Of a stretch of 64,000 nucleotides of DNA, positions 1 to 64,000 are shown piece after piece. The position numbers were made by a program, and so were the translations under genes. Numbering within the stretch: position 1 is the stretch's first letter; each line of letters begins with the position of its first letter. The notes below the pieces were generated by a model. It was given only the letters and a program-made list of their open reading frames with translations, did no database searches and was not told the DNA's origin. The DNA comes from Eubacterium sp. (lineage in GTDB: Bacteria > Bacillota > Clostridia > Lachnospirales > Lachnospiraceae), in assembly GCA_017480495.1 (NCBI GenBank), contig JAFVAQ010000003.1:118543-182542 (forward strand). The letters run 5' to 3'.

Positions 1-854
1 CTGTTGACCAGCGACTTGATCTCATTTACACGTCTAACCTTCATGCAGCCATAGTCTGTTTTGGCAAGGAGCATTTCACTTTCAACTCCTATGGCGAAAA
101 CATACAGTCTGACATTCGACATCTTCTTATATTCTTCAATGATTTTCAGACCCTGAATCATATTCACCTTCTCATCCTCATCGATAGAGAAGAAGTTAAT
201 GGTCGATTTCTTATAATGTGTCTTAAAATCAATTGCGAGAATATCTCTTGTAAAACAGATAGCCTTGATGGACTTGGCACGCTCGATAAACTCGGACTGC
301 TGCTCATTTGTATCCTCATCAAGACCTGTGAATACAATCAGTGCCTTGTTATTCTTAGCCTTAATATCGCTGCCCAAGGCAAGGGACTTCTCACTTAGTT
401 CCGAGAAAATGTATACATCATTAAAATAATTATTGATATATTTGAAGAAGGAATTCACATTCTTGAAGAAAGATATCAAGAATACGAAGGACATAATTGG
501 CGCAACAACATAGTAAATAGAGAGGTTGACATTATACGCACTGGCAACCCAATCGTAAGGACAGTTACGACTGACATCTATCAGCTCCGTCTCACCCTCT
601 ATAACAAATATCTGAATGGTATTAAAAAGAGAAAACAGAGTCACCTGAAGTGACTTGTATAGACTATCCTGGACCAGAAAATCCTGGATAGGAATAATAA
701 GCATAAATGTCGAAAGAAAAACTCCTCCGAACATGATATTAAATGGAGTGATCACACGACCAATCTTGTATTTACCAAGTCCGGAAGCAACGGCTATTAC
801 TATAGCCAGAACTAGAATTGTAATCGATATTAAATAAAAAATAATCCAGATCAT
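1..854 (-). CDS. Multi-pass membrane protein with cytoplasmic C-terminal domain, 3' end outside window
   Basis: The reading frame is open from the ATG at 854 to the window edge, so the C-terminus is missing. The start MIWIIFYLISITILVLAIV is preceded by AGAGGTG seven bases upstream. About 280 residues are visible. The first 170 hold three or four hydrophobic segments. A soluble part follows with the pattern YIFSELSEKSLALGSDI and then ALIVFTGLDE, which resembles the nucleotide-binding-like domains attached to some ion channels. I do not recognise a named family. The gene lies after the ANTAR gene on the same strand but has its own promoter-like sequence, so it may be a separate unit. Confidence 0.75.
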   Translation of the reverse strand, partial: MIWIIFYLISITILVLAIVIAVASGLGKYKIGRVITPFNIMFGGVFLSTFMLIIPIQDFLVQDSLYKSLQVTLFSLFNTIQIFVIEGETELIDVSRNCPYDWVASAYNVNLSIYYVVAPIMSFVFLISFFKNVNSFFKYINNYFNDVYIFSELSEKSLALGSDIKAKNNKALIVFTGLDEDTNEQQSEFIERAKSIKAICFTRDILAIDFKTHYKKSTINFFSIDEDEKVNMIQGLKIIEEYKKMSNVRLYVFAIGVESEMLLAKTDYGCMKVRRVNEIKSLVN

Positions 855-908
855 CGAAACACCTCTATCGACATCCTCCTAAGCAGGGAGTCAAAACTTC
901 CAAGCTTT

Positions 909-937
909 ATCTTACCATCTATCCCAAAACATGTAAA
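909..937 (-). promoter_or_regulatory. Sigma-A type promoter for the membrane protein gene
   Basis: On the minus strand TTTACA (932-937) and TAAGAT (909-914) are separated by exactly 17 bases. They lie about 55 bases upstream of the ATG at 854. The element is inferred from sequence match and position only. Confidence 0.5.
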
Positions 938-995
938 GAATAGTAAACATTTAGCCACGATAGAAAGCAACCCTTAAGTACCGATAGGAAATGCC

Positions 996-1592
996 CTACT
1001 CATCGATAACCTCTTCCGCCACAGCCTTCTTAGTTAGTCCTCTGTCCATGGCTTCTCTGATTATATATTCATGAGCCTCCGTCTCACTCATTCCCCTCTG
1101 AATAAGTATCAGCTTCGCACGGCTCACCAGTCTCTGTTCCTGAAGCTTATCTTCCAGCTTCGCCACCTCGCGGTTTGCTTTCTTTATAGCATCCTGAACT
1201 GCACATAAAAGTCTCGCGCTGAGTTCGAGGTCTATTTCCTTAACCGGTTTCCGGATTGTAATTACTCCGTAATCAACAAGCCTGCTGGAGATTTCCTTGA
1301 AGACCTCTATAGGAACAGCAAAGAGAATTCTCGTATTCTTCTTCTCGTAGATATCCATAACAAAGTCCACTCCCAGGCCATCCGTCAGTGGAGCATTTAT
1401 GATTATCAGATCAAAGGAGCGAGTCAGAAGTTCCCTTCTGGCAGAGGAAGCACTTTTCTTTATCTCAATGGAGCTGAATCTTCCGCCAGGGAGAAGCTTT
1501 TTAACGACAGTATTAAATTGTTCCGAGGATGAAACTATCATAACTGAATACTGACTATTCATCCTGCCCTTTGCATTTGACTTGTCGCGCAT
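996..1592 (-). CDS. ANTAR-domain response regulator-like antiterminator
   Basis: The protein has 198 residues. The N-terminal 125 or so form a receiver-like fold (SVMIVSSSEQF, FDLIIINAPL) without a clear phosphoacceptor acidic cluster. A coiled linker (KLEDKLQEQRLVSRAKLILI) leads into a C-terminal ANTAR domain (RGMSETEAHEYIIREAMDRG). ANTAR proteins bind paired hairpins with six-base loops in nascent RNA and prevent termination. The family is known beside glutamine synthetase genes in Clostridia. Here it follows a GS-like gene and lies in the same block as three leaders with matching hairpins (glnN, amt, gltD). An internal start at Met11 (1562), with AAAGGG four bases upstream, is as plausible as the one given. 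Confidence 0.88.
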   Translation of the reverse strand: MRDKSNAKGRMNSQYSVMIVSSSEQFNTVVKKLLPGGRFSSIEIKKSASSARRELLTRSFDLIIINAPLTDGLGVDFVMDIYEKKNTRILFAVPIEVFKEISSRLVDYGVITIRKPVKEIDLELSARLLCAVQDAIKKANREVAKLEDKLQEQRLVSRAKLILIQRGMSETEAHEYIIREAMDRGLTKKAVAEEVIDE

Positions 1593-1663
1593 ACTACTTA
1601 TATCTCAAAACTAACTACAAACAAACTACCAATAAATGCTACTACAAAATGTAATTAGCAGAC

Positions 1664-2836
1664 TTACTGAATGTAACTATTAATCACTGACTCCGGAAGA
1701 ATGCTTCTAACGAACTCACTCTCAGAAGCAAATCTAACAGCCTCATCTCTTGTCTTAGGAAGGAGGCCGCCTTCAGTATCCATCTCCTTTGGAAGAGAAA
1801 GCTTATTCTCTATTCCGTAAAGGCCAGCATATATCAGAAGCGTATATGCAATATATGGATTGCTAGAGGCATCTGGAGAACGAAGCTCCGCTCTCATCTT
1901 ACCAAGTGAATCATCTATATACATAAGCTCTGAGCCTGCATTTCTGGACCAGTTAACCTTGTTAGGTGCAGTGCTGTTACCGAATCTTGTATAAGAGGAC
2001 TCTGTCGGATTCAGGAATAGAGTTATCTCCTTGATCTTCTCAATGATTCCAGCCGCAGCATACTTTACAACATCATTTCCTTCTGCATCCTTTGCAAAGA
2101 TATTGATGTGATAACCATTTCCCGGCTTATCATAAAGTGGCACCGGCGAAAAGTCAGCATATAAGCCATTTCTATCTGCAATGGTACTTACAACCATCTT
2201 AAATGTTGTTATCTGATCAGCGGCCTTGAGAGGCTTACCATACTGGAAGTCTATCTCATTCTGTCCAGGTCCTCTCTCATGATGAGATCTACCTGGAGTC
2301 AGGCCCATTTCCTCTATAGTAAGACATATTTCTCTACGGATATTTTCTCCTCTATCCAGAGGAGCGATATCGAGATAGCCCGCATTATCATATGGTTCCC
2401 TGGTTGGGGCACCCTCGTCATCAAGCTTGAAGAGATAAAACTCCATCTCAGAACCAAACTTGAACTCGATTCCCTTATCCTGAGCTGCCTTCACAGCTAC
2501 ACGAAGCAGATTTCTTGTGTCAGCCTCATAAGGGGTTCCATCCGCTGTACATACATCACAAAACATTCTTAGAACTCTTCCTGTGTCTGGCCTCCAGGGA
2601 AGGACAGCCATTGTGGAAGGATCCGGCTTGAGGTAAAGGTTAGGCTCCTTATAAGACTCGAAGCCTCTTATTGCTCTGGCATTTATAGATATACCATCCT
2701 TAAATGCATTATGAATCTCACTAGGCATTATTGATATATTCTTCTGAATACCATAAGCATCACGGAAGGCGAGTCTGATAAACTTCGCATCCTCTTCCTC
2801 TATGTATTCCATTATTTCTGCTTCTGTGTAACTCAT
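1664..2836 (-). CDS. Glutamine synthetase type I-like protein, short and divergent
   Basis: The protein has 390 residues; classical GSI has about 440. The beta-grasp N-terminal domain (1-115) is complete. Catalytic-domain landmarks are GSEMEFYLF, HHERGPGQNEIDF, GNGYHINIF, NPTESSYTRFG and AELRSPDASSNPY. The segment that normally reads like AWSxRNRS reads NWSRNAGSELMYI, so the usual second arginine is lost. The C-terminus stops at about INSYIQ, some 40 residues early, and the adenylylation tail is absent. A typical GSIII (glnN) lies 21 kb away, so this copy could be an auxiliary GS, a gamma-glutamyl ligase for another amine, or a regulatory paralogue. It follows carB and precedes the ANTAR gene on the same strand. 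Confidence 0.8.
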   Translation of the reverse strand: MSYTEAEIMEYIEEEDAKFIRLAFRDAYGIQKNISIMPSEIHNAFKDGISINARAIRGFESYKEPNLYLKPDPSTMAVLPWRPDTGRVLRMFCDVCTADGTPYEADTRNLLRVAVKAAQDKGIEFKFGSEMEFYLFKLDDEGAPTREPYDNAGYLDIAPLDRGENIRREICLTIEEMGLTPGRSHHERGPGQNEIDFQYGKPLKAADQITTFKMVVSTIADRNGLYADFSPVPLYDKPGNGYHINIFAKDAEGNDVVKYAAAGIIEKIKEITLFLNPTESSYTRFGNSTAPNKVNWSRNAGSELMYIDDSLGKMRAELRSPDASSNPYIAYTLLIYAGLYGIENKLSLPKEMDTEGGLLPKTRDEAVRFASESEFVRSILPESVINSYIQ

Positions 2837-2856
2837 ACTTCTTACCTTTCTTAAAA

Positions 2857-2960
2857 AGATTCTTCGCTTACGCTCAGAATGACATGCTCTTTATAGATTC
2901 TTTGCTTATGCTCAGAATGACATGTTCTTTATAGATTCTTCGCTTCGCTCAGAATGACAA
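2857..2960. repeat. Three tandem copies of a 38-bp intergenic repeat
   Basis: Copies start at 2857, 2895 and 2933 (the last is incomplete). Each begins AGATTCTTYGCTT and contains GCTCAGAATGACA. Related partial copies (GCTCAGGATGACA or GCTCAGAA) are seen near 15190, 15250 and 40345. They sit between carB and the GS-like gene. No terminator or hexaloop hairpin was seen in this spacer. Confidence 0.8.
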
Positions 2961-2965
2961 AAACT

Positions 2966-5900
2966 CTAGATTACTGAGATTCTTGGAGTGATATCTTCAA
3001 GAACATCCAGCAATATCCTAACTGTATCAAGTGAAGTAAACATTGTGACTCCGTTCATGATAGCGCATTTTCTGATCTCGGCACCATCCTGATAATGTAC
3101 TCCCGAAAGAATAGCTCTGGTGTTGATGATGTAGCTAACATATCCTGCCTGGATAGATCTCAGCACCTCATCACTACCGTCACTCAGCTTACCCTTAATC
3201 CTTGTTCTTATTCCATGCTCCTTCAGGAATTCACCAGTTCCAACCGTTGCTTCTATATTGAAACCAAGCTCGTAGAATCTTCTAACAAGTGGAAGTGCCT
3301 CTTCCTTATCCTCGTCAGCAAGTGTAACCATCACAGTTCCGTATTCCTTCATCTTGATTCCTGATGCCTGAAGAGCCTTATAAAATGCTCTCTTCAGACT
3401 CTTATCATATCCAATTGCTTCACCCGTTGACTTCATCTCAGGGGACAGATAAGCATCCATACCATTTAGCTTCTCAAAGGAAAATGCAGGAGCCTTTACA
3501 TACCAGTACTTCTTGCCCTTTTTCTTGGTATTCTCATCTACACCATCACCAAGAGCAGGAGTTATAAGGTAACCCTGATCCGCAAGACTCTCGCCCAGCA
3601 TAACGCGTGTAGCTATATCTACAAGTGGAAAACCAGAAGACTTCGAAAGGAATGGCACACTTCTGGAAGCTCTAGGGTTTACCTCTATAATGTAAACATT
3701 ATCCTCTTTATCAACTATGAACTGAATATTGAAGAGACCCACGATGCCGATACCAAGTCCGAGCTTGGTAGTATATTCAGCGATTGTCTCCTTAACCTTT
3801 TCAGAGATTGAGTAAGGTGGATAAACAGAAGTACTATCACCTGAGTGAACACCTGTTCTCTCAACCAGCTCCATGATACCCGGAAGGAAGACATCCTTTC
3901 CATCACAGACAGCATCGATCTCAACCTCTTTACCAACTATGTATTTATCTACAAGTACAGGTCTATCCTCATCTACTTCAACCGCAGTCTTGAGATAATG
4001 TCTAAGCATTTCCTCATTTGCCACGATCTCCATAGCACGTCCACCTAGTACGAAGCTTGGTCTGACAAGAACAGGATAACCTATTCTCTCTGCAGCCTTG
4101 ACACCACTCTCTATATCCGTAACTGCCTCTCCCTTTGGATGAGGGATATGAAGACTCTCAATAACGCCTTCAAATGCATCTCTATCCTCTGCCCGGAAGA
4201 TAGCCTCGCAGTCTGTTCCGATTATCTTAACTCCACGCTTTGCAAGGGGCTCAGCGAGGTTAACTGCCGTCTGACCTCCAAGGGATGTAATAACACCCAT
4301 AGGCTTTTCCATATCGATTATGTTCATTATGTCCTCAGTAGTAAGAGGCTCGAAATACAGCTTATCCGCTGTAGTATAATCTGTTGAAACTGTCTCAGGG
4401 TTGTTGTTTATAACAATGGCCTCATAGCCCATCTCATGAATAGTCTTAACAGCATGAACTGTTGAATAGTCGAACTCCACACCCTGTCCGATTCTGATAG
4501 GCCCAGAACCAAGAACTATAACCTTATTAGCATCGGAAATGATAGACTCATTTTCATCCTCATAGGTTGAATAGAAGTAAGGAACATAGCTCTCAAACTC
4601 GCTGGCACAGGTATCTATCATCTTGTAAACAGGCTTTATGTCATACTCCTTTCTGAGATTATAAACATCATCCTCAGTAAGTCCTGTCAGCTCAGCAATA
4701 TAAGAATCTGAGAAGCCTATCTTCTTTGCAGAGTAAAGCGTATCCTTATCAACACTTCCAGTACCCTGAAGCTTCTCCAACTCCTTCTCGAAATCAACGA
4801 TATTCTTGATCTTATCCAGGAAGAACATATCTATACCAGTTCTACTGAAGATAACCTGCAAATCCACGCCCAGCCATATCAGCTGTGACAGAGCATAGAT
4901 ACGGTCATCTGTTCCATCCTCGATATATTTAAGGAGCTTTGAAATGGCCTCTTTACGATTCTCCGGCGCTGGCTTGTCAGAAAGATTTGCCACATCAAAC
5001 TTAGCCAGATGGATATGATTCTTTCCATCCTCAAGAGAACGAATAGCCTTCAGCAGACTCTCCTCAAGAGTTCTGCCGACACTCATCGTTTCACCCGTTG
5101 CCTTCATCTGAGTAGACAGCTTGTTAGATGCCGAATCAAACTTATCGAATGGGAATCTAGGCATCTTAGTAACCACATAGTCCAGTGCAGGCTCGAAGCA
5201 TGCAGGAGTGTTCGCAAGCTGTATCTCTTCAAGGTTCATTCCTACTGCAATCTTTGCAGATACTCTTGCGATAGGATAACCACTAGCCTTTGAAGCAAGA
5301 GCAGAAGAACGTGAAACACGAGGATTAACTTCGATTACGTAGTAATTAAAGGACTGAGGGTCGAGCGCGAACTGAACATTACAGCCACCCTTAACCTGAA
5401 GCGCTCTGATTATCTTCAGCGCACTATCTCTCAGCATATGATATTCCTTATTAGTAAGAGTCTGGCTAGGCGCCACAACTATAGAGTCACCTGTATGTAT
5501 ACCAACCGGATCCAGATTCTCCATGTTACAAACTGTTATAGCAGTATCATTAGCATCTCTTATTACTTCGTACTCTATTTCCTTATAACCCTTTATACTC
5601 TTCTCAACGAGAACCTGATGAACAGGAGAAAGCGCCAGAGCATTCTTCATCATTTCACGCATTTCCTCTTCGTCATAAGCGAAGCCGCCGCCTGTACCAC
5701 CAAGGGTGAAGGCAGGACGAAGGATAACAGGATATCCGATCTTCTCTGCCGCCTCAAGTCCTTCCTCTATACTATATGTAATCATAGAAGGAACAACCGG
5801 CTCGCCGATTCTCTCGCAGAGCTCCTTGAATTCTTCTCTATCCTCTGCACATCTGATACTGGAAGCAGAGGTTCCCAGAAGCTCTATCTCACACTCCTCC

Positions 5901-6223
5901 AGAACTCCCTTATCGTAGAGCTGCATAGCGAGATTCAGACCTGTCTGTCCACCAATTCCCGGAACGATGGCATCCGGTCTTTCATAGCGGCATATACGTG
6001 CAATATATTCAAGTGTAAGAGGTTCCATATAAACCTTATCAGCAACAGAATTATCTGTCATGATAGTGGCAGGATTAGAGTTTGCAAGGATAACCTCGTA
6101 TCCTTCTTCTCTAAGTGCCAGACACGCCTGAGTTCCAGCATAGTCGAACTCTGCTGCCTGACCTATAACGATAGGTCCTGAGCCTATTACAAGTACTTTC
6201 TTAATATCAGTTCTCTTAGGCAT
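2966..6223 (-). CDS. carB: Carbamoyl-phosphate synthase large subunit
   Basis: This full-length protein of 1085 residues makes carbamoyl phosphate from bicarbonate, two ATP and ammonia channelled from CarA, for pyrimidine and arginine synthesis. It has the two ATP-grasp halves: the first starts [20 protein letters not shown] and carries TLGGTGGG, the second starts [19 protein letters not shown]. An oligomerisation segment lies between them and an MGS-like allosteric domain forms the last 150 residues or so ([17 protein letters not shown]). The start overlaps the end of carA by 8 bases, indicating coupled translation. Confidence 0.97.
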
Positions 6224-7331
6224 CCTTTTCTACCTCCTGCTTCATAGCTTTAAACTCATCCATATAGCCAGTGAATCTCTCAAACAGATATGCACTATCC
6301 TGAGGTCCCGGCGCACTCTCTGGATGGTACTGAACAGAGAATACTCTGTCAGCCTTTGACTCAAGTCCTTCGACTGTTTTGTCCAGAAGGTTTATATGTG
6401 ATACTTCCAGTCCAGTTCCATTTACGGATTCATCCTTAACAGCATAGCTGTGGTTCTGGCTGGTTATTTCTATCTTGCCGCTCCTTACATCGAGAACCGG
6501 GTGATTACCACCTCTATGTCCAAACTTGAGCTTATAGGTCTTAGCTCCGTAGGAAAGAGCCAGCAGCTGATGTCCCAGGCAAATGCCAAACATTGGAAGC
6601 TGTCCCTTCAGATTCTTCAAAGTATCTATAACCTCTGTTACATCCTCCGGGTCTCCAGGTCCATTTGATATGAACAGACCATCTGGATTAAGAGCCTTTA
6701 TTTCATCTGCAGTAGTATTATATGGAACAACAGTTACATTGCAGCCATATTTATTCAGCATTCTCACTATATTTAACTTCATGCCGCAGTCAATTGCTAC
6801 TACGCTATATCTTGGGTTTGCAGTTCTTGCATACCATTTCTTCCTGGAACTTACAAGTGAAACTGCATCCCGTTTAACAGGTGTTTCTTCTATTATCTTA
6901 AGTCCTTCCTCGATAGATACATTTGCATTCGTAATAAGGACTCTTCTGGAACCAAGATCTCTGATACTACGGACAAGCTTACGAGTATCTACTCCGTAAA
7001 TGCCTGGTATCTCGTTATCACTTAGTAGCTCTGACAGTGTCTCAGTGAATCGGAAATTAGAAGGCTCATCGTTGTAGTCTCTTACGATAAGTGCGCCGAT
7101 AGTTGGCACCTTACTCTCGTAATCCTCATCAGTAATTCCATAATTACCTATAAGTGGATAGGACATTACCACCGCCTGATAGGTATAGGATGGATCAGAA
7201 ACTATTTCCTGATATCCAACCATTGAGGTATTGAAAACTATTTCACATACCGCATCTTTTTCCGAACCAAAGGAATAACCATAGTATTCGCTTCCGTCCT
7301 CCAGAATCAATTTCCTGTTAAATTCTCTCAT
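6216..7331 (-). CDS. carA: Carbamoyl-phosphate synthase small subunit (glutaminase)
   Basis: The protein has 371 residues. An N-terminal CarA-specific domain ([13 protein letters not shown]) is followed by a class I glutamine amidotransferase domain. The nucleophile cysteine lies in [11 protein letters not shown] and the His-Glu pair in [10 protein letters not shown]. It hydrolyses glutamine and feeds ammonia to CarB. It overlaps purF by 4 bases upstream and carB by 8 bases downstream, so the three genes are translationally linked. Confidence 0.97.
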
Positions 7332-8752
7332 CTTTCTGAAAGCCTCTTTTCAAATCTATTTTTACTTATATTTTCAGGAACTCTGGTTGCATAGTCACCG
7401 GTGAAGCAGGCATTGCAATAATCATTATGTCCAACGAGCTCACTAAGTGAGTCAACTGGAAGATATCCCAGCGAATCTGCACCAATGATTTTTGCTATCT
7501 CTTCAACTGAATGATGACATGCTATCAGCTTGTCCTTCGAATCTATATCTGTACCATAATAACACGGATTTGTAAAAGGTGGGGAAGAAATTCTCATATG
7601 AATCTCTTTTGCCCCTGCTTCACGTATAAGTCTGACTATTCTTTCGCAGGTTGTACCACGCACGATCGAGTCATCTATAAGGACAACTCGCTTACCCTTA
7701 ACCGTTGAAGCGATTGGGCTGAGCTTGATCCTGACCTGACTATTTCTCTCATTTTGAGTAGGCGAGATAAAGGTCCTACCGATGTATTTATTCTTGATAA
7801 GTCCTATTCCGTAAGGGATACCAGAATATTTAGCATAACCAAGAGCCGCATCTAGACCTGAGTCAGGAACGCCGACTACAACATCTGCATCTACCGCATG
7901 CTCTCTAGCGAGTATCTCTCCCGCCTTCTGTCTTGCCTCATGCACAGATACTCCATCTATCACAGAGTCCGGTCTCGCGAAATAGATATATTCAAAGATA
8001 CATATCTGATTTCTCTTTGATCCAACAGCATCAGTAAGACTTGTTACGCCCTCTCTAGAGAAGACCATTACTTCGCCTGGTCTTATATCTCTTATGAAAT
8101 GTGCTCCCACCGCATCTAGTGCACAGCTTTCAGATGCGATGACATATCTGCCGTCTCCGGTCATACCGTAGCATAAAGGTCTGTAGCCATGAGGATCTCT
8201 AACAGCGATCAGCTTCGAGGAAGACATCATTACTATTGAGTAGGCTCCCTCCAGATATTTCATACATTCGAAGACTGCCTTTTCTATAGAAGGAGTTCTG
8301 AGTCTTTCTCTCGTCAGAATATACGCGATTATTTCCGTATCAGATGTAGTATGGAATATTGCGCCGGAAAGTTCAAGCTCATTTCTAAGATCATATGCAT
8401 TACTTATATTTCCGTTATGTGCAAGCGCAAGTTTTCCCTTCTGATGATTGACCTCTATAGGCTGTGTATTTCTTCTGCTATTACCGCCTGTTGTACCGTA
8501 GCGGACGTGACCAATAGCCATGCTCGCATCCGGCAGCTCGCTAAGATTCTTAGCATCGAAGACATTACTTACCTGACCTATATCCTTATGGGAAAAGAAT
8601 AGTCCATCATCATTTACTACGATTCCACAGCTCTCCTGTCCACGGTGTTGGAGTGCGTATAGACCGTAATAAACATCCTTTGCTATATCATAGTTACGAG
8701 GAGAGTATACACCAAATACTCCACATTCTTCATGTAATTTTTCATCTAACAT
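7328..8752 (-). CDS. purF: Amidophosphoribosyltransferase
   Basis: The protein has 474 residues and catalyses the first committed step of purine synthesis (PRPP plus glutamine to phosphoribosylamine). The N-terminus MLDEKLHEECGVFGVY shows a short propeptide before Cys10, the expected class II nucleophile. The PRPP-binding motif is VVLIDDSIVRGTT. The C-terminal CNACFTGDY and internal NQICIFEYIYFARPDS match the iron-sulfur (Bacillus-type) enzyme. The start is 9 bases after the pyrG stop and the end overlaps carA. Its position between pyrG and carAB groups glutamine-consuming nucleotide enzymes in one unit. Confidence 0.97.
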   Translation of the reverse strand: MLDEKLHEECGVFGVYSPRNYDIAKDVYYGLYALQHRGQESCGIVVNDDGLFFSHKDIGQVSNVFDAKNLSELPDASMAIGHVRYGTTGGNSRRNTQPIEVNHQKGKLALAHNGNISNAYDLRNELELSGAIFHTTSDTEIIAYILTRERLRTPSIEKAVFECMKYLEGAYSIVMMSSSKLIAVRDPHGYRPLCYGMTGDGRYVIASESCALDAVGAHFIRDIRPGEVMVFSREGVTSLTDAVGSKRNQICIFEYIYFARPDSVIDGVSVHEARQKAGEILAREHAVDADVVVGVPDSGLDAALGYAKYSGIPYGIGLIKNKYIGRTFISPTQNERNSQVRIKLSPIASTVKGKRVVLIDDSIVRGTTCERIVRLIREAGAKEIHMRISSPPFTNPCYYGTDIDSKDKLIACHHSVEEIAKIIGADSLGYLPVDSLSELVGHNDYCNACFTGDYATRVPENISKNRFEKRLSER

Positions 8753-8761
8753 TTTTCTTAC

Positions 8762-10441
<1,680 letters not shown>

Positions 10442-10449
10442 TTATTGTT

Positions 10450-13400
10450 CTAACCTATATATTCCTTGAAGGCCTCTATTAAGGCTTCCTCATGTGACCT
10501 TCCATCGTTCTCATACTTAGCTGTAAGTATGAGCATTTCCTTATAGTCTGCAGGAATTACCCTCTTAAACTTAGGGAAGTATTCATCGAAATTATCCAGT
10601 ATCTTCTGTCCCTTCCTGGAACCTGTATACTGTACGTGCTTCTCAATTATCTGGCGGAGCTCCTCTGCCTCATGTCTATTCTCGAGCTTCTCCATAAGAA
10701 CCAGCTGCTTGTTGAGATTCTTATATAGTTTATTTTCTTCATCGAGAACATAAGCAACACCACCGCTCATTCCAGCGGCGAAGTTCTTTCCTGTTGGTCC
10801 AAGAATAACTGCACGTCCACCGGTCATATATTCACAGCCGTGCTCGCCAACACCTTCAACAACTGCTGTTGCACCAGAATTTCTGATACAGAATCTCTCG
10901 CCCGCGATACCGGCAATATAAGCCTCCCCTGATGTTGCACCGTAGAGTGCTACATTTCCGACGATTACATTTTCCTCTGCATCATAGCCGGCATTCTCCG
11001 GAGCATGAAGTATCAGCTTACCACCTGACAGTCCCTTACCGAAGTAATCATTACTGTCACCCACAAGATTAAGTGTAAGACCAGCTGGGATAAATGCACC
11101 AAAGCTCTGTCCACCGGAGCCCTCGCAATTAATAGTAAAGGTATCTTCTGCCACTCCCTCAGGGCACTGTCTTGTTATCTCCGCACCGAGAAGAGTTCCA
11201 AAGGTTCTATCTATATTTGTAACCTTAAGGCTTTCGCTAACATGTTTTGAAAGGTTTGCAGAATTTAAAGCTTCCGTGCTGTCTAGCTGAGCCAGCTGCT
11301 TTAGCACCTTCTGAACCTCCTTAGACTTAAGTAGCACTTTCTCATCCTTAGTAGTTTCGAGCTTAAAATCATACATTTTATCCTTATGGAAGGTCTGAAG
11401 CTCTCTGGCAACACCTGACATATCAACAAGGATTTTATCCAGATCCATTCTGGACTGCTTATCGCTTAGTTCTTCCTTAACCTTGATAAGATCTGTTCTT
11501 CCGACCAACTCATCTATACTTCTAACGCCGAGACGCGCCATATATTCACGAAGCTGTCTAGCGATAAATCTCATGAAGTTCTCGACATATTCTGGCTTAC
11601 CTCTGAAGCGTTTTCTAAGCTCAGGGTTCTGAGTTGCAACACCCATAGGACAAGTATCACTCTGACAAACTCTCATCATTACACAGCCCATAGTTACCAG
11701 TGGAGCAGTTGCAAAACCGAACTCCTCGGCACCAAGGATTGCTGCGATAGCAACATCACGACCAGTCATCAGCTTTCCGTCTGTCTCGATAACAACCTGA
11801 TCACGTAGGCCATTTTCAAGAAGTGTCTGATGTGTCTCAGCAAGGCCCATTTCCCATGGAAGACCTGCGTTGTGGATTGAACTAAGGGGAGCCGCACCAG
11901 TTCCTCCATCATATCCAGATACGAGGATAACCTGCGCACCCGCCTTGGCAACACCTGCAGCAACTGTACCTACACCCGCTTCAGAAACCAGCTTAACGGA
12001 GATACGCGCTTTCTTATTGGCACATTTCAGGTCGTAGATCAGCTGAGCCAGATCCTCGATAGAATATATATCGTGATGTGGTGGAGGTGATATGAGACTC
12101 ACACCCGGAGTTGAATGCCTGGTCTTGGCAATCCATGGATAAACCTTCTTACCAGGAAGGTGTCCGCCCTCACCGGGCTTAGCGCCCTGGGCCATTTTAA
12201 TCTGTATCTCTCTTGCACTTACGAGATATTTACTGGTTACACCGAAGCGTCCGCTCGCCACCTGCTTGATGGCTGAGCTTCTATCATTATCTGAACCGGC
12301 CGATGCAATTCGCTCATCACTCTCACCGCCCTCACCACTGTTGGATTTACCATGAATATGATTCATCGCAATCGCAAGGGTTTCGTGAGCTTCCTCTGAG
12401 ATGGAACCGTAGGACATGGCACCTGTTTTGAATCTCTGCATGATATCCTCTTCGCTCTCAACTTCGTCGAGAGGAATGCCTGCTTCAGGGAAGTTGAAAT
12501 CCATAAGACTTCTAAGGTATCCTGTCTTCTCTTCGTCAGCCATTTTTGTATATTCCACGAACTTGTCATAGTCTCCTTCACGAGTAGACATCTGGAGCAT
12601 ATGAATAGTCTGTGGATTATATCTATGATTCTCGCCCTGCCTTCTCAGCTTGTGACGACCTACCGCTGTAAGCTCCAGATCAACCTCTCTTCCAAGTGGA
12701 TCAAAGGCTTTGCTATGCTGTGCATCTACATTTTTCTCTATATCTTCAAGAGTTATACCTCCAACTCGGCTGATAGTGCCTGGAAAATATTCCTCAATGA
12801 CATCCTTTGATATACCGATTGCCTCGAATATCTTGCTGCCCTGATAAGATCTGATTGTGGATATACCCATCTTCGAAGCTATCTTTACTATTCCTTTGAT
12901 GATTGCCTCATCGTAGTCTGCTGCTGCTGCGTAGTAATCCTTATCCAGAAGTCCATCCTCGATCAGCTCCAGGATAGTAGAATGCGCCAGATATGGGTTA
13001 ACTGCTGAAGCACCGTATCCCAGAAGAGTTGCGAAATGATGAACCTCGCGTGGCTCGCCGGACTCTAGGATAAGTGACATGGCGGTGCATTTCTTTGTTT
13101 CTACTAAATGCTTATGAACTGCTGCAACCGCAAGGAGGGAAGGAATAGCTACATGGTTCTCGTCCACTCCTCTATCTGATAGGATCAGTATGCTGGCGCC
13201 CTCGCGGTACGCCTTATCCACCTCAACGAAGAGATGCTTCATAACTCTCTTCATTGGAGTACTCTTATAATACAGAAGTGAAACTGTCGCTGACTTCACG
13301 CCGTCCTTGTCGAGGCTCTTGATCTTCAGCATATCCAGATCACTAAGAATAGGATTGTGAATCTTCAGTACATGACAATTTTCAGGACACTCCTCAAGGA

Positions 13401-15150
13401 GATTACCATTCTTACCCACGTAAATACTGTGGGATGTAACGATCTTCTCACGTTCAGCATCAATAGGAGGATTTGTGACCTGTGCGAAGAGCTGCTTGAA
13501 ATAGTAAAACAGTGGCTGGTACTGCTCAGAGAGAGCTGCGATAGGAGTATCAACTCCCATAGAGCCTATCTGCTCTCCACCATTCAGAGCCATGTTCAGG
13601 ATTCCTTCATGGTAGTTCTCATAAGAATAGCCAAATGCCTTCTGCAGCTTCTTTCTATCATCGCCCTCGATTACAGGAACCTTCTCATTTGGAATCTTGA
13701 TATTCTTAAGCTCGAGAAGGGACATTTCCAACCACTCACCAAATGGATTTCTGTGAGCGTACTTTTCTTTAAGTTCTGTATCTGTATATAGGCGGCCCTC
13801 ACGTGTGTCGACGAGGAGCATTTTGCCTGGATATAATCTATCTTTTTTAACGATGTGGCTCTCATCGAGCGGAAGCACTCCGACCTCGGATGAAAGGATG
13901 AGACGTCCATCGTCCATAACTACGTATCTGGAAGGTCTGAGTCCATTTCTATCTAGAACGGCGCCCATGACATCGCCGTCTGAATATAGGATAGATGCAG
14001 GACCGTCCCAAGGCTCCATCATAGTTGCGTAGTATTGGTAGAAATCACGTTCCTCTTGAGAAAGGGTGTCGTTGTTAGCCCATGGTTCAGGAATAAGAAT
14101 AGTTGCTGCAAGTGGCAGATCCATTCCACTCATAACGAGGAACTCGAGGGTATTATCCAGCATTGCTGAGTCGGAACCACTAGTATTAACAACAGGAAGA
14201 ACCTTTGTCATATCCTCCTCTGACAGAAGTTCTGTATGAAGGGTTTCCTCACGAGCGAGCATCTTGTCGGCATTTCCCTTGATGGTGTTGATCTCACCGT
14301 TATGAACTATGAAACGGTTTGGGTGAGCTCTGTGCCAGCTTGGATTTGTATTTGTTGAGAATCTTGAATGGACCATAGCGATGGCTGATTCGTAGTCCTT
14401 ATCCATGAGGTCAAGGAAGAAGGTTCTCAGCTGACCTACAAGGAACATTCCCTTGTAGACGATAGTTCTGCAGGAAAGGGAAGGTACATATGTGCTTACG
14501 CAACACTGCTCGAACTCACGGCGAACGATGTAGAGCATGCGGTCGAACTTTAGGTCGAGGTCTGAGCTATTAGATACTGCTGAGTTGTTTGAATCTGCTG
14601 AGTCTTTTGATGCATCTGGAGAATTACTCACAAGTGAAAGCGATTGTGGTCGTTCTATAAATACTTGCTTAATTACAGGCATACACTCTCTAGCTTTTGT
14701 GCCGAGGACATTTGGATTGATTCCTACCTGTCTCCAACCAAGAATCTTGAGGCCGCTCTTACGAGCTATTGTCTCGAACATATTTTCAGCCTGTTTTCTC
14801 TGAAGGCTGTCCTGTGGGAAGAAGAACATACCAACGCCGTAGCTTCTGCTTTTTGCTCCATTTTGTGAAGAAGCAGCAGGCTCAGGAAGAATAACTCCCT
14901 GCTCATACATAACCTTTCTAAAGAATTTGTCAGGAATCTGAGTGAGGATTCCGACGCCATCACCGGTTTTACCCTCTGCATCCTTACCTGCTCTATGCTC
15001 CAGATTCTCTACTATACTAAGAGCATCAGCAACGAGCTGATGGGAAGGCTTGCCGTCCATCTGAACTATAGCTCCGATACCACAGTTATCATGCTCGAAG
15101 CTGCTGTCATATAAACCGTTTTCTCTTAACTCTTGTAATTCTTTATCCAT
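10450..15150 (-). CDS. gltB: Glutamate synthase large subunit
   Basis: The protein has 1566 residues, the usual length of the NADPH-dependent large subunit. The N-terminus has 22 residues before the nucleophile Cys in DNCGIGAIV, consistent with a cleaved propeptide and a class II glutaminase domain. The FMN and synthase domain carries MAQGAKPGEGGHLPG. The 3Fe-4S ligands are in CVMMRVCQSDTCPMG. A C-terminal GXXGXXX-type beta-helix contains GGQSFGAFIPAG and VIVGNVALYGA. It converts glutamine and 2-oxoglutarate to two glutamates with electrons from GltD. It lies 147 bases after gltD. Confidence 0.97.
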   Translation of the reverse strand: MDKELQELRENGLYDSSFEHDNCGIGAIVQMDGKPSHQLVADALSIVENLEHRAGKDAEGKTGDGVGILTQIPDKFFRKVMYEQGVILPEPAASSQNGAKSRSYGVGMFFFPQDSLQRKQAENMFETIARKSGLKILGWRQVGINPNVLGTKARECMPVIKQVFIERPQSLSLVSNSPDASKDSADSNNSAVSNSSDLDLKFDRMLYIVRREFEQCCVSTYVPSLSCRTIVYKGMFLVGQLRTFFLDLMDKDYESAIAMVHSRFSTNTNPSWHRAHPNRFIVHNGEINTIKGNADKMLAREETLHTELLSEEDMTKVLPVVNTSGSDSAMLDNTLEFLVMSGMDLPLAATILIPEPWANNDTLSQEERDFYQYYATMMEPWDGPASILYSDGDVMGAVLDRNGLRPSRYVVMDDGRLILSSEVGVLPLDESHIVKKDRLYPGKMLLVDTREGRLYTDTELKEKYAHRNPFGEWLEMSLLELKNIKIPNEKVPVIEGDDRKKLQKAFGYSYENYHEGILNMALNGGEQIGSMGVDTPIAALSEQYQPLFYYFKQLFAQVTNPPIDAEREKIVTSHSIYVGKNGNLLEECPENCHVLKIHNPILSDLDMLKIKSLDKDGVKSATVSLLYYKSTPMKRVMKHLFVEVDKAYREGASILILSDRGVDENHVAIPSLLAVAAVHKHLVETKKCTAMSLILESGEPREVHHFATLLGYGASAVNPYLAHSTILELIEDGLLDKDYYAAAADYDEAIIKGIVKIASKMGISTIRSYQGSKIFEAIGISKDVIEEYFPGTISRVGGITLEDIEKNVDAQHSKAFDPLGREVDLELTAVGRHKLRRQGENHRYNPQTIHMLQMSTREGDYDKFVEYTKMADEEKTGYLRSLMDFNFPEAGIPLDEVESEEDIMQRFKTGAMSYGSISEEAHETLAIAMNHIHGKSNSGEGGESDERIASAGSDNDRSSAIKQVASGRFGVTSKYLVSAREIQIKMAQGAKPGEGGHLPGKKVYPWIAKTRHSTPGVSLISPPPHHDIYSIEDLAQLIYDLKCANKKARISVKLVSEAGVGTVAAGVAKAGAQVILVSGYDGGTGAAPLSSIHNAGLPWEMGLAETHQTLLENGLRDQVVIETDGKLMTGRDVAIAAILGAEEFGFATAPLVTMGCVMMRVCQSDTCPMGVATQNPELRKRFRGKPEYVENFMRFIARQLREYMARLGVRSIDELVGRTDLIKVKEELSDKQSRMDLDKILVDMSGVARELQTFHKDKMYDFKLETTKDEKVLLKSKEVQKVLKQLAQLDSTEALNSANLSKHVSESLKVTNIDRTFGTLLGAEITRQCPEGVAEDTFTINCEGSGGQSFGAFIPAGLTLNLVGDSNDYFGKGLSGGKLILHAPENAGYDAEENVIVGNVALYGATSGEAYIAGIAGERFCIRNSGATAVVEGVGEHGCEYMTGGRAVILGPTGKNFAAGMSGGVAYVLDEENKLYKNLNKQLVLMEKLENRHEAEELRQIIEKHVQYTGSRKGQKILDNFDEYFPKFKRVIPADYKEMLILTAKYENDGRSHEEALIEAFKEYIG

Positions 15151-15297
15151 GATTTTTTCTCCATTTATTAATCCTTTGTTTCCCTTAGGTCGCTCAGGAT
15201 GACAGTATATTTATTCACTTAAGATTACATTCTTATTTTCGTCCAGAATGACATTTCTGTTTACTTCTATATCAAATTCTTCATTAGGAAATATTTG

Positions 15298-16818
15298 TTA
15301 CTTCATCAGGAAACTGTCTACCTCAAGGGCAGCATTTCGTCCCTCTGATATAGCCCAGACCACCAGTGACTGACCTCTATGCATATCTCCAACTACGAAG
15401 ATTTTGTCCTTGCTGGTTTTATATTTTCCTGGAAGAGTTTCAACATTTGTTCTTGCATTTACATCCACGCCGAAGCCGTCTGTTACGTAGCTCTCGCTTC
15501 CTAGGAATCCGGCAGCGATGAGAACTAAACCGGCGGGAATAGTTCTCTCGCTACCTTCGACTGGAACCATACTCATTCTTCCAGTCTTTTCATCCTTCTT
15601 TGATTCCAGCGATACAAGCACCGCTTCCTTTACATGTTCACCTGAATCGGTCTTCTCAGTGATGAATTCCTTAACTGTTGTTTGATAAACTCTTGGATCC
15701 TCACCAAACTTATATATCGCTTCCTCTTGACCATAGTCGGTCTTCAGAACCTTAGGCCACTCTGGCCAAGGGTTTGAAGGAAGTCTATCCGTAGGTGGCT
15801 CTGGCATCATCTCAAGCTGAGTTACTGACTTCGCTCCGAGTCTCACGCTTGTTCCAACACAGTCATTTCCTGTGTCTCCACCACCAATTACAATTACGTC
15901 CTGACCTTTTACTTCGCTATCAGGGAGCTTCTTAAAGTCGCTGTCCAGAAGACTCTTAGTTACCTTTCCAAGAAAATCAACTGCATAGTAGATTCCACTA
16001 GCTTCTCTTCCAGGGACATTTATATTTCTTGGATTTGAAGCACCGCACGCAAGTACGATTGCATCATATTCCTTCTCGAGTTCCTCGGCTGTTATATAGG
16101 TAACATTTTCAGAAAACGGCTTGTCATATTCCGGCGCACCGCAAATGTTATGATTCGTTTTAAAGGTGATTCCTGCTTCCTCCATCAGCTTTATTCGTCT
16201 ATCAATAACTGACTTATCCAGCTTCATATTAGGAATGCCGTATCTTAGAAGTCCGCCTATTCGGTCGCTTCTCTCATAAACTGTAACAAGATGACCAAGC
16301 TGGTTCAGGCGCTGAGCTGCAGCAAGACCAGATGGACCGCTTCCAACTACAGCAACCTTCTTACCGGTTCTTACCTTAGGAAGCTTTTCTGTCACGAGGT
16401 CATTTTCGTAAGCATACTCAATGATGGTCTTCTCATTTTCCTTCGTGGAAACTGACTCCCCATGAAGGCTGCAGGTACAAGCCTTCTCACAAAGAGCCGG
16501 ACAAACCCTGGAAGTAAACTCCGGAAAGCTATGAGTAATGGACAGTCTGTCGTAGGCCTCTTCCAGACGACCTTTATATAGAAGATCATTCACCTCAGGC
16601 ACGAGATTGTTAAGTGGGCAACCGGACGCCATACCTGCTATCATCATTCCGGCCTGACAAAAGGGAACTCCGCAATCCATACATCTGGCGGCTTGTTCCT
16701 TCTGTTCCTCTAATGAGAGGAGACTATGAAACTCGTCGAAGTTCTTGATTCTGTCGGCTTCGGAAATTGCTGGTCCTTCTACCCTTTCATATACTAAAAA
16801 ACCTGTAACTTTACCCAT
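15298..16818 (-). CDS. gltD: Glutamate synthase small subunit
   Basis: The protein has 506 residues and passes electrons from NADPH to GltB. The N-terminal cysteine clusters CMDCGVPFC, GCPLNN and CPALCEKACTCSLHG hold two 4Fe-4S clusters. The FAD motif is VGSGPSGLAAAQRL and the NADPH motif is VIGGGDTGNDC. It is the first gene of the long glutamine operon. A promoter and an attenuator leader lie directly upstream (16819-17000). Confidence 0.96.
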   Translation of the reverse strand: MGKVTGFLVYERVEGPAISEADRIKNFDEFHSLLSLEEQKEQAARCMDCGVPFCQAGMMIAGMASGCPLNNLVPEVNDLLYKGRLEEAYDRLSITHSFPEFTSRVCPALCEKACTCSLHGESVSTKENEKTIIEYAYENDLVTEKLPKVRTGKKVAVVGSGPSGLAAAQRLNQLGHLVTVYERSDRIGGLLRYGIPNMKLDKSVIDRRIKLMEEAGITFKTNHNICGAPEYDKPFSENVTYITAEELEKEYDAIVLACGASNPRNINVPGREASGIYYAVDFLGKVTKSLLDSDFKKLPDSEVKGQDVIVIGGGDTGNDCVGTSVRLGAKSVTQLEMMPEPPTDRLPSNPWPEWPKVLKTDYGQEEAIYKFGEDPRVYQTTVKEFITEKTDSGEHVKEAVLVSLESKKDEKTGRMSMVPVEGSERTIPAGLVLIAAGFLGSESYVTDGFGVDVNARTNVETLPGKYKTSKDKIFVVGDMHRGQSLVVWAISEGRNAALEVDSFLMK

Positions 16819-16902
16819 GTGTGCTTTCCTTTCTTTCTTCCTTTTTTAATCGAGCAGGATGCTCCGCATATGTAACTTTTTTCTCGCCGTCGCACAAAAA
16901 AA

Positions 16903-17000
16903 GGCACTTCGAGTACAGTACTCGAAGCGCCATTGCCTCTAAATCAAATTATTAATTTTTTAAACTATCTCTAGTATAATACTTTATTTTTAAAAGTCAA
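16903..17000 (-). promoter_or_regulatory. gltD promoter and attenuator leader with ANTAR-type hairpin
   Basis: On the minus strand TTGACT (16995-17000) and TATACT (16973-16978) are 16 bases apart. The transcript then reaches a 5-bp hairpin GAGGC-AATGGC-GCTTC (16924-16939) whose six-base loop has A at position 1 and G at position 4. Its 3' half is shared with a terminator: arms 16919-16931 and 16903-16915 followed by seven T. The two folds are mutually exclusive. ANTAR proteins are known to bind such A1/G4 hexaloops, usually in pairs. I could not identify a convincing first hairpin. Confidence 0.75.
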
Positions 17001-17053
17001 CAAAAATTTTTATTAATTTTATTAAATCTCAAGATTCTTTAGAAAGGAGCATT

Positions 17054-17992
17054 TTATTCTCCAAATTCATCTATTATTTCGCTCTTAATCTCACTAAAAT
17101 CAACTGATATTTTGCCTTCATATAATTCAAGTGGGACAATATCGTTAAATGTATAGATGTTGGTCAACGACATATTTTCAAAGAAGTATTTTATTATATA
17201 CTCCTTGTTCGGATCGATGATCCAATATTCCTTTACTCCACAAGCTTCGTATTTATTCAGCTTGAGGGTCATATCCTTTTTCCTTGTAGACTCCTACAGA
17301 ACTTCTATTACGAATTCCGGAGCACCCACGGTTCTTCTAGAATTCTTGATCATATCCTTATTGCAGAGAATGAAGAGGTCGGGCTGAACGATCGTCTTGT
17401 TACTTTCATCCAGCTGCACGTCGGACGGCGCCATGTAAACCTTGCAGCCGCCTTTATTCTTTCTAATCTGAGAGGTTAGCTGTATAAGTATTTCCTGAAG
17501 TACGACCTGATGCTTCTTCGTCGGAGCTTCCATTTCGTAGAAGTAACCGTCGATTAGTTCAACTCTGATATCCTCAGGCAGATTCTCATAGTCGCTTACT
17601 TCGTATTCTCCTGAACTCTTATTCTCAAAGCCTGCTGCATTACTTAGACCATAGTTATTGTCGTGGCTTCCACTTACATTAAAGCCTCTCTTTTCATTAA
17701 CTACGTAATCACTATCAGCTGTTTTATAATTTCTGAGCGAATCCAAAATGTAATTATAATCGTGACTAATTAATAGTTCCTCGAAACTCACTGCACCCAT
17801 CCAACGGGGTGAGCCCTGTTTAATAAATCCGGTAAGTGCTTTCGCCAGTGCTTCAGCGGTGCTGTTTCTTGGCTTTGTTATTCCACCAAGAACCTTCTGC
17901 ACCGTGGAAATTGGAACCCCTGAAGCCTCTGAAATAGCACTATAGGAGATGCTAAATTCTTTTTTTATTGCAATCATTGTCTCAATATTCAT
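17054..17992 (-). pseudogene. HTH plus Uma2-family (DUF820) nuclease-like gene interrupted by an in-frame TAG
   Basis: The frame from 17992 reads an N-terminal helix-turn-helix (SYSAISEASGVPISTVQKVL) and then a Uma2-type PD-(D/E)XK domain (LIDGYFYEMEAPTKKHQ, VQPDLFILC, APEFVIEVL). It stops at TAG, 17294-17296. The same frame continues at once with ESTRKKDMTLKLNKYEACG and EYWIIDPNKEY to 17054, which is the normal C-terminal half. No base is lost or gained, so this is a single nonsense codon where the family usually has serine. Met at 17272 has AAGGA upstream, so a separate C-terminal fragment could be translated. The start at 17992 follows AGGAAG. Confidence 0.8.
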
Positions 17993-18000
17993 AATAATCA

Positions 18001-18176
18001 CTTCCTAACCTATCAAATAGTGGAATATTTCCTATAAATATTATATAATTAAATGGATATTTTTACAACTAGATTTTTCCAAATAAAGAAAGGAGCCTAC
18101 CACTCGGTAATCCCCCTTCAAGAGAAATATATGCTATGTCACATTTACTGGTGTAAATGTCACCCAACATCTAATT
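18001..18176. other. Spacer between the Uma2 pseudogene and the PII fragment
   Basis: AT-rich, no open frame of note. A short hairpin ACATTTAC-TGGT-GTAAATGT lies at about 18140-18160, without a T-run, so it is not a convincing terminator. Confidence 0.4.
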
Positions 18177-18452
18177 TTACTCGACATCCTGAAGTGCGTC
18201 GTAATTCTCTTCACCAGTTCTGATCTTAACAACTCTGCTGACTGGATATACGAAGATCTTTCCATCTCCAATTTTACCTGTGTAGAGTGTCTTCTTAGCG
18301 GTTTCGATTACACTTTCAACCGGAATCTTGCTGACTACAACCTCCAGTTTGATCTTAGGAAGAAGTGTTACATCCATCTCAACTCCACGGTATCTCTCGC
18401 CAGCACCCTTCTGGATACCACATCCACTTACCTGAGTAACTGTGATTTTCAA
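18177..18452 (-). pseudogene. Duplicate of the C-terminal PII (GlnK) part of Amt, truncated
   Basis: The frame encodes the last 89 or so residues of the PII domain, starting ITVTQVSGCGIQKGAGERY and ending ENYDALQDVE. This is the same protein sequence as the end of the Amt-PII fusion at 21515. At DNA level only a few synonymous differences are visible. The homology begins abruptly at about 18448. Upstream there is only a TTG codon as start and a TAG just before it, with no ribosome binding site. The first third of a PII domain is missing, so this is a partial duplication rather than a gene. It lies on the far side of the YbfG/YcxB-like genes from the parent copy. Confidence 0.85.
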
Positions 18453-18495
18453 AAATGCTTGACACTATTAGTATATGAGAAAATCAGCAATAAAT

Positions 18496-18981
18496 TTAAG
18501 TATTCTTTAGGATTTTACTAAAATAATTATCGATATCAGGATCTCGTTTAAAACATATGACCTCGTTATTGAAGAATAATACAAAATAATACTTTGTAAA
18601 AACACATTCAGTATAATCATTAAGCTTATATTCCTTACTTCCTTTAATAATAAATTCTGTATCTAATTCATACTCGTCCTTTGAAATTTTTATTATTTTT
18701 TCTTTAATCTTAGTATAAAACAGATAATAATTAATGATTTGCGATGCTAACAAACCAATTAATGCAGCACAGCCTACAATAACAATAATGCTTTTATAAT
18801 TAAAGTGAGAAGGATGATCATAATAATAGGTAAATACTAACACCTCAATAATCATTAACAATATAAGTTCTATTATGTAATGCTTTTCTTTAATTTTATA
18901 AATCTTACCAACAACTTTATCACATAATAATTTAGTAAGTTCCTTTATCTCGGATTCCAATAAATCATGCTTATACTTCAT
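18496..18981 (-). CDS. YcxB-like two-helix membrane protein
   Basis: About 161 residues from Met at 18981, chosen because GGGAGAT lies nine bases upstream. The longer frame to 19023 would overlap the previous gene. Two adjacent membrane segments (IIELILLMIIEVLVF and IIVIVGCAALIGLLASQI) are followed by a C-terminal soluble part (KISKDEYELDTEFIIKGS, YFVLFFNNEVICFKRD) resembling YcxB family proteins. It starts 16 bases after the stop of the YbfG-like gene, so the two are probably co-expressed. Its role is unknown; a membrane partner or self-protection protein for the larger product is only a guess. Confidence 0.65.
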   Translation of the reverse strand: MKYKHDLLESEIKELTKLLCDKVVGKIYKIKEKHYIIELILLMIIEVLVFTYYYDHPSHFNYKSIIVIVGCAALIGLLASQIINYYLFYTKIKEKIIKISKDEYELDTEFIIKGSKEYKLNDYTECVFTKYYFVLFFNNEVICFKRDPDIDNYFSKILKNT

Positions 18982-18997
18982 AACATCAATCTCCCAA

Positions 18998-21250
18998 TTA
19001 TGCTTCCTCATCATCGATAACATTATAATATACCAACAAAAGAATCAGTAAAGCTAAGGCTTCTTCTGCTGCAGCTGGCGGGCATAAAAACAAGCAAACT
19101 GCTATTGCCACAATTAAAACCGCTGAAGTTAGAGTTACCGCAATCACCTCGTAATCATGCTGACTTAAACTGTTAATAGTCAGAATAACACTGTAATAAA
19201 TAACTAATTCATCATCTAATTGACTATCATTCGGAAATAAATCTCCTGATTTGATAACAAAATCTATACGAAATGATTTGCTATTTATCATCGTGTATTT
19301 TACATATATGTTTCCCTGTTTCAATGATAAGGTAAGTCCTCTCAATGTCTCTCCAACAGAATCGCTCAAATCAGAATCAATATTCCCCACAATAGCCTCT
19401 ACTTCCATAATACTACTTTCACAGGAAGTAGAAATATTACCATTACCATCTAAACTTAATACTATACTATTATTATAGCTTGATTGTTCAGTGAACTCAT
19501 TTTCTAATCTTACTTTAAACTCAAGTGACACGTTCGCAAATTCATATATGGCTACAGTTCTTTCTACACCATAAGTTAATCTACCTGCAACAAAGTCGTC
19601 TCTATGATTAAACACATTCATTGCATTTAACAAATAATCTCTTTTTGTATTTTCTATTATAACAGAATAATTATCTTCTTCTATTTCCTGAGGTGTTAAT
19701 GTTTCAACTACATCAAAAATACTTACACCTATATCACGCCCCGAATATGCTACTTTATCAAGAGGGAATGAAGGGGAAGAAGAGAACTGAAATTCATAGA
19801 ACTGATCAAATGACCAGTTATCTGGAAGTTTATATCCCAAATTACAACTAAATCCTGTAGACATATCAGCTACAAATGAATAATCTGCTAGATTAAGATA
19901 ATCCATTTTTTGACAAACATATCTAGGGCCATATACTCCAACCTTGTAATATTTTGTGTTAACATCTGAGGAAAACACAGTATTTATATTTTGAAAATAA
20001 GGAACAATATAATCATCAACCTGATATTTATAGCAATCAAAATCCACTGCAAAATAAATAGTCGAAAAACTTGGAATACCGATTCTTTGGGCTGCATTAA
20101 TAGCTAAATAGGCATCATTAACACCCTGATTGATATCAAGAAAATATTCTAATGTATATCCTCCATCTTGATAAATCGGAAATACATTTAATCCATTATT
20201 CTGAATAATCGTTATTTCATCAAATGTCATATATTTTCTGGTTGCAGCACCCACATATCCAGTTAAATATCTTCCAACATGGGTATACCCCGCATTAACT
20301 AAGCTTTGTGCTTGAGCAGAATTCAATATTGTTGCGCAGTCACAGGCTCTAGATATTCTATCCGTATCACCCTTACTAGTTAACAACGACTTCATAACCG
20401 ATACATTTATTTCTCCATCAGTAACTAAGCCTATATTTTTTAATCCATAAAACTCTTGAAATGAAGAAACCTTACTTTGCATCATTGAGTCAAAAATCCC
20501 ATCTAAATTCCCCGGATCATAATCATTAAAAAACAGACCATACTGAGCAATTTTATTATATCCAATATAAGCACTAGAATTCTGATTTATTTTCAACGCA
20601 CTTGGAAAATTAGCTGTTGTAGCTACCCCAAAATTCACCTGATTTAAATCAGTAATTAAAGATGTGGTAACTCCTTCTTCAGCTTGCAATGCACCAATAA
20701 GAGCTAGTACAGTTTGACGAGAAACCACTCCATCACATGGAAGTATACCTATTATATTTGAATAATCTCCATTAAGTTGTCTTTGGATAGTTCTTACGAC
20801 GGAATTACCACTAATTGCAAGTTTAAACCAATTTAAGGATAAGAGTCCCAGCCATACCTTCCAATCTATTACTCCTGTTTGAGTAATACCAGCATCATTT
20901 TGATACTCATTTATAGCTGCAACGCCTGCATTATAGTATATTCCTGTAATACCACCTGCATTATATCCCTTACAGAACAATGCGCATTGAATCAAACAGA
21001 CATTTATACTACTAGGATCATTGGGATTCATTTTACTTATTGTAGCTAAACTCTGCATTTTAGCAATTGTCAGAGGACCAATTGTGCCTGTAACACTTCC
21101 AACATTATTATTAATTTGAAAGGCCCTTACAATCGCCTGCATTGTTGCAGTTCCTGTTATTCCATCTTCGGTAACAGCAACCCAATCCGGATGTCCTCCA
21201 AACATCGCATTAAGATAAACTTGCGCATTGAATACATTTGTATCTGACAT
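18998..21250 (-). CDS. YbfG-like protein: peptidoglycan-binding repeats plus DUF1906 glycoside hydrolase-like domain
   Basis: The protein has 750 residues and no signal peptide. The first 290 or so hold peptidoglycan-binding-like repeats (GITGTATMQAIVRAFQ, GIYYNAGVAAINEYQ, GIFDSMMQSKVSSFQEFYG). Residues of about 300-500 match the DUF1906 / Rv2525c-like fold (GYTHVGRYLTGYVG, IPSFSTIYFAVDFDCY, KVGVYGPRYVCQ). The last 240 are unassigned and end in a hydrophobic segment (VTLTSAVLIVAIAVCLFLC). Domain order and length resemble Bacillus YbfG. The start follows GGAGG. The segment is lower in GC than the neighbouring gln genes and lies between two copies of the PII 3' end, so it looks inserted. Confidence 0.75.
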   Translation of the reverse strand: MSDTNVFNAQVYLNAMFGGHPDWVAVTEDGITGTATMQAIVRAFQINNNVGSVTGTIGPLTIAKMQSLATISKMNPNDPSSINVCLIQCALFCKGYNAGGITGIYYNAGVAAINEYQNDAGITQTGVIDWKVWLGLLSLNWFKLAISGNSVVRTIQRQLNGDYSNIIGILPCDGVVSRQTVLALIGALQAEEGVTTSLITDLNQVNFGVATTANFPSALKINQNSSAYIGYNKIAQYGLFFNDYDPGNLDGIFDSMMQSKVSSFQEFYGLKNIGLVTDGEINVSVMKSLLTSKGDTDRISRACDCATILNSAQAQSLVNAGYTHVGRYLTGYVGAATRKYMTFDEITIIQNNGLNVFPIYQDGGYTLEYFLDINQGVNDAYLAINAAQRIGIPSFSTIYFAVDFDCYKYQVDDYIVPYFQNINTVFSSDVNTKYYKVGVYGPRYVCQKMDYLNLADYSFVADMSTGFSCNLGYKLPDNWSFDQFYEFQFSSSPSFPLDKVAYSGRDIGVSIFDVVETLTPQEIEEDNYSVIIENTKRDYLLNAMNVFNHRDDFVAGRLTYGVERTVAIYEFANVSLEFKVRLENEFTEQSSYNNSIVLSLDGNGNISTSCESSIMEVEAIVGNIDSDLSDSVGETLRGLTLSLKQGNIYVKYTMINSKSFRIDFVIKSGDLFPNDSQLDDELVIYYSVILTINSLSQHDYEVIAVTLTSAVLIVAIAVCLFLCPPAAAEEALALLILLLVYYNVIDDEEA

Positions 21251-21514
21251 ATATTACACCTCCCATACTACACCAAATATATCAAATAAGATCCTACAAT
21301 CCATTTAACAGGCCACATTATTCTAGTAAACTCTTACTATAAAACCTCTATTTGAAGAATATAATAATAAAACTATTATATTATGTCCTTATTTTATACC
21401 ATTTTATTTAAACTGAAAATCATTATTTACATTTTTATCAAAATATAAAATTCCCCTCAGCAAACCCATATACGAATCTGCTGAGGGGGTGGGAAAAAGC
21501 TATGCGCTATGCGC
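21251..21514. other. AT-rich spacer between amt and the YbfG-like gene
   Basis: It contains the amt terminator (21453-21488) and the ribosome binding site of the YbfG-like gene. No other gene is visible. Confidence 0.5.
21453..21488 (-). terminator. Terminator after amt
   Basis: Perfect 10-bp arms CCCCTCAGCA and TGCTGAGGGG at 21453-21462 and 21479-21488. On the minus strand they are followed by AATTTTATATTTT. The position just past the amt stop fits an intrinsic terminator. Confidence 0.75.
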
Positions 21515-23311
21515 CTACTCGACATCCTGAAGCGCATCGTAATTCTCTTCACCAGTTCTGATCTTAACAACTCTGCTGACTGGATATACGAAGATCTTTC
21601 CATCTCCAATTTTACCTGTGTAGAGTGTCTTCTTAGCGGTTTCGATTACACTTTCAACTGGAATCTTGCTGACTACAACCTCCAGCTTGATCTTAGGAAG
21701 AAGTGTTACATCCATCTCAACTCCACGGTATCTCTCGCCAGCACCCTTCTGGATACCACATCCACTAACCTGTGTAACTGTGATACCAGTAACACCGAGG
21801 TTGTTCAGTGCTTTCTTGATCTTGTCGTAACGTGAAAGCTTTGTGATAATTACGACCTTATTAATTCCTGTATCAACTGGTACGCCAGCACCTGCCATGT
21901 CTGCTACTGTATTAACAACCGGCACAGAAGCATTTTTCTCTGCTTCACTAGCGGAGTCATAATCTTTATTTTCAAGGCTTGTGTTCTCGAAGTCGCCCTT
22001 GCCAAGACTTGTGTTCTCGTTCTCAAGCATACCAGCGTTTGACATATCGATGATTGAAAATCCTGAGTATGCAGATGCAAGACCATGCTCTGTCGAATCA
22101 AGTCCTTCCAGCTCTTCCTCCTCCGAAACTCTAAGTCCGAAGATTACCTTGATGATTGCGAAAACGATTATCATTCCAACTGCAGCCCAGGTTGCCACTG
22201 TAACGAAACCAAGTAACTGAAGTCCTAACTGATGGAATCCACCACCATAGAAAAGTCCTACAACACTGTCATTTCCAGGAGCTGATGTTGTTGCAAAAAG
22301 TCCAGTTGCGATTGTTCCCCAGATACCGTTCATCATGTGAACTGCAACGGCACCAACTGGGTCATCGATGTGAAGCCTGAAGTCGAGAAGCCATACACCG
22401 AAGCAAACAAGAAGTCCTGAAACAGCACCGATTACTATTGCACCAAATGCATCTGTTACGTCACAAGGAGCTGTGATTGCTACAAGACCTGCGAGTGAAG
22501 CATTTAGACACATTGAAACATCAGGTTTACCATACTTGATCCAAGTAAATATCATACATACAACAGTTGCTACTGAAGGAGCGATTGTTGTTGTTACAAA
22601 TACAGATGCCAGCTGATCCACAGAAGTACAAGCTGCACCGTTGAAACCGTACCATCCAAGCCAGAGGATAAATACACCAAGTGCGCCGACTACTAAGTTG
22701 TGGCCTGGGAAGGCATTTACCTTTGTCACCTTTCCCTTCTCGTCTCTCTCGAACTTACCTATACGAGGGCCAACCATCTTGGCACCTACAAGAGCAGCGA
22801 TACCACCTACCATGTGGATGGCACATGAACCAGCGAAATCATGGAATCCAAGCTGTGATAACCAGCCGCCGCCCCAGATCCAATGCGCCTCAATTGGATA
22901 GATAAGAGCCGAGATTATAGCAGAATATACGCAGTAACTAAGGAACTTAGTTCTCTCTGCCATTGATCCAGAAACGATAGTTGCTGTTGTTGCACAGAAT
23001 ACCAGGTTGAATATAAAGTTCGACCAATCAAAATTCTGGTAGCTTGTGAAAATGTCAAAACCAGGTTTTCCGATGAAGCCAAGCACATCCTCGCCTAAAA
23101 GCAGGCCAAATCCGATCAGGATGAAAACACAGCATCCTATACAGAAATCCATCAGGTTCTTCATAAGTATATTTCCGGCATTCTTCGCTCTGGCGAAACC
23201 TGCCTCAACCATTGCGAATCCTGCCTGCATCCAGAATACCAGAGCGGCTCCGATCAGGAACCATACGGCGAATAGCTCACCGTCTAGTGCATTCATTATT
23301 TCTTCTGTCAT
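21515..23311 (-). CDS. amt: Ammonium transporter fused to a C-terminal PII (GlnK) domain
   Basis: The protein has 598 residues. Residues 1-420 or so are a complete Amt channel with many membrane segments (AGFAMVEAGFARAKNAGN, GSCAIHMVGGIAALVGA, HMMNGIWGTIATGLF). A flexible acidic linker follows. The last 115 residues are a PII signal protein with the T-loop pattern GAGERYRGVEMDV. Free GlnK proteins gate Amt channels according to nitrogen status and nucleotide binding; fusion would make this control intramolecular. It lies downstream of glnN with its own attenuator leader. Ribosome binding site AAAGGAGGG. Confidence 0.95.
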   Translation of the reverse strand: MTEEIMNALDGELFAVWFLIGAALVFWMQAGFAMVEAGFARAKNAGNILMKNLMDFCIGCCVFILIGFGLLLGEDVLGFIGKPGFDIFTSYQNFDWSNFIFNLVFCATTATIVSGSMAERTKFLSYCVYSAIISALIYPIEAHWIWGGGWLSQLGFHDFAGSCAIHMVGGIAALVGAKMVGPRIGKFERDEKGKVTKVNAFPGHNLVVGALGVFILWLGWYGFNGAACTSVDQLASVFVTTTIAPSVATVVCMIFTWIKYGKPDVSMCLNASLAGLVAITAPCDVTDAFGAIVIGAVSGLLVCFGVWLLDFRLHIDDPVGAVAVHMMNGIWGTIATGLFATTSAPGNDSVVGLFYGGGFHQLGLQLLGFVTVATWAAVGMIIVFAIIKVIFGLRVSEEEELEGLDSTEHGLASAYSGFSIIDMSNAGMLENENTSLGKGDFENTSLENKDYDSASEAEKNASVPVVNTVADMAGAGVPVDTGINKVVIITKLSRYDKIKKALNNLGVTGITVTQVSGCGIQKGAGERYRGVEMDVTLLPKIKLEVVVSKIPVESVIETAKKTLYTGKIGDGKIFVYPVSRVVKIRTGEENYDALQDVE

Positions 23312-23359
23312 AATTAATCCCTCCTTTAAATAGAGTCTCGTAAAATATCTATATAAAAA

Positions 23360-23408
23360 GGCGTCCTAGATTGAATGTTTTTTCATCAATCCAGAACGCC
23401 CTTGTTCT
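23360..23408 (-). promoter_or_regulatory. amt attenuator leader with ANTAR-type hairpin
   Basis: The minus-strand transcript contains AGAAC-AAGGGC-GTTCT (23393-23408), a perfect 5-bp stem with a six-base loop having A1 and G4. It overlaps the 5' arm of a terminator (23384-23400 with 23360-23377, then TTTTT). The arrangement is the same as in the gltD and glnN leaders. No clean promoter was found just upstream; a dispersed repeat (23440-23465) occupies that position. Transcription may therefore come from glnN. Confidence 0.75.
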
Positions 23409-23439
23409 TGTTTTTTCAGTTCACATATAATTCACAAAA

Positions 23440-23465
23440 GTTGTCACAGGAACCGTCCCCACTGG
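23440..23465. repeat. Dispersed AACCGTCCC repeat (GTCACA type)
   Basis: Contains GTCACAGGAACCGTCCCC and ACTGG. It lies immediately upstream of the amt leader, where a promoter would be expected. Confidence 0.8.
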
Positions 23466-23475
23466 CCCCACTGGC

Positions 23476-25575
23476 CTAGTTCACGCTGAACAGGAGTTGG
23501 CCGTAGCTTGGGAATGGCCAATCTCTCTGTGATGTAAGCATTTCTGCTTCATCAACATACTTACGAAGTTCTTCCATAGCTGGAAGCATTTCGTCTCTTA
23601 CAAATGCTGATGATTCGAAAATGTCATCCAGTGTCTTAAACTTAGCTAAGATATTCTCAAGGGACTTAACGGAATCAAGGATGTGATCCGTCAGCTCTGA
23701 TAATCTCTCCATAGTTGAAACCTCGTAGTTGCATTTAACCTTATCACTAACCTGTCTCATAAGTGATGTTGTCTCAGCAAGTCTAAAGAGGTATCTCTCT
23801 ATAGCAGGCAGATAATTCTTACGAACCATATCTACCATTGTATTTCCTTCGATATTTACTGTCTTCACATAGTTCTCGAGCATGATCTCGCATCTTGACT
23901 GAAGCTCAACCTCTGTAAATACCTTGTGCTCGATAAGCATCTTCTTGTTCTTCTCATCCAGGAGGTGTGGCATAGCATCTGCAGTAGTCTTAAGATTTGA
24001 TAGGCCTCTTACCTCAGTTGCTTCCTTAACCCACTCATCACCGTATCCGTTACCATCGAAGAGGATTCTCTGATGCTCTGTGATAACTCTCTTGATGAGC
24101 TCATGAAGTGAAGTTTCGAAATCAGCAGCGCCTTCGAGCTCATCTGCATACTGCTTCAGGCTCTCTGCTACTGCTGCATTTAACATGATGTTGCAGCAAG
24201 CGATACTGTTAGCAGAACCCAGCGATCTGAACTCAAACTTATTACCCGTAAATGCGAATGGTGAAGTTCTGTTACGATCTGTTGTGTCACGGCTGAAGCT
24301 TGGGATTGAATGAACGCCGAGCTTCATTACTACATTTTCAGTTCCCTCATAAGGTCTATCCTCTCTGATAGCATCCAGGATGGCTGAAAGCTCATCGCCC
24401 AGGAAGATAGAAATGATAGCTGGAGGAGCTTCATTTGCACCAAGTCTGTGATCATTTCCGGCTGTTGCAACAGACAGTCTGAGAAGATCTTGATAATCAT
24501 CAACTGCCTGAATTACTGCGCAAAGGAACAGGAGGAATTGAGCATTTTCATAAGGTGTCTTACCAGGTGACAGAAGGTTTATACCTGTGTCTGTTCCAAT
24601 CGACCAGTTGTTATGCTTACCTGATCCGTTAACGCCTGCAAATGGCTTCTCATGCAAGAGACATACGAGGCCATGTCTTGTAGCAACCTTCTTCATTATC
24701 TCCATTGTCAGCTGATTTGAATCAGTTGCAACATTGGTTGTGGAGTAGATAGGTGCAAGCTCGTGCTGCGCAGGAGCAACTTCGTTATGCTCTGTCTTTG
24801 CGAGGATTCCAAGCTTCCAAAGCTCTTGGTTCAGGTCCTCCATATATTCATTAACTCGAGGCTTGATAACTCCGAAGTAGTGATCGTCCATTTCCTGTCC
24901 TCTTGGTGGCATAGCACCGAAGAGTGTTCTACCTGTGTACTTGAGGTCTGGGCGTTTGTTCCACATTTCCTGATCTACAAGGAAATATTCCTGCTCAGGT
25001 CCTACGCTTGTTCTTACGTAGTTTGTTTCAGTTCCGAAAAGCTTCAGAACTCTCTTTGCTTGGCGGTTGATGGCCTGCATCGAACGAAGCAGTGGAGTTT
25101 TCTTATCAAGTGCCTCTCCTGAGTAAGAGCAAAATGCTGTTGGTATGCAAAGTGTGTGATCCTTGATGAAGGCATATGATGTTGGGTCCCACGCTGTATA
25201 ACCTCTTGCCTCGAAGGTAGCTCTGATTCCTCCGGATGGGAAGGATGAAGCATCAGGCTCACCCTTGATAAGTTCCTTACCTGAGAACTCCATCATGACT
25301 CCGCCGTCAGGTGTTGGGGAAATGAAACTGTCATGCTTCTCAGCTGTAACACCTGTAAGTGGCTGGAACCAATGAGTGAAGTGTGTTGCTCCATTTTCCA
25401 GAGCCCAGCTCTTCATCTCCTTAGCAACTGCATCAGCAACTGTTTCATCGAGTCTTACATTTTCATCGATGGTCTTCTTCAGTGATGCATACACCTCAGG
25501 TGAAAGCCTCTCCTTCATAACCTTGTCATTGAAAACAAGTGATCCAAATAGTTCTGGTACATTAAGTTTTTCCAT
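23476..25575 (-). CDS. glnN: Glutamine synthetase type III
   Basis: The protein has 699 residues, typical of the large GSIII class of Bacteroides and Clostridia. Visible signatures include [58 protein letters not shown] and [19 protein letters not shown]. It forms glutamine from glutamate, ammonia and ATP. AAAGGAG precedes the ATG. It is transcribed from a strong promoter through an attenuator leader, and amt-PII follows it, pairing uptake with assimilation. Confidence 0.96.
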
Positions 25576-25610
25576 AGCATTTTTCTCCTTTGTATTCTTG
25601 ATAAAAAAGA

Positions 25611-25706
25611 AAAAGCGCCCTAGAGATTTATTCTCTAAGACGCCATTGCCTTTTCGTTTTATGCTTTTATGTTTTCACATTATACTCGCCATTTTTCATT
25701 TGTCAA
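25611..25706 (-). promoter_or_regulatory. glnN promoter and attenuator leader with ANTAR-type hairpin
   Basis: A consensus promoter is present: TTGACA (25701-25706), a 16-base spacer, TATAAT (25679-25684). The leader then has AAGGC-AATGGC-GTCTT (25637-25652), a 5-bp hairpin whose six-base loop has A1 and G4. Its 3' half belongs to a 12-bp terminator stem (25632-25643 with 25615-25626) followed by TTTTT. The loop is identical to that of the gltD leader. The first hairpin of a typical ANTAR pair was not found. Confidence 0.78.
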
Positions 25707-25741
25707 CACTTTTTTTCACTAAAGTGATAAAGTGAGTTTAT

Positions 25742-25776
25742 AGTGAGTAAATAAGAACCGTCCCTATATACTCACT
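25742..25776. repeat. Dispersed AACCGTCCC repeat (ACTCAT type)
   Basis: AGTGAGTA and TACTCACT form 8-bp arms around AGAACCGTCCC. Confidence 0.8.
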
Positions 25777-25862
25777 ATTTAATATAACATAAATCCAAAA
25801 GCCTAGTCAGGCTTTAATTATTGTGTATCTTTTCTTTAAGTGCACCATTAACTGATGACATC

Positions 25863-26453
25863 TTAGGAGTTGTTGTCTTTGTCACCGTATTGGGTATCAT
25901 CTTCAATATCCTTGATCTTTCGCGCTGGGACACCGCCCACCAGACAATTATCAGGAATATCCTCCGTGACAACAGCGCCCGCAGCAACGACAACATTGTT
26001 GCCTATGGTAACACCTGGAAGTATAGTAACATTTCCGCCAATCCACACATCATTACCGATATGAACAGGCTTCGCAAATGCCATATGTTTTCTCCTGCTC
26101 ATTGGCGAAAGTGAATGACCAACTGTTGTGATAAGTGTATGGGGTCCTATCATTACATTATCCCCGATATAAACCTCACGAATATCTAATATGGTCAGAT
26201 TATGATTTCCTGTAAAGTTATTACCGATATGAATCTTCTGCCCGTTGTCACAATTAAAGGTCTTCGCGATCCACACCTTCTCTCCGACACTGCCGAGCAT
26301 GGCTTTCAGTTGTTCATACTGTGCCTCAAAGTCAGTATCATCTATATCATTAAACTTTCTACATTGGTTAAGTGCATTCACTTTTCTTGCTATAGCATCA
26401 GGATCATCGTAACAATACTCCAGACCTGCCTCAAGCTTTTCTATCTCTGTCAT
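25863..26453 (-). CDS. Maltose/galactoside-type sugar O-acetyltransferase
   Basis: The protein has 196 residues. An N-terminal Maa/LacA helix region (LEAGLEYCYDDPDAIARK) is followed by a left-handed beta-helix of hexapeptide repeats (VYIGDNVMIGPH, VWIGGNVTILPGVTIGNN). The likely catalytic His is in TTVGHSLSP. It would acetylate a free sugar with acetyl-CoA in the cytoplasm. GAAGGAGG precedes the ATG. A second, divergent relative is at 48304. It is a single-gene unit with no obvious link to neighbours. Confidence 0.9.
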   Translation of the reverse strand: MTEIEKLEAGLEYCYDDPDAIARKVNALNQCRKFNDIDDTDFEAQYEQLKAMLGSVGEKVWIAKTFNCDNGQKIHIGNNFTGNHNLTILDIREVYIGDNVMIGPHTLITTVGHSLSPMSRRKHMAFAKPVHIGNDVWIGGNVTILPGVTIGNNVVVAAGAVVTEDIPDNCLVGGVPARKIKDIEDDTQYGDKDNNS

Positions 26454-26535
26454 TTTGTTCCTCCTTCGTAATCATTTAATTATTCGCTAAAATCAATCAA
26501 CAGTAAGGCTTCCTTTTTATTATCGTTCATATCTT

Positions 26536-27846
26536 TTAAGAATTGGATAACATATTACTTGTATTCAGATTTATCACTTTAGCTAGTTTAGAATATGTTT
26601 CTTCTCTAACTCCCACTTGTTCAAAATACTTTTCTATGTCATCTAAAACCTTAATTATATCATTTATAATCTTTTTACACTTCGAAGAGGCAATCCCCAT
26701 ATTCTTTCCTGCAGAAATCAAATCATTATATGTAATTTTTTCACTCTTTCCGTTAACTAGCATCTGATGCGCTTTTAACCATCTATTATTTAGATTATAA
26801 GAAAATGTAATATCATAAGCTGGTGACAATCTCCACTCACCCATTTTGTTCATAAGAAAAGATATGTTTTTCACATGATCATCCTGATTTACAAAAATCA
26901 CATTAAATACCATTCTTCTATATAACTGCTCGACATCACTCATCGATGAGTTAAGTAACCTTATAACTTCAGCAGCTTGCTCATAACTGCATTGCCCAGG
27001 ATAGTTGTAATCAATATGAGTAAGTGCACCTAATGTCTGCATATGTATTTTTTGATTTTCTACCCTATCAAATCGTTTGGTCATAAAATGGTGTCGGCCA
27101 TTCTCTTCCAGAATTTTACATTTCTCCATATAGATTCCTGCTGCTTTAGCCATCAGATAATAAGCATATTCGATCAATGTATATTCCACAGAATCCTTAA
27201 GATTATGATCGCCATTCCTCTTTACTCCATCAAATTTAATAAGCCAATATTCGAAGCCATTTCCTGCATCTATCTGACCACTTTTTATCTCGGAAGTCTC
27301 CTCATTTACAGCTATCAATGCTTTGGCTCTGGCCCCACCTGCAGATGTTCCCAGTTGAACTAATTGACTATATCCAATTTGCTCATCCACGCTTAGTTTT
27401 TTACTCTCTTTATCAGATAATACTTTAGATGCAAACTCAACCATCTTATCAATATTTACATTCTCCTCTGCTACGCTTTTAGGTCCGGAAACCGGTCTAT
27501 ATTCCAAAGCTCCCATACCACGAACCCCAGTATAACAAAGCCTATCGATAGTATTAAAATCATCAAGAGAATGTCCTTGTTCCATAAGCCATCGTTCAAT
27601 AACCCGATTACCAAACTTATCAGGAAGTGAATCTGCTATTAATCCTGGTGCTCCATGAAAGGCATCTCCGGAAAGGTCGGGAAATTCATAAACTACGTTA
27701 CTAAGGCGCATTTTTATTGGTGATACTTCTATTCCACTACCTATAAAATCTTTATCATATTCAAATGAAACATATGGTTTTCCATCATCCTGGTGAACAA
27801 CACCTATACGCGTTCCCCAAAGTATTACTTCCGCAGTATTTATCAT
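26536..27846 (-). CDS. hipA: HipA-family serine/threonine kinase toxin
   Basis: The protein has 436 residues. The N-terminal subdomain (WGTRIGVVHQDDGKPYVSF, FHGAPGLIADSLPDKFGN) precedes the kinase fold. The glycine-rich loop LGTSAGGARAKA carries a serine at the position of the E. coli autophosphorylation site. The catalytic motif is FVNQDDHVKNISF and the metal-binding motif is YDITFSY. HipA kinases phosphorylate a tRNA synthetase and slow growth. Its start overlaps the upstream hipB stop by 4 bases, the usual toxin-antitoxin arrangement. All key residues seem present, so it is probably active. Confidence 0.9.
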   Translation of the reverse strand: MINTAEVILWGTRIGVVHQDDGKPYVSFEYDKDFIGSGIEVSPIKMRLSNVVYEFPDLSGDAFHGAPGLIADSLPDKFGNRVIERWLMEQGHSLDDFNTIDRLCYTGVRGMGALEYRPVSGPKSVAEENVNIDKMVEFASKVLSDKESKKLSVDEQIGYSQLVQLGTSAGGARAKALIAVNEETSEIKSGQIDAGNGFEYWLIKFDGVKRNGDHNLKDSVEYTLIEYAYYLMAKAAGIYMEKCKILEENGRHHFMTKRFDRVENQKIHMQTLGALTHIDYNYPGQCSYEQAAEVIRLLNSSMSDVEQLYRRMVFNVIFVNQDDHVKNISFLMNKMGEWRLSPAYDITFSYNLNNRWLKAHQMLVNGKSEKITYNDLISAGKNMGIASSKCKKIINDIIKVLDDIEKYFEQVGVREETYSKLAKVINLNTSNMLSNS

Positions 27847-28157
27847 TTTTCATCCCCCCATACAAAAGATTCTTTATTACTTTTCTTTTTCTTGGATGCC
27901 CTTTGTCTTTTTTTTTCTGATTCTAAATATGCTGATGGTCTCTTACTCAAATCAGGAACGAGCATATCTAATCGATTATCGAGTTCTAAAGCTCTCAAGA
28001 TTTTATAAAGTGCTGACAAGCTTATATCCTCACCATTTTCAAATCTGGAAATGCTCCTGACCGATAATCCTGACCTATCCGAAAGTTCCTTCTGCGTCAT
28101 AGGATAATTTATTCTATATAATTTTAAACGCTCACTTAATTCTAATAAACCATTCAT
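27843..28157 (-). CDS. hipB: HipB-like helix-turn-helix antitoxin
   Basis: The protein has 104 residues. An XRE-type helix-turn-helix (MTQKELSDRSGLSVRSISRFENG) occupies residues 19-60. The tail is strongly basic (KKRQRASKKKKSNK). It overlaps hipA by 4 bases. It would neutralise HipA and repress the operon through the inverted repeat just upstream. Confidence 0.85.
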   Translation of the reverse strand: MNGLLELSERLKLYRINYPMTQKELSDRSGLSVRSISRFENGEDISLSALYKILRALELDNRLDMLVPDLSKRPSAYLESEKKRQRASKKKKSNKESFVWGDEK

Positions 28158-28208
28158 TCGTCTTCTCCTAAACTAAAATCACACAATTCCAAACATAACA
28201 AACGCAAA

Positions 28209-28275
28209 ATAAATAGACATATATTGCTTACTATAGTTAAGAATATAACATATCACGCAATATATGTCTATTTAT
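28209..28275. promoter_or_regulatory. hipBA operator: perfect 19-bp inverted repeat
   Basis: ATAAATAGACATATATTGC (28209-28227) is repeated inverted without mismatch at 28257-28275, with 29 bases between. The interval and arms include promoter-like TTGCGT and TATAGT on the minus strand. Two HipB dimers binding about six helical turns apart would fit the known looping or wrapping mode of HipB. Confidence 0.7.
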
Positions 28276-28351
28276 TATATGTGGAATTTTAAAAACTCCA
28301 TTTTGCTATTTAAGGCTTTCCAGCACCGTGATATTCTTTTCATAATTAGTC

Positions 28352-28672
28352 CTACCCTAGCGCCACGTCCAACACCATCATGAGAGTAAATCCTACAGAG
28401 AATAAAAGCACGCCTACATTTGAATGCTCCCCCTCTGACATTTCCGGCATCAGTTCCTCGACCACTACATATATCATTGCGCCTGCTGCAAAAGCCAGCA
28501 AATACGGAAGAGCAATTCCTATTATATGTGAAGCAAGTATTGTAATAAATGCGGTGTGATAGCCTTCCGGTAATAAATTAATAAAATCGTCACAGGCCGC
28601 TTTCTTCGCAGCAGCTACTACTTCCTCGTGAGTTGCATTTTCTTTCAAGTAACTTGTAAACAAAATATACAA
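28352..28672 (-). pseudogene. C-terminal remnant of a ZIP-family metal transporter
   Basis: The last 60 residues (LPYLLAFAAGAMIYVVVEELMPEM, HSNVGVLLFSVGFTLMMVLDVALG) are a typical ZIP C-terminus with its metal-site motif. A full ZIP has about 260 residues. Here the first 150 or so are missing, and the frame begins with an unrelated-looking stretch (MYILFTSYLKENATHEEV). No ribosome binding site is evident. I read it as a decayed gene. Confidence 0.7.
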
Positions 28673-28744
28673 TGGTAAGATTAAACAATCACATGATCAG
28701 CGCATCCACACTGACTGGTCTTCAACAAGTTTCTAGCAACTTCT

Positions 28745-29683
28745 TTATTCAGAAACATACTCATACTCACCATCTAAGCCTTCGAAAGAATCTTCATTCC
28801 CTGGCTCAGGCGTTGCTTTTACACTAATCTTGCTACCTTTAGCCTCAATAATCACCGATCCTTCCCCATCTACCTTCCATGTATACTGGTTATCAGCTGT
28901 TTCTATCAAAAAGCCAGAAAGATTACAAACTATGGTTGCATCTCCTCTATCTTGGATTTCTCTTACTACCATCATAGTACAGCCAAATGATTCCCCATCC
29001 TGATATGATATTTCAATAGTTTTATTGTAAATAAAATCCCCACTATTTGTAACACTTGTATATTTACCAACTCTCAACTCTTCTGCTGGCGCATCAGCCA
29101 TGCTATCATAATTATCTATTGTTATTTTTTTTGCAGTTATACAAGGATCCATTTTAGTACTTCCAGATATAGCCTCATATTCGAATAATCCATAATAATC
29201 TCCATAGACTGTCAACTGATCATTTTCTAGTATTCTTACATCTATAACATCATCCGTATACAAAACTATTAATGATTTAAAATCATTATCATCTCCAAGA
29301 TTTAATTGAACAAGTTTATTTTTATCATCTTCAATTACCGAGACAACAGTTCCAGAATATTTAAGTTTCAAACCTATATAATCATCTGGTTTTCTATTTA
29401 TACTATCATAGTCTATATCGGTTCTATAATCACTCTCTTTAAAACCCTCTTCATCATTATCACTCTGACTATTATTATCTTGTACTTCTGTTATGTCTTC
29501 TGTAGTTGTTTCTGTAGTTTCCAGTTTAGTGGATTCTGTATTAGTTGTTACTTCTGTTGTATCATCTGTTTTTTCCACCGCAACCCCTTGTTTTTTTCCA
29601 CATGATACTAAAACCACAATCATTAATACAGTTACAACAAAAACAATAATCGTTTTATATCCTTTACTCAATACATCATTCAT
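28745..29683 (-). CDS. Lipoprotein with OB-fold-like domain
   Basis: The protein has 312 residues. The signal peptide ends in a lipobox VLVSCG at about residue 28. A Thr-rich linker (TTEVTTNTESTKLETTETTT) is followed by a domain of the bacterial tRNA_anti-like OB type (DDYIGLKLKYSGTVVSV, IVLYTDDVIDVRILENDQLTVYGDY). The last 100 residues are unassigned beta-rich sequence. It begins 14 bases after the stop of the zinc-ribbon membrane protein and so shares its operon. It probably sits on the outer face of the membrane. Confidence 0.75.
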   Translation of the reverse strand: MNDVLSKGYKTIIVFVVTVLMIVVLVSCGKKQGVAVEKTDDTTEVTTNTESTKLETTETTTEDITEVQDNNSQSDNDEEGFKESDYRTDIDYDSINRKPDDYIGLKLKYSGTVVSVIEDDKNKLVQLNLGDDNDFKSLIVLYTDDVIDVRILENDQLTVYGDYYGLFEYEAISGSTKMDPCITAKKITIDNYDSMADAPAEELRVGKYTSVTNSGDFIYNKTIEISYQDGESFGCTMMVVREIQDRGDATIVCNLSGFLIETADNQYTWKVDGEGSVIIEAKGSKISVKATPEPGNEDSFEGLDGEYEYVSE

Positions 29684-29697
29684 TATATTACCTCCAA

Positions 29698-30618
29698 TTA
29701 ATTATTATCTAAAATATTATAAAATACACCTAAGGTTAATGGGTCTGAATACGTTTCATTACTATCTATAAAAGTAATACTAACTGGGGTAACAGAATAT
29801 GTCTCTTCAAATTCTTCATATCTAAACTTAAGAATAACATCATCGCTCTTAGGAGGATAATACCCTTTAACTGTCACATAATATGAACCATCACTTATTT
29901 TCTCAGCATCCCATTTAGGATTTTTAATTCCATTCTTTACCCAATAATCAATATTATGATTATAATTATCAAATTGGATTTCTTTAACTCCCTCAACCGG
30001 ATAATAATTAATCATATCTGAAACAAATCCGCCTAATATTAATAGTATCAAAAACAAATAAACAAGCGGTCCCCAGAAGAGCTTTTGTTTTTTACTTTTT
30101 ATGTTTTCCTCCGTTAGTTCTTCATTACTTTCTACATCAATTACGCTTGGCTTAGGTAATTTTTCGCCACATCGAGGACAAAACAATGATTGATTAGAAA
30201 CATTACCGCAAGAAGGGCATACAACATTTGTACTTAATGTTTTTCTCCTTTTCATTCTGGTAAAGATACGGCAAATGCAAGTTATTGCAGATAAAAAGCA
30301 AAAAATCCCAATAATAGTAAACCAAAATCCCCCTAGTATAAGAAAAATTATGCCAGCTATTATATATAATGGTGTTTCTATCCAATTAGAAATTTGATCA
30401 AATTTAATTGCAATTTCAGTAAATTTTTCACTATTCCATAACCTCTTAAAGAAACCATTTGGATTATTATTCTTTTTAATGCTAATATTTTGAGCGCTAT
30501 TATTTCCCATGTTCACTTGAGATTTATCAACCTGCATATATCCAGCGTTTGGTTCACCACAATAAGGACAAAACTTATCTGCTGGATAAATTAGATTATT
30601 ACATTTAATACATCGCAT
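29698..30618 (-). CDS. Membrane protein with two zinc ribbons
   Basis: The protein has 306 residues. Zinc ribbon 1 is MRCIKCNNL with FCPYCGEPN. Two membrane segments follow (PLYIIAGIIFLILGGFWFTI and neighbouring residues). Zinc ribbon 2 is VVCPSCGNV with FCPRCGEKL. A third membrane segment (LVYLFLILLILGGFV) leads to an extracytoplasmic C-terminal domain. Together with the downstream lipoprotein it forms a two-gene surface unit. Function unknown. Confidence 0.75.
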   Translation of the reverse strand: MRCIKCNNLIYPADKFCPYCGEPNAGYMQVDKSQVNMGNNSAQNISIKKNNNPNGFFKRLWNSEKFTEIAIKFDQISNWIETPLYIIAGIIFLILGGFWFTIIGIFCFLSAITCICRIFTRMKRRKTLSTNVVCPSCGNVSNQSLFCPRCGEKLPKPSVIDVESNEELTEENIKSKKQKLFWGPLVYLFLILLILGGFVSDMINYYPVEGVKEIQFDNYNHNIDYWVKNGIKNPKWDAEKISDGSYYVTVKGYYPPKSDDVILKFRYEEFEETYSVTPVSITFIDSNETYSDPLTLGVFYNILDNN

Positions 30619-30660
30619 AATACTTCCCCTTTCTAGATAATAATAAAAACATTATATCAT

Positions 30661-30699
30661 AAACTTCCATTTTGGACACTACAAAACTTCTATTTTGGA
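30661..30699 (+). promoter_or_regulatory. Direct repeats upstream of the small HTH gene
   Basis: AAACTTCYATTTTGGA occurs at 30661-30676 and 30684-30699, a 23-base period. It lies between the divergent zinc-ribbon and HTH genes, so it is a candidate operator for the HTH protein. Confidence 0.5.
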
Positions 30700-30730
30700 T
30701 AAAGTCTATCCCAAAAGGAGGTCTAACGTA

Positions 30731-30973
30731 ATGGAAAGAATCACACAAACAAGATATCCAATTATTGGTAAAAATATTGAACGATTATGCAAGGAAAGGG
30801 AAATAAGATATATAGATGTAATTGCGCAACTTAATATACTTGGCGTAGACTATGTCACGACAGGAGTATTTAGCAAAGTTATACATGGTCATAATAACCC
30901 TTCCGTAGAAATGCTATATGCGCTCACAAAAATATTTAATTGTGATTTTAATGAGTTTTTTAGACTAGATTAA
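30731..30973 (+). CDS. Small XRE-type DNA-binding protein
   Basis: 80 residues from ATG 30731, chosen because AAAGGAGG lies about nine bases upstream. A longer frame from 30695 lacks such a site. The sequence (IGKNIERLCKEREIRYIDVIAQLNI, FSKVIHGHNNPSVEMLYALTKIF) is a helix-turn-helix of the Cro/CI type with nothing else attached. It is divergent from the zinc-ribbon/lipoprotein pair and may regulate it through the direct repeats between them. Confidence 0.75.
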   Translation: MERITQTRYPIIGKNIERLCKEREIRYIDVIAQLNILGVDYVTTGVFSKVIHGHNNPSVEMLYALTKIFNCDFNEFFRLD

Positions 30974-30996
30974 GTTAGAATATGCAAGATAATTTT

Positions 30997-31033
30997 AGCC
31001 CATCCTCATAAAGAAGACGGGCTATTTCTTTTA
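30997..31033 (+). terminator. Terminator after the small HTH gene
   Basis: Imperfect hairpin with arms AGCCCATCCTC and GAAGACGGGCT followed by ATTTCTTTTATT. Confidence 0.6.
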
Positions 31034-31130
31034 TTAACACCGTAAACTAACAAGCGTACTATACATATTTTCAATGAATATGTCATTATCGTTTTTATTA
31101 TTATTCAGCAGATTTTATCTAGTTTAATAT

Positions 31131-32672
31131 CTACAAAGATTCCTTTAAGACATCCAGCGCTTCCTCAGGATCACATTCGATATCTGGCAAGATTGGTAGT
31201 TCTTCTTTACTTTCATCTACACGATGCCATTTTTTGCTGGATATTTGAAAATTAATATGTGACTCTGGAAGCTGAAAACGGGAAACCTCACCATAGCTTG
31301 CAGGCATGTTGCCACTTGCTTCTCCTACGACTTCACCAAGACCATTATCCTGTATCATCATTGCAAAGTCCATAGCTGAACTATAAGTAGAAACTGATGT
31401 AATAACATATACTTTTCCTGAAAACCCATAGCCCTTCTTCTTGTTCTTTTCAACATCTGCATCTGACTTAATGTATAACGGTCCAAGTCTAGTTTCATCA
31501 GCCCAGTCCTTTACTTCATCTGCATCGAGATAACTGATGAATTCATCTGCCACAAGTGAGCTTCCGCCAGAATTGTTTCTAAGATCCACAGCTACATTTT
31601 GAATATTCTTTTCGTGCACCTCATCAAACATTGCCGCTACAACATCTTTATAGTGCTGATTATAGGTGCAGTTATCAAGCGTCAGAACGGCCAGACTTCT
31701 CTTCTCGTCTATTTCATAACTTACGAAATCAGAAGCCCCATTACTGCTATGCAGGTCTTCTCCTGTAACAGACTCTTCATAATCCAGGTACTCCTCCATC
31801 ACGAGAAAGTCCTCTGCTGTCACTACCACATCCAAGGTCTCCCCGTCTTTCGTGAGATAACTATAGGTTATATCACCTGATGTATCTATATCCAAATATC
31901 TAAGACCTTCCAATGTAGATATTCTGTTTTTGAGAATCCTTATTCCATAGGCCTCTGTCTCATAACTAATATATCCTGGCTTCTGCTTAAGCATTTCCTC
32001 GAAGCTTATGCCATTTACGGCGACTAATGTATCCCCCGCAGACCTGTGTTCGTAGATATGCTTCATATAATGAGGTTCTAGATAATTCTCCGACACATGA
32101 GTATGTCCATCTCTCAGCAAGGAAAAGATACTTTCAAGCTCGCGGCAAAGTTCGTATCCTGTCATTGAATCCACATTTTCTATATCCTGCTTAACCTTCT
32201 CAGCCTGAGCCTCTACATCATCAGGAAGTCCGTGAAGAGTAAGTGGATGAATCTTCTTTAGATATTTCATTGCGAACTCGTAATCTTTTAACGCCTGCTC
32301 CCGGGTAAGAACTATGTTACCTGTATCTTCATTCCATGCATTATTTCTGTATGAGTTACTATTCCAATATATATTAAATTGCGTAGCCGCTACCATAAGG
32401 AGAACTATAATTATATCTAATACTGCAAAAAATATAGTTCCTACCCTAGACGGTTTTTTTTCATATTTTTTTCTTATGACAATATGAATAGTATTTACGA
32501 TTATAAGCCACACTATTGTTAGTATAAGAGCAAGGATCTCATTTATATTCATTAGATACAGATTAAGTGGAATCATTCCCAAAACCAGTATACGAACCAG
32601 AACCTTACCTATAGTTTTAAAGACAGTAAATAATTTGCTTTTCATATTTCCTTTAACCTTCTTGTGTTTCAT
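31131..32672 (-). CDS. S41-family (C-terminal processing) peptidase with N-terminal membrane domain
   Basis: The protein has 513 residues. Three membrane segments lie in residues 15-105 (VLVRILVLGMIPLNLYLM, ILALILTIVWLIIVNTI, VLDIIIVLLMVAATQF). The S41 core follows: a helical cap at 130-200, then VAVDLRNNSGGSSLVADEF, ITSVSTYSSAMDFAMMI with the likely nucleophile serine, and VGEASGNMPASYGEV. No PDZ domain is obvious. It would cleave proteins outside the membrane. An alternative start at Met10 (32645) has AAAGG just upstream. A small hairpin (CCATTAA...TTAATGG, 32694-32716) lies in the upstream region. Confidence 0.8.
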   Translation of the reverse strand: MKHKKVKGNMKSKLFTVFKTIGKVLVRILVLGMIPLNLYLMNINEILALILTIVWLIIVNTIHIVIRKKYEKKPSRVGTIFFAVLDIIIVLLMVAATQFNIYWNSNSYRNNAWNEDTGNIVLTREQALKDYEFAMKYLKKIHPLTLHGLPDDVEAQAEKVKQDIENVDSMTGYELCRELESIFSLLRDGHTHVSENYLEPHYMKHIYEHRSAGDTLVAVNGISFEEMLKQKPGYISYETEAYGIRILKNRISTLEGLRYLDIDTSGDITYSYLTKDGETLDVVVTAEDFLVMEEYLDYEESVTGEDLHSSNGASDFVSYEIDEKRSLAVLTLDNCTYNQHYKDVVAAMFDEVHEKNIQNVAVDLRNNSGGSSLVADEFISYLDADEVKDWADETRLGPLYIKSDADVEKNKKKGYGFSGKVYVITSVSTYSSAMDFAMMIQDNGLGEVVGEASGNMPASYGEVSRFQLPESHINFQISSKKWHRVDESKEELPILPDIECDPEEALDVLKESL

Positions 32673-32772
32673 TCAGTAGTTCGCCACCGGAATGCCATTA
32701 ACAGTCCGTCTTTAATGGTATTAACTCTGAATAATTATACTTGAGAATTCTGATTTAAACAAACGATATAGA

Positions 32773-32940
32773 ATGGTGTCATTGAAAAGGAGTGCCGGTA
32801 TCATAGCTCTGTCGGACGTTCTTCGTCCTGAGGCAGCAGATATGGTGAAGCGTCTAAATAATATGGGAACAAAGTCAGTTCCTGGAATCCTGACACCAAC
32901 CACAGGTGCACTGGTTCATAATGCTGGCTCGTGCTTTGCA
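32773..32940 (+). pseudogene. Internally deleted remnant of a heavy-metal P-type ATPase
   Basis: The frame reads GIIALSDVLRPEAADMVKRL, matching the hinge region before the ATPase P-domain GDN motif, and then jumps to ILTPTTGALVHNAGS, matching the extreme C-terminal membrane segment. The roughly 150 residues that should lie between, and the whole N-terminus, are absent. It ends against the tRNA gene on the opposite strand. A second metal-transporter remnant (ZIP) lies 4 kb away. Confidence 0.65.
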
Positions 32941-32948
32941 CAAAAAAA

Positions 32949-33022
32949 TCGGTGCGACAGGATTTGAACCTGCGACCCCGGCGTCCCGAACGCCGTGCTC
33001 TACCAAACTGAGCCACGCACCG
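32949..33022 (-). tRNA. tRNA-Pro (anticodon CGG)
   Basis: The 74-base minus-strand cloverleaf has acceptor stem CGGTGCG/CGCACCG with C1-G72 as expected for proline and discriminator A. The anticodon stem CGGCG/CGCCG holds loop TTCGGGA, anticodon CGG. The T-arm is GCAGG-TTCAAAT-CCTGT. CCA is not encoded; a run of T follows. Confidence 0.95.
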
Positions 33023-33117
33023 ATTTACATCTTTAGACAGGTAAATGCTGTATTCATCACTTAACCTCCTCATCACTAAGAGTAGTAGTATATCAAAATT
33101 AAACCTATTATAACAGG

Positions 33118-34224
33118 CTATAGTGATTTAGAGGCTTCATTTAGCAGTTTTTCCACAAGCTCTTTTTTCTCATACAAAACACAGCCACCCTCATGAGTAT
33201 CTTTGAGGATATCGCCAGCTCTGAGCGCCATAAAAAGAGGCGAATTCAGCGCATCTCTAAGGGGCTTATCCTTTATATTCACATCGGAATATGGAGAAAA
33301 TGGACATGGTTCAGCTCCACCGTGTGAATTAATATGAAAGAAGCCTCTGCCTGCCGCAACACATCCACCGGAATTTTTCTCATCTCCAGGAAATGAAATA
33401 TAAACCATCTCCGGATGCGAATTTCGAAGACGACTGATTTCAGCCGCAAGATACTCTCTATCTTCATCTCCCGGCGCCAGATATGCACTGTCATCTGATA
33501 CCGGAACATATTCAACGAATATAACCACCTTGCAACCACGATCTGAAAGCTTATTTAGAAAGCTCTCCGTCGTAACTTCCCTTATATTCTGCGTAGTCAC
33601 AGTTACGGAAGCACCAAATATAAGACCGTGTTCATGAAGCTTATTCATATTAGAGATAAGGTGATCATATATACCTTCTCCACGCCTTGCATCCGTGACT
33701 TCTCTTTCTCCTTCAATACTGATGATTGGAAGAAGATTCCTGCTCTTATCAAACATTTCCAGATATTTCCCATCTACGAAAGTTCCATTAGTAAATATCG
33801 GAAAAAGGATATCTGGTGTCTCTGCCGCTGCAGTTATAACATCTCGCCTTAGCATAGGCTCGCCACCTGCAAGAAGGATAAAGCTTATTCCAAGCTCATC
33901 TGCCTCCTTGAAAATCCTGCCCCACTCCTCAGCTGTCAGCTGTGCCACAGGTTCAGAATCCACTGTAGCATTATTACATCTCGAATAGCATCCTGCACAG
34001 TGAAGATTGCATTTGCTTGTAATGCTCGCAATAAGAAACGGAGGTATGTGTTCCCCCCTAGCTTCCGCTTTCTTTCTCTTCCTGGATGACGCCTTACTGG
34101 CCGCGGCAAACTTCACCATAAAAGCACTTTCTCTTGGATCCTTAAGTGTTGCTTTTAATGCATCCGACACTACACGCTCCACACCCTTAGTCATATATTC
34201 CTGAATATCAAACTTTTCATCCAT
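33118..34224 (-). CDS. Radical SAM/SPASM-type protein
   Basis: The protein has 368 residues. The radical SAM cluster motif is CNLHCAGC at about residue 75, followed by LLAGGEPMLR and FTNGTFVD. The C-terminal part (GGCVAAGRGFFHINSHGG, EPCPFSPYSDVNIKD, HEGGC) has extra cysteines as in SPASM-type auxiliary-cluster domains. Such enzymes modify peptides or proteins or make cofactors. No precursor peptide gene was recognised next to it. It appears to be a single-gene unit. Confidence 0.85.
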   Translation of the reverse strand: MDEKFDIQEYMTKGVERVVSDALKATLKDPRESAFMVKFAAASKASSRKRKKAEARGEHIPPFLIASITSKCNLHCAGCYSRCNNATVDSEPVAQLTAEEWGRIFKEADELGISFILLAGGEPMLRRDVITAAAETPDILFPIFTNGTFVDGKYLEMFDKSRNLLPIISIEGEREVTDARRGEGIYDHLISNMNKLHEHGLIFGASVTVTTQNIREVTTESFLNKLSDRGCKVVIFVEYVPVSDDSAYLAPGDEDREYLAAEISRLRNSHPEMVYISFPGDEKNSGGCVAAGRGFFHINSHGGAEPCPFSPYSDVNIKDKPLRDALNSPLFMALRAGDILKDTHEGGCVLYEKKELVEKLLNEASKSL

Positions 34225-34302
34225 AGCTTTAATCCTCTATTCAATTTCAATTTATCTTTTGCACTATTATATTTTGCACAATCTATTCTGTCAAGAAAAA
34301 TA

Positions 34303-34540
34303 CGACCAGCTAATAAGTGTGAAAGTACGTACAAAGTCCTTTCCCTTTTCAGGATACTCACAAACATATATCCTATAATTGATTACGGAAGCGAGGGAGC
34401 CTATAAGTGAGCAGAGTCCGGCTGTATCAGCACCATAGATAAGCCCTGCTCAGCACGCCACTTATTGAAGGATTAGCCACAATGGAGGAAGAGATTCTGA
34501 GGACTGCCAAAGGGCATCAAAAGGGAACCACATATACTCA
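34303..34540 (+). ncRNA. Candidate structured non-coding RNA
   Basis: This gene-free 400-bp interval folds strikingly. Its central hairpin spans 34403-34465 with stems ATAAGT/ACTTAT, GAGCAG/CTGCTC, GGCT/AGCC and TATC/GATA. ATCCT (34370-34374) can pair with AGGAT (34469-34473). TTCCCTTTT (34341-34349) pairs perfectly with AAAAGGGAA (34519-34527). AGTCCT (34335-34340) matches AGGACT (34500-34505), which would make a pseudoknot. TGTCAA (34290-34295) and TAATAA at 34311 could be a promoter. I could not match it to a family; 6S-like and raiA-like RNAs are possibilities by size and complexity only. No terminator is obvious, so it could also be the 5' leader of the lipoprotein gene. Confidence 0.5.
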
Positions 34541-34646
34541 CTAATCTTAGTAAATATTTAAAGACTTATTAAGGAAAAGATATTATAATAATTAGTGTTT
34601 AGAATGTATAATATTAATTATTTTGTAACCAGTGAAGGGAGAAACT

Positions 34647-35150
34647 ATGAAAAAAATTACCAGAGTCTGCCTAATAGCTATGGCACTTGCATTTATCCTT
34701 ACAGGATGTGGCTCGTATGTACCAGAGGATTGGGCAACAGAAAACATCAACTACTACAAGGTGGGCTTCAAGGATCAGTGGAAGCACGAGGATGCGGACT
34801 ATAACATTTGTCCGGAAATGAAGGACCCAAAAAACAAGTTTGGTTATCTACTGGTTGATCTCGACGGAGACGGCGGAGATGAGCTCCTGATTGGAATCAT
34901 CGATGATGCTAAGGAGACCAAGTTCTGCGATCTCATTATTTACCACAAGGATTTTGGACCAACACGTTCCTTTGCATGCGGCGACGATTATTATTTCTAT
35001 CTGTGTGCAGGAAATGTAATCAAGATGGAGTCTTGGCGTGGTTCGGAAACTGAAATTAGTTATATGAAATACGATTCGAGCGAGAATTCATTTCCTATAA
35101 TCGAGTCGGATGCTATGCCAAAGAAGTTTGATTTGATTCCGTTGAACTAA
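34647..35150 (+). CDS. Small lipoprotein with Asp-rich calcium-site-like loop
   Basis: 167 residues from ATG 34647, chosen for AAGGGAG upstream and a standard signal start MKKITRVCLIAMALAFILTG. The lipobox is LTGCGS. The mature part has VDLDGDGGDELLIGI, which resembles EF-hand or FG-GAP calcium loops, and otherwise no known domain. It lies 100 bases downstream of the candidate structured RNA. Function unknown. Confidence 0.75.
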   Translation: MKKITRVCLIAMALAFILTGCGSYVPEDWATENINYYKVGFKDQWKHEDADYNICPEMKDPKNKFGYLLVDLDGDGGDELLIGIIDDAKETKFCDLIIYHKDFGPTRSFACGDDYYFYLCAGNVIKMESWRGSETEISYMKYDSSENSFPIIESDAMPKKFDLIPLN

Positions 35151-35164
35151 ATGGCGAGCAAAAA

Positions 35165-35267
35165 TAGGGACGGTTCTGATTTACTCATTCACTTACGAGA
35201 ACAAGTAAATCAGAACCGTCCCATTTTGCTCACCTATATGTGCAAAACAGAAACGTCCCTATTTGCA
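35165..35267. repeat. Dispersed AACCGTCCC repeats, one as a perfect 19-bp inverted pair
   Basis: GGGACGGTTCTGATTTACT (35167-35185) and its exact complement (35204-35222) form a long hairpin. A third unit (TGCAAAACAGAAACGTCCC, then TATTTGCA) follows at 35241-35267. They separate two convergent genes. Confidence 0.85.
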
Positions 35268-35271
35268 TAGT

Positions 35272-38200
35272 TTAGTGGTGTGGGGCGCGATTCTGCTGCG
35301 CTCTTTCGAGAGCCTGCTTGTAGTTCTTAGCTGCAGCTTTCATAACATCTTCGCTCATAGCCACACGGTTTACGACACCTTCCACGGTTTCGTTATTCTT
35401 AACGCGAAGGGCATTCTTTCTAACGAGGTAATTCTTTACGTTATCTACCATCTGGTCATATGCAGCCTTGCCTTCTTCTACGTTTCCGTAAGTAGCAAGG
35501 TTATTCGCAAAGGATCTATCATTAGGATTATTAAGTATTCTAAGAGTTATGATTTCAGCCACACCCTTGTAGGTGTCATTCCAGAAAGGTTCCATATCTC
35601 TGAGCCCAGTATTACGTTCATTGAATTCCTGCTGAGCAGTTGCACCGTAACCTCTATACTCATCAAACCTTTCTCTGTAAGCGGCGCGATTCTGCTGAGT
35701 CTTCTCCTCAACCTTGAGCCACTCGCTCATACCATTATTCGCGTGAGTCTGCATGAATTTCTTGAAGGTAGAATTCTTTGCAAGCGCTTCGTACTCTCTC
35801 TTAAATGTATCTGGTGTGAACTCTCTCACTGCAGCCTCTGCCTGAGCCTTTGTAACTCCTGGCCTATGAACCTTATCAAGGAACTTCTTAGCCATCAGAT
35901 ATTTAGCCTTATCAACTATGCTCTCATTTGGCTTAATTGTCAGATAATGATCTACAGGAAGTGTAGCTCCGTAGCTATTAGCCATAGTCTTTGTATACTT
36001 TGATATATAATTGCGCATCTTGAGCTGTGCCCTGGAAAGATCCATCTGCTCTGTAAAGTTAACCCCCGGAGTTGCCTCAGCTGCTATAGTTGGATACCAA
36101 CCTGCAAACTCGTCAGCCTTTTCCTTTACAGCCTTCAGATTTTCATTTCCATATGCCACATTCTCCTCATTTGAAATGATACAAGTCCTTGTTCTCATAT
36201 CTTCATAAGCATTCATGACAACCGGCATTTTATTGATAAGATTCTCTGACATCTTGAGACGAACATCACCTCTCTCAGTTCCCTTAAGTCCGAAGAATCC
36301 AAAATGTGTTCCGAAGTAGCTGCAAGCTGTTCTATATACATTCATCATAGAAGCCTTGACTACTTCTGGTCTTGTATTTTCATTATTCAGATTTTCAAGT
36401 AATGCATTTATGCTTTCTGTTAGTCTCTGATAAAGTCTAGAACCTTCTCGTTCTTCAGAACCAAAGTTCTTTGTCTGATCATCCTGTGTAGCAATCAGTC
36501 TATTCTTTATTCCATTTAGATAGTACTTAATTCCATTAACACCCTTAGTGTAATTATTCTTTGCAGAAATGAAATTCTTAATTCTCTGTCTACCAGGATT
36601 GTTATGACCTTCTGGACGATTTTGATCTTCCGGAAGAATTGGTTCATTTATAACTGGAACCTGTACAGGTGCCTGTGCTGGAGGCATAGGAATTCTATTA
36701 ACCGGATCCAGCATTTGCATAGCATCCGCATCGTTCTGGATATTATTATTAATCTCTACAGGAATCTCATTATTAATTACGTTATTAATTTCGTCAGGAA
36801 TATCTTCTCTTACATCTTCTGGAATGAAATTCTCCTGTTCATTCTCCTGTTTATCCTGTTTTATAGGCTCATCCTTCTTGATAGCTCCAAGTCTTGCAAG
36901 GTTCTTTTCGATTTCCTTCTGCTCATCCAGAAGCTTCTTTCTGTCAGCCCCGAAACTATTAAGTGCTGTGTACATGTGTGGAGGAATATTCTTGTCGGTA
37001 AACTTCTCTAAAACTCTCTCTATATTTTCAATATAGCCTCGATTTTCGTCTAGCTTAACCTGTACAGCCGCCTGTCTTATCTTCCGATATTCAGGATCAT
37101 TCTTTTGCTCGTTTTCTTTACGTTCCTGCTCTTCTTTTTGCTTTCTTTCCTGTTCTTTTGCGAGTCTCTCGTCTCTCTTCTTATCGAATTCAGCTGCCTT
37201 TTCTTCTATTTCCTTTCTGAAGGCATCCTTATTCTGCTCGAATTCTTCTCTATATTCTCTGTCTAACTCCTCGTCATCTTTTTCATTCTCATCATTCTCT
37301 TCATTCTTTGCAGGAGCTTCATCAGCGATCTCATCATCTTCTACATCCTCGAGGCCTTCTTCAACCTCTCCGATATCCTCCATCTTCACCTTTTTTACCT
37401 TAGGAGCCGGAATCTTGTATGGAGCTCTAAGATCGATAAGTGAGTTAGGAATCTTAAGATCATAGTGAAGTAGCATTTCATTATTCTGATCAGCAATAGC
37501 TTTATATAAAACCTTAGTCTTTTCAGATTTTCTAGCAATCGTATGTAAAATGATTACCTTGCGGAACTTCATAGCAAGCGCGTCAATAGCCTTGCTCTTC
37601 TGGGCATTAGTCATATTCTGATCATTCTGTCCATTAATGATATTCTGAGCAGCCCAAAATGCTGTAGACATTACATTTCCATTTTCAGTTAATACCTCAA
37701 ATGCATCTGTCGGATCATCGGCACGCTTGTTGCCCATGAAATCTACTTCATCGCCCACCAGTTCTTTAAAATGATTTACTAGAGGAGCCATTGTATCATC
37801 GAAGAGATTAGTAGCTACTTCGAGCTCTTCTGGAGAAAGTGCTTCAAGTTCTTCCTGAGTCAGATCCCTGGTATTCTTTTCGTTACTATTGAAAGGCAGA
37901 CTTCCGATAGATTTTCTGTCGATTTTCTGAATGAGAAGGTTATACTTAGTAACCTCTTCCACCAGCTGCTTCTGAGACTCATCCTCCAGGAATACCTTTT
38001 CTTTATTACGAGCTTTGTCTCTTTCCTTGATTCTAGCTTCGAACTCAGCCTTATTAAACTCCACTTCCTTCTGAGGAGCCTCTGCAACTGGTTCTGGTGC
38101 CTTCTCAGGCTTTACAAGCATATCGCCCTGCTTCAGCTCATCCAGCTCCTTCTGGAACATTTCATTTTCCTTGAAATTCTCGAACCTAGGAGTGTAAAGT

Positions 38201-40311
38201 ATATGCTGCTTAGGATTTCTAAGAGCCTGAAGAGCAAGTGCTTTTGCATACTGCACTTCTTCTGCTGGTCCGATATTATCATCAAAGGAGCAAATATTTC
38301 TTACATACTCAACCAGATTCACATATTCAGCATTTGGATTGAGCTTGATTTTCATATCATGAACGATACTCTTGCGAGGATCTCTACCATGGTCTCCAAC
38401 CTCTCCTTCATCAGCAATCTCAACCTCAATAAAAAGCTTATCGAAAAGTGCCGATATTCTTTGTAGCTCATCCTTGTTGATATCATCATAAGAAAGCATT
38501 ACATCTCTAGTATCTGGACTGAAAGTAGTAAATTTTTCAGCCTCAACAAAACTAAACTCATTTGCTGCTCTCTTAAATCCATTCTCAACTAACTTTTTGT
38601 ATCTCTTTGCATCTTCCAGCTTTTTCTGGAATTTTGCTATTTTCTTACGACGCTTTTCCTCCTGAATAGCATTATTCTTATCAAGCCACTGCTGTGGTGG
38701 CTGACTCTTATTCACCTCTGCGAAAAATTTGTAATTTTGAGGATATAAACCTCCCACTCTCTTATTAAACTGAATTCCTACTTTTCTATCTGGAGAAGCA
38801 ATTGCACGGAGAATATTGATTTTAATCATAGTACTCTCTCCGTTCGCTCCATTAGTGAGCTTATTAATTTCCTGTACTCTGTCCTCTCCTAACTCTTCAT
38901 TTAATCCCTGTGGACGACTTCTCCACTTATCTCTTTCATTTTTGGTGAATTCCCCTACATATACAAATTTATTTGGATTACTTATATCAGAAATCTTAAA
39001 CTCGCTTAAATATATACCTGTTCTAGCGCGAAAATTAGGGAACATTTTATTGAAAAGCTTAAGAGCCTCATCAACATTTTCCTTAGTAAGATTCTTATAC
39101 AGGCTAATTCCATCATCTTCAAAAGTTTCAGGAGCACAAACCTTTAGGTCATATATCGAAGTATTGTCATCAACATGAATTCTTCTCTCATATTCTTGCT
39201 TGACTGCCAGTTCTGTATGGTCAGAATTAGGCATAATGCCATTTTTTCCATTGATAGCAATATTATTCACATCTTTGTTATGAACATATACTTTGCCTGC
39301 TGTTAGATCAAAAGTATTATTATAAATAACTACAGGAGGATCATTATTTATAAAAGAATTTAATACAAAAGCTTCTACTACCTTCTGAACATTCTCTGGG
39401 TTTTTTTCTACAGAAATCTCGAAGTTCTTATCACCCTTTTCTACCTTTTTTCTAATACATGATCGATCCTCTGAAGGTTTCTTAAAATCAAATGTCTTAA
39501 CATGGAAACTATCATATACCCTTTTATTTACAAGGCCCTCATGTTCTAAATATGCACCAAATATTTTCTGGAACTCAACATGAGCCTTATCAAGCTCTTC
39601 CTGTGTAAGAGACTTAGAATCAAATGGCTTGTCCTTGAATCTCTGCACGAAAGAAAGTGCCTCAACACCCTTCTTATCTGCATTTTTTATATCATCTATT
39701 ATTTTCGGTAAAGCATCATTATATTCCCTCTTATAATTTTCGAGCCCCTCTTTATATGCCTGTGTCTCAGGAATCCTATTGATTTCATTATGAAGTCTAC
39801 CTGGCTTAGCTCCAAATCTTTTGTCATAATAATAAATACGACTATTATGAAGCGCAAAAAGAATCGCGGCTTTAGTATATTTTTCCACAACTGCTTTGTC
39901 TGTAATCCCGCGTTCACTTAACTGTTTTTCAACTATCTGAGAATAGGATTCTTCCTCTCTGTAGTCTGTAAATTTACTAATATCAAATGCCTTTAGCTCA
40001 GAAAGGTCTGAAAAGTTTGTATCAAAGATATTTACGCACTTATCTAATTCCGCAGGAGAAACCATATCGATATGAAAATCTTTTCTAATATACTTATATC
40101 CCAATAAATCTAACTGATAGATCTCACCCATATTCTCGTTGGTTTTATTCTTATAATGCGCATCTATTTTTTCATAGACAGCCATGATATCCTCTTTTGT
40201 GATATCTGGCTCCTTTGGGGCATTTTCTTCTTTTATCTCATTTGTGTCCTTTATCTCATTTGTCTCTTTTGCCTCATTCTCTACTATCTTGTTTTCCTCG
40301 AAATCTTTCAT
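35272..40311 (-). CDS. Giant cytoplasmic repeat protein of unknown function
   Basis: The protein has 1679 residues, no signal peptide and no membrane segment. The N-terminus is acidic and repetitive (ETNEIKDTNEIKEEN). About five diverged units follow, each opening with a helix like ELDKCVNIFDTNFSDL, VDEALKLFNKMFPNF, ELQRISALFDKLFIEV or ELEVATNLFDDTMAPL. Each closes with a hydrophobic helix such as AAILFALHNSRIYYYDKRFG or ALALQALRNPKQHILYTPRF. Residues of about 1010-1150 are a highly charged coiled coil. A Pro-rich linker (PPAQAPVQVPVINEPI) leads to a 400-residue helical C-terminal domain. No enzyme motif was found. It is monocistronic. Confidence 0.7.
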   Translation of the reverse strand: MKDFEENKIVENEAKETNEIKDTNEIKEENAPKEPDITKEDIMAVYEKIDAHYKNKTNENMGEIYQLDLLGYKYIRKDFHIDMVSPAELDKCVNIFDTNFSDLSELKAFDISKFTDYREEESYSQIVEKQLSERGITDKAVVEKYTKAAILFALHNSRIYYYDKRFGAKPGRLHNEINRIPETQAYKEGLENYKREYNDALPKIIDDIKNADKKGVEALSFVQRFKDKPFDSKSLTQEELDKAHVEFQKIFGAYLEHEGLVNKRVYDSFHVKTFDFKKPSEDRSCIRKKVEKGDKNFEISVEKNPENVQKVVEAFVLNSFINNDPPVVIYNNTFDLTAGKVYVHNKDVNNIAINGKNGIMPNSDHTELAVKQEYERRIHVDDNTSIYDLKVCAPETFEDDGISLYKNLTKENVDEALKLFNKMFPNFRARTGIYLSEFKISDISNPNKFVYVGEFTKNERDKWRSRPQGLNEELGEDRVQEINKLTNGANGESTMIKINILRAIASPDRKVGIQFNKRVGGLYPQNYKFFAEVNKSQPPQQWLDKNNAIQEEKRRKKIAKFQKKLEDAKRYKKLVENGFKRAANEFSFVEAEKFTTFSPDTRDVMLSYDDINKDELQRISALFDKLFIEVEIADEGEVGDHGRDPRKSIVHDMKIKLNPNAEYVNLVEYVRNICSFDDNIGPAEEVQYAKALALQALRNPKQHILYTPRFENFKENEMFQKELDELKQGDMLVKPEKAPEPVAEAPQKEVEFNKAEFEARIKERDKARNKEKVFLEDESQKQLVEEVTKYNLLIQKIDRKSIGSLPFNSNEKNTRDLTQEELEALSPEELEVATNLFDDTMAPLVNHFKELVGDEVDFMGNKRADDPTDAFEVLTENGNVMSTAFWAAQNIINGQNDQNMTNAQKSKAIDALAMKFRKVIILHTIARKSEKTKVLYKAIADQNNEMLLHYDLKIPNSLIDLRAPYKIPAPKVKKVKMEDIGEVEEGLEDVEDDEIADEAPAKNEENDENEKDDEELDREYREEFEQNKDAFRKEIEEKAAEFDKKRDERLAKEQERKQKEEQERKENEQKNDPEYRKIRQAAVQVKLDENRGYIENIERVLEKFTDKNIPPHMYTALNSFGADRKKLLDEQKEIEKNLARLGAIKKDEPIKQDKQENEQENFIPEDVREDIPDEINNVINNEIPVEINNNIQNDADAMQMLDPVNRIPMPPAQAPVQVPVINEPILPEDQNRPEGHNNPGRQRIKNFISAKNNYTKGVNGIKYYLNGIKNRLIATQDDQTKNFGSEEREGSRLYQRLTESINALLENLNNENTRPEVVKASMMNVYRTACSYFGTHFGFFGLKGTERGDVRLKMSENLINKMPVVMNAYEDMRTRTCIISNEENVAYGNENLKAVKEKADEFAGWYPTIAAEATPGVNFTEQMDLSRAQLKMRNYISKYTKTMANSYGATLPVDHYLTIKPNESIVDKAKYLMAKKFLDKVHRPGVTKAQAEAAVREFTPDTFKREYEALAKNSTFKKFMQTHANNGMSEWLKVEEKTQQNRAAYRERFDEYRGYGATAQQEFNERNTGLRDMEPFWNDTYKGVAEIITLRILNNPNDRSFANNLATYGNVEEGKAAYDQMVDNVKNYLVRKNALRVKNNETVEGVVNRVAMSEDVMKAAAKNYKQALERAQQNRAPHH

Positions 40312-40430
40312 AGCGCCTCTCCTTTTATATTATCTCCATTCTTCGCTACGCTCAGAAGGACTGTTTTACATTTACACGTATATTCTACAATACAAAACGC
40401 AACAAAAGGGCAACAAATAATTGAAAAAAT

Positions 40431-40534
40431 ATGCAAATAGGGACGGTTCTCTTTTGCATATATGCAAATAGGGACGGTTCTCTTTTGCACATATGCAAAA
40501 CAGAAACGTCCCTATTTACTCATTATTTACTCAT
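40431..40534. repeat. Cluster of three dispersed AACCGTCCC repeats
   Basis: Two direct copies (TGCAAATAGGGACGGTTCT, then CTTTTGCA, at about 40432-40458 and 40462-40489) and one inverted copy with GAAACGTCCC (40492-40523). Arms TGCAAA/TTTGCA pair in each. Confidence 0.85.
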
Positions 40535-40537
40535 GGG

Positions 40538-41311
40538 CTATAAGCCCGCATATTCCAGATATAAAAGTTTCATTTTTTCATCATCGTGAACATATGTATG
40601 TTCATGCTTCTCGCCTTCAAATATCAGCTCACCGTCTTTGTATACCTGAAGCTGATTCTGAGGCACCTCCTCCCAACCATCAGGAGTAAGCGGATGCGTT
40701 GAGAAAACCACCGACCCCGATCTCTCGCTCTTGAAAAGAGTACCCTCTTCATTCTTATGAACGTAGAAATAATCTCCGTCGTAAAGCATTATATTTACTT
40801 TATTTCCAGGAACGATTCTTCTGATCAAGCTATCTACAAGCCTAATCCTTTCATTTGCATCGAAGCTATTCATTTCCTGATAATAGTGGCGATTCACGTG
40901 ATCGACGATATATAAGAGTATCCTCTCGCTGTCCGTGTCGCCAAGCTGTTTTGGATGATAAGCATTTAAAATGTTTGACTCAAAAATAGTGCCATTATGA
41001 ACAAGCACCCAAGTGCGTCCTGAATCATCCCGCTTAGTAAAGGGATGTGTGTTACTGAAACTAATGTCTCCAACCGTCGCCTTTCTGATATGCGCCATAC
41101 CTCTCGCGCTTTCTATCCTGCCAGTCAGACGATTCTTGAGATATAAGCTATTCATAGCTCGAACAGGTTCCTTCTCGACTGAGACCGAATTGTCATCCAG
41201 GAGGGCCAGTCCCCAGCCGTCACTATGTTCCTTGCTATGTTCAAAAAATCTCTTCAGGAGATCATTTATTTTGATTTTTCTATTTGCAGTAACTCCAAAA
41301 AGCTCGCACAT
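40538..41311 (-). CDS. Class II glutamine amidotransferase (YafJ/EgtC-like)
   Basis: 257 residues from Met at 41311. This start makes Cys2 (MCELFGVT) the N-terminal nucleophile required by class II amidotransferases; AAGGAG lies about ten bases upstream. Other landmarks are EHSDGWGLALL, GMAHIRKATVGDISFSNTHPF and VLVHNGTIF. It overlaps the end of the glutamate-cysteine ligase gene by 32 bases. In actinobacteria a similar pair (EgtA, EgtC) makes and later removes a gamma-glutamyl group, so this enzyme may hydrolyse a gamma-glutamyl amide instead of supplying ammonia. That role is inferred from pairing only. Confidence 0.85.
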   Translation of the reverse strand: MCELFGVTANRKIKINDLLKRFFEHSKEHSDGWGLALLDDNSVSVEKEPVRAMNSLYLKNRLTGRIESARGMAHIRKATVGDISFSNTHPFTKRDDSGRTWVLVHNGTIFESNILNAYHPKQLGDTDSERILLYIVDHVNRHYYQEMNSFDANERIRLVDSLIRRIVPGNKVNIMLYDGDYFYVHKNEEGTLFKSERSGSVVFSTHPLTPDGWEEVPQNQLQVYKDGELIFEGEKHEHTYVHDDEKMKLLYLEYAGL

Positions 41312-42527
41312 TTTCCAGGTACTCCTTATCCTCATCGGAAAGAGACTGCTGTGCTAGTTCAATAAGATAGTCCGCCCACTCGGCAGCGGTTTTGCCACCA
41401 TAGATTTCGGCATTTAGGCCTTCCACCTCTATCTTCTCAACCGCTTCCTGAAGCTGACTCAGCTCATCTATGTAAGATAGATCATTTTCGATCGTACCGA
41501 GATTCTCCTCTGAATAAATGAGACCCTTCAGAAGTGCGGCGTATCCAAGTGCCCTGTCAATAGGTACACTATCAGCAACTCTTACCTCTATGTATTTTTT
41601 AACTCTGTAATGGAAGAAGCCCATCGACATGAAATGCTCTATAAGTTTCTTCCTTCTCGCATCATCTAAATTATCTTCATAAATGATGCTATTCTCTACT
41701 AACTCCTTCGCGCTCTGGTGTCCGACATTTGTCGTTTCTCCCTCATCAGTTAGAAGAATGAGTGGAGTATTATAGACAACGTCCGCCATCACATCATAGC
41801 CAAAATCCTCGTCGAAGGAATGAGGAATAAATCCAGTTCTGTCTGGGTCCAGATCGTCCCACTCCTGAATTCTGAATAGATGAGGCTTATCCTCAGCTCC
41901 CCTGAGAGTCGAATGCTCATCTGTCTTATTCTCCATAAGTATCATGAGAATAGGGGATATTTTCTCGAGAACTCGTAGCTTTCTCACCATATCCTCTTCC
42001 GACTTATAATCTATTGATACCTGAGTAGAAGCAGAGGCACGCATCATGTACTTGCCGTATCTACCACTTCTCTTAAAATACTCGTCCATATACTTGTAGC
42101 GCTTCTTTGGTGAAAGCGGTATATCGTCAGGGGTGATGATACCAAGCTCCACAAGTGGGAGATTTCCCTTCTCTTCAAAATGATATCCACGCTCTTCGAA
42201 AAGTGGCTCCCACAGAAGCCTAAACTCCTCATATACACTCTTGATCTTTTCAAGGTCCGAATATGGATTGATGCTTATCTCAAACTGACAGGCAGGCTCA
42301 AGACTTGTTGAATACTCGCCCGTGTAATAACCAACCGGGTAGCCATCCATATATATGATCTCTGCTCCCAGCTCAGTTCCTACCTCCTTAATCAGAGACG
42401 ATATCTCGTGGAACTCCATCTGCTGACCCATATCATTAATAACAAAATGCTCTATCTCGAGACCGAGATTCTCGCTATCAGACTCACCAGATCTAATATA
42501 CGACGAAATGTCTTCAATAAAACTCAT
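41280..42527 (-). CDS. Glutamate-cysteine ligase-like protein (GCS2/plant type)
   Basis: 415 residues from Met at 42527 (MSFIEDISSY), chosen because AAGGAG lies seven or eight bases upstream. LGLEIEHFVI, GEYSTSLEPACQFEISINP, RYGKYMMRASASTQVSID and KKYIEVRVADSVP fit the GCS2-type gamma-glutamyl ligases. It would join glutamate to cysteine with ATP. No glutathione synthetase gene is in the window, so the product may be gamma-glutamylcysteine or an intermediate for another thiol. It is co-translated with the class II amidotransferase. Confidence 0.8.
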   Translation of the reverse strand: MSFIEDISSYIRSGESDSENLGLEIEHFVINDMGQQMEFHEISSLIKEVGTELGAEIIYMDGYPVGYYTGEYSTSLEPACQFEISINPYSDLEKIKSVYEEFRLLWEPLFEERGYHFEEKGNLPLVELGIITPDDIPLSPKKRYKYMDEYFKRSGRYGKYMMRASASTQVSIDYKSEEDMVRKLRVLEKISPILMILMENKTDEHSTLRGAEDKPHLFRIQEWDDLDPDRTGFIPHSFDEDFGYDVMADVVYNTPLILLTDEGETTNVGHQSAKELVENSIIYEDNLDDARRKKLIEHFMSMGFFHYRVKKYIEVRVADSVPIDRALGYAALLKGLIYSEENLGTIENDLSYIDELSQLQEAVEKIEVEGLNAEIYGGKTAAEWADYLIELAQQSLSDEDKEYLENVRAFWSYCK

Positions 42528-42653
42528 AACATTTCTCTCCTTACTCCTAAGTACTACCAAAGTAAATTGTGTCGTCTAAAATTTAACACTACCTACCTAC
42601 TTTGTCAATAGGTTTTAAGACTATAGCTAGCCCAAGGAATAAACTATAACAGT

Positions 42654-42682
42654 GTGCAAATAAGAACCGTCCCTATTTGCAC
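42654..42682. repeat. Dispersed AACCGTCCC repeat (GCAAAT type)
   Basis: GTGCAAATA and TATTTGCAC are perfect 9-bp arms around AGAACCGTCCC. Confidence 0.85.
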
Positions 42683-42707
42683 ATGTTCTCACATTCGCGT
42701 CGTTTCG

Positions 42708-42770
42708 CGATAATAATTTATCGTTTGTCGATAATTTTCTATTGACAATCATAAAATGCAGTGATATTAT
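42708..42770 (+). promoter_or_regulatory. Promoter and operator of the DUF2975/YozG operon
   Basis: TTGACA (42742-42747), a 17-base spacer and TATTAT (42765-42770) form a good promoter. Three alternating half-sites CGATAA, TTATCG, CGATAA (42708-42713, 42718-42723, 42729-42734) lie just upstream, a likely binding site for the YozG-like product. A palindrome CAACCCGGGTTG follows in the 5' leader at about 42789-42800. Confidence 0.65.
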
Positions 42771-42840
42771 CATATCACGAAAGCTGCTACAACCCGGGTT
42801 GCAGAAAAGTGTAATACTATTTTTACCAGTGGAGGTTTTT

Positions 42841-43359
42841 ATGAATAAAGAACAAATAATATCGAAAATGAAAAACGGTAGCTTAGTAATCGGAATACTC
42901 TGCATACTTGCAGCTATCTTCAATGGAGTTCTTACCTTTATGTATCTGGTTTCACAATACATATATGTAGGAAGAGATGCAAATGGTGAGGAGATTACTA
43001 TCGAAGGTAATACTGTAGTGGCAGCCGCCAAAAATGCATACCTTAGAAATGGATTAACTGCTTTACTATCAATGACACTCATGATAATTGCCGCAATCCT
43101 TTTTTTCAGAATAGCAAAATCCGGTGTTCCTTTTTCATCATTTAACATTACACTAGTTAGGGGTATAGGTGGATTAATGATACTTGGTAGTTTTCTCCCT
43201 GGTTTCATAGCACATGCCATTACAGGGTTTAGTGCTGATGGAATATTTCTATCAATGATCTCACCAGTAGCAATGATAAATGGTCTACTTATCTTCTTCC
43301 TTGCATATATCATAAAATATGGTGCTATGTTGCAACAGGAATCCGACGAAACTCTGTGA
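42841..43359 (+). CDS. DUF2975-type membrane protein
   Basis: 172 residues from ATG 42841, preceded by GGAGG. Longer in-frame starts lack a ribosome binding site. Four membrane segments are visible (LVIGILCILAAIFNGVLTF, LLSMTLMIIAAILFF, GGLMILGSFLPGFIAHAI, PVAMINGLLIFFLAYII). The family is usually encoded with a small YozG-type helix-turn-helix protein, as here (the next gene starts 10 bases later). Its function is unknown. Confidence 0.8.
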   Translation: MNKEQIISKMKNGSLVIGILCILAAIFNGVLTFMYLVSQYIYVGRDANGEEITIEGNTVVAAAKNAYLRNGLTALLSMTLMIIAAILFFRIAKSGVPFSSFNITLVRGIGGLMILGSFLPGFIAHAITGFSADGIFLSMISPVAMINGLLIFFLAYIIKYGAMLQQESDETL

Positions 43360-43369
43360 GGTACGAACT

Positions 43370-43576
43370 ATGGCTATAATACTAAGATTAGACCGCGTTA
43401 TGGCGGATAGAAAAATGAGTCTCAATGAACTAAGCGAGAAGGTGGGTGTCAGCAACGTCAATCTATCTAAATTAAAAACGGGTAAAGTAAGCGCTATACG
43501 CTTCTCTACCCTAAATGCTATATGTTCTGCACTTGACTGTCAGCCAGGAGATATCCTGGAGTATGTTGAAGATTAA
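43370..43576 (+). CDS. YozG-like helix-turn-helix regulator
   Basis: 68 residues from ATG 43370 with GAGG upstream. ILRLDRVMADRKMSLNELSEKVGVSNVNLSKLKTGK and DCQPGDILEYVED are typical of the small Cro/CI proteins that accompany DUF2975 genes. It probably represses its own operon at the CGATAA sites upstream of 42841. Confidence 0.85.
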   Translation: MAIILRLDRVMADRKMSLNELSEKVGVSNVNLSKLKTGKVSAIRFSTLNAICSALDCQPGDILEYVED

Positions 43577-43616
43577 ACGATTCCTCGACCTTCCATTTTG
43601 TTCACCTTATTTATTA

Positions 43617-44507
43617 TTACTTACTCAGTGTAATCGTTACATCTCCATTACTCAGAAGCTCTGTCATCTCATCAGCTGTTTTGTCCGTGACCTTTCCAAG
43701 TCTTGTATAGTCCCAAGTATTAGAGCCATAGAAAATAACTATGTTACTACTGTTATAAAGGACAATGTCCCCTGCATTTGTTGTTGTATTCTTGTCGTCA
43801 CTTGGAAGAGTTGTTCCAATAGAACCAACTTGTTCATTTCCACCATACATAGAAAGTTGGATGGTCACAGGCCCTTCCTCCGTCATCTCTTTTATAGCAT
43901 TTACAGATTCGTTATCTTCCCAATCAACCGCCACTTCTTCATTTCCTATTGTAAGCTTCATATCCGATGTTTTCCCCTTTACAGTGGGACCTGCCCAATC
44001 AATTATCCCACCAAATTCATATACATTTGTGTATCCAAGATCCGCAAGCTTCTTCGACGCTTCCTTACTACGCCTACCACTTCTGCAATAAACAAATATC
44101 AGCTGGTCCTTGTCCGGAAGCAGTTCTATATCATCCGTCTCGCCAATACTTTCATTAGGAAGGAGCACCGCATCAGGAATGTGCCCGTCATTATACTCCT
44201 CCTCCGTTCTAACATCCAAAATGATATAGCCCTCATTTTCCTCCATCATTTTCTGAGCAGTCGTTTGATTAATCTGACGATATCCATCGACCTCTAACGG
44301 TGCTTCGGTTGAAACGGTTTCCGAAGCTGTAGAGGATTCCGAAGTTGCGGAAGATTCTGACGTCGCAGACGATTCTGCAGTTGTAGGTTCTCCCGTCCCT
44401 TCACTATTCTCATCCTTCGAGGAACACCCAGTCATTACAGAAAATGTAATCACAAGCAGAAGACCTGTCATCAAATGCCTTCTATATTTCCATTTCATTT
44501 TACTCAT
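43617..44507 (-). CDS. Lipoprotein with rhodanese and cyclophilin-like domains
   Basis: The protein has 296 residues. The signal peptide ends in lipobox VMTGCS. A Ser/Thr/Glu-rich spacer (SSATSESSATSESSTASE) leads to a rhodanese domain (GYIILDVRTEEEYNDGHIP) with active-site loop YCRSGRRSKEA. The last 110 residues (MKLTIGNEEVAVDW, TIQLSMYGGNEQVGSIG, NIVIFYGSNTWDYTRLG) match the bacterial cyclophilin-like fold. It would act outside the membrane, perhaps in sulfur or thiol chemistry. AGGAGG supports the start. A small-domain fusion of this kind is uncommon. Confidence 0.82.
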   Translation of the reverse strand: MSKMKWKYRRHLMTGLLLVITFSVMTGCSSKDENSEGTGEPTTAESSATSESSATSESSTASETVSTEAPLEVDGYRQINQTTAQKMMEENEGYIILDVRTEEEYNDGHIPDAVLLPNESIGETDDIELLPDKDQLIFVYCRSGRRSKEASKKLADLGYTNVYEFGGIIDWAGPTVKGKTSDMKLTIGNEEVAVDWEDNESVNAIKEMTEEGPVTIQLSMYGGNEQVGSIGTTLPSDDKNTTTNAGDIVLYNSSNIVIFYGSNTWDYTRLGKVTDKTADEMTELLSNGDVTITLSK

Positions 44508-44550
44508 CCATTCTCCTCCTCAAACATCCTCCTCCTACTATAACACAATT

Positions 44551-44580
44551 GAGTAAAAAAGAACCGTCCCTATATACTCA
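44551..44580. repeat. Dispersed AACCGTCCC repeat (ACTCAT type)
   Basis: GAGTA...AGAACCGTCCC...TACTC between the rhodanese and CPBP genes. Confidence 0.75.
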
Positions 44581-44596
44581 TATCCTCATATCCACA

Positions 44597-45460
44597 CTAC
44601 GCAACGCTTGCAACTACAACCTCAGCATCTTCATCCTTCTTCTCGCCCCTGCCGATGAAGTAAAGTGAAACTGTGAGAAGTACTGCACCGCAGATTACAA
44701 CCGCAACAGTTGGAACCTCAAAATCAAGAGCCCCTTCTGGAACTAGTGATGCAAGCGAGTTATTAACCATATGCATTACAATTGTTGGAACAATTGATCC
44801 AGTCTTAATTCTAACGATATTCAGTACCACACCTGTAAGAGTTGCAAGAAGTGCCCAGATCATCTGACCATGAACAAGTCCGAATGTAACAGATGTAATA
44901 ATCACTGCCAGCCATGTTGGCATAGCCTTATCAAGTCTAGAGAACATGAAGCCTCTGAAAACTATCTCTTCCATTATAGGAACAATGATTGATGCTACCA
45001 AAACACTCTGCCAAAATGGCATTCCCGCAACTTCACCTGTACTCTCCTCAAGTCCTGTCATAAGAGCTTCTGGAATAGGAAGAAGATCCACACCATAATC
45101 TATAACACATATCGCACCAATCGCTGCCGCTACAGCAAGGATGATTGTCTTAACTCCAACCTTCTTGATCGCAACTTCCTCAGTGAACTTATGCTTTCTG
45201 ACCTTCATAACAATCAAGTAGATAACAAGGGCGAGCACGGCATTTATAATAAGCGCTATCCCCATATTGCCCAGTATCATTTCTTCAACTGCTGCTCCCA
45301 TAGCATCTTTGTTGACTGCTGTCTCACCTGCAACGCCTGCTTTTAATCCAAGCCATACTGAGCAACCTGCCATCATGATTAACGTTGCCACCATCTGGCA
45401 CACCATATAAACTCCGAAATAGCAAAATGCCTTTCCTACCTGTTTAAAAAAGTTCTTCAT
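44597..45460 (-). CDS. CPBP-family intramembrane metalloprotease
   Basis: 287 residues from Met at 45460 (MKNFFKQVGK), with GGAGG eight bases upstream. The protein is mostly hydrophobic. The conserved CPBP motifs are EEIVFRGFMFSRL, FGLVHGQ and HMVNNS, which hold the metal and catalytic residues of Rce1/CAAX-type proteases. In Firmicutes these proteins often process or give immunity to peptides, but no bacteriocin gene was seen nearby. Confidence 0.88.
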   Translation of the reverse strand: MKNFFKQVGKAFCYFGVYMVCQMVATLIMMAGCSVWLGLKAGVAGETAVNKDAMGAAVEEMILGNMGIALIINAVLALVIYLIVMKVRKHKFTEEVAIKKVGVKTIILAVAAAIGAICVIDYGVDLLPIPEALMTGLEESTGEVAGMPFWQSVLVASIIVPIMEEIVFRGFMFSRLDKAMPTWLAVIITSVTFGLVHGQMIWALLATLTGVVLNIVRIKTGSIVPTIVMHMVNNSLASLVPEGALDFEVPTVAVVICGAVLLTVSLYFIGRGEKKDEDAEVVVASVA

Positions 45461-45621
45461 TTGTTCTACCTCCACTTTCTTTTGAGCCCTCGCTCATCTT
45501 TCTTGATGCAAAGATAAAACAAATGAAGAACCTTTTGTTATAAAACGTCGCAAAATGTTATTTTATTGTCGCAAATGGTCAAATCCAATCTCAACCACTA
45601 ATTCTCTAATCCTCTAAACCT

Positions 45622-45843
45622 CTACTCACCTAGTTCATTATTATATGCATTAAATGTATAATCATCGAATAGCACCCACTTGATCACGTCCAACTTTCCA
45701 GGGTTCTCCTCAGCAAACTTCTTTGCGGTAGCCACCGCAATCTTTACCGCCTTATCAAGCGGAAATGAATATACACCCGTTGATATAGAAGGAAATGCTA
45801 TACTGCGCGCACCATTTTCCACCGCGAGCTTTAGGCAAGATCT
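45622..45843 (-). pseudogene. C-terminal remnant of a macro-domain protein
   Basis: CLKLAVENGARSIAFPSIS followed by TGVYSFPLDKAVKIA is the typical C-terminal third of an ADP-ribose-binding macro domain. The first two thirds are missing. Upstream of about 45843 the homology gives way to unrelated sequence that carries a dispersed repeat (45876-45899). The open frame has only a GTG start at 45822. Confidence 0.75.
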
Positions 45844-45875
45844 GTCCCCAACTTCAACACCTCCTCAAAATGATG

Positions 45876-45899
45876 CCACCAGGGACGGTTCCACTGGTC
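45876..45899. repeat. Dispersed AACCGTCCC repeat at the macro remnant junction
   Basis: CCACCAGGGACGGTTCCACT with GGTC; the arms ACCAG and TGGT pair. Confidence 0.75.
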
Positions 45900-46280
45900 T
45901 TATTTATCCGTGAGAATCAGCTCACCATTCTCATCATACTTTATCCAGCCATCCAAAACTTTCTTACGATCATCATAATAACTTTCAGGCGAATCACCAT
46001 GTATCTTAAATCTGTTCCCATTAGAGTCAGTGATTACAGACCTAAACTGATAGCCCTCATAATCTGGAAGACCACCAGCCCCACCTGACTTCGCATATTC
46101 CTGCCAAACCTCAACCTTAAAGTCCTCGTCCGGATAAGTCTTCTTCAAATACCTCTCATAATTCTCCTTACGAGAATCCAAATCATCCTGACTTATCTTC
46201 TTATTCGACTTATACGTGCACCCACATAACGACACAAGCAGGCATAAACAAATGCCAATAAATAAAATCTTCGCTTTCAT
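45900..46280 (-). CDS. Small lipoprotein
   Basis: 126 residues. The signal MKAKILFIGICLCLLVSLCGC ends in lipobox SLCGC. The mature part has a helical segment (DDLDSRKENYERYLKKTYPDEDF) and then beta-rich sequence (YQFRSVITDSNGNRFKIHGD) ending DENGELILTDK. I recognise no family. It starts 9 bases after the stop of the LURP-one-type gene, so the two are probably one unit. Confidence 0.7.
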   Translation of the reverse strand: MKAKILFIGICLCLLVSLCGCTYKSNKKISQDDLDSRKENYERYLKKTYPDEDFKVEVWQEYAKSGGAGGLPDYEGYQFRSVITDSNGNRFKIHGDSPESYYDDRKKVLDGWIKYDENGELILTDK

Positions 46281-46289
46281 TTTTCTCCC

Positions 46290-46787
46290 TTACCACATTG
46301 TATTACGGCTGTCATCCTCCGAGCATCTCGCCGCATCCATCGCAATCGCAACCATCAGCGCCGGCAGCTCATCCATATCATTAACCACATCCAGAACATA
46401 AGTATCTCCCCAGTGGAACAATTGTTTAGATATTCGAACCACGAGACGCTCCTGCTCGAAAATGTCATAGTTCCACTGCATGAAGTCCCCCTCAAGTCTC
46501 CAGCCCTTGTAGTCTATATTATAGACGGGACGGAAGAAAGAAAACTCCCTCTTAACAATGCCTTGAGAATAACCATTTATGCTTATCTCAAACTCCTTAA
46601 AGAGACGGAAAAGCTTTTCCTGGATCAAACCTATTTCCTGACCACTTGCCTTGTCGAACACCCTGATTCTATGTCCTATCGAAAACATATCCGCCTTTAC
46701 AAAATATCTAGGATACCCCTGCGAATCATATACATCATATGTATCTGTCCAAGAGAAAACCTTTTGCCTAATTAATAATTGACTCAT
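46290..46787 (-). CDS. LURP-one-related (tubby-like) protein
   Basis: 165 residues. The pattern LLIRQKVFSWTDTYDVYDS, RYFVKADMFSIGHRIRVFD and YDIFEQERLVVRISKQLF is typical of the LURP-one-related family, a beta-barrel fold like the tubby C-terminal domain. The molecular role in bacteria is unknown. The lipoprotein gene follows on the same strand. Confidence 0.8.
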   Translation of the reverse strand: MSQLLIRQKVFSWTDTYDVYDSQGYPRYFVKADMFSIGHRIRVFDKASGQEIGLIQEKLFRLFKEFEISINGYSQGIVKREFSFFRPVYNIDYKGWRLEGDFMQWNYDIFEQERLVVRISKQLFHWGDTYVLDVVNDMDELPALMVAIAMDAARCSEDDSRNTMW

Positions 46788-46844
46788 TTTCTATTAATCC
46801 TTTCAAAAGTGCAAATATCATAGTGGCTCAATTATACCATAAAA

Positions 46845-46876
46845 ATATACCACTGAGCACGAACTCAGTGGTATAT
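46845..46876. terminator. Hairpin between LURP-one and PD-(D/E)XK genes
   Basis: Perfect 13-bp arms ATATACCACTGAG (46845-46857) and CTCAGTGGTATAT (46864-46876). AT-rich flanks make it a likely terminator of the minus-strand PD-(D/E)XK gene ending at 46883. Confidence 0.65.
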
Positions 46877-46882
46877 ATAAAC

Positions 46883-47740
46883 CTAAGCCAATAGCTTAGC
46901 TCTCTTGCTTTCCGGAATCTTTAATGCATCCATCGCTTCTTCAGCAGAGAGATGCAAAGTTTCCATCAGATTAAGGACGCTTGTTCTCTGGCTTTCATCA
47001 GTCGCAGCATCAACCTTAGCCTGAACTTCATCACTCATTATTTCCATCAAGGCTTGACACACTTTTTCATCCCTCCTTCTTATCTGATTAAATAAATCTT
47101 GATTTGCCGTACTACTTACTTGAAGCACAGCATTAGCATTATTAATATCTCCTTGAGTAGTAAACTCACTCGCAAGAAAATGCCTTATATCCTCTTCTTT
47201 TACATGCTTGGATATAATTTTAAGTGCAGCATGGGCATTTCCATCAAGTTCACTGGTCACCACAATTTGTGTAGGAATCTGAACAATCCCAGTAACATAA
47301 TAGACACCAGGAAATGTCTTCTCTATCATCCCACCATACTTTTTAATAGACCTCATCAACTCTCTTGGATACACATCACGACAAAGAGTAACAGTCAGTT
47401 CGTCATACGGGATAATGTCAACTGTTCTGCCAAGACTCTTGTATATATATGCATACCCAACAGCTTTCACATAATCATCAATCGTTAACCCATCGTCTGG
47501 AGATTTGAATTCCAAAATGTTGTATTTTCTAAAGAGCACACCAATTTGATTCTTAATCTCTACATCAGAATTTTTCTTGATGATTAGCATATCCAGCCTT
47601 AGCGGTTCTTTACTAAGCTCGTGCTCACACTCAAAAGAAAGCACAGACTTATAGTCTTTAAGCTCGAGCTCCATTCCGCCATAAAAACCTGGATGCCAAT
47701 GAATCTTTGAAACACCATGAGACAGATTTGAATTGCCCAA
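46883..47740 (-). CDS. PD-(D/E)XK nuclease-like (Rpn/transposase-type) protein
   Basis: 285 residues from a TTG at 47740, preceded by AAAGGAGG five bases upstream; starting further up would translate that site. LDMLIIKK and the motif YNILEFKSPDDGLTIDDYVK give the D...ExK core of a PD-(D/E)XK fold, followed by VKAVGYAYIYKS. The C-terminal 60 residues (QALMEIMSDEVQAKVDAAT, LHLSAEEAMDALKIPESKR) are duplicated as a separate fragment just upstream at 47864. Such proteins are multicopy in Lachnospiraceae; their function is not established. Confidence 0.7.
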   Translation of the reverse strand: MGNSNLSHGVSKIHWHPGFYGGMELELKDYKSVLSFECEHELSKEPLRLDMLIIKKNSDVEIKNQIGVLFRKYNILEFKSPDDGLTIDDYVKAVGYAYIYKSLGRTVDIIPYDELTVTLCRDVYPRELMRSIKKYGGMIEKTFPGVYYVTGIVQIPTQIVVTSELDGNAHAALKIISKHVKEEDIRHFLASEFTTQGDINNANAVLQVSSTANQDLFNQIRRRDEKVCQALMEIMSDEVQAKVDAATDESQRTSVLNLMETLHLSAEEAMDALKIPESKRAKLLA

Positions 47741-47824
47741 AAGGACCTCCTTTCTGTCTCTCATCAGCGTTATAATTATACTATACAATCGCCATCAAAA
47801 TGACAACCCTGAAAATTACAAAAA

Positions 47825-47851
47825 AGTTGTCACAGGAACCGTCCCCACTGG
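47825..47851. repeat. Dispersed AACCGTCCC repeat between duplicated 3' ends
   Basis: GTTGTCACAGGAACCGTCCC with CACTGG, the same type as at 23440 and 55635. It lies exactly between the PD-(D/E)XK gene and its duplicated 3' fragment. Confidence 0.8.
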
Positions 47852-47863
47852 CTCAATTATAGC

Positions 47864-48055
47864 CTAAGCCATCAACTTAGCTCTCTTGCTTTCTGGAATC
47901 TTTAATGCATCCATCGCTTCTTCAGCAGAGAGATGCAAAGTTTCCATCAGATTAAGGACGCTTGTTCTCTGGCTTTCTTTAGTTGCCGCATCGACTGCAG
48001 CATCAACCCTAGCCTGAACTTCATCACTCATTATTTCCATCAAGGCTTGACACAT
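47864..48055 (-). pseudogene. Duplicated C-terminal fragment of the PD-(D/E)XK gene
   Basis: 63 codons nearly identical to the end of the gene at 46883 (CQALMEIMSDEVQARVDAA, LHLSAEEAMDALKIPESKR), with a four-residue repeat expansion (VDAAVDAAT). The sequence AAGGAGGGATG is codons of the Arg-rich stretch in the parent gene. Here it sits just before an ATG and could act as a ribosome binding site, so a short peptide may be made. It is most likely a by-product of tandem duplication. Confidence 0.7.
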
Positions 48056-48092
48056 TATTACATCCCTCCTTCTTATCCTTGCAAATCAAAAT

Positions 48093-48266
48093 TCAAATCA
48101 CACTATACTGAAACATCTCATACGCCAACCTACTCCCCTCAGAAATCTCTGGCGGAAGCAAGGCTCTCGCCACGCACTTCAGCTCTTCCTCAGGAGCCAC
48201 CTCATTCCTCAGATAAGCATAGTCCCCATCCAATCTCTCAACTGTATATTCTATACGTTCAAACAT
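48093..48266 (-). CDS. Small DUF3006-like protein
   Basis: 57 residues, starting MFERIEYTVERLDGDYAYL and ending YEMFQYSVI. CAGGAGGG lies eight bases upstream of the ATG at 48266. The pattern VERLDGDYAYL followed by VARALLPPEISEGSRL fits the short DUF3006 family. Its function is unknown. The duplicated PD-(D/E)XK fragment follows 37 bases later. Confidence 0.65.
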   Translation of the reverse strand: MFERIEYTVERLDGDYAYLRNEVAPEEELKCVARALLPPEISEGSRLAYEMFQYSVI

Positions 48267-48303
48267 TTACGTATTCCCTCCTGCCAAATCAACTAAAATG
48301 CAC

Positions 48304-48846
48304 CTACTCAAACTTATCAGGATCCAGCATCTTGATCACCTTCGCTGGACTTCCAACCACAACCGCATAGTCTGGAACATCGTGCGTAACAACCGACGCC
48401 GCTCCAATTATCGCATGCTTACCAACCGTAACGCCGGCCATAATAGAAGCCCCCGCTCCTATCCACACGCCGTCCTTTATCACAATCGGCTTGCATGTAA
48501 GCACCTGCCTATCGTATGGATCATGATTATTCGAAAGCAGTTGAACATTTGCAGCTATCTGAACATCATCCCCAATGAAAATGCCCCCGCGCGACATCGC
48601 CAACAGATAAGTGTTAATATAACACCTCTTTCCAATAACAAGATTATCTATCGCCGCACCCGAAAGAGGCGCCGCTACATAGGAACCTTCTCCCAGGCGA
48701 TCCTCAAACAGCTCGTGCAGCGTTTCATTATACTCCTCTGTCATCGGCATAGTATGGTTCAATTTGTAAAGAAGCTGAGTTAAATGCACCGCCTTCTCTC
48801 TATCTTCAGGAGTACTCTTTCTCATATCTACTCTAAGCTCTTCCAT
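48304..48846 (-). CDS. Maltose O-acetyltransferase-like hexapeptide transferase
   Basis: 180 residues from Met at 48846, two bases after the stop of the ArsC-like gene; AAAGGA is about 11 bases upstream. An N-terminal helical cap is followed by left-handed beta-helix repeats ([38 protein letters not shown]). The likely active-site His is in [10 protein letters not shown]. It would transfer acetyl from acetyl-CoA to a sugar hydroxyl. It forms an operon with the ArsC-like gene. Confidence 0.85.
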
Positions 48847-48848
48847 CG

Positions 48849-49190
48849 TTAGTCCCATCCTTTCCAGACATCTGGTTGATAGCCAACTGTCGCCTTCTTA
48901 CCATTTCGAACTATTGGCATTTTCAGAATTTGTTGATTCTCCAAAATCTTCTCTAGCCTGTCCTCATCAGCAATGTACTTAATTAGAGCGAGCGTATCCT
49001 TATCCTTCGCATCCTCATCGATGAGCTTGTCCATACCACCTACTGCTTGAGCAACAGAATTGAACTCACCCTTGCTGAGCCCCTTCTCCTTCAAATCAAC
49101 AAACTGAAATTTGATTCCGCGCTCTTTGAAGAATCTCTCAGCCTTCCTTGTGTCTGCACTTTTCTTTGTACCAAATATTTGAATGTTCAT
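48849..49190 (-). CDS. ArsC/Spx-family protein with the usual active-site Cys replaced
   Basis: 113 residues with the thioredoxin-like ArsC fold: [35 protein letters not shown] and [20 protein letters not shown]. In relatives the residue after GTKK is the reactive Cys; here it is Ser, and no other cysteine is in the protein. It therefore cannot act as a classical reductase. It may be a Spx-like binding protein or a degenerate enzyme. Confidence 0.8.
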
Positions 49191-49238
49191 TACTTACGCT
49201 CCATCAAAATATATCATTGTTTTATCTATCCTGTATAG

Positions 49239-49273
49239 AAAGCGTCTACGATAACAAAATTCATAGACGCTTT
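49239..49273. terminator. Hairpin terminator between ArsC-like and DUF4352-type genes
   Basis: Perfect 10-bp arms AAAGCGTCTA (49239-49248) and TAGACGCTTT (49264-49273). It lies 20 bases past the stop of the minus-strand gene ending at 49294, so it probably terminates that gene. Confidence 0.65.
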
Positions 49274-49293
49274 TATAATAATTTTTATATATA

Positions 49294-50718
49294 CTACTGT
49301 ATTTTAATAATTACTCTCTTTGAAGATTCACCAATCGGTGTATATTCTAATTCAATTGATTCAGCATCTTCCGGAATAATATACATTCCTCCAAGAATTG
49401 CTGATCTGTCAGCTTCAATATTCGCATTGTAGTCATCCTCTCCAGAAAACATTTCAGGTTTTACAATGATATCATCAACATAACAGTCAAAATCTCCTAC
49501 ACTAACATAATTTGACTCTTCAGAAATATTCGTAACCTTAATTTTAATATAAATAGCCTTTTTTCCTTCTGGAACTTCGGTAAATGTAGAATCATAACCC
49601 TTATAGTCTAAATTAGCATCCTCTACAACTCCTGTAATAGTATTATTCCCAAACTCATCACCAATGCCTATTCTATCTATATCATCAGATACTCCCTCTC
49701 GTGAATCTCCAGCCCCTTCTTCTGCTTCCAAAATAGTCTCAGTTGTAGATTCATCTGAAATTACAACAACAGTCCTTTCCGAATATTCTCCAAGCGGTCT
49801 ATATTCAAGTTCAATACATTTTGCATCATCAGGAACAACATACATAGCACCAAGTATCGCTGATCTTCCAGGTTCGATATTATCATTATAATCATCATCC
49901 TCACCAGAAAAGATTTCGGCACTTGTTGAAATGTTATCTACATAACAATCAAAATCTCCTACACTAACATAATTAGATTTATCTGAAATATTTGTTACCT
50001 TTATTTTTATAAATATAACTTTTTTCCCTTCAGGAACCTCTACCCACGTAGAATCATAATCCTTATAATCTAAATCAGCATAAATCACTGTTCCACTAAT
50101 CGTCTTATTTTCAAACACATCACCTATTCCTATTTTAATAGGTCCCGAAGCTTTTTCAGAAGGAGAATCTTCATCTTTCATTTCTTCAGATATAGCCTCT
50201 GTAACTGTTTCTGTTGTAATCTCAGAAACATCATTTGTGTTTCTATCATTTTTATTAAATATACCAAGCACACCAAAAAATAACCAAGCACCACAAATTC
50301 CAAGAGCTATTTGTGAAAGTGTTTTACTCTTTCCATCTTTTTTACACAAATCAATTATTGCAAGAATAATACCCACAATTAAAGTACAGCCAAATATAGA
50401 AAATATTAATGCTGCAATCCCTAAACCAGAACTAGGGTTCTTCTGTTTTACCTGCTGTGGTGGCGTTGAATATGATTGATTATTAAAATTCTGTGGGCCT
50501 TGTGCATAATTATTATATGTTGTAGAACCTAAATTCTGTTGATTATTAAAAGATTGTCCATACAACGGTCCTGAACCTACACTATTCTGTTGATTATAAG
50601 AATTGTTATATTGATTTGATACAAAAGGTTGATTACCTTGATTATTAAATACTTGACCACATTTGTGGCACCTGGTTGCATTACTTGCCAACATAGCTTT
50701 ACAATTTGGACATATCAT
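49294..50718 (-). CDS. Zinc-ribbon membrane protein with two DUF4352-like domains
   Basis: 474 residues from Met at 50718 (MICPNCKAML), with GGAGG eight bases upstream. A zinc ribbon (CPNCKAML, CHKCGQVF) and an Asn/Gln-rich stretch precede two membrane segments (IAALIFSIFGCTLIVGIILA, ALGICGAWLFFGVLGIF). Two tandem copies of a beta-sandwich domain of the DUF4352 type follow; both contain the phrases KVTNIS and NYVSVGDFDCYVD. The two copies are about 60-70 percent alike by eye, so the duplication is fairly recent. The domains would face outside. Confidence 0.8.
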   Translation of the reverse strand: MICPNCKAMLASNATRCHKCGQVFNNQGNQPFVSNQYNNSYNQQNSVGSGPLYGQSFNNQQNLGSTTYNNYAQGPQNFNNQSYSTPPQQVKQKNPSSGLGIAALIFSIFGCTLIVGIILAIIDLCKKDGKSKTLSQIALGICGAWLFFGVLGIFNKNDRNTNDVSEITTETVTEAISEEMKDEDSPSEKASGPIKIGIGDVFENKTISGTVIYADLDYKDYDSTWVEVPEGKKVIFIKIKVTNISDKSNYVSVGDFDCYVDNISTSAEIFSGEDDDYNDNIEPGRSAILGAMYVVPDDAKCIELEYRPLGEYSERTVVVISDESTTETILEAEEGAGDSREGVSDDIDRIGIGDEFGNNTITGVVEDANLDYKGYDSTFTEVPEGKKAIYIKIKVTNISEESNYVSVGDFDCYVDDIIVKPEMFSGEDDYNANIEADRSAILGGMYIIPEDAESIELEYTPIGESSKRVIIKIQ

Positions 50719-50775
50719 ATAAGTCACCTCCATTAGAAAATGTTTTTATCTTATGCATGTTAAAATTCAAATAAT

Positions 50776-52467
50776 CTATTTTGTCTCATTTAGAATCATT
50801 TTTGCTTCTTTTAAATCAATTCTTGCTTTATGACCATGTTTTTCTAGCAAACCAAGTAACTGTCCCCCATCAATCAATTGTATTGGTTTTCCATTTGCAA
50901 AATCATATGCATCATTACCAAAATATGAAGTTGTTACCAAAATACCTTTCATGGCCCCCTCATTCATTAATGTACCATACAAATCTCTAACAGCTGATAC
51001 ACCAACTACATTTGTATATCTCTTTGCTTGAATAACAATTTTACCACCTCTAATAGGATCTGGATCAAATGCAACCGCATCAACACCACCATCCCTACTA
51101 GCTTGTGTTATTTTAACTTCACCTCCATTAGCACTAAATTCTTGTCCAAAAACTTCATTGATTAAATTTTCAAAATCTTTCCAATCAATAGCTGCCAGAT
51201 TTACCCCTTCATTAATTGAATCAATAACACTGTATCCCTCAATAAATCTTTCATCATCCTTATCTAATACTTGAATTGGCTGAACTGGAGTTACATTAGC
51301 TATATTAGCTGCTGCAACACCTTTGACACTACGGAACCATGTTTTTGCATCTATTGATGATAGGTTTAGTGACTCAAATTTTTCTCTATTAACTCTAACC
51401 GAAAGAATACATGCAACCGTTTCATTACCAGTAGATTTATCAATAGTATTAACCATTCCATTTAAAACAACGGCATCAAATAAATTAAACTCCTTATTAA
51501 CACTAAATATTCTATTTAAATACAACAAAGCCAACTGATAAACAACATTATCATACTTCTTTGAAACTTGATTATCAGAATAAAAAGACTCTTTAAACTC
51601 TTGTCTAGATTTTACATAAGAAACTGACTTTAATTTAGGCATTATATCAATGGTTGGAAAAAAAGCATCCACAATTACATTCTTATTTTCTGAAGTATAA
51701 CCTATTTTATGGCCCCTCTCATATTCTAAAGGAATATCAATCTTGTCTAATAGCATTTCAATATATTCATCAACTGCATCTGAATCACCATTTTTGACAG
51801 ATTCTTTAAATTCATCTACTCCTTTATTATGCTCATTCTGTCTATCAATATATTCTTTCTTTCCATTTTCCCATTCAACTACCTTTTTTTGATAATCCTC
51901 TTCCATTTTATTATTCAAAGCCTTATTGTTTTGATCAATCTGAAACCATTTATCATGAGCCTGTTTATAATTATTATCATTTTCAGAATTAAACTGAGCC
52001 AATTTATTTTTTGATAATTTAACAAATAGACCCGGTTTAGGATTAAAAATCTCATCAGAACGCTGAGGTTCTCTCGCATCAGGAATCATACTTGGCTTAT
52101 TTGGATAAGAAACGGGATATTCATTATGATCTTTGAGCATCTCAAAATCAATTTTATCAAAATTCAAATCATTAATAAGCAAAGAATCCAACTGATTTTG
52201 AATACTAACTGCATCGTTAGTCATTTGTTCAGCGTACATAATAGCCTTTTCATTATTTCGAGCTATTTCTGCTTTCTCTGCTCTTTTTTGTTCAGCTAAC
52301 ATTTTTTTATTATCAGCCTCAATCTTTCTGTTCCACCGTTCATTCCACTGATTCATTTGTATCTCAACTTTATATCTCAATTCATTTTTTGAATTTGCGC
52401 CAATTGTCTTTTGTAGATTTAATCCTTCATGATATATTGTTTGATGATATCTGTATCCTCTTCCCAT
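50776..52467 (-). CDS. Mrr-like restriction endonuclease with coiled-coil N-terminus
   Basis: 563 residues. The N-terminal 230 residues are charged and coiled-coil-like (KKMLAEQKRAEKAEIARNN). The C-terminal 120 residues hold an Mrr-type PD-(D/E)XK domain: FENLINEVFGQEFSANGG, SRDGGVDAVAFDPDP, KIVIQAKRYTNVVG and VRDLYGTLMNEGAMKGILVT. The Asp in DGGVDA and the QAK triad look intact. Stand-alone Mrr proteins cut modified foreign DNA (type IV-like). No methylase is nearby. Confidence 0.82.
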   Translation of the reverse strand: MGRGYRYHQTIYHEGLNLQKTIGANSKNELRYKVEIQMNQWNERWNRKIEADNKKMLAEQKRAEKAEIARNNEKAIMYAEQMTNDAVSIQNQLDSLLINDLNFDKIDFEMLKDHNEYPVSYPNKPSMIPDAREPQRSDEIFNPKPGLFVKLSKNKLAQFNSENDNNYKQAHDKWFQIDQNNKALNNKMEEDYQKKVVEWENGKKEYIDRQNEHNKGVDEFKESVKNGDSDAVDEYIEMLLDKIDIPLEYERGHKIGYTSENKNVIVDAFFPTIDIMPKLKSVSYVKSRQEFKESFYSDNQVSKKYDNVVYQLALLYLNRIFSVNKEFNLFDAVVLNGMVNTIDKSTGNETVACILSVRVNREKFESLNLSSIDAKTWFRSVKGVAAANIANVTPVQPIQVLDKDDERFIEGYSVIDSINEGVNLAAIDWKDFENLINEVFGQEFSANGGEVKITQASRDGGVDAVAFDPDPIRGGKIVIQAKRYTNVVGVSAVRDLYGTLMNEGAMKGILVTTSYFGNDAYDFANGKPIQLIDGGQLLGLLEKHGHKARIDLKEAKMILNETK

Positions 52468-52510
52468 AATTATTAACCTCTTTAATAATAAATATTATTC
52501 TTTCTTAAAA

Positions 52511-52738
52511 CTACTTATATCCACACTCCGTTTTCTCTGGTCCATCTACACCAGATTCATAATGCGCTCTAAACTCCATATTGATGTCGCGAATCTCACG
52601 CTTACCATCAATATAATCCTGATACATATCAGCCAGTCCTGATGCACATCCATCACAGGAACCACTAATATTACCAAGCGATTCAGCGACTATTTTTTCA
52701 CGTTCTTCTCTAGTTGTGTCTTTGATTAGTATGCTCAT
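52511..52738 (-). CDS. Small conserved acidic protein
   Basis: 75 residues: ILIKDTTREEREKIVAESLG, SGSCDGCASGLADMYQDYID. The CDGC motif could bind metal. I recall similar short proteins in Lachnospiraceae but no function. The next gene in the minus direction begins 43 bases downstream (52467). Confidence 0.6.
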   Translation of the reverse strand: MSILIKDTTREEREKIVAESLGNISGSCDGCASGLADMYQDYIDGKREIRDINMEFRAHYESGVDGPEKTECGYK

Positions 52739-52759
52739 AATTATCCTCGTTATATCCCC

Positions 52760-53146
52760 TTACTGTAAAACGTACGATGAAATGATTCTTCCAATCATAC
52801 CTATATCTACCTGTCCCTTAAACTCGAATTTTGCAGTGAATCCATTATTAAACATAAGGAATAATTCTGAGTCTGGGAATATTTCCATAAAACCAGGTGT
52901 CTGAATAGAGAAATATTGAACCTTAGAATATGGCATGGTAGCAAATGACTTTCTCTTACCTGTAATTCCCTGAACATCAATAGATATAATACGCTTATCT
53001 GTAAACACAAGCTGATCTCTTACCGACTGAAAAGCATACAAAATCTTTTCATTAGGAACCAGAAGTCCTGTAACCTCATTTCTTACCGCATCAGTGTTGA
53101 TTGGTCTCAAATTAAATACACTGTTTTGATTAAAATTTACTGCCAT
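52760..53146 (-). CDS. Bacterial PH-domain protein
   Basis: 128 residues. LVPNEKILYAFQSVRDQLVF, TDKRIISIDVQGITGKRKSF and YSKVQYFSIQTPG form the pattern of a bacterial pleckstrin-homology domain (YvbH-like/bPH). There is no membrane segment. It stands alone and is followed 21 bases later by the 75-residue gene. Function unknown. Confidence 0.8.
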   Translation of the reverse strand: MAVNFNQNSVFNLRPINTDAVRNEVTGLLVPNEKILYAFQSVRDQLVFTDKRIISIDVQGITGKRKSFATMPYSKVQYFSIQTPGFMEIFPDSELFLMFNNGFTAKFEFKGQVDIGMIGRIISSYVLQ

Positions 53147-53187
53147 GATATATCCTCCCTTATCACATATCTAATATCATTTATAAA

Positions 53188-53290
53188 ATAACGCCTGCAA
53201 CCTAGTGAATGCTCCACATTGCCTACGCATTAGAAAAAAGAGTCACATAGGTTATCCAGCAAAGCTAGACTCATTCTGAACAGGCGTTAT
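53188..53290. repeat. Structured inverted-repeat element, 103 bp
   Basis: Perfect 10-bp ends ATAACGCCTG and CAGGCGTTAT close a segment that holds two further hairpins: AATGC/GCATT (53208-53212, 53227-53231) and GAGTC/GACTC (53240-53244, 53268-53272). A three-way junction can form. It may be the terminator region of the gene ending at 53295, a small RNA or a miniature mobile repeat. Confidence 0.5.
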
Positions 53291-53294
53291 ATGC

Positions 53295-53573
53295 TTACTT
53301 TAATTTCTTTTTCAACTCAGCTACTTCATCTGAAATACTTTGTAATTTCTCTAATTCATTATTCAAACGATCGATTTCTTTTTCCTGCTCTTTTATCTTT
53401 TTATCCTGTCTCTTATCAGTAAGTGTAGCTTCTAGTTTTAAACTACCAGAGCATATCATCCAGATGATTTTAATGATTACATACAAAACTGCAATTGCCC
53501 CTATAGCTGCAAAAACGAATACTACATTTTGCACATCCTTATACTGCATTATCATATCTCTAAAAGTTTCCAT
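53295..53573 (-). CDS. Membrane-anchored coiled-coil protein
   Basis: 92 residues from Met at 53573 (METFRDMIMQY), with AAGGAGG five bases upstream. One membrane helix (VVFVFAAIGAIAVLYVIIKII) is followed by a charged coiled coil (KIKEQEKEIDRLNNELEKLQ). No known family was recognised. Confidence 0.7.
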   Translation of the reverse strand: METFRDMIMQYKDVQNVVFVFAAIGAIAVLYVIIKIIWMICSGSLKLEATLTDKRQDKKIKEQEKEIDRLNNELEKLQSISDEVAELKKKLK

Positions 53574-53594
53574 GTTTTCCTCCTTAATTAACAT

Positions 53595-53837
53595 TCTCGT
53601 TTAAATATTTATTTCTAAACAAACATAATTACTACAAAACCAAACAAGAGCATCCAAATCAACATACACCAAGTACACCTACTCAGCGTGTGTTAACCGT
53701 CTGCCCTTGTAAGATTTGTAAGTATTATTTTGTCAATTTTACCCCTCATCGCTTGTTGTCCCTTCTCCTTATTTTAGTACCCCAGCGATGTGTTTATTAT
53801 ACCACAAACAGGGTTAATCTTAAAGCAGCAGAGGCAA
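53595..53837 (-). other. Gene-poor interval with a possible 18-residue peptide and TATAAT
   Basis: The minus strand has TATAAT at about 53795-53800 and then AAGGAG. An 18-codon frame follows (53749 to 53693, MRGKIDKIILTNLTRADG). In the same frame after the stop there is a short hydrophobic stretch, MLIWMLLFGFVVIMFV. CATCGCT and AGCGATG form an inverted repeat across the leader. These could be leader peptides for the 92-residue gene, but support is weak. Confidence 0.3.
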
Positions 53838-53951
53838 GTTATCTAGGATAGTAATCATTATTTAATCCTTGCTGCTGGTTAGGATTATCTCTTAATTGAT
53901 ATGGTGGATGAGGAGGACTTTGAGGCTGTGAAGAGCTTCCCGTATACCCAT
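53838..53951 (-). CDS. Possible 37-residue Pro/Gln-rich peptide, perhaps frameshifted
   Basis: The frame from 53951 reads MGIRGSSSQPQSPPHPPYQL and continues RDNPNQQQGLNNDYYPR, which looks like real low-complexity protein. A better start with AAAGGGG upstream (53970, MNVLSSYGYTG) is one base out of phase at a run of four G (53939-53942 region). Either there was a recent single-base insertion or the first frame is noise. Confidence 0.3.
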
Positions 53952-53990
53952 AACTCGATAGCACATTCATAAGCATTCCCCTTTCTCACC

Positions 53991-54290
53991 CTACTTCTTC
54001 AGCACCAGCTCGCAAACCACTCCGCAGTCAGTCACATACACAACCTTAGCCTTTGCCTTCTTCTTGAACATATCGTAGATTCTTCCAGCGCTATAGGAAT
54101 CTCCCAGGACAGTATTTATGCTGTTTGCGACATGACCTATAGTACCAAGTCCCTCTACGTCTACAGCTATAGCCTCTTTGTCATATTTATTGTCTGGCTC
54201 CTTTTTAACTTTCAGCTTCATGCCTCTCTTTAGGAAATCTGATCCATAATAATATCTAGTTCCTGTAAGAGTAAAATATATCTTCTTCAT
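53991..54290 (-). CDS. HIRAN-domain protein
   Basis: 99 residues that are almost entirely one HIRAN domain: GTRYYYGSDFLKRGMKLKVK, EPDNKYDKEAIAVDVEGLG and IGHVANSINTVLGD. HIRAN domains bind DNA ends, notably 3' single-stranded ends in HLTF-type helicases; in bacteria they also occur alone. AGAAGGAGG precedes the ATG. Transcription probably starts from the conserved module at 54320-54375. Confidence 0.85.
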   Translation of the reverse strand: MKKIYFTLTGTRYYYGSDFLKRGMKLKVKKEPDNKYDKEAIAVDVEGLGTIGHVANSINTVLGDSYSAGRIYDMFKKKAKAKVVYVTDCGVVCELVLKK

Positions 54291-54319
54291 TGTTCCTTAC
54301 CTCCTTCTGAAGTTGTTTT

Positions 54320-54375
54320 CGTTTCTGATGCCCCAATTATAAATTCTCCAGTAGGGTGTTAAAAAGGACACACTA
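54320..54375 (-). promoter_or_regulatory. Conserved 56-bp promoter module, copy A (HIRAN gene)
   Basis: Minus strand order: TAGTGTGTCCTTTTTAAC, ACCCTA, a variable part, TATAATT (-10 at 54336-54341) and GGGGCATCAGAAACG. TTTAAC and TATAAT are 16 bases apart. The first TAG is also the stop codon of the PolC-like gene. The module matches copies B and C almost base for base. Confidence 0.8.
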
Positions 54376-55503
54376 AACTTCAGGGTAATTTATCTTATAA
54401 TACAAAATCCTTAGTCCCATTAATGCATAAGTAACCGCATGCGCCTTAGGGAATAAATACTCTATCTTTTCACAAGAATCTATATACCACCCAGGTATAT
54501 CATGCCCTCTCATCGCATCTTTCCATTCCGTTGGAAGCCCCAACCTTTTAGCCTTTCCTTTTCGTATGTATTCCATCATTTCATAGGCGAGTTCCTTATC
54601 AATTCCCTTTTCTTCCAAATACAGCAGCACATCATCACGTGATGAGATGCAGCCAGTAAGATTCGTAGTATCATTACCAATCAAATCTTTGGCATTTCCT
54701 TCCCAAACTCCCGTGCCAAATGCGAGTCCCATCACTTTAATCAGATCAGATATCCCCCTCACCTCAACATACGGCAAAATTTCCTCAAGAATATGGGTTG
54801 TCCTAGACCCCGCCAATCCATTAACTCCAGATTCGATTTGCAAATCATCAAATAGCTTTTTATCATTCAAAGTAATATCCAGCGGATTAACCCCTGTCTC
54901 TTCCTGCAGGTGTTTCAACATTTGTAGTCCTTTATATTCACACAAATCAAATCTGTAGAAGCATTTCTCATATTCATCCACTGAGAGATTCCCCTCAAGA
55001 TCTACACCCTCTGGAATTATTAAAAATGCAGTCGGATGATAATCTTTATCTACCTTAAATCTAACAATATCTCCGACTCCATCTAACTGCTTCAAATCAG
55101 CCACTATATCATCTCTTATCTCCGGAGCAACATTGAAGACAATCTCCGGCTTCTTTGAATAATCAATTCCATAATGAACTTCCGGAGGGATATTGTAGCC
55201 TCCGTACTTTTCAGGCAGCGGATTTATATCAGTTATCCCCATGAGATATGCAACAAATGAACCAGCCAGCGTTCCCCTGGTCCCTGTCATATAGCCTTTT
55301 TCTAAACTAATACGCGTTATATTTTGTGCAATAAAATAGTAGGATTCATATCCATTATCGATAATGCCAGCGAGTTCTGCATTTAATCTTTCTAGTATTT
55401 CATCTGGAACTATCTTTCCATATATTTGATGCAATTTTTGATCACATATCTTCCTAATATCTCCATTTGCTTTAAACATTAATTCTGCTATTCCTCTCTC
55501 CAT
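54373..55503 (-). CDS. PolC-derived protein lacking catalytic aspartates
   Basis: 376 residues from ATG 55503 (AGAAGG six bases upstream). It aligns with the palm-fingers part of DNA polymerase III PolC: GYMTGTRGTLAGSFVAYLMG, ITDINPLPEKY, ISDLIKVMGLAFGTGVWEGN, EYIRKGKAK and WYIDSCEKIEYLFPKAHAVT. The exonuclease, PHP, OB and C-terminal regions are absent. At the position of the PolC motif PDIDLNFSGEY the protein reads PEIVFNVAPEI, so both metal-binding aspartates are lost, and much of the palm is shortened. The frame is intact with its own promoter, so it is probably a non-catalytic protein and not a decaying fragment. Confidence 0.82.
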   Translation of the reverse strand: MERGIAELMFKANGDIRKICDQKLHQIYGKIVPDEILERLNAELAGIIDNGYESYYFIAQNITRISLEKGYMTGTRGTLAGSFVAYLMGITDINPLPEKYGGYNIPPEVHYGIDYSKKPEIVFNVAPEIRDDIVADLKQLDGVGDIVRFKVDKDYHPTAFLIIPEGVDLEGNLSVDEYEKCFYRFDLCEYKGLQMLKHLQEETGVNPLDITLNDKKLFDDLQIESGVNGLAGSRTTHILEEILPYVEVRGISDLIKVMGLAFGTGVWEGNAKDLIGNDTTNLTGCISSRDDVLLYLEEKGIDKELAYEMMEYIRKGKAKRLGLPTEWKDAMRGHDIPGWYIDSCEKIEYLFPKAHAVTYALMGLRILYYKINYPEV

Positions 55504-55535
55504 AATCAACCTTCTTTCTATTAATCAAACTTTCT

Positions 55536-55591
55536 CGTTTCTGATGCCCTAATTATAAAATCTTTAGTAGGGCGTTAAAAAGGACACACTA
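55536..55591 (-). promoter_or_regulatory. Conserved 56-bp promoter module, copy B (PolC-like gene)
   Basis: Minus strand order: TAGTGTGTCCTTTTTAAC, GCCCTA, a variable part, TATAATTAGGGCATCAGAAA and CG (-10 at 55552-55557). The spacing is identical to copies A and C. GCCCTA and TAGGGC flank the -10 and could pair. Confidence 0.8.
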
Positions 55592-55634
55592 AAAAGAGCA
55601 GCATTTCTGCCGCTTCTTCATAAAAATTACATAA

Positions 55635-55664
55635 AAGTTGTCACAGGAACCGTCCCCACCGGCT
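55635..55664. repeat. Dispersed AACCGTCCC repeat (GTCACA type)
   Basis: AGTTGTCACAGGAACCGTCC and CCACCGG. Confidence 0.8.
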
Positions 55665-55702
55665 CCTAATAATTGATACTATAGTAGCAGTAATATAAAA
55701 GA

Positions 55703-55732
55703 TATGCAAAACAGAAACGTCCCCATTTGCAC
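55703..55732. repeat. Dispersed ACGTCCC repeat (GCAAA type)
   Basis: TGCAAAACAGAAACGTCCC and CATTTGCA; arms TGCAAA/TTTGCA. Confidence 0.75.
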
Positions 55733-55734
55733 AA

Positions 55735-56127
55735 CTAGAATGTTACGACCTCTGGAGCGCTGGTGAATGAGCTGAAGGTTGCAGTAGCGTCCTTCAGATA
55801 GAACACTTCTGTATTACCATCATCTGCAGAATACATAGCCTGGAGATCAGGATAAGCATCCAGCATTGACTGTCTTGCTTCCACTCTGTCATCTTCAACA
55901 AGCTCGCACGCAACTCTGAGCCACTGGCCGTCCTTGAAAGCGCACAGCTCAGCCTTAGGATTTGCGTGAATCTGCTGTGATACAGGCTTCACCTTTCCTG
56001 TCTGGATATACAGCTTGCCCTCGAATATATTTGCTGTTCCAAAAGGACGAACTCTTGGCTGATCGCCCTCAACTGTCGCGAGATAATAAACCCCTGCCGC
56101 CTTTAGAAAATCTGCTACTCTTTGCAT
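55735..56127 (-). CDS. Pyridoxamine 5'-phosphate oxidase-like flavoprotein
   Basis: 130 residues, a single split-barrel domain: AGVYYLATVEGDQPRVRPFG, LYIQTGKVKPVSQQIHANPK and AELCAFKDGQWLRVACELV. Members of this PPOX-like family bind FMN or F420-like cofactors and reduce small molecules. The true pyridoxine enzyme is longer. AGGAGG precedes the ATG. It stands as a single gene. Confidence 0.85.
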   Translation of the reverse strand: MQRVADFLKAAGVYYLATVEGDQPRVRPFGTANIFEGKLYIQTGKVKPVSQQIHANPKAELCAFKDGQWLRVACELVEDDRVEARQSMLDAYPDLQAMYSADDGNTEVFYLKDATATFSSFTSAPEVVTF

Positions 56128-56189
56128 TTCTTTTACCTCCTAAAAATAGATGTTTTCATTATATCACAAATCGCATTCCATTAAACTCC

Positions 56190-57389
56190 TTAGTCGCGAA
56201 ACTCCGCGAGGCATCTGCCGCACGGAGAGTAGCCCCTACCCTTAAGCTCCGCCAGAGTCCCAACGTACTCCTCTTTATTATGTTCTGCCATATCATTTAC
56301 GCTATTACATTCTGGCAAATGCACCTTCTTGGAGCTCGTATTCAGAACATACGTTCTTTCCTCACTCTCAAAATCGGAGCCACCTTGGTTCCCGTTTTCC
56401 TGATTACTTGTCTCATTTACGCTATCAGCCGCGTCATTTTCTCCGACAACTGCATTCTCACTTGGCTTATTCGTATCCGCCGTGACTGTATCTTCTGGTT
56501 TTAGCATTTCCGCATCTTGTCCCAACGCCACCTCGCTGTCGCCCGTCGCATAGTCTATCTTGATCCCCGGCTGCACGTTGTAGCAATACACATTGAAGCA
56601 GATTCCCTTGCCCTCATCTTCTACAGACCAAGCTTCCATCTGCACTCCCGACGCGAGCAGATTGTCGCCTTCGAAGACCGGCGTCACACGATAGAGAACA
56701 TGGTTCCTAGTATCGCGGACGTAGTCCAACACTTTTAGCTCGAAGATCTGCATCGTCTCTTGATTAAGGAAACGCGTACCTGTAATCAGGTTCAGGGGAT
56801 TCGCATTTTCGCCCGCGAGACTGTAAGCGATGAGGTGAGACCTATTGTATAAATAGTTGTCTTCAATTAGGTCTGGATACTTGACTGTGTGCCAGCCGGA
56901 AGGCCTTATTTCACCAATGCTACCGCGCTCCTCCGTAGGCATTAGCTCCGGACAGATATTCGCGTATGCCACACCACATCTTCCCAGCTCATCCAGTGAA
57001 TCGTAATATTCAAATGCATCCGTACTCTTTTTTTCTTCATCGGTAAATAGAGGTACATTTTCATTTAGCTCTATAAATGCCTCGCCGGAATATGCGGGAT
57101 ATTCGCCACTCGAGGTTGAAGTTTTTTCAAAGGGTTCATCACCTTCTTCTCGTGACTTAGCACCACTTGACTCATCGCCTATTGGCACTACACCATCGGC
57201 CTCGCTCGTCGCAGTTTCGGGAGCATTTTCGCTCTCATCCCCCTCCGTCGTCTGCTCTACCGTAACCACCTCAAGCTGTTCCGTGGTTGGTTCATTTATA
57301 AAAGATGTGCAGCCAAAGAAAACGCTCATCATGGCTGCACATATACATATCTCAATTAATTTCTTCAATCTATTTTTCAAGAACATCCA
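56190..57389 (-). CDS. Secreted DNA-entry-type (EndA/NucA-like) nuclease with Ada-like metal-binding tail
   Basis: 399 residues from Met at 57389, with GGAGAG upstream. A start at 57422 is unlikely because it overlaps a TATAAT. The N-terminal signal (CICAAMMSVFFGC) may end in a lipobox. A Thr/Glu-rich spacer leads to the nuclease domain (LYNRSHLIAYSLAGENANPL, NLITGTRFLNQETM, VQMEAWSVED), in which NRSH sits where EndA has DRGH. The tail TYVLNTSSKKVHLPECNSV with YSPCGRCLAEF matches the Cys-rich domain seen in such nucleases. EndA-type enzymes degrade one strand during DNA uptake. It follows a 36-residue membrane peptide gene and promoter copy C. Confidence 0.85.
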   Translation of the reverse strand, partial: WMFLKNRLKKLIEICICAAMMSVFFGCTSFINEPTTEQLEVVTVEQTTEGDESENAPETATSEADGVVPIGDESSGAKSREEGDEPFEKTSTSSGEYPAYSGEAFIELNENVPLFTDEEKKSTDAFEYYDSLDELGRCGVAYANICPELMPTEERGSIGEIRPSGWHTVKYPDLIEDNYLYNRSHLIAYSLAGENANPLNLITGTRFLNQETMQIFELKVLDYVRDTRNHVLYRVTPVFEGDNLLASGVQMEAWSVEDEGKGICFNVYCYNVQPGIKIDYATGDSEVALGQDAEMLKPEDTVTADTNKPSENAVVGENDAADSVNETSNQENGNQGGSDFESEERTYVLNTSSKKVHLPECNSVNDMAEHNKEEYVGTLAELKGRGYSPCGRCLAEFRD

Positions 57390-57432
57390 GCTCTCCATCC
57401 TCGATATCAGTACTGGCTCCATTATACCACAC

Positions 57433-57543
57433 TTATATTAGGAAGATACCAAGTATAAACAGCACTATCCAGCATATGCCCTTGAAAACCCACCACATAA
57501 GTTTAAGTGGCCATACGCATAATTCCCATAGTAATCTCAACAT
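57433..57543 (-). CDS. Small membrane peptide
   Basis: 36 residues: MLRLLWELCVWPLKLMWWVF, KGICWIVLFILGIFLI. The ATG at 57543 has AAAGGGG nine bases upstream; the ATG at 57552 touches that site and is less likely. It is almost entirely hydrophobic with many Trp. It is the first gene after promoter copy C and lies directly ahead of the nuclease, so it may help its membrane placement. Confidence 0.55.
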   Translation of the reverse strand: MLRLLWELCVWPLKLMWWVFKGICWIVLFILGIFLI

Positions 57544-57554
57544 AAGAATCATCC

Positions 57555-57610
57555 CCTTTCTGATGAGCTAATTATACGATTCTATCTAGGGCGTTAAAAA
57601 GGACATACTA
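57555..57610 (-). promoter_or_regulatory. Conserved 56-bp promoter module, copy C (membrane peptide and nuclease)
   Basis: Minus strand order: TAGTATGTCCTTTTTAAC, GCCCTA, a variable part, TATAATTAGCTCATCAGAAA and GG (-10 at 57571-57576). Same length and spacing as copies A and B. The GGGC that could pair with GCCC in copy B is not kept here, so the module is not simply a terminator. Confidence 0.8.
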
Positions 57611-57611
57611 T

Positions 57612-57643
57612 GTGAGTATATCAGAACCGTCCCTATATACTCA
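57612..57643. repeat. Dispersed AACCGTCCC repeat (ACTCAT type)
   Basis: GTGAGTATATCAGAACCGTC, CCTATATACTCAT; arms GAGTATAT/ATATACTC. It lies between the ABC permease stop and promoter copy C. Confidence 0.8.
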
Positions 57644-60232
57644 TTATTCGATGCGGAGGCGGTCGACTACGCTTCTCTTACAAAGCTTGTTGTAAGCGAC
57701 TACCGGGATGACAACTACCATCACGCAGATGAATGGGAGGCAGATGCCGAGGGGAACGAGGGTGAAGTTCCAAGCGAACATAGGTAGCTGGGCGGTCAGC
57801 ATTTTTATAAGTGTAAAGCTGAGCAGGACTGAAATGCTTGTTGAGCAAAGGATTGTCCAGAGGAAATATACCATCGCTTCTTTCATCAGCTTCACTTTCT
57901 GCTGCTTGCCTGTCATACCTACAGCTTCGAGCATTGCGAGCTCTCTGCTTCTTACAATTATTGAGGTGATCATAGTATTTGCGAAGTTCATGAGACCGAT
58001 AAGTCCAAGGATACCAGCCACTACAACACCGACAACCTTAATCATGCTGCCGAAGGAAGCGTACTCTTCTTCGATACTTTCTTTGGAGTCATAATCCATG
58101 TTTGAATTCACTTCATTTGTATAGTTCTTCAGCCAATCATTCACAGAGGCTTCCTTAGAATCCTCGACATTCATAAGAACTCTCATAGCGCCCCAGTCAG
58201 CCCCGTTAAGAGCTAGGAACTCGTCCTCTGGAAGCACGTAGTTACATTCGAAAAGGTTATAAACTCCAAGGTCCATAGCTATTGGCATTTCCACTATACC
58301 GTAGATCTCGTACTCCTTCATAGGTGCATTATCATAGCTGACGCACTCGATTTCTTTTCCATTTTCATCGACATCCTTCACAGTCTCCTGATACTTAGGA
58401 TCATAGCTTCTAATCTGAATCTTGTCACCCGGCTTAAGGAAATCCGCCTCATCATTATCTGTTATAAATCTTGTCATAAGAACATAGTTTCCACTGTTAA
58501 ATGTATCCCAGTCGATACTATCTTTTCCATCTATTGTCTCCAGCACCTTCAGCTTATCAAAAGCCAGTTTTCCAACTCCATATGTCTTTCCTTCCAGAGT
58601 TTTTGAAGCTCTCATATATTCGTCTGTATTTTTTATATCTGCTTCTGAATAGCCAAGACTAGCGTACTTCTGCTTCATCAAATCTGTGTTAATTACATTT
58701 TCCTCTATCTTAGCCCAGTTTTCATCACCGAACTCCTGGAATGTATCATTCACATAAACCGCTCCAACTTCTTCAACTCCGTCCAGTCCTTTCAAGTTCT
58801 CCAGAAGAGTTGAATCTATCGCCTGAGTTTCTCTATATGATGCGGCCGGATCATCCACTGTAATATCCTGAACACTAAAATCCGCAATAATCAGATTCTC
58901 AACATAACCATCCATATTGAAGCCGCTCACGAAACCATACACCGAATTCAGCACAACAAGTGCAAGTGAAAGTGAAAGGATTACTGTAACAAGCTTTTTC
59001 TTAGGCTTTCCGTTCTTATCTGTTTCCTCGGTGTATTTAACTGTCTCCACCGGTGAAACCTTAGCGGCCTTACGGCAAGGCTTCATAGCGCTGATAATTA
59101 CTGTGATATAAGAAAATGCACCCGCGCCGAGAAGCATCCATAGATTCAGGTGAAGATCACCCTTTCCAACATTTACTGTACTAAACTGTCCGGAAATGAT
59201 AGGAAGAAGAACTACAGCAACGAGAACTCCAAGGGCGATTCCAACCGGAATACCGATGATAGATATGATATTTGCCCTCTTCATAACTATCTTTCTGAGC
59301 TGCTTTTCTGTGGTACCAATGGTCTTCAGAAGTCCGAACTCCTGAATATCGGAAATGATATTTATATCAAATATATTAAATATGATCAGGTAACCTGCGA
59401 GCATAAATACCGCTCCAAGGGCAAGGCACATGATGATCATAGATGGGTCAAGAGTGCTTGCTGTATAAGCCCAGTTAACACCATAATCAACATTTTCTCT
59501 TAAACCAGTTCTAGCGATGAGCGCCAGAATCTTCCCCTCGATATTTACGCTATTACTAAAATTAAAATCAACAGAATATCTACCAACATAATCCATTGTA
59601 TCTGATTCTGGAAGTGGCACTGTCTTAGCAGGTGCATACTTTTCCTGAAAGCTCTTTGAGAAATATGTCATCTGAGCTGGATTTATAGGGTCCCCCTCGT
59701 AAATGCCACACACAGTAAATTCTTTCTCAATAACTTCATCTTCTATTTCAATATCAAGAGTAACCTTGCTACCCACTTCACATGGGACATTTAAAGCATC
59801 AAGTACTACATTACTGAGAACAACCTCGTCCTCAGCCTCAGGCATTTTGCCCTTTGTAGGATAACTGAAACCTTCTTTTGCATTTTTATCCTGTGCATAG
59901 TAGCACTCAGAACGAACCTTCTTCAGTTCCTCATTTGCAAGGTTACCTACCATGATTCTATAATTGACAGATTTAAGCTTTGGATCATCTTTTATCTGAT
60001 CATACTCAGCCTCTGTAAGATACTTAAAACTACCATGGCTGCTTCCGCCGGCCTGTCTCATAGCGCCTTCCTGCATCTCATTTATCATGCTTCCACCCAC
60101 TGAGAAAAGTGATGAGAACAGAAGGCTTGTAAGCACAACTGCCATAACAAGTATTACATACTTGCTAAGCTTTGCCTTGATTCCGCTTGTTGCTATATTG
60201 TTGATTGCCTTTTTATTATTTACGTTCTTCAT
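57644..60232 (-). CDS. ABC transporter permease (FtsX-like, two modules)
   Basis: 862 residues. Membrane segments lie near residue 30 (YVILVMAVVLTSLLFSSLF), in a middle group at 265-400 (MIIMCLALGAVFMLAGYLII, RANIISIIGIPVGIALGV) and in a C-terminal group at 735-855. Large extracytoplasmic loops lie between them. The architecture is that of the MacB/FtsX-like permeases that work with a LolD-type ATPase to move or sense peptides and lipids. It is encoded 76 bases after the ATPase. A two-component system upstream is the probable regulator. Confidence 0.9.
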   Translation of the reverse strand: MKNVNNKKAINNIATSGIKAKLSKYVILVMAVVLTSLLFSSLFSVGGSMINEMQEGAMRQAGGSSHGSFKYLTEAEYDQIKDDPKLKSVNYRIMVGNLANEELKKVRSECYYAQDKNAKEGFSYPTKGKMPEAEDEVVLSNVVLDALNVPCEVGSKVTLDIEIEDEVIEKEFTVCGIYEGDPINPAQMTYFSKSFQEKYAPAKTVPLPESDTMDYVGRYSVDFNFSNSVNIEGKILALIARTGLRENVDYGVNWAYTASTLDPSMIIMCLALGAVFMLAGYLIIFNIFDINIISDIQEFGLLKTIGTTEKQLRKIVMKRANIISIIGIPVGIALGVLVAVVLLPIISGQFSTVNVGKGDLHLNLWMLLGAGAFSYITVIISAMKPCRKAAKVSPVETVKYTEETDKNGKPKKKLVTVILSLSLALVVLNSVYGFVSGFNMDGYVENLIIADFSVQDITVDDPAASYRETQAIDSTLLENLKGLDGVEEVGAVYVNDTFQEFGDENWAKIEENVINTDLMKQKYASLGYSEADIKNTDEYMRASKTLEGKTYGVGKLAFDKLKVLETIDGKDSIDWDTFNSGNYVLMTRFITDNDEADFLKPGDKIQIRSYDPKYQETVKDVDENGKEIECVSYDNAPMKEYEIYGIVEMPIAMDLGVYNLFECNYVLPEDEFLALNGADWGAMRVLMNVEDSKEASVNDWLKNYTNEVNSNMDYDSKESIEEEYASFGSMIKVVGVVVAGILGLIGLMNFANTMITSIIVRSRELAMLEAVGMTGKQQKVKLMKEAMVYFLWTILCSTSISVLLSFTLIKMLTAQLPMFAWNFTLVPLGICLPFICVMVVVIPVVAYNKLCKRSVVDRLRIE

Positions 60233-60308
60233 GATTTAGTCCTTAATGTTTTATTCTTTTTTATTCATTCTATGATGTACGAATTGCTCCGTTTCCAAAG
60301 AGGTTTTT

Positions 60309-60974
60309 TTATGCCATAATATGTCCATCTTCGATTCTGATAGTTCTATCTGCCATCTGAGCTATCTCATCATTATGTGTGATCATCACGATTGTCTGAT
60401 TGAACTTATTTCCTGTAGTCTTCAGCAGTCCAAGTACATCCTGACTTGTCTTTGTATCAAGGTTTCCTGTTGGCTCATCCGCAAGTATGATGGCTGGCTT
60501 CGAAGCAAGTGCTCTTGCTATTGCAACTCTCTGCTGCTGTCCACCAGACAACTTAGAAGGAAGCACATTTAACTTCTTTTCGATACCAAGCGTTTCGATT
60601 ACATTTTGGATATATTCCTTATCGACCTTCTTGCCATCCAGCTGAAGTGGAAGGACGATGTTGTCATAAACGCTGATCGATGGAACAAGGTTGAAGCTCT
60701 GGAAGATAAATCCTATCTTTCTTCTTCTGAAGATGCAGAGCTCGTCGCCCTTAAGTCCTGAGATATCCTTGTCATCTATGATGACCTTTCCCTCAGTTGG
60801 ATTATCAAGTCCACCCAGCATGTGGAGTAGTGTTGACTTACCACTTCCGCTTGTTCCGATGATACTGAGGAACTCGCCTCTTTCAACTTGCAGGCTCACA
60901 TCGTCGAGTGCCTTCACAAGTGTCTCACCTTCGCCATAATATTTCTTTAAATGTTCTGCAACTAATATACTCAT
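60309..60974 (-). CDS. ABC transporter ATPase (LolD/MacB type)
   Basis: 221 residues. Walker A is GTSGSGKST, the Q-loop region FIFQSFNLVP, the signature LSGGQQQRVAIARAL, Walker B IILADEPTGNLD, and the H-loop MITHNDEIA. It energises the FtsX-like permease encoded next. The pair resembles antimicrobial peptide resistance or sensing exporters. Its promoter region carries two likely response regulator boxes (61044-61081). Confidence 0.95.
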   Translation of the reverse strand: MSILVAEHLKKYYGEGETLVKALDDVSLQVERGEFLSIIGTSGSGKSTLLHMLGGLDNPTEGKVIIDDKDISGLKGDELCIFRRRKIGFIFQSFNLVPSISVYDNIVLPLQLDGKKVDKEYIQNVIETLGIEKKLNVLPSKLSGGQQQRVAIARALASKPAIILADEPTGNLDTKTSQDVLGLLKTTGNKFNQTIVMITHNDEIAQMADRTIRIEDGHIMA

Positions 60975-61043
60975 TTTATTCCTCCATTTATGAGACCGTG
61001 TCTCTTTTCTTTTCGTTTACAATGCATATACTAACATACACTT

Positions 61044-61081
61044 CTTTCAAGAATATTTCTGAAATCTTTCAATATTGAAAG
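61044..61081 (-). promoter_or_regulatory. Likely response regulator binding sites upstream of the ABC genes
   Basis: A perfect 16-bp palindrome CTTTCAATATTGAAAG (61066-61081) lies beside a looser copy TTTCAAGAATATTTCTGAAA (61045-61064). Together they form tandem sites between the kinase terminator and the ATPase gene. Confidence 0.55.
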
Positions 61082-61094
61082 AATTAAAAAAAGA

Positions 61095-61115
61095 GCGATT
61101 CTACGCTAGAACCGC
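61095..61115 (-). terminator. Terminator after the histidine kinase gene
   Basis: Minus strand: GCGGTTCTA-GCG-TAGAATCGC followed by TCTTTTTTT. It separates the regulator unit from the ABC unit. Confidence 0.8.
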
Positions 61116-61155
61116 CCCTAATTTACTTGATTTTCACCAACCGAACTCTTTAGTT

Positions 61156-62061
61156 TTACTTTCTAAGATAGAGAACGAATTCCCCGCCCTCTCTTACTTC
61201 ATTTGAAATAACCTTGATATATCCATCTTCCTTCGAAAGAATCTCGCGTGTCAGATAGAGACCTATTCCAACGCCGTCGTCCTGCTGAACCTCGCTACCA
61301 CGGAAGAATCTTCCAAAGATCTTAGTTGCTTCTTCTTCGGAAATGCCCCCTCCCTCATCTATAACGTGAATCGCCACATACATCTCCGTCTCCGACAGCT
61401 TCACCTCAATCTTGCCGCCTTCCGGGGAGTATTTGACCGCGTTGTCGAGGACATTTATCAGAGCCTCCAAGGTCCATTTCATATCAAACGATGCCGTAAT
61501 TGGAGCGTCACCTTCAACGTCCGCCGTGATAATACTTATCTCCTTCGTGCTGGCTTTTGCTTTAACAGCAGCTATTCCTGACTCAACCAGTTCATTTACA
61601 CTAGACTTATTCGCCACCACCTCGAGCGTGCCACTCTCAAGTCTCGAAAGCTTGGTGAGCGAATCTATCAGAAATTCAAGGCGCTCGTTCTGCCGCCTTA
61701 TCTCCGCCGAGTATTTCTCAATCCTACTTAAGGAAGCTGATATATCTCCAGGATCTGACGCTCCCTGTCCACCTTCCTTCGCCTGAAGTATTTTTATCTC
61801 CTCGCACAGCAGCTCCGTGTACATCTTGATATTGGTCATAGGAGTTTTCGTCTGATGAGATATATCCGATATAAACTGCTCGAGCCTGTGCCGCTCCGCC
61901 TCCAGATTCTGATTCGAAAGGACCGAAGTTCCAAGGAACTCCTTCCACTTAGATTCAAGTCTCGAAAGCTTCGTCTCATCATAGCTACTTTCCGAAAATG
62001 TACCATTCAGAGCGTCGTCGAGCATCTGATCTAATCTTTCAATTACCTTATTAGTAAACAA
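61156..62061 (-). CDS. Histidine kinase without membrane segments
   Basis: 301 residues from a TTG with AGAGG upstream. The phosphoacceptor motif is FISDISHQTKTPMTNIKMY. The ATPase part has LDNAVKYSPEGG (N-box), DEGGGISEEEA (G1), FGRFFRGSE (F) and GVGIGLYLTREI (G2). No membrane or sensor domain precedes the kinase core; the first 75 residues are helical. It is probably instructed by the neighbouring ABC permease, as in Bce-type systems, or senses a cytoplasmic signal. It lies 17 bases after the response regulator gene. Confidence 0.9.
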   Translation of the reverse strand: MFTNKVIERLDQMLDDALNGTFSESSYDETKLSRLESKWKEFLGTSVLSNQNLEAERHRLEQFISDISHQTKTPMTNIKMYTELLCEEIKILQAKEGGQGASDPGDISASLSRIEKYSAEIRRQNERLEFLIDSLTKLSRLESGTLEVVANKSSVNELVESGIAAVKAKASTKEISIITADVEGDAPITASFDMKWTLEALINVLDNAVKYSPEGGKIEVKLSETEMYVAIHVIDEGGGISEEEATKIFGRFFRGSEVQQDDGVGIGLYLTREILSKEDGYIKVISNEVREGGEFVLYLRK

Positions 62062-62078
62062 TTAAATAAACCTCTTCA

Positions 62079-62792
62079 CTATTCAAATCGGTAGCCCTGG
62101 CCGTAAACAGTATTTATATGCTTAGCCTCTCCAGAGCTCTCTATCTTACTTCTGAGACGATTAACGGTTACCGACAATGCATTTTCCTCTACATATTCAC
62201 CACTGTCACCCCAAAGTCTTTCGATAAGAGCGTCTCTTGTAAGGATCATTCCCTTATTATCCAGGAAAACCTTAAGGAGCCTTTGCTCATTCACGCTAAG
62301 AAATATTTCCTCCTCGCCCTTCCTAAATATGAGCTTGTCAAAGTCAAATACCATATCATCGATTTCATAGATTGCAGAATTCTCCTTTGCAGGGCTAGGC
62401 GGTGTATCGACGGAAGCCGGGCCGGTCAGCTGGCTGCGGCGGACGAGGGCATTTACCCTTGCTCTTAGTACCGCGAGGCTAAAAGGCTTCGTCAGGAAAT
62501 CATCAGCACCCATTGTGAGTCCTGTAACTTCGTCCATCTCCAGATCATTTGCCGTGAGGATGAGAACAGGAACGTTGCTTCGCTCTCTTACATATTTTAA
62601 ATAATCGTAGCCTATTCCATCTGGCAGATTGAGATCGAGAATTATGAGACTTATCTCGTCGCCATATTTATCGAAGCCCGCCTTCGCATCCGCTATCTTA
62701 TATTCCTTATGAAAACTATCCGCGAAGTCCCCCAGAGATATCGAGATTCCCTCGCTCAGTGTTTTATCATCTTCTACTATTTGAATTACCAA
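62079..62792 (-). CDS. OmpR-family response regulator
   Basis: 237 residues from a TTG with GAGG eight bases upstream. Receiver domain: IVEDDKTLSEG (acidic pair), LIILDLNLPDGIG (phosphoacceptor Asp), VLILTAND and FLTKPFSLAVLRARV (Lys). The C-terminal winged helix has LSVNEQRLLKVFLDNKGMIL and LSVTVNRLRSKIE. A Pro/Ser-rich linker joins them. It is the first gene of the two-component unit and probably acts on the TTTCAA boxes ahead of the ABC genes. Confidence 0.93.
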   Translation of the reverse strand: MVIQIVEDDKTLSEGISISLGDFADSFHKEYKIADAKAGFDKYGDEISLIILDLNLPDGIGYDYLKYVRERSNVPVLILTANDLEMDEVTGLTMGADDFLTKPFSLAVLRARVNALVRRSQLTGPASVDTPPSPAKENSAIYEIDDMVFDFDKLIFRKGEEEIFLSVNEQRLLKVFLDNKGMILTRDALIERLWGDSGEYVEENALSVTVNRLRSKIESSGEAKHINTVYGQGYRFE

Positions 62793-62811
62793 AATCTTTA
62801 CCTCATACTAC

Positions 62812-62838
62812 TATGCAAATAGGGACGTAAACAAGTGC
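62812..62838. repeat. Partial dispersed repeat
   Basis: TATGCAAATAGGGACG without the second arm, upstream of the response regulator. Confidence 0.55.
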
Positions 62839-62844
62839 GGTGGT

Positions 62845-63309
62845 TTAAATTAGCATTTCCATGCCTACCTTCTGAGCTTGCATTCCCATGGCCTCATAGA
62901 ATTTCATAGCTCCAGGATTGCAGCTCCACACATTTAGAGTAATGTTATAGAAGCCCTCTGACTTCGCATAAGCCTTGATGTATTCAAAGAGCTCCTTACC
63001 TACGCCGAGTCCGCGAGCCTCCTCGTCCACACATATATCATCAATATACAAGGTCTTTATGTCTGTCAGGACGGAGTCATTTACTTCCTGCTTAAATATG
63101 CAGAACATATGGCCGACCACCTTGTCATTCTCCACGCATACGAATACTGGTGTTTTGTCATCCTGCAGGATACCCTCCAGCTCCGCCGACGTATATTTGG
63201 TCGTCGGTCCCTTGAATATATCCGGCCGCCCATTATGATGCACCATATCCACCTGAACCAGTAGCTCAAGTATTCTTGGAATATCGCTTTTAATTGCTCT
63301 ACGTACCAT
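62845..63309 (-). CDS. GNAT-family N-acetyltransferase
   Basis: 154 residues. VRRAIKSDIPRILELL at the start, DDICVDEEARGLGVGKELF (acetyl-CoA loop) and ITLNVWSCNPGAMKFYEAMG are hallmarks of GNAT enzymes. The substrate is unknown. AAAGGA precedes the ATG. It is a single gene. Confidence 0.9.
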   Translation of the reverse strand: MVRRAIKSDIPRILELLVQVDMVHHNGRPDIFKGPTTKYTSAELEGILQDDKTPVFVCVENDKVVGHMFCIFKQEVNDSVLTDIKTLYIDDICVDEEARGLGVGKELFEYIKAYAKSEGFYNITLNVWSCNPGAMKFYEAMGMQAQKVGMEMLI

Positions 63310-63415
63310 TATCAGAATCCTTTCTCCTAAACACCTATAAACAACTCCAATTTTACCACACTGACACTAACGTGATAATGAGTAAATAGACCGTTTTACC
63401 ATATATGTCAACAAG

Positions 63416-63469
63416 AAAGGAATAAAATCGGAGGTTGTTTTGTTCAAAAAAGGAATAAAGTCGGAGGTT
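63416..63469. repeat. Direct repeat of a 21-bp unit
   Basis: AAAGGAATAAARTCGGAGGT at 63416-63436 and 63449-63469 with one difference, period 33. It lies between the GNAT gene and the two-helix membrane protein; nothing else is seen in this 190-bp interval. Confidence 0.65.
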
Positions 63470-63502
63470 TACATAATTACTGTATGTGCTTCCCAACTGA
63501 CT

Positions 63503-63751
63503 CTACTGTGCCTGCTTCTCTTTCTTATACTTAATGAAATAATCTACTGCGATGCTTCCCCAAACGATTATCATTGAGATATCAAACCAGAGATCCCAGC
63601 CAAGCTTATGTCCGTAAACAATTATCTCACGCACTTCCATAAGAGCTATAACTGTCCATAATGCTGCTGTAATTGTATTCAGGATTGCACATACCTTGTT
63701 GTCTGCCTGTGAACTACTCCCACTTATAGAAGTCGGAGCTTCCTGCTTCAA
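63503..63751 (-). CDS. Small two-helix membrane protein with its N-terminus overlapped by a transposon end
   Basis: The frame gives 82 residues, but the first 13 or so (KQEAPTSISGSS) are the IS200/IS605 right end read in another frame. The genuine part starts at about DNKVCAILNTITAALWTVIA and has two membrane segments, ending WGSIAVDYFIKYKKEKQAQ. The only upstream start is a TTG without a ribosome binding site. The original start was probably removed when the element inserted. Confidence 0.55.
   Translation of the reverse strand: MKQEAPTSISGSSSQADNKVCAILNTITAALWTVIALMEVREIIVYGHKLGWDLWFDISMIIVWGSIAVDYFIKYKKEKQAQ
63717..63738 (-). mobile_element. Right-end hairpin of an IS200/IS605-type element
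   Basis: Minus strand CTCCGACTT-CTAT-AAGTGGGAG is an imperfect palindrome (one mismatch) followed by TAGTTCAC. It lies about 115 bases past the tnpB stop, the expected place for the single-strand transposase target hairpin. Only the right end of the element is in the window. Confidence 0.7.
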
Positions 63752-63852
63752 CCACTACTGCGCTGGCTACGATGATACATAACATCTCGTCTTACACAGT
63801 GTCCACAGGCGTATAAGTTTGGGCTATTCCATCCCTACTGTCATATTTAGTT

Positions 63853-64000
63853 TCAGGCTACTTCAGTCAGTAGTCGTAATCCTTCGTTTAGGATATTGAT
63901 AGCAGCGTTCTGGTCACGGCTTATTGTAAGACCGCAATCACATGTCATTTTACGGATAGCTAAATTCTTCATTTCAGGATGTAGCATACCACAACAATGA
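63853..64000 (-). CDS. tnpB: C-terminal end of TnpB (RNA-guided nuclease of IS200/IS605 family), partial
   Basis: The frame from the window edge reads HCCGMLHPEMKNLAIRKMTC, then DCGLTISRDQNAAINILNEG, then LRLLTEVA and a stop. The CG...CDCG zinc finger and RDxNAAxNI are the TnpB hallmarks; the Asp of RD is the last RuvC residue. A further stretch with TnpB-tail character (AQTYTPVDT, VVEAGSS) continues past the stop in another frame, so the tail may be slightly shortened. The region 63740-63900 would encode the guide-RNA scaffold. Confidence 0.85.
   Translation of the reverse strand, partial: HCCGMLHPEMKNLAIRKMTCDCGLTISRDQNAAINILNEGLRLLTEVA

Follow-up and report, generated by a model that had tools for sequence, protein, structure and literature searches.

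Caulobacter and mycobacteria have well-described activators with a WYL domain that sense single-stranded DNA. In the available text of PMC12340889 and PMC4211646, DriD from Caulobacter crescentus is an ssDNA-sensing WYL activator that drives a LexA-independent damage response. Its sites are pseudo-palindromes that overlap the -35 region at a constant distance from the -10 and show few -35 matches; the driD gene is itself preceded by such a site, and the targets include a small membrane division inhibitor, an endonuclease and an exonuclease. As far as PMC11804915 describes it in the portion available, the mycobacterial PafBC is a WYL activator that is activated by ssDNA and replaces -35 recognition (sigma adaptation), acting as a heterodimer with a -26 element. 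The WYL protein BrxR binds inverted repeats and represses phage defence; the repeats characterised in the accessible part of PMC9122601 are located downstream of a -10 and not on the -35.

The stretch analysed here, referred to as the window, comprises 64,000 nt of Eubacterium sp. (Lachnospiraceae; assembly GCA_017480495.1, contig JAFVAQ010000003.1, positions 118,543-182,542 of the forward strand). The host is a bacterium from gut or rumen, and its assembly (G000) is 1.89 Mb long and 65.6% complete. A module of about 56 bp is present in three copies in the window, all on the minus strand and read leftwards (Table 1), with the core TGTCCTTTTTAACRCCC-N12-TATAAT-N5-CATC. As stated in the preliminary description, copies A, B and C share TAGTRTGTCCTTTTTAAC, RCCCTA, TATAATT and CATCAGAAA with identical spacing, and copy A overlaps the end of the PolC-like gene, whose TAG stop codon (54373-54375) is the first TAG of the module. 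The sequence TGTCCTTTTTAAC occurs exactly three times in the window, always within a module, and at five further places with one or two mismatches. The score of copy C was reached by none of 100 shuffles of its region. A search of G000 for the 19-letter core, allowing up to three mismatches, returned the three perfect copies of the window and four weak ones (2-3 mismatches), and a reversed control pattern also gave four matches. The module is thus real, local and above chance, and its perfect copies are all located at gene starts; no other close copy was found in this 66% complete assembly.

Table 1. Position of the modules and associated features (window coordinates unless stated otherwise).
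Feature	Position	Strand	Remarks
Module copy A	54320..54375	-	Operator-like block, -10 and conserved transcript start; 5' of HIRAN gene; matrix rank 4 in window
Module copy B	55536..55591	-	5' of PolC-like gene; matrix rank 1 in window
Module copy C	57555..57610	-	5' of small membrane peptide and nuclease; matrix rank 2 in window
Hairpin and T-run, terminator-like	55597..55614	-	Directly 5' of copy B
HIRAN-domain protein, 99 aa	53991..54290	-	Pfam HIRAN 2.7e-14
PolC-derived protein, 378 aa as listed from TTG	54373..55509	-	In-frame ATG downstream of TTG
Small membrane peptide, 36 aa (MLRLLWELCVWPLKLMWW...)	57433..57543	-	Related peptides behind same element in six genomes
DNA/RNA non-specific endonuclease, 410 aa	56190..57422	-	Pfam Endonuclea_NS_2 6.4e-20
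Mrr-type restriction enzyme	50776-52467		In window
Own WYL gene	G000:C33:14986-15954		Outside window

The conserved block, which carries TGTCC as its left half, is centred near the -35 position and lies at a fixed distance from a perfect, sigma-A-like -10, and ATCAGAA is conserved where transcription is expected to start or close to it. Only the left half-site is good in the window copies, the right one being degenerate (RCCCTA, not GGACA). A sigma-70 scan (4-of-6 -35 criterion) found no acceptable -35 for any of the three -10 boxes. A specific regulator beyond sigma-A is likely, as had been suspected. The terminator-like hairpin 5' of copy B probably isolates the unit behind it. Rfam at the gathering threshold returned one tRNA and nothing else in the window, and an RNA element was rejected because the dyad is located upstream of the -10.

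De novo motif discovery in 37 HIRAN upstreams from Lachnospiraceae, a set that leaves out the host genome and G307, revealed TGTCCTTTTTATTGGACA followed by a -10, with a log-likelihood of 289 versus 121-134 in six shuffled sets. HIRAN promoters across the family carry the dyad TGTCC-N8-GGACA, centred near the -35, with the -10 at a near-fixed distance (spacing 23 or 24). A matrix derived from 27 HIRAN upstreams of other genera only (GnTGTCCnTTTTATnGGACAG...TAnnnT) placed copies B, C and A at ranks 1, 2 and 4 of ~128,000 positions in the window; the absolute scores (15.7-18.7) fall inside the chance maxima of 20 shuffled windows (14.0-24.5), the test being informative only by rank at prespecified places and the three copies not being independent. 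The genes that recur behind the element in relatives are those for HIRAN, for the small membrane peptide and for a Cys-rich protein. The module is not a private repeat.

Copies A and B are also present in G307 (UBA3801), and the core TGTCCTTTTTAAYRCCC-N12-TATAAT is common to the host and G336 (RUG12167), where it precedes a UvrD helicase gene; host and G336 encode near-identical WYL proteins. Scanning species genomes for the core returned UBA3801, RUG12167 and three loci with 11-base spacing, two in Goldiibacteriota and one in Sulfurospirillum, which were taken as unrelated. Viral contigs matched neither the core nor, by peptide patterns, a HIRAN relative. A near-exact search of 299 family genomes (24 letters, up to two mismatches) found the host genome alone, because the operator diverges too fast. 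A widened pattern with up to three mismatches gave, in the genus, six perfect cores and 25 three-mismatch matches, against 33 matches of the reversed control; two of the three-mismatch matches, in G300 and G353, are WYL-gene promoters. Element-like sites also precede a pair of C5 DNA methyltransferase genes (G303), type I-C cas3/cas5 (G302) and a Schlafen-type helicase gene (G316), and others were seen at a recombinase neighbourhood, an ADP-ribosylglycohydrolase, a GTPase, a HEAT/AAA locus and a transposase-like ORF (G299:C8). Except for that of the Schlafen-type helicase, these sites were selected by eye on dyad, -10 and context, and they are no more than suggestive, because with the HIRAN-type pattern the reversed control gives about as many two-mismatch matches.

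In several species related to the host, the same element, equally spaced, lies 5' of the gene for a WYL-domain regulator. With the other-genera matrix it was detected upstream of 8 of 29 WYL genes (shuffle p≤0.02), the species compared being related to one another. A genus-wide search with a pattern from sites of this kind gave 21 raw matches, barely above the 18 of the reversed control, and for seven of the 21 a WYL match follows 46-119 bp downstream. The WYL protein of the host (PADLOC WYL, 3.5e-30) matched DriD and PafBC chains in phmmer (E 4e-4 to 5e-3), as did a WYL profile (E 9e-5 to 4e-3). Its solved relatives are DriD (9pfq/9pfv/9pga, 8tp8/8tpk) and PafBC (6sj9); the first three are DriD by name, and the remaining WYL chains are assigned here. 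The G319 protein matched Pfam WYL at 3.9e-12, with WCX just below its cut-off, and the wHTH is assigned by sequence conservation, not by a domain match.

Taken together, these comparisons make it rather likely that the module is an activator-dependent promoter of the DriD-like WYL regulator encoded outside the window. A WYL dimer would bind the dyad TGTCC-N8-GGACA, embrace sigma region 4 in the manner of DriD and recruit RNA polymerase once its WYL domain has bound single-stranded DNA, which damage or invading DNA may supply. Since the candidate regulator is a WYL protein of the DriD/PafBC kind, a LexA-independent DNA-damage response is the most plausible function, with induction by damage as its presumed trigger. 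Points against the WYL reading are the weak right half-site, the 21 of 29 WYL upstreams that do not reach p≤0.02, the host WYL gene, which has no module in the 250 bp upstream (operon start read by eye), and G307 (70% complete), where WYL was not found at E≤1e-20.

The locus resembles the DriD system in having a WYL regulator with detectable sequence relation, an operator that in relatives overlaps the -35 at a fixed distance from the -10 (one good half-site in the window copies) and, as far as the DriD texts go, poor -35 boxes in all three modules and a small membrane peptide and an endonuclease among the genes behind them. The half-sites differ, TGTCC/GGACA with 8 between here versus ATACGAC-7-GTCGTAT in the DriD text available, and the own-gene site described there for DriD is found here 5' of several WYL genes of relatives and not of the host gene. 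Unlike DriD, this system belongs to a Firmicute lineage, its gene set comprises HIRAN, the Cys-rich protein and the PolC derivative, and its ssDNA sensing is putative. With PafBC it shares the kind of activator, 6sj9 being among the solved relatives, whereas the heterodimer and -26 element reported in the available part of PMC11804915 have as counterparts here one protein and a dyad whose centre is near the -35.

HIRAN relatives are present in 11 of 61 genus genomes and 31 of 299 family genomes, the host included. The PolC-derived protein covers the fingers and part of the palm. It has PEIVFN in place of the PolC PDIDLN, whose DxD we take to be the metal-binding pair, and lacks the zinc-site insert; it is thus probably devoid of polymerase activity. 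A unit C centred on the nuclease is not supported: in relatives it is the gene for the small membrane peptide that recurs. Six genomes (G349, G319, G299, G300, G342 and G302) encode related peptides behind the same element, and their alignments beat 1000 of 1000 shuffles in five genomes and 988 of 1000 in G299. None of the 18 evaluable nuclease relatives (19 loci, one with too little upstream) has a significant element upstream when scored with the matrix. The endonuclease may have an additional promoter of its own. Its N terminus appears lipoprotein-like by eye.

The gene set is of the damage type, as in the Clostridia LexA/SOS system. However, CGAACATTYGTT, the LexA box, is carried by four of eight LexA-gene upstreams in the genus and is absent from the module, as had been noted, and none of the eight has a significant element with the other-genera matrix. 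PF01726 (LexA) was found in 28 of 61 genus genomes and not in 33, including G000 (65.6% complete), G307 (70%) and G336 (87%), assemblies being incomplete and a divergent LexA able to escape. LexA was rejected as the module regulator. Among high-quality genomes, all 16 without a LexA match carry the WYL regulator (at least 330 bits), and so do 11 of the 15 that have LexA (Fisher p 0.04). When all 61 genomes are included, this threshold gives p 0.055 and two other thresholds give 0.03-0.10; none of these values is corrected for relatedness. In G311 (97% complete, 6% contamination), just beyond the quality cut, both LexA and a close WYL relative are missing.

The same WYL operator could serve a BrxR-like repressor of a defence island, relieved by phage infection and not by DNA damage, which we consider unlikely. 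A repressor on the -35 region would block polymerase too, and sites 5' of methyltransferase, cas3/cas5 and Schlafen-type helicase genes, together with the Mrr-type enzyme in the window, are consistent with it. The locus shares with BrxR, as portrayed in the available text of PMC9122601, a WYL protein, inverted-repeat sites and nearby defence genes. However, a perfect -10 without an acceptable -35 is expected of activator-dependent promoters, the solved relatives by sequence are both activators, and the BrxR repeats of that text lie 3' of the -10; its main text does not mention HIRAN. It is quite improbable that another regulator, for instance of the XRE type, binds the module and that WYL genes are merely additional targets. 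The significant element 5' of only 8 of the 29 tested WYL genes, and its absence 5' of the host's own, would fit such a regulator, but WYL is the only type noticed repeatedly beside the element among the genes read (G299, G300, G316, G319, G342), and an alignment of 14 WYL proteins shows a strongly conserved DNA-binding region, the TGTCC half-site being likewise conserved. Very little speaks for a mere local repeat, in which a promoter of 56 bp would have been duplicated along with neighbouring genes and would have no dedicated regulator: the perfect copies all lie inside 3.3 kb and a repeat finder returned them as one family of three 62-nt copies, with B 90% and C 68% identical to A, but A and C have identical blocks and differ mostly in the spacers, the same core precedes an unrelated helicase gene in another species, and diverged versions are found 5' of HIRAN genes and of WYL genes in various genera or species. 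A competence regulon or an alternative-sigma-factor promoter, both raised in the preliminary description, are very unlikely: the genes are mostly DNA-related, as had been claimed, and the nuclease of unit C belongs to a family that includes DNA-entry nucleases, but the -10 is sigma-A-like, the conserved block aligns with the dyad operator of relatives, WYL genes are linked to it, and, of the genes that were read behind copies of the element, none was recognised as a competence gene.

A wider reading, tentative and on the whole doubtful, is that a DriD-like WYL activator replaced LexA as the main DNA-trouble switch of the genus, with a single regulon for the damage response and for defence against phages (CRISPR type I-C, DNA methyltransferases, restriction), and with the dead PolC derivative and the membrane peptide as replication and division brakes. 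The WYL counts in high-quality genomes with and without LexA favour such a replacement. If the DriD-like reading holds, an operator and gene set of this kind in Lachnospiraceae, many of which have no LexA match, would make this mode of damage control far more widespread, and would offer a concrete DNA site for testing. Damage sensing may then be tied to CRISPR and restriction, and stand-alone bacterial HIRAN proteins, the small membrane peptide, the Cys-rich protein and the PolC derivative would gain a functional lead.

The promoter module is real and conserved. The three copies located by the preliminary description were borne out at its coordinates, all before leftward genes, and comparison of the copies likewise bore out the constantly spaced blocks: TAGTRTGTCCTTTTTAAC, RCCCTA, TATAATT and CATCAGAAA are invariant in A, B and C at constant spacing. 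Over 62 nt, copy A is 90% identical to B and 68% identical to C. The window contains three occurrences of TGTCCTTTTTAAC, and in the own assembly, 65.6% complete, the perfect core was found only at these three copies. No -35 box matching at 4 of 6 positions lies 16-18 nt from any of the three -10 boxes. A terminator-like hairpin precedes copy B.

Module copies in the window and genes behind them
Feature	Position	Strand	Length	Placement
Module copy A	54320-54375	minus		upstream of leftward gene
Module copy B	55536-55591	minus		upstream of leftward gene
Module copy C	57555-57610	minus		upstream of leftward gene
HIRAN protein			99 aa	
PolC derivative	54373-55509		378 aa	
Small membrane peptide	57433-57543		36 aa	
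Non-specific endonuclease			410 aa	

A related element stands at HIRAN gene promoters of relatives. HIRAN relatives were detected in 11 of the 61 genomes of the genus and, at E<=1e-10, in 31 of the 299 of the family, counting the own genome. De novo motif discovery in 37 HIRAN upstreams (39 from outside the own genome and UBA3801, minus two shorter than 150 bases) gave TGTCCTTTTTATTGGACA followed by a -10, with a log-likelihood of 289 versus 121-134 in six shuffled sets and a score of at least 15 in 26 of the 37. The consensus from the 27 upstreams of other genera alone is GnTGTCCnTTTTATnGGACAG...TAnnnT. When both window strands were scanned with this other-genera matrix, copies B, C and A ranked 1, 2 and 4; an earlier matrix that included the genus placed the copies at ranks 1, 3 and 4. 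Twenty shuffled windows reached maxima of 14.0-24.5, so absolute scores of that size can arise by chance, and what counts as evidence is how sites specified in advance rank. Of the 26 sites scoring at least 15, 7 have ATCAGA no more than 35 nt from the -10 (offset 9 or 12), compared with a mean of 0.39 and a maximum of 4 in shuffles and with 10 of 407 tiles taken from these upstreams, the tiles containing the sites included. The window block CATCAGAAA carries ATCAGA at offset 12, the expected transcription start. ATCAGAA is conserved where the transcript should begin, or 3 bases ahead of that point, in window copies A-C and in HIRAN promoters of other genera, and occurs five times in one leader (L215).

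UBA3801, of the same genus, shows the gene order of the window: copy B, the PolC derivative (97%), copy A and HIRAN. In RUG12167 a perfect core, TGTCCTTTTTAATGCCC-N12-TATAAT-N5-CATC, separates the gene of an ATPase from that of a UvrD helicase. By eye, its T-run doubles as the end of the upstream gene's terminator-like hairpin; coincidence could therefore account for part of the match, although the additional CATC, correctly spaced, speaks against this. Of the six matches to perfect HIRAN-type cores, three precede HIRAN genes. Behind perfect cores we observed an operon encoding a Cys-rich protein (no Pfam match), membrane peptide, HIRAN and WYL proteins (G319), an operon that combines a membrane peptide and WYL with an ORF resembling C5 methyltransferases (G299), and a transposase-like ORF (G303), the last two ORFs being named by eye. 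Cores with one mismatch gave seven matches; the two contexts read (G300 and G342) both lead into Cys-rich/membrane-peptide/WYL operons. Weaker contextual sites precede a membrane peptide and, with ATTATCAGAACC following, cas3-cas5 (Cas3c by PADLOC, Cas5 by Pfam) in G302, a Cys-rich protein followed by WYL in G316, a Cys-rich protein in G341, and two C5 methyltransferases in G303. The gene directly behind the element frequently encodes the small Cys-rich protein. Its pattern is roughly M-x-R-x-K-F-W-x(5)-T-C-x-C-C-C-x-T-C-K-Y-Y-x-E-C-R (L217, L224, L232, L244, L226, L128).

The PolC derivative of the window matches PolC on either side of a gap. In alignments with Geobacillus PolC and the own PolC, PEIVFN replaces the PDIDLN strip, a stretch that itself aligns without significance in the Geobacillus comparison, and the zinc-site insert is absent. 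Judged from its sequence, the protein is probably inactive as a polymerase. A PolC-derived protein in G323 (C35, L032) has this DxD strip altered to PDFELN, and altered polymerase paralogues could possibly form a family within the genus. The window membrane peptide belongs to a recurring set, since its alignments with peptides of relatives beat shuffles (1000 of 1000 for G349, G319, G342, G300 and G302; 988 of 1000 for G299). Nuclease relatives were matched in 43 of the 61 genus genomes, with a significant element upstream of none of the 18 evaluable other loci (19 taken); the nuclease behind the membrane peptide looks like a local addition. A restriction enzyme of the Mrr type (50776-52467, minus strand; Mrr_cat in Pfam, mREase_IV in PADLOC) adjoins the cluster and is not found at the corresponding place in the UBA3801 contig. 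The stretch at 53660-53830 (minus strand), which lies between the genes for HIRAN and for a membrane protein of 99 aa, is conserved in UBA3801, has a promoter-like site of its own (TTAAGA-16-TATAAT with TG), and could be a small RNA; it has no Rfam match at the gathering threshold. REP-like GGGACGGTTC elements, which resemble repeats presumably tied to REP-type transposases, lie at 57619-57633 (minus strand), at 35167-35222, around 55640-55665, at one UBA3801 contig edge and upstream of the own WYL operon (L151 8274).

A WYL-domain gene comes next after HIRAN in G319, whose protein has a Pfam WYL match, and in G299. Of the 61 genus genomes, 48 have relatives of this regulator at E<=1e-20, among them the own genome (C33:14986-15954) and RUG12167, whose two proteins are nearly identical. 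Promoters resembling TGTCC-N24-TATAAT precede several WYL genes. A pattern derived from these promoters together with the window copies had 21 matches in 15 of 61 genomes, versus 18 for the reversed control. Seven lie upstream of WYL genes, three are in the own genome, two in UBA3801, one in RUG12167 and one in G316, before an exonuclease-like ORF, for which Pfam gives no match, and a Schlafen-type helicase; the remaining seven have no WYL match nearby. As a test independent of the analyst's eye, the other-genera matrix was applied to WYL upstreams (30 loci, one incomplete). The element was found at shuffle p<=0.02 in 8 of 29 (binomial 7.5e-8, the species not being independent), the own WYL gene not among them, and in 0 of 8 LexA upstreams.

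LexA (PF01726) is present in 28 of 61 genus genomes; it was not found in the own genome, UBA3801, RUG12167 or the single-contig G302, a search that could miss a divergent LexA. Among 31 high-quality genomes, all 16 without LexA have the WYL regulator at 330 bits or more, versus 11 of the 15 LexA-bearing ones (p 0.043). When all 61 genomes are taken, the association has p 0.055 at this threshold and 0.03-0.10 at two others. G311 (97% complete, 6% contaminated) has neither.

Solved relatives of the own WYL protein at E<=0.01 comprise six distinct sequences, among them PafBC (6sj9); 8tp8/8tpk, 7u02, 7tzv and 9cu3 are probably DriD too, in line with the matching stretch and scores. Published work describes 9pfq/9pfv/9pga, likewise among the six, as DriD complexes, the DriD site as a 20-bp pseudo-palindrome overlapping a -35 with 1-2 of 6 matches, at an equal distance from the -10 among its promoters, and didA, bapE, recJ and dnaG as activated by DriD, with driD itself preceded by a site (PMC12340889). 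The architecture is like that of the element here, whereas the half-site differs. The didA product, a membrane protein of 71 aa with a single span, blocks division (PMC4211646), and PafBC is activated by ssDNA (PMC11804915). In defence contexts, HIRAN genes are reported to adjoin those for HipA and diDNase (PMC11706625), and HIRAN and WYL proteins are mentioned as alternative partners of another protein (PMC9503650). The titles and abstract beginnings surveyed in the open-licence WYL, HIRAN, DriD and LexA literature describe no such element or regulon. The main rival model is a repressor in place of an activator, as with the WYL repressor BrxR (PMC9122601). The best explanation, which we consider reasonably probable, is that a DriD-like WYL activator acts on the module. 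The module may be induced by damage or foreign DNA.
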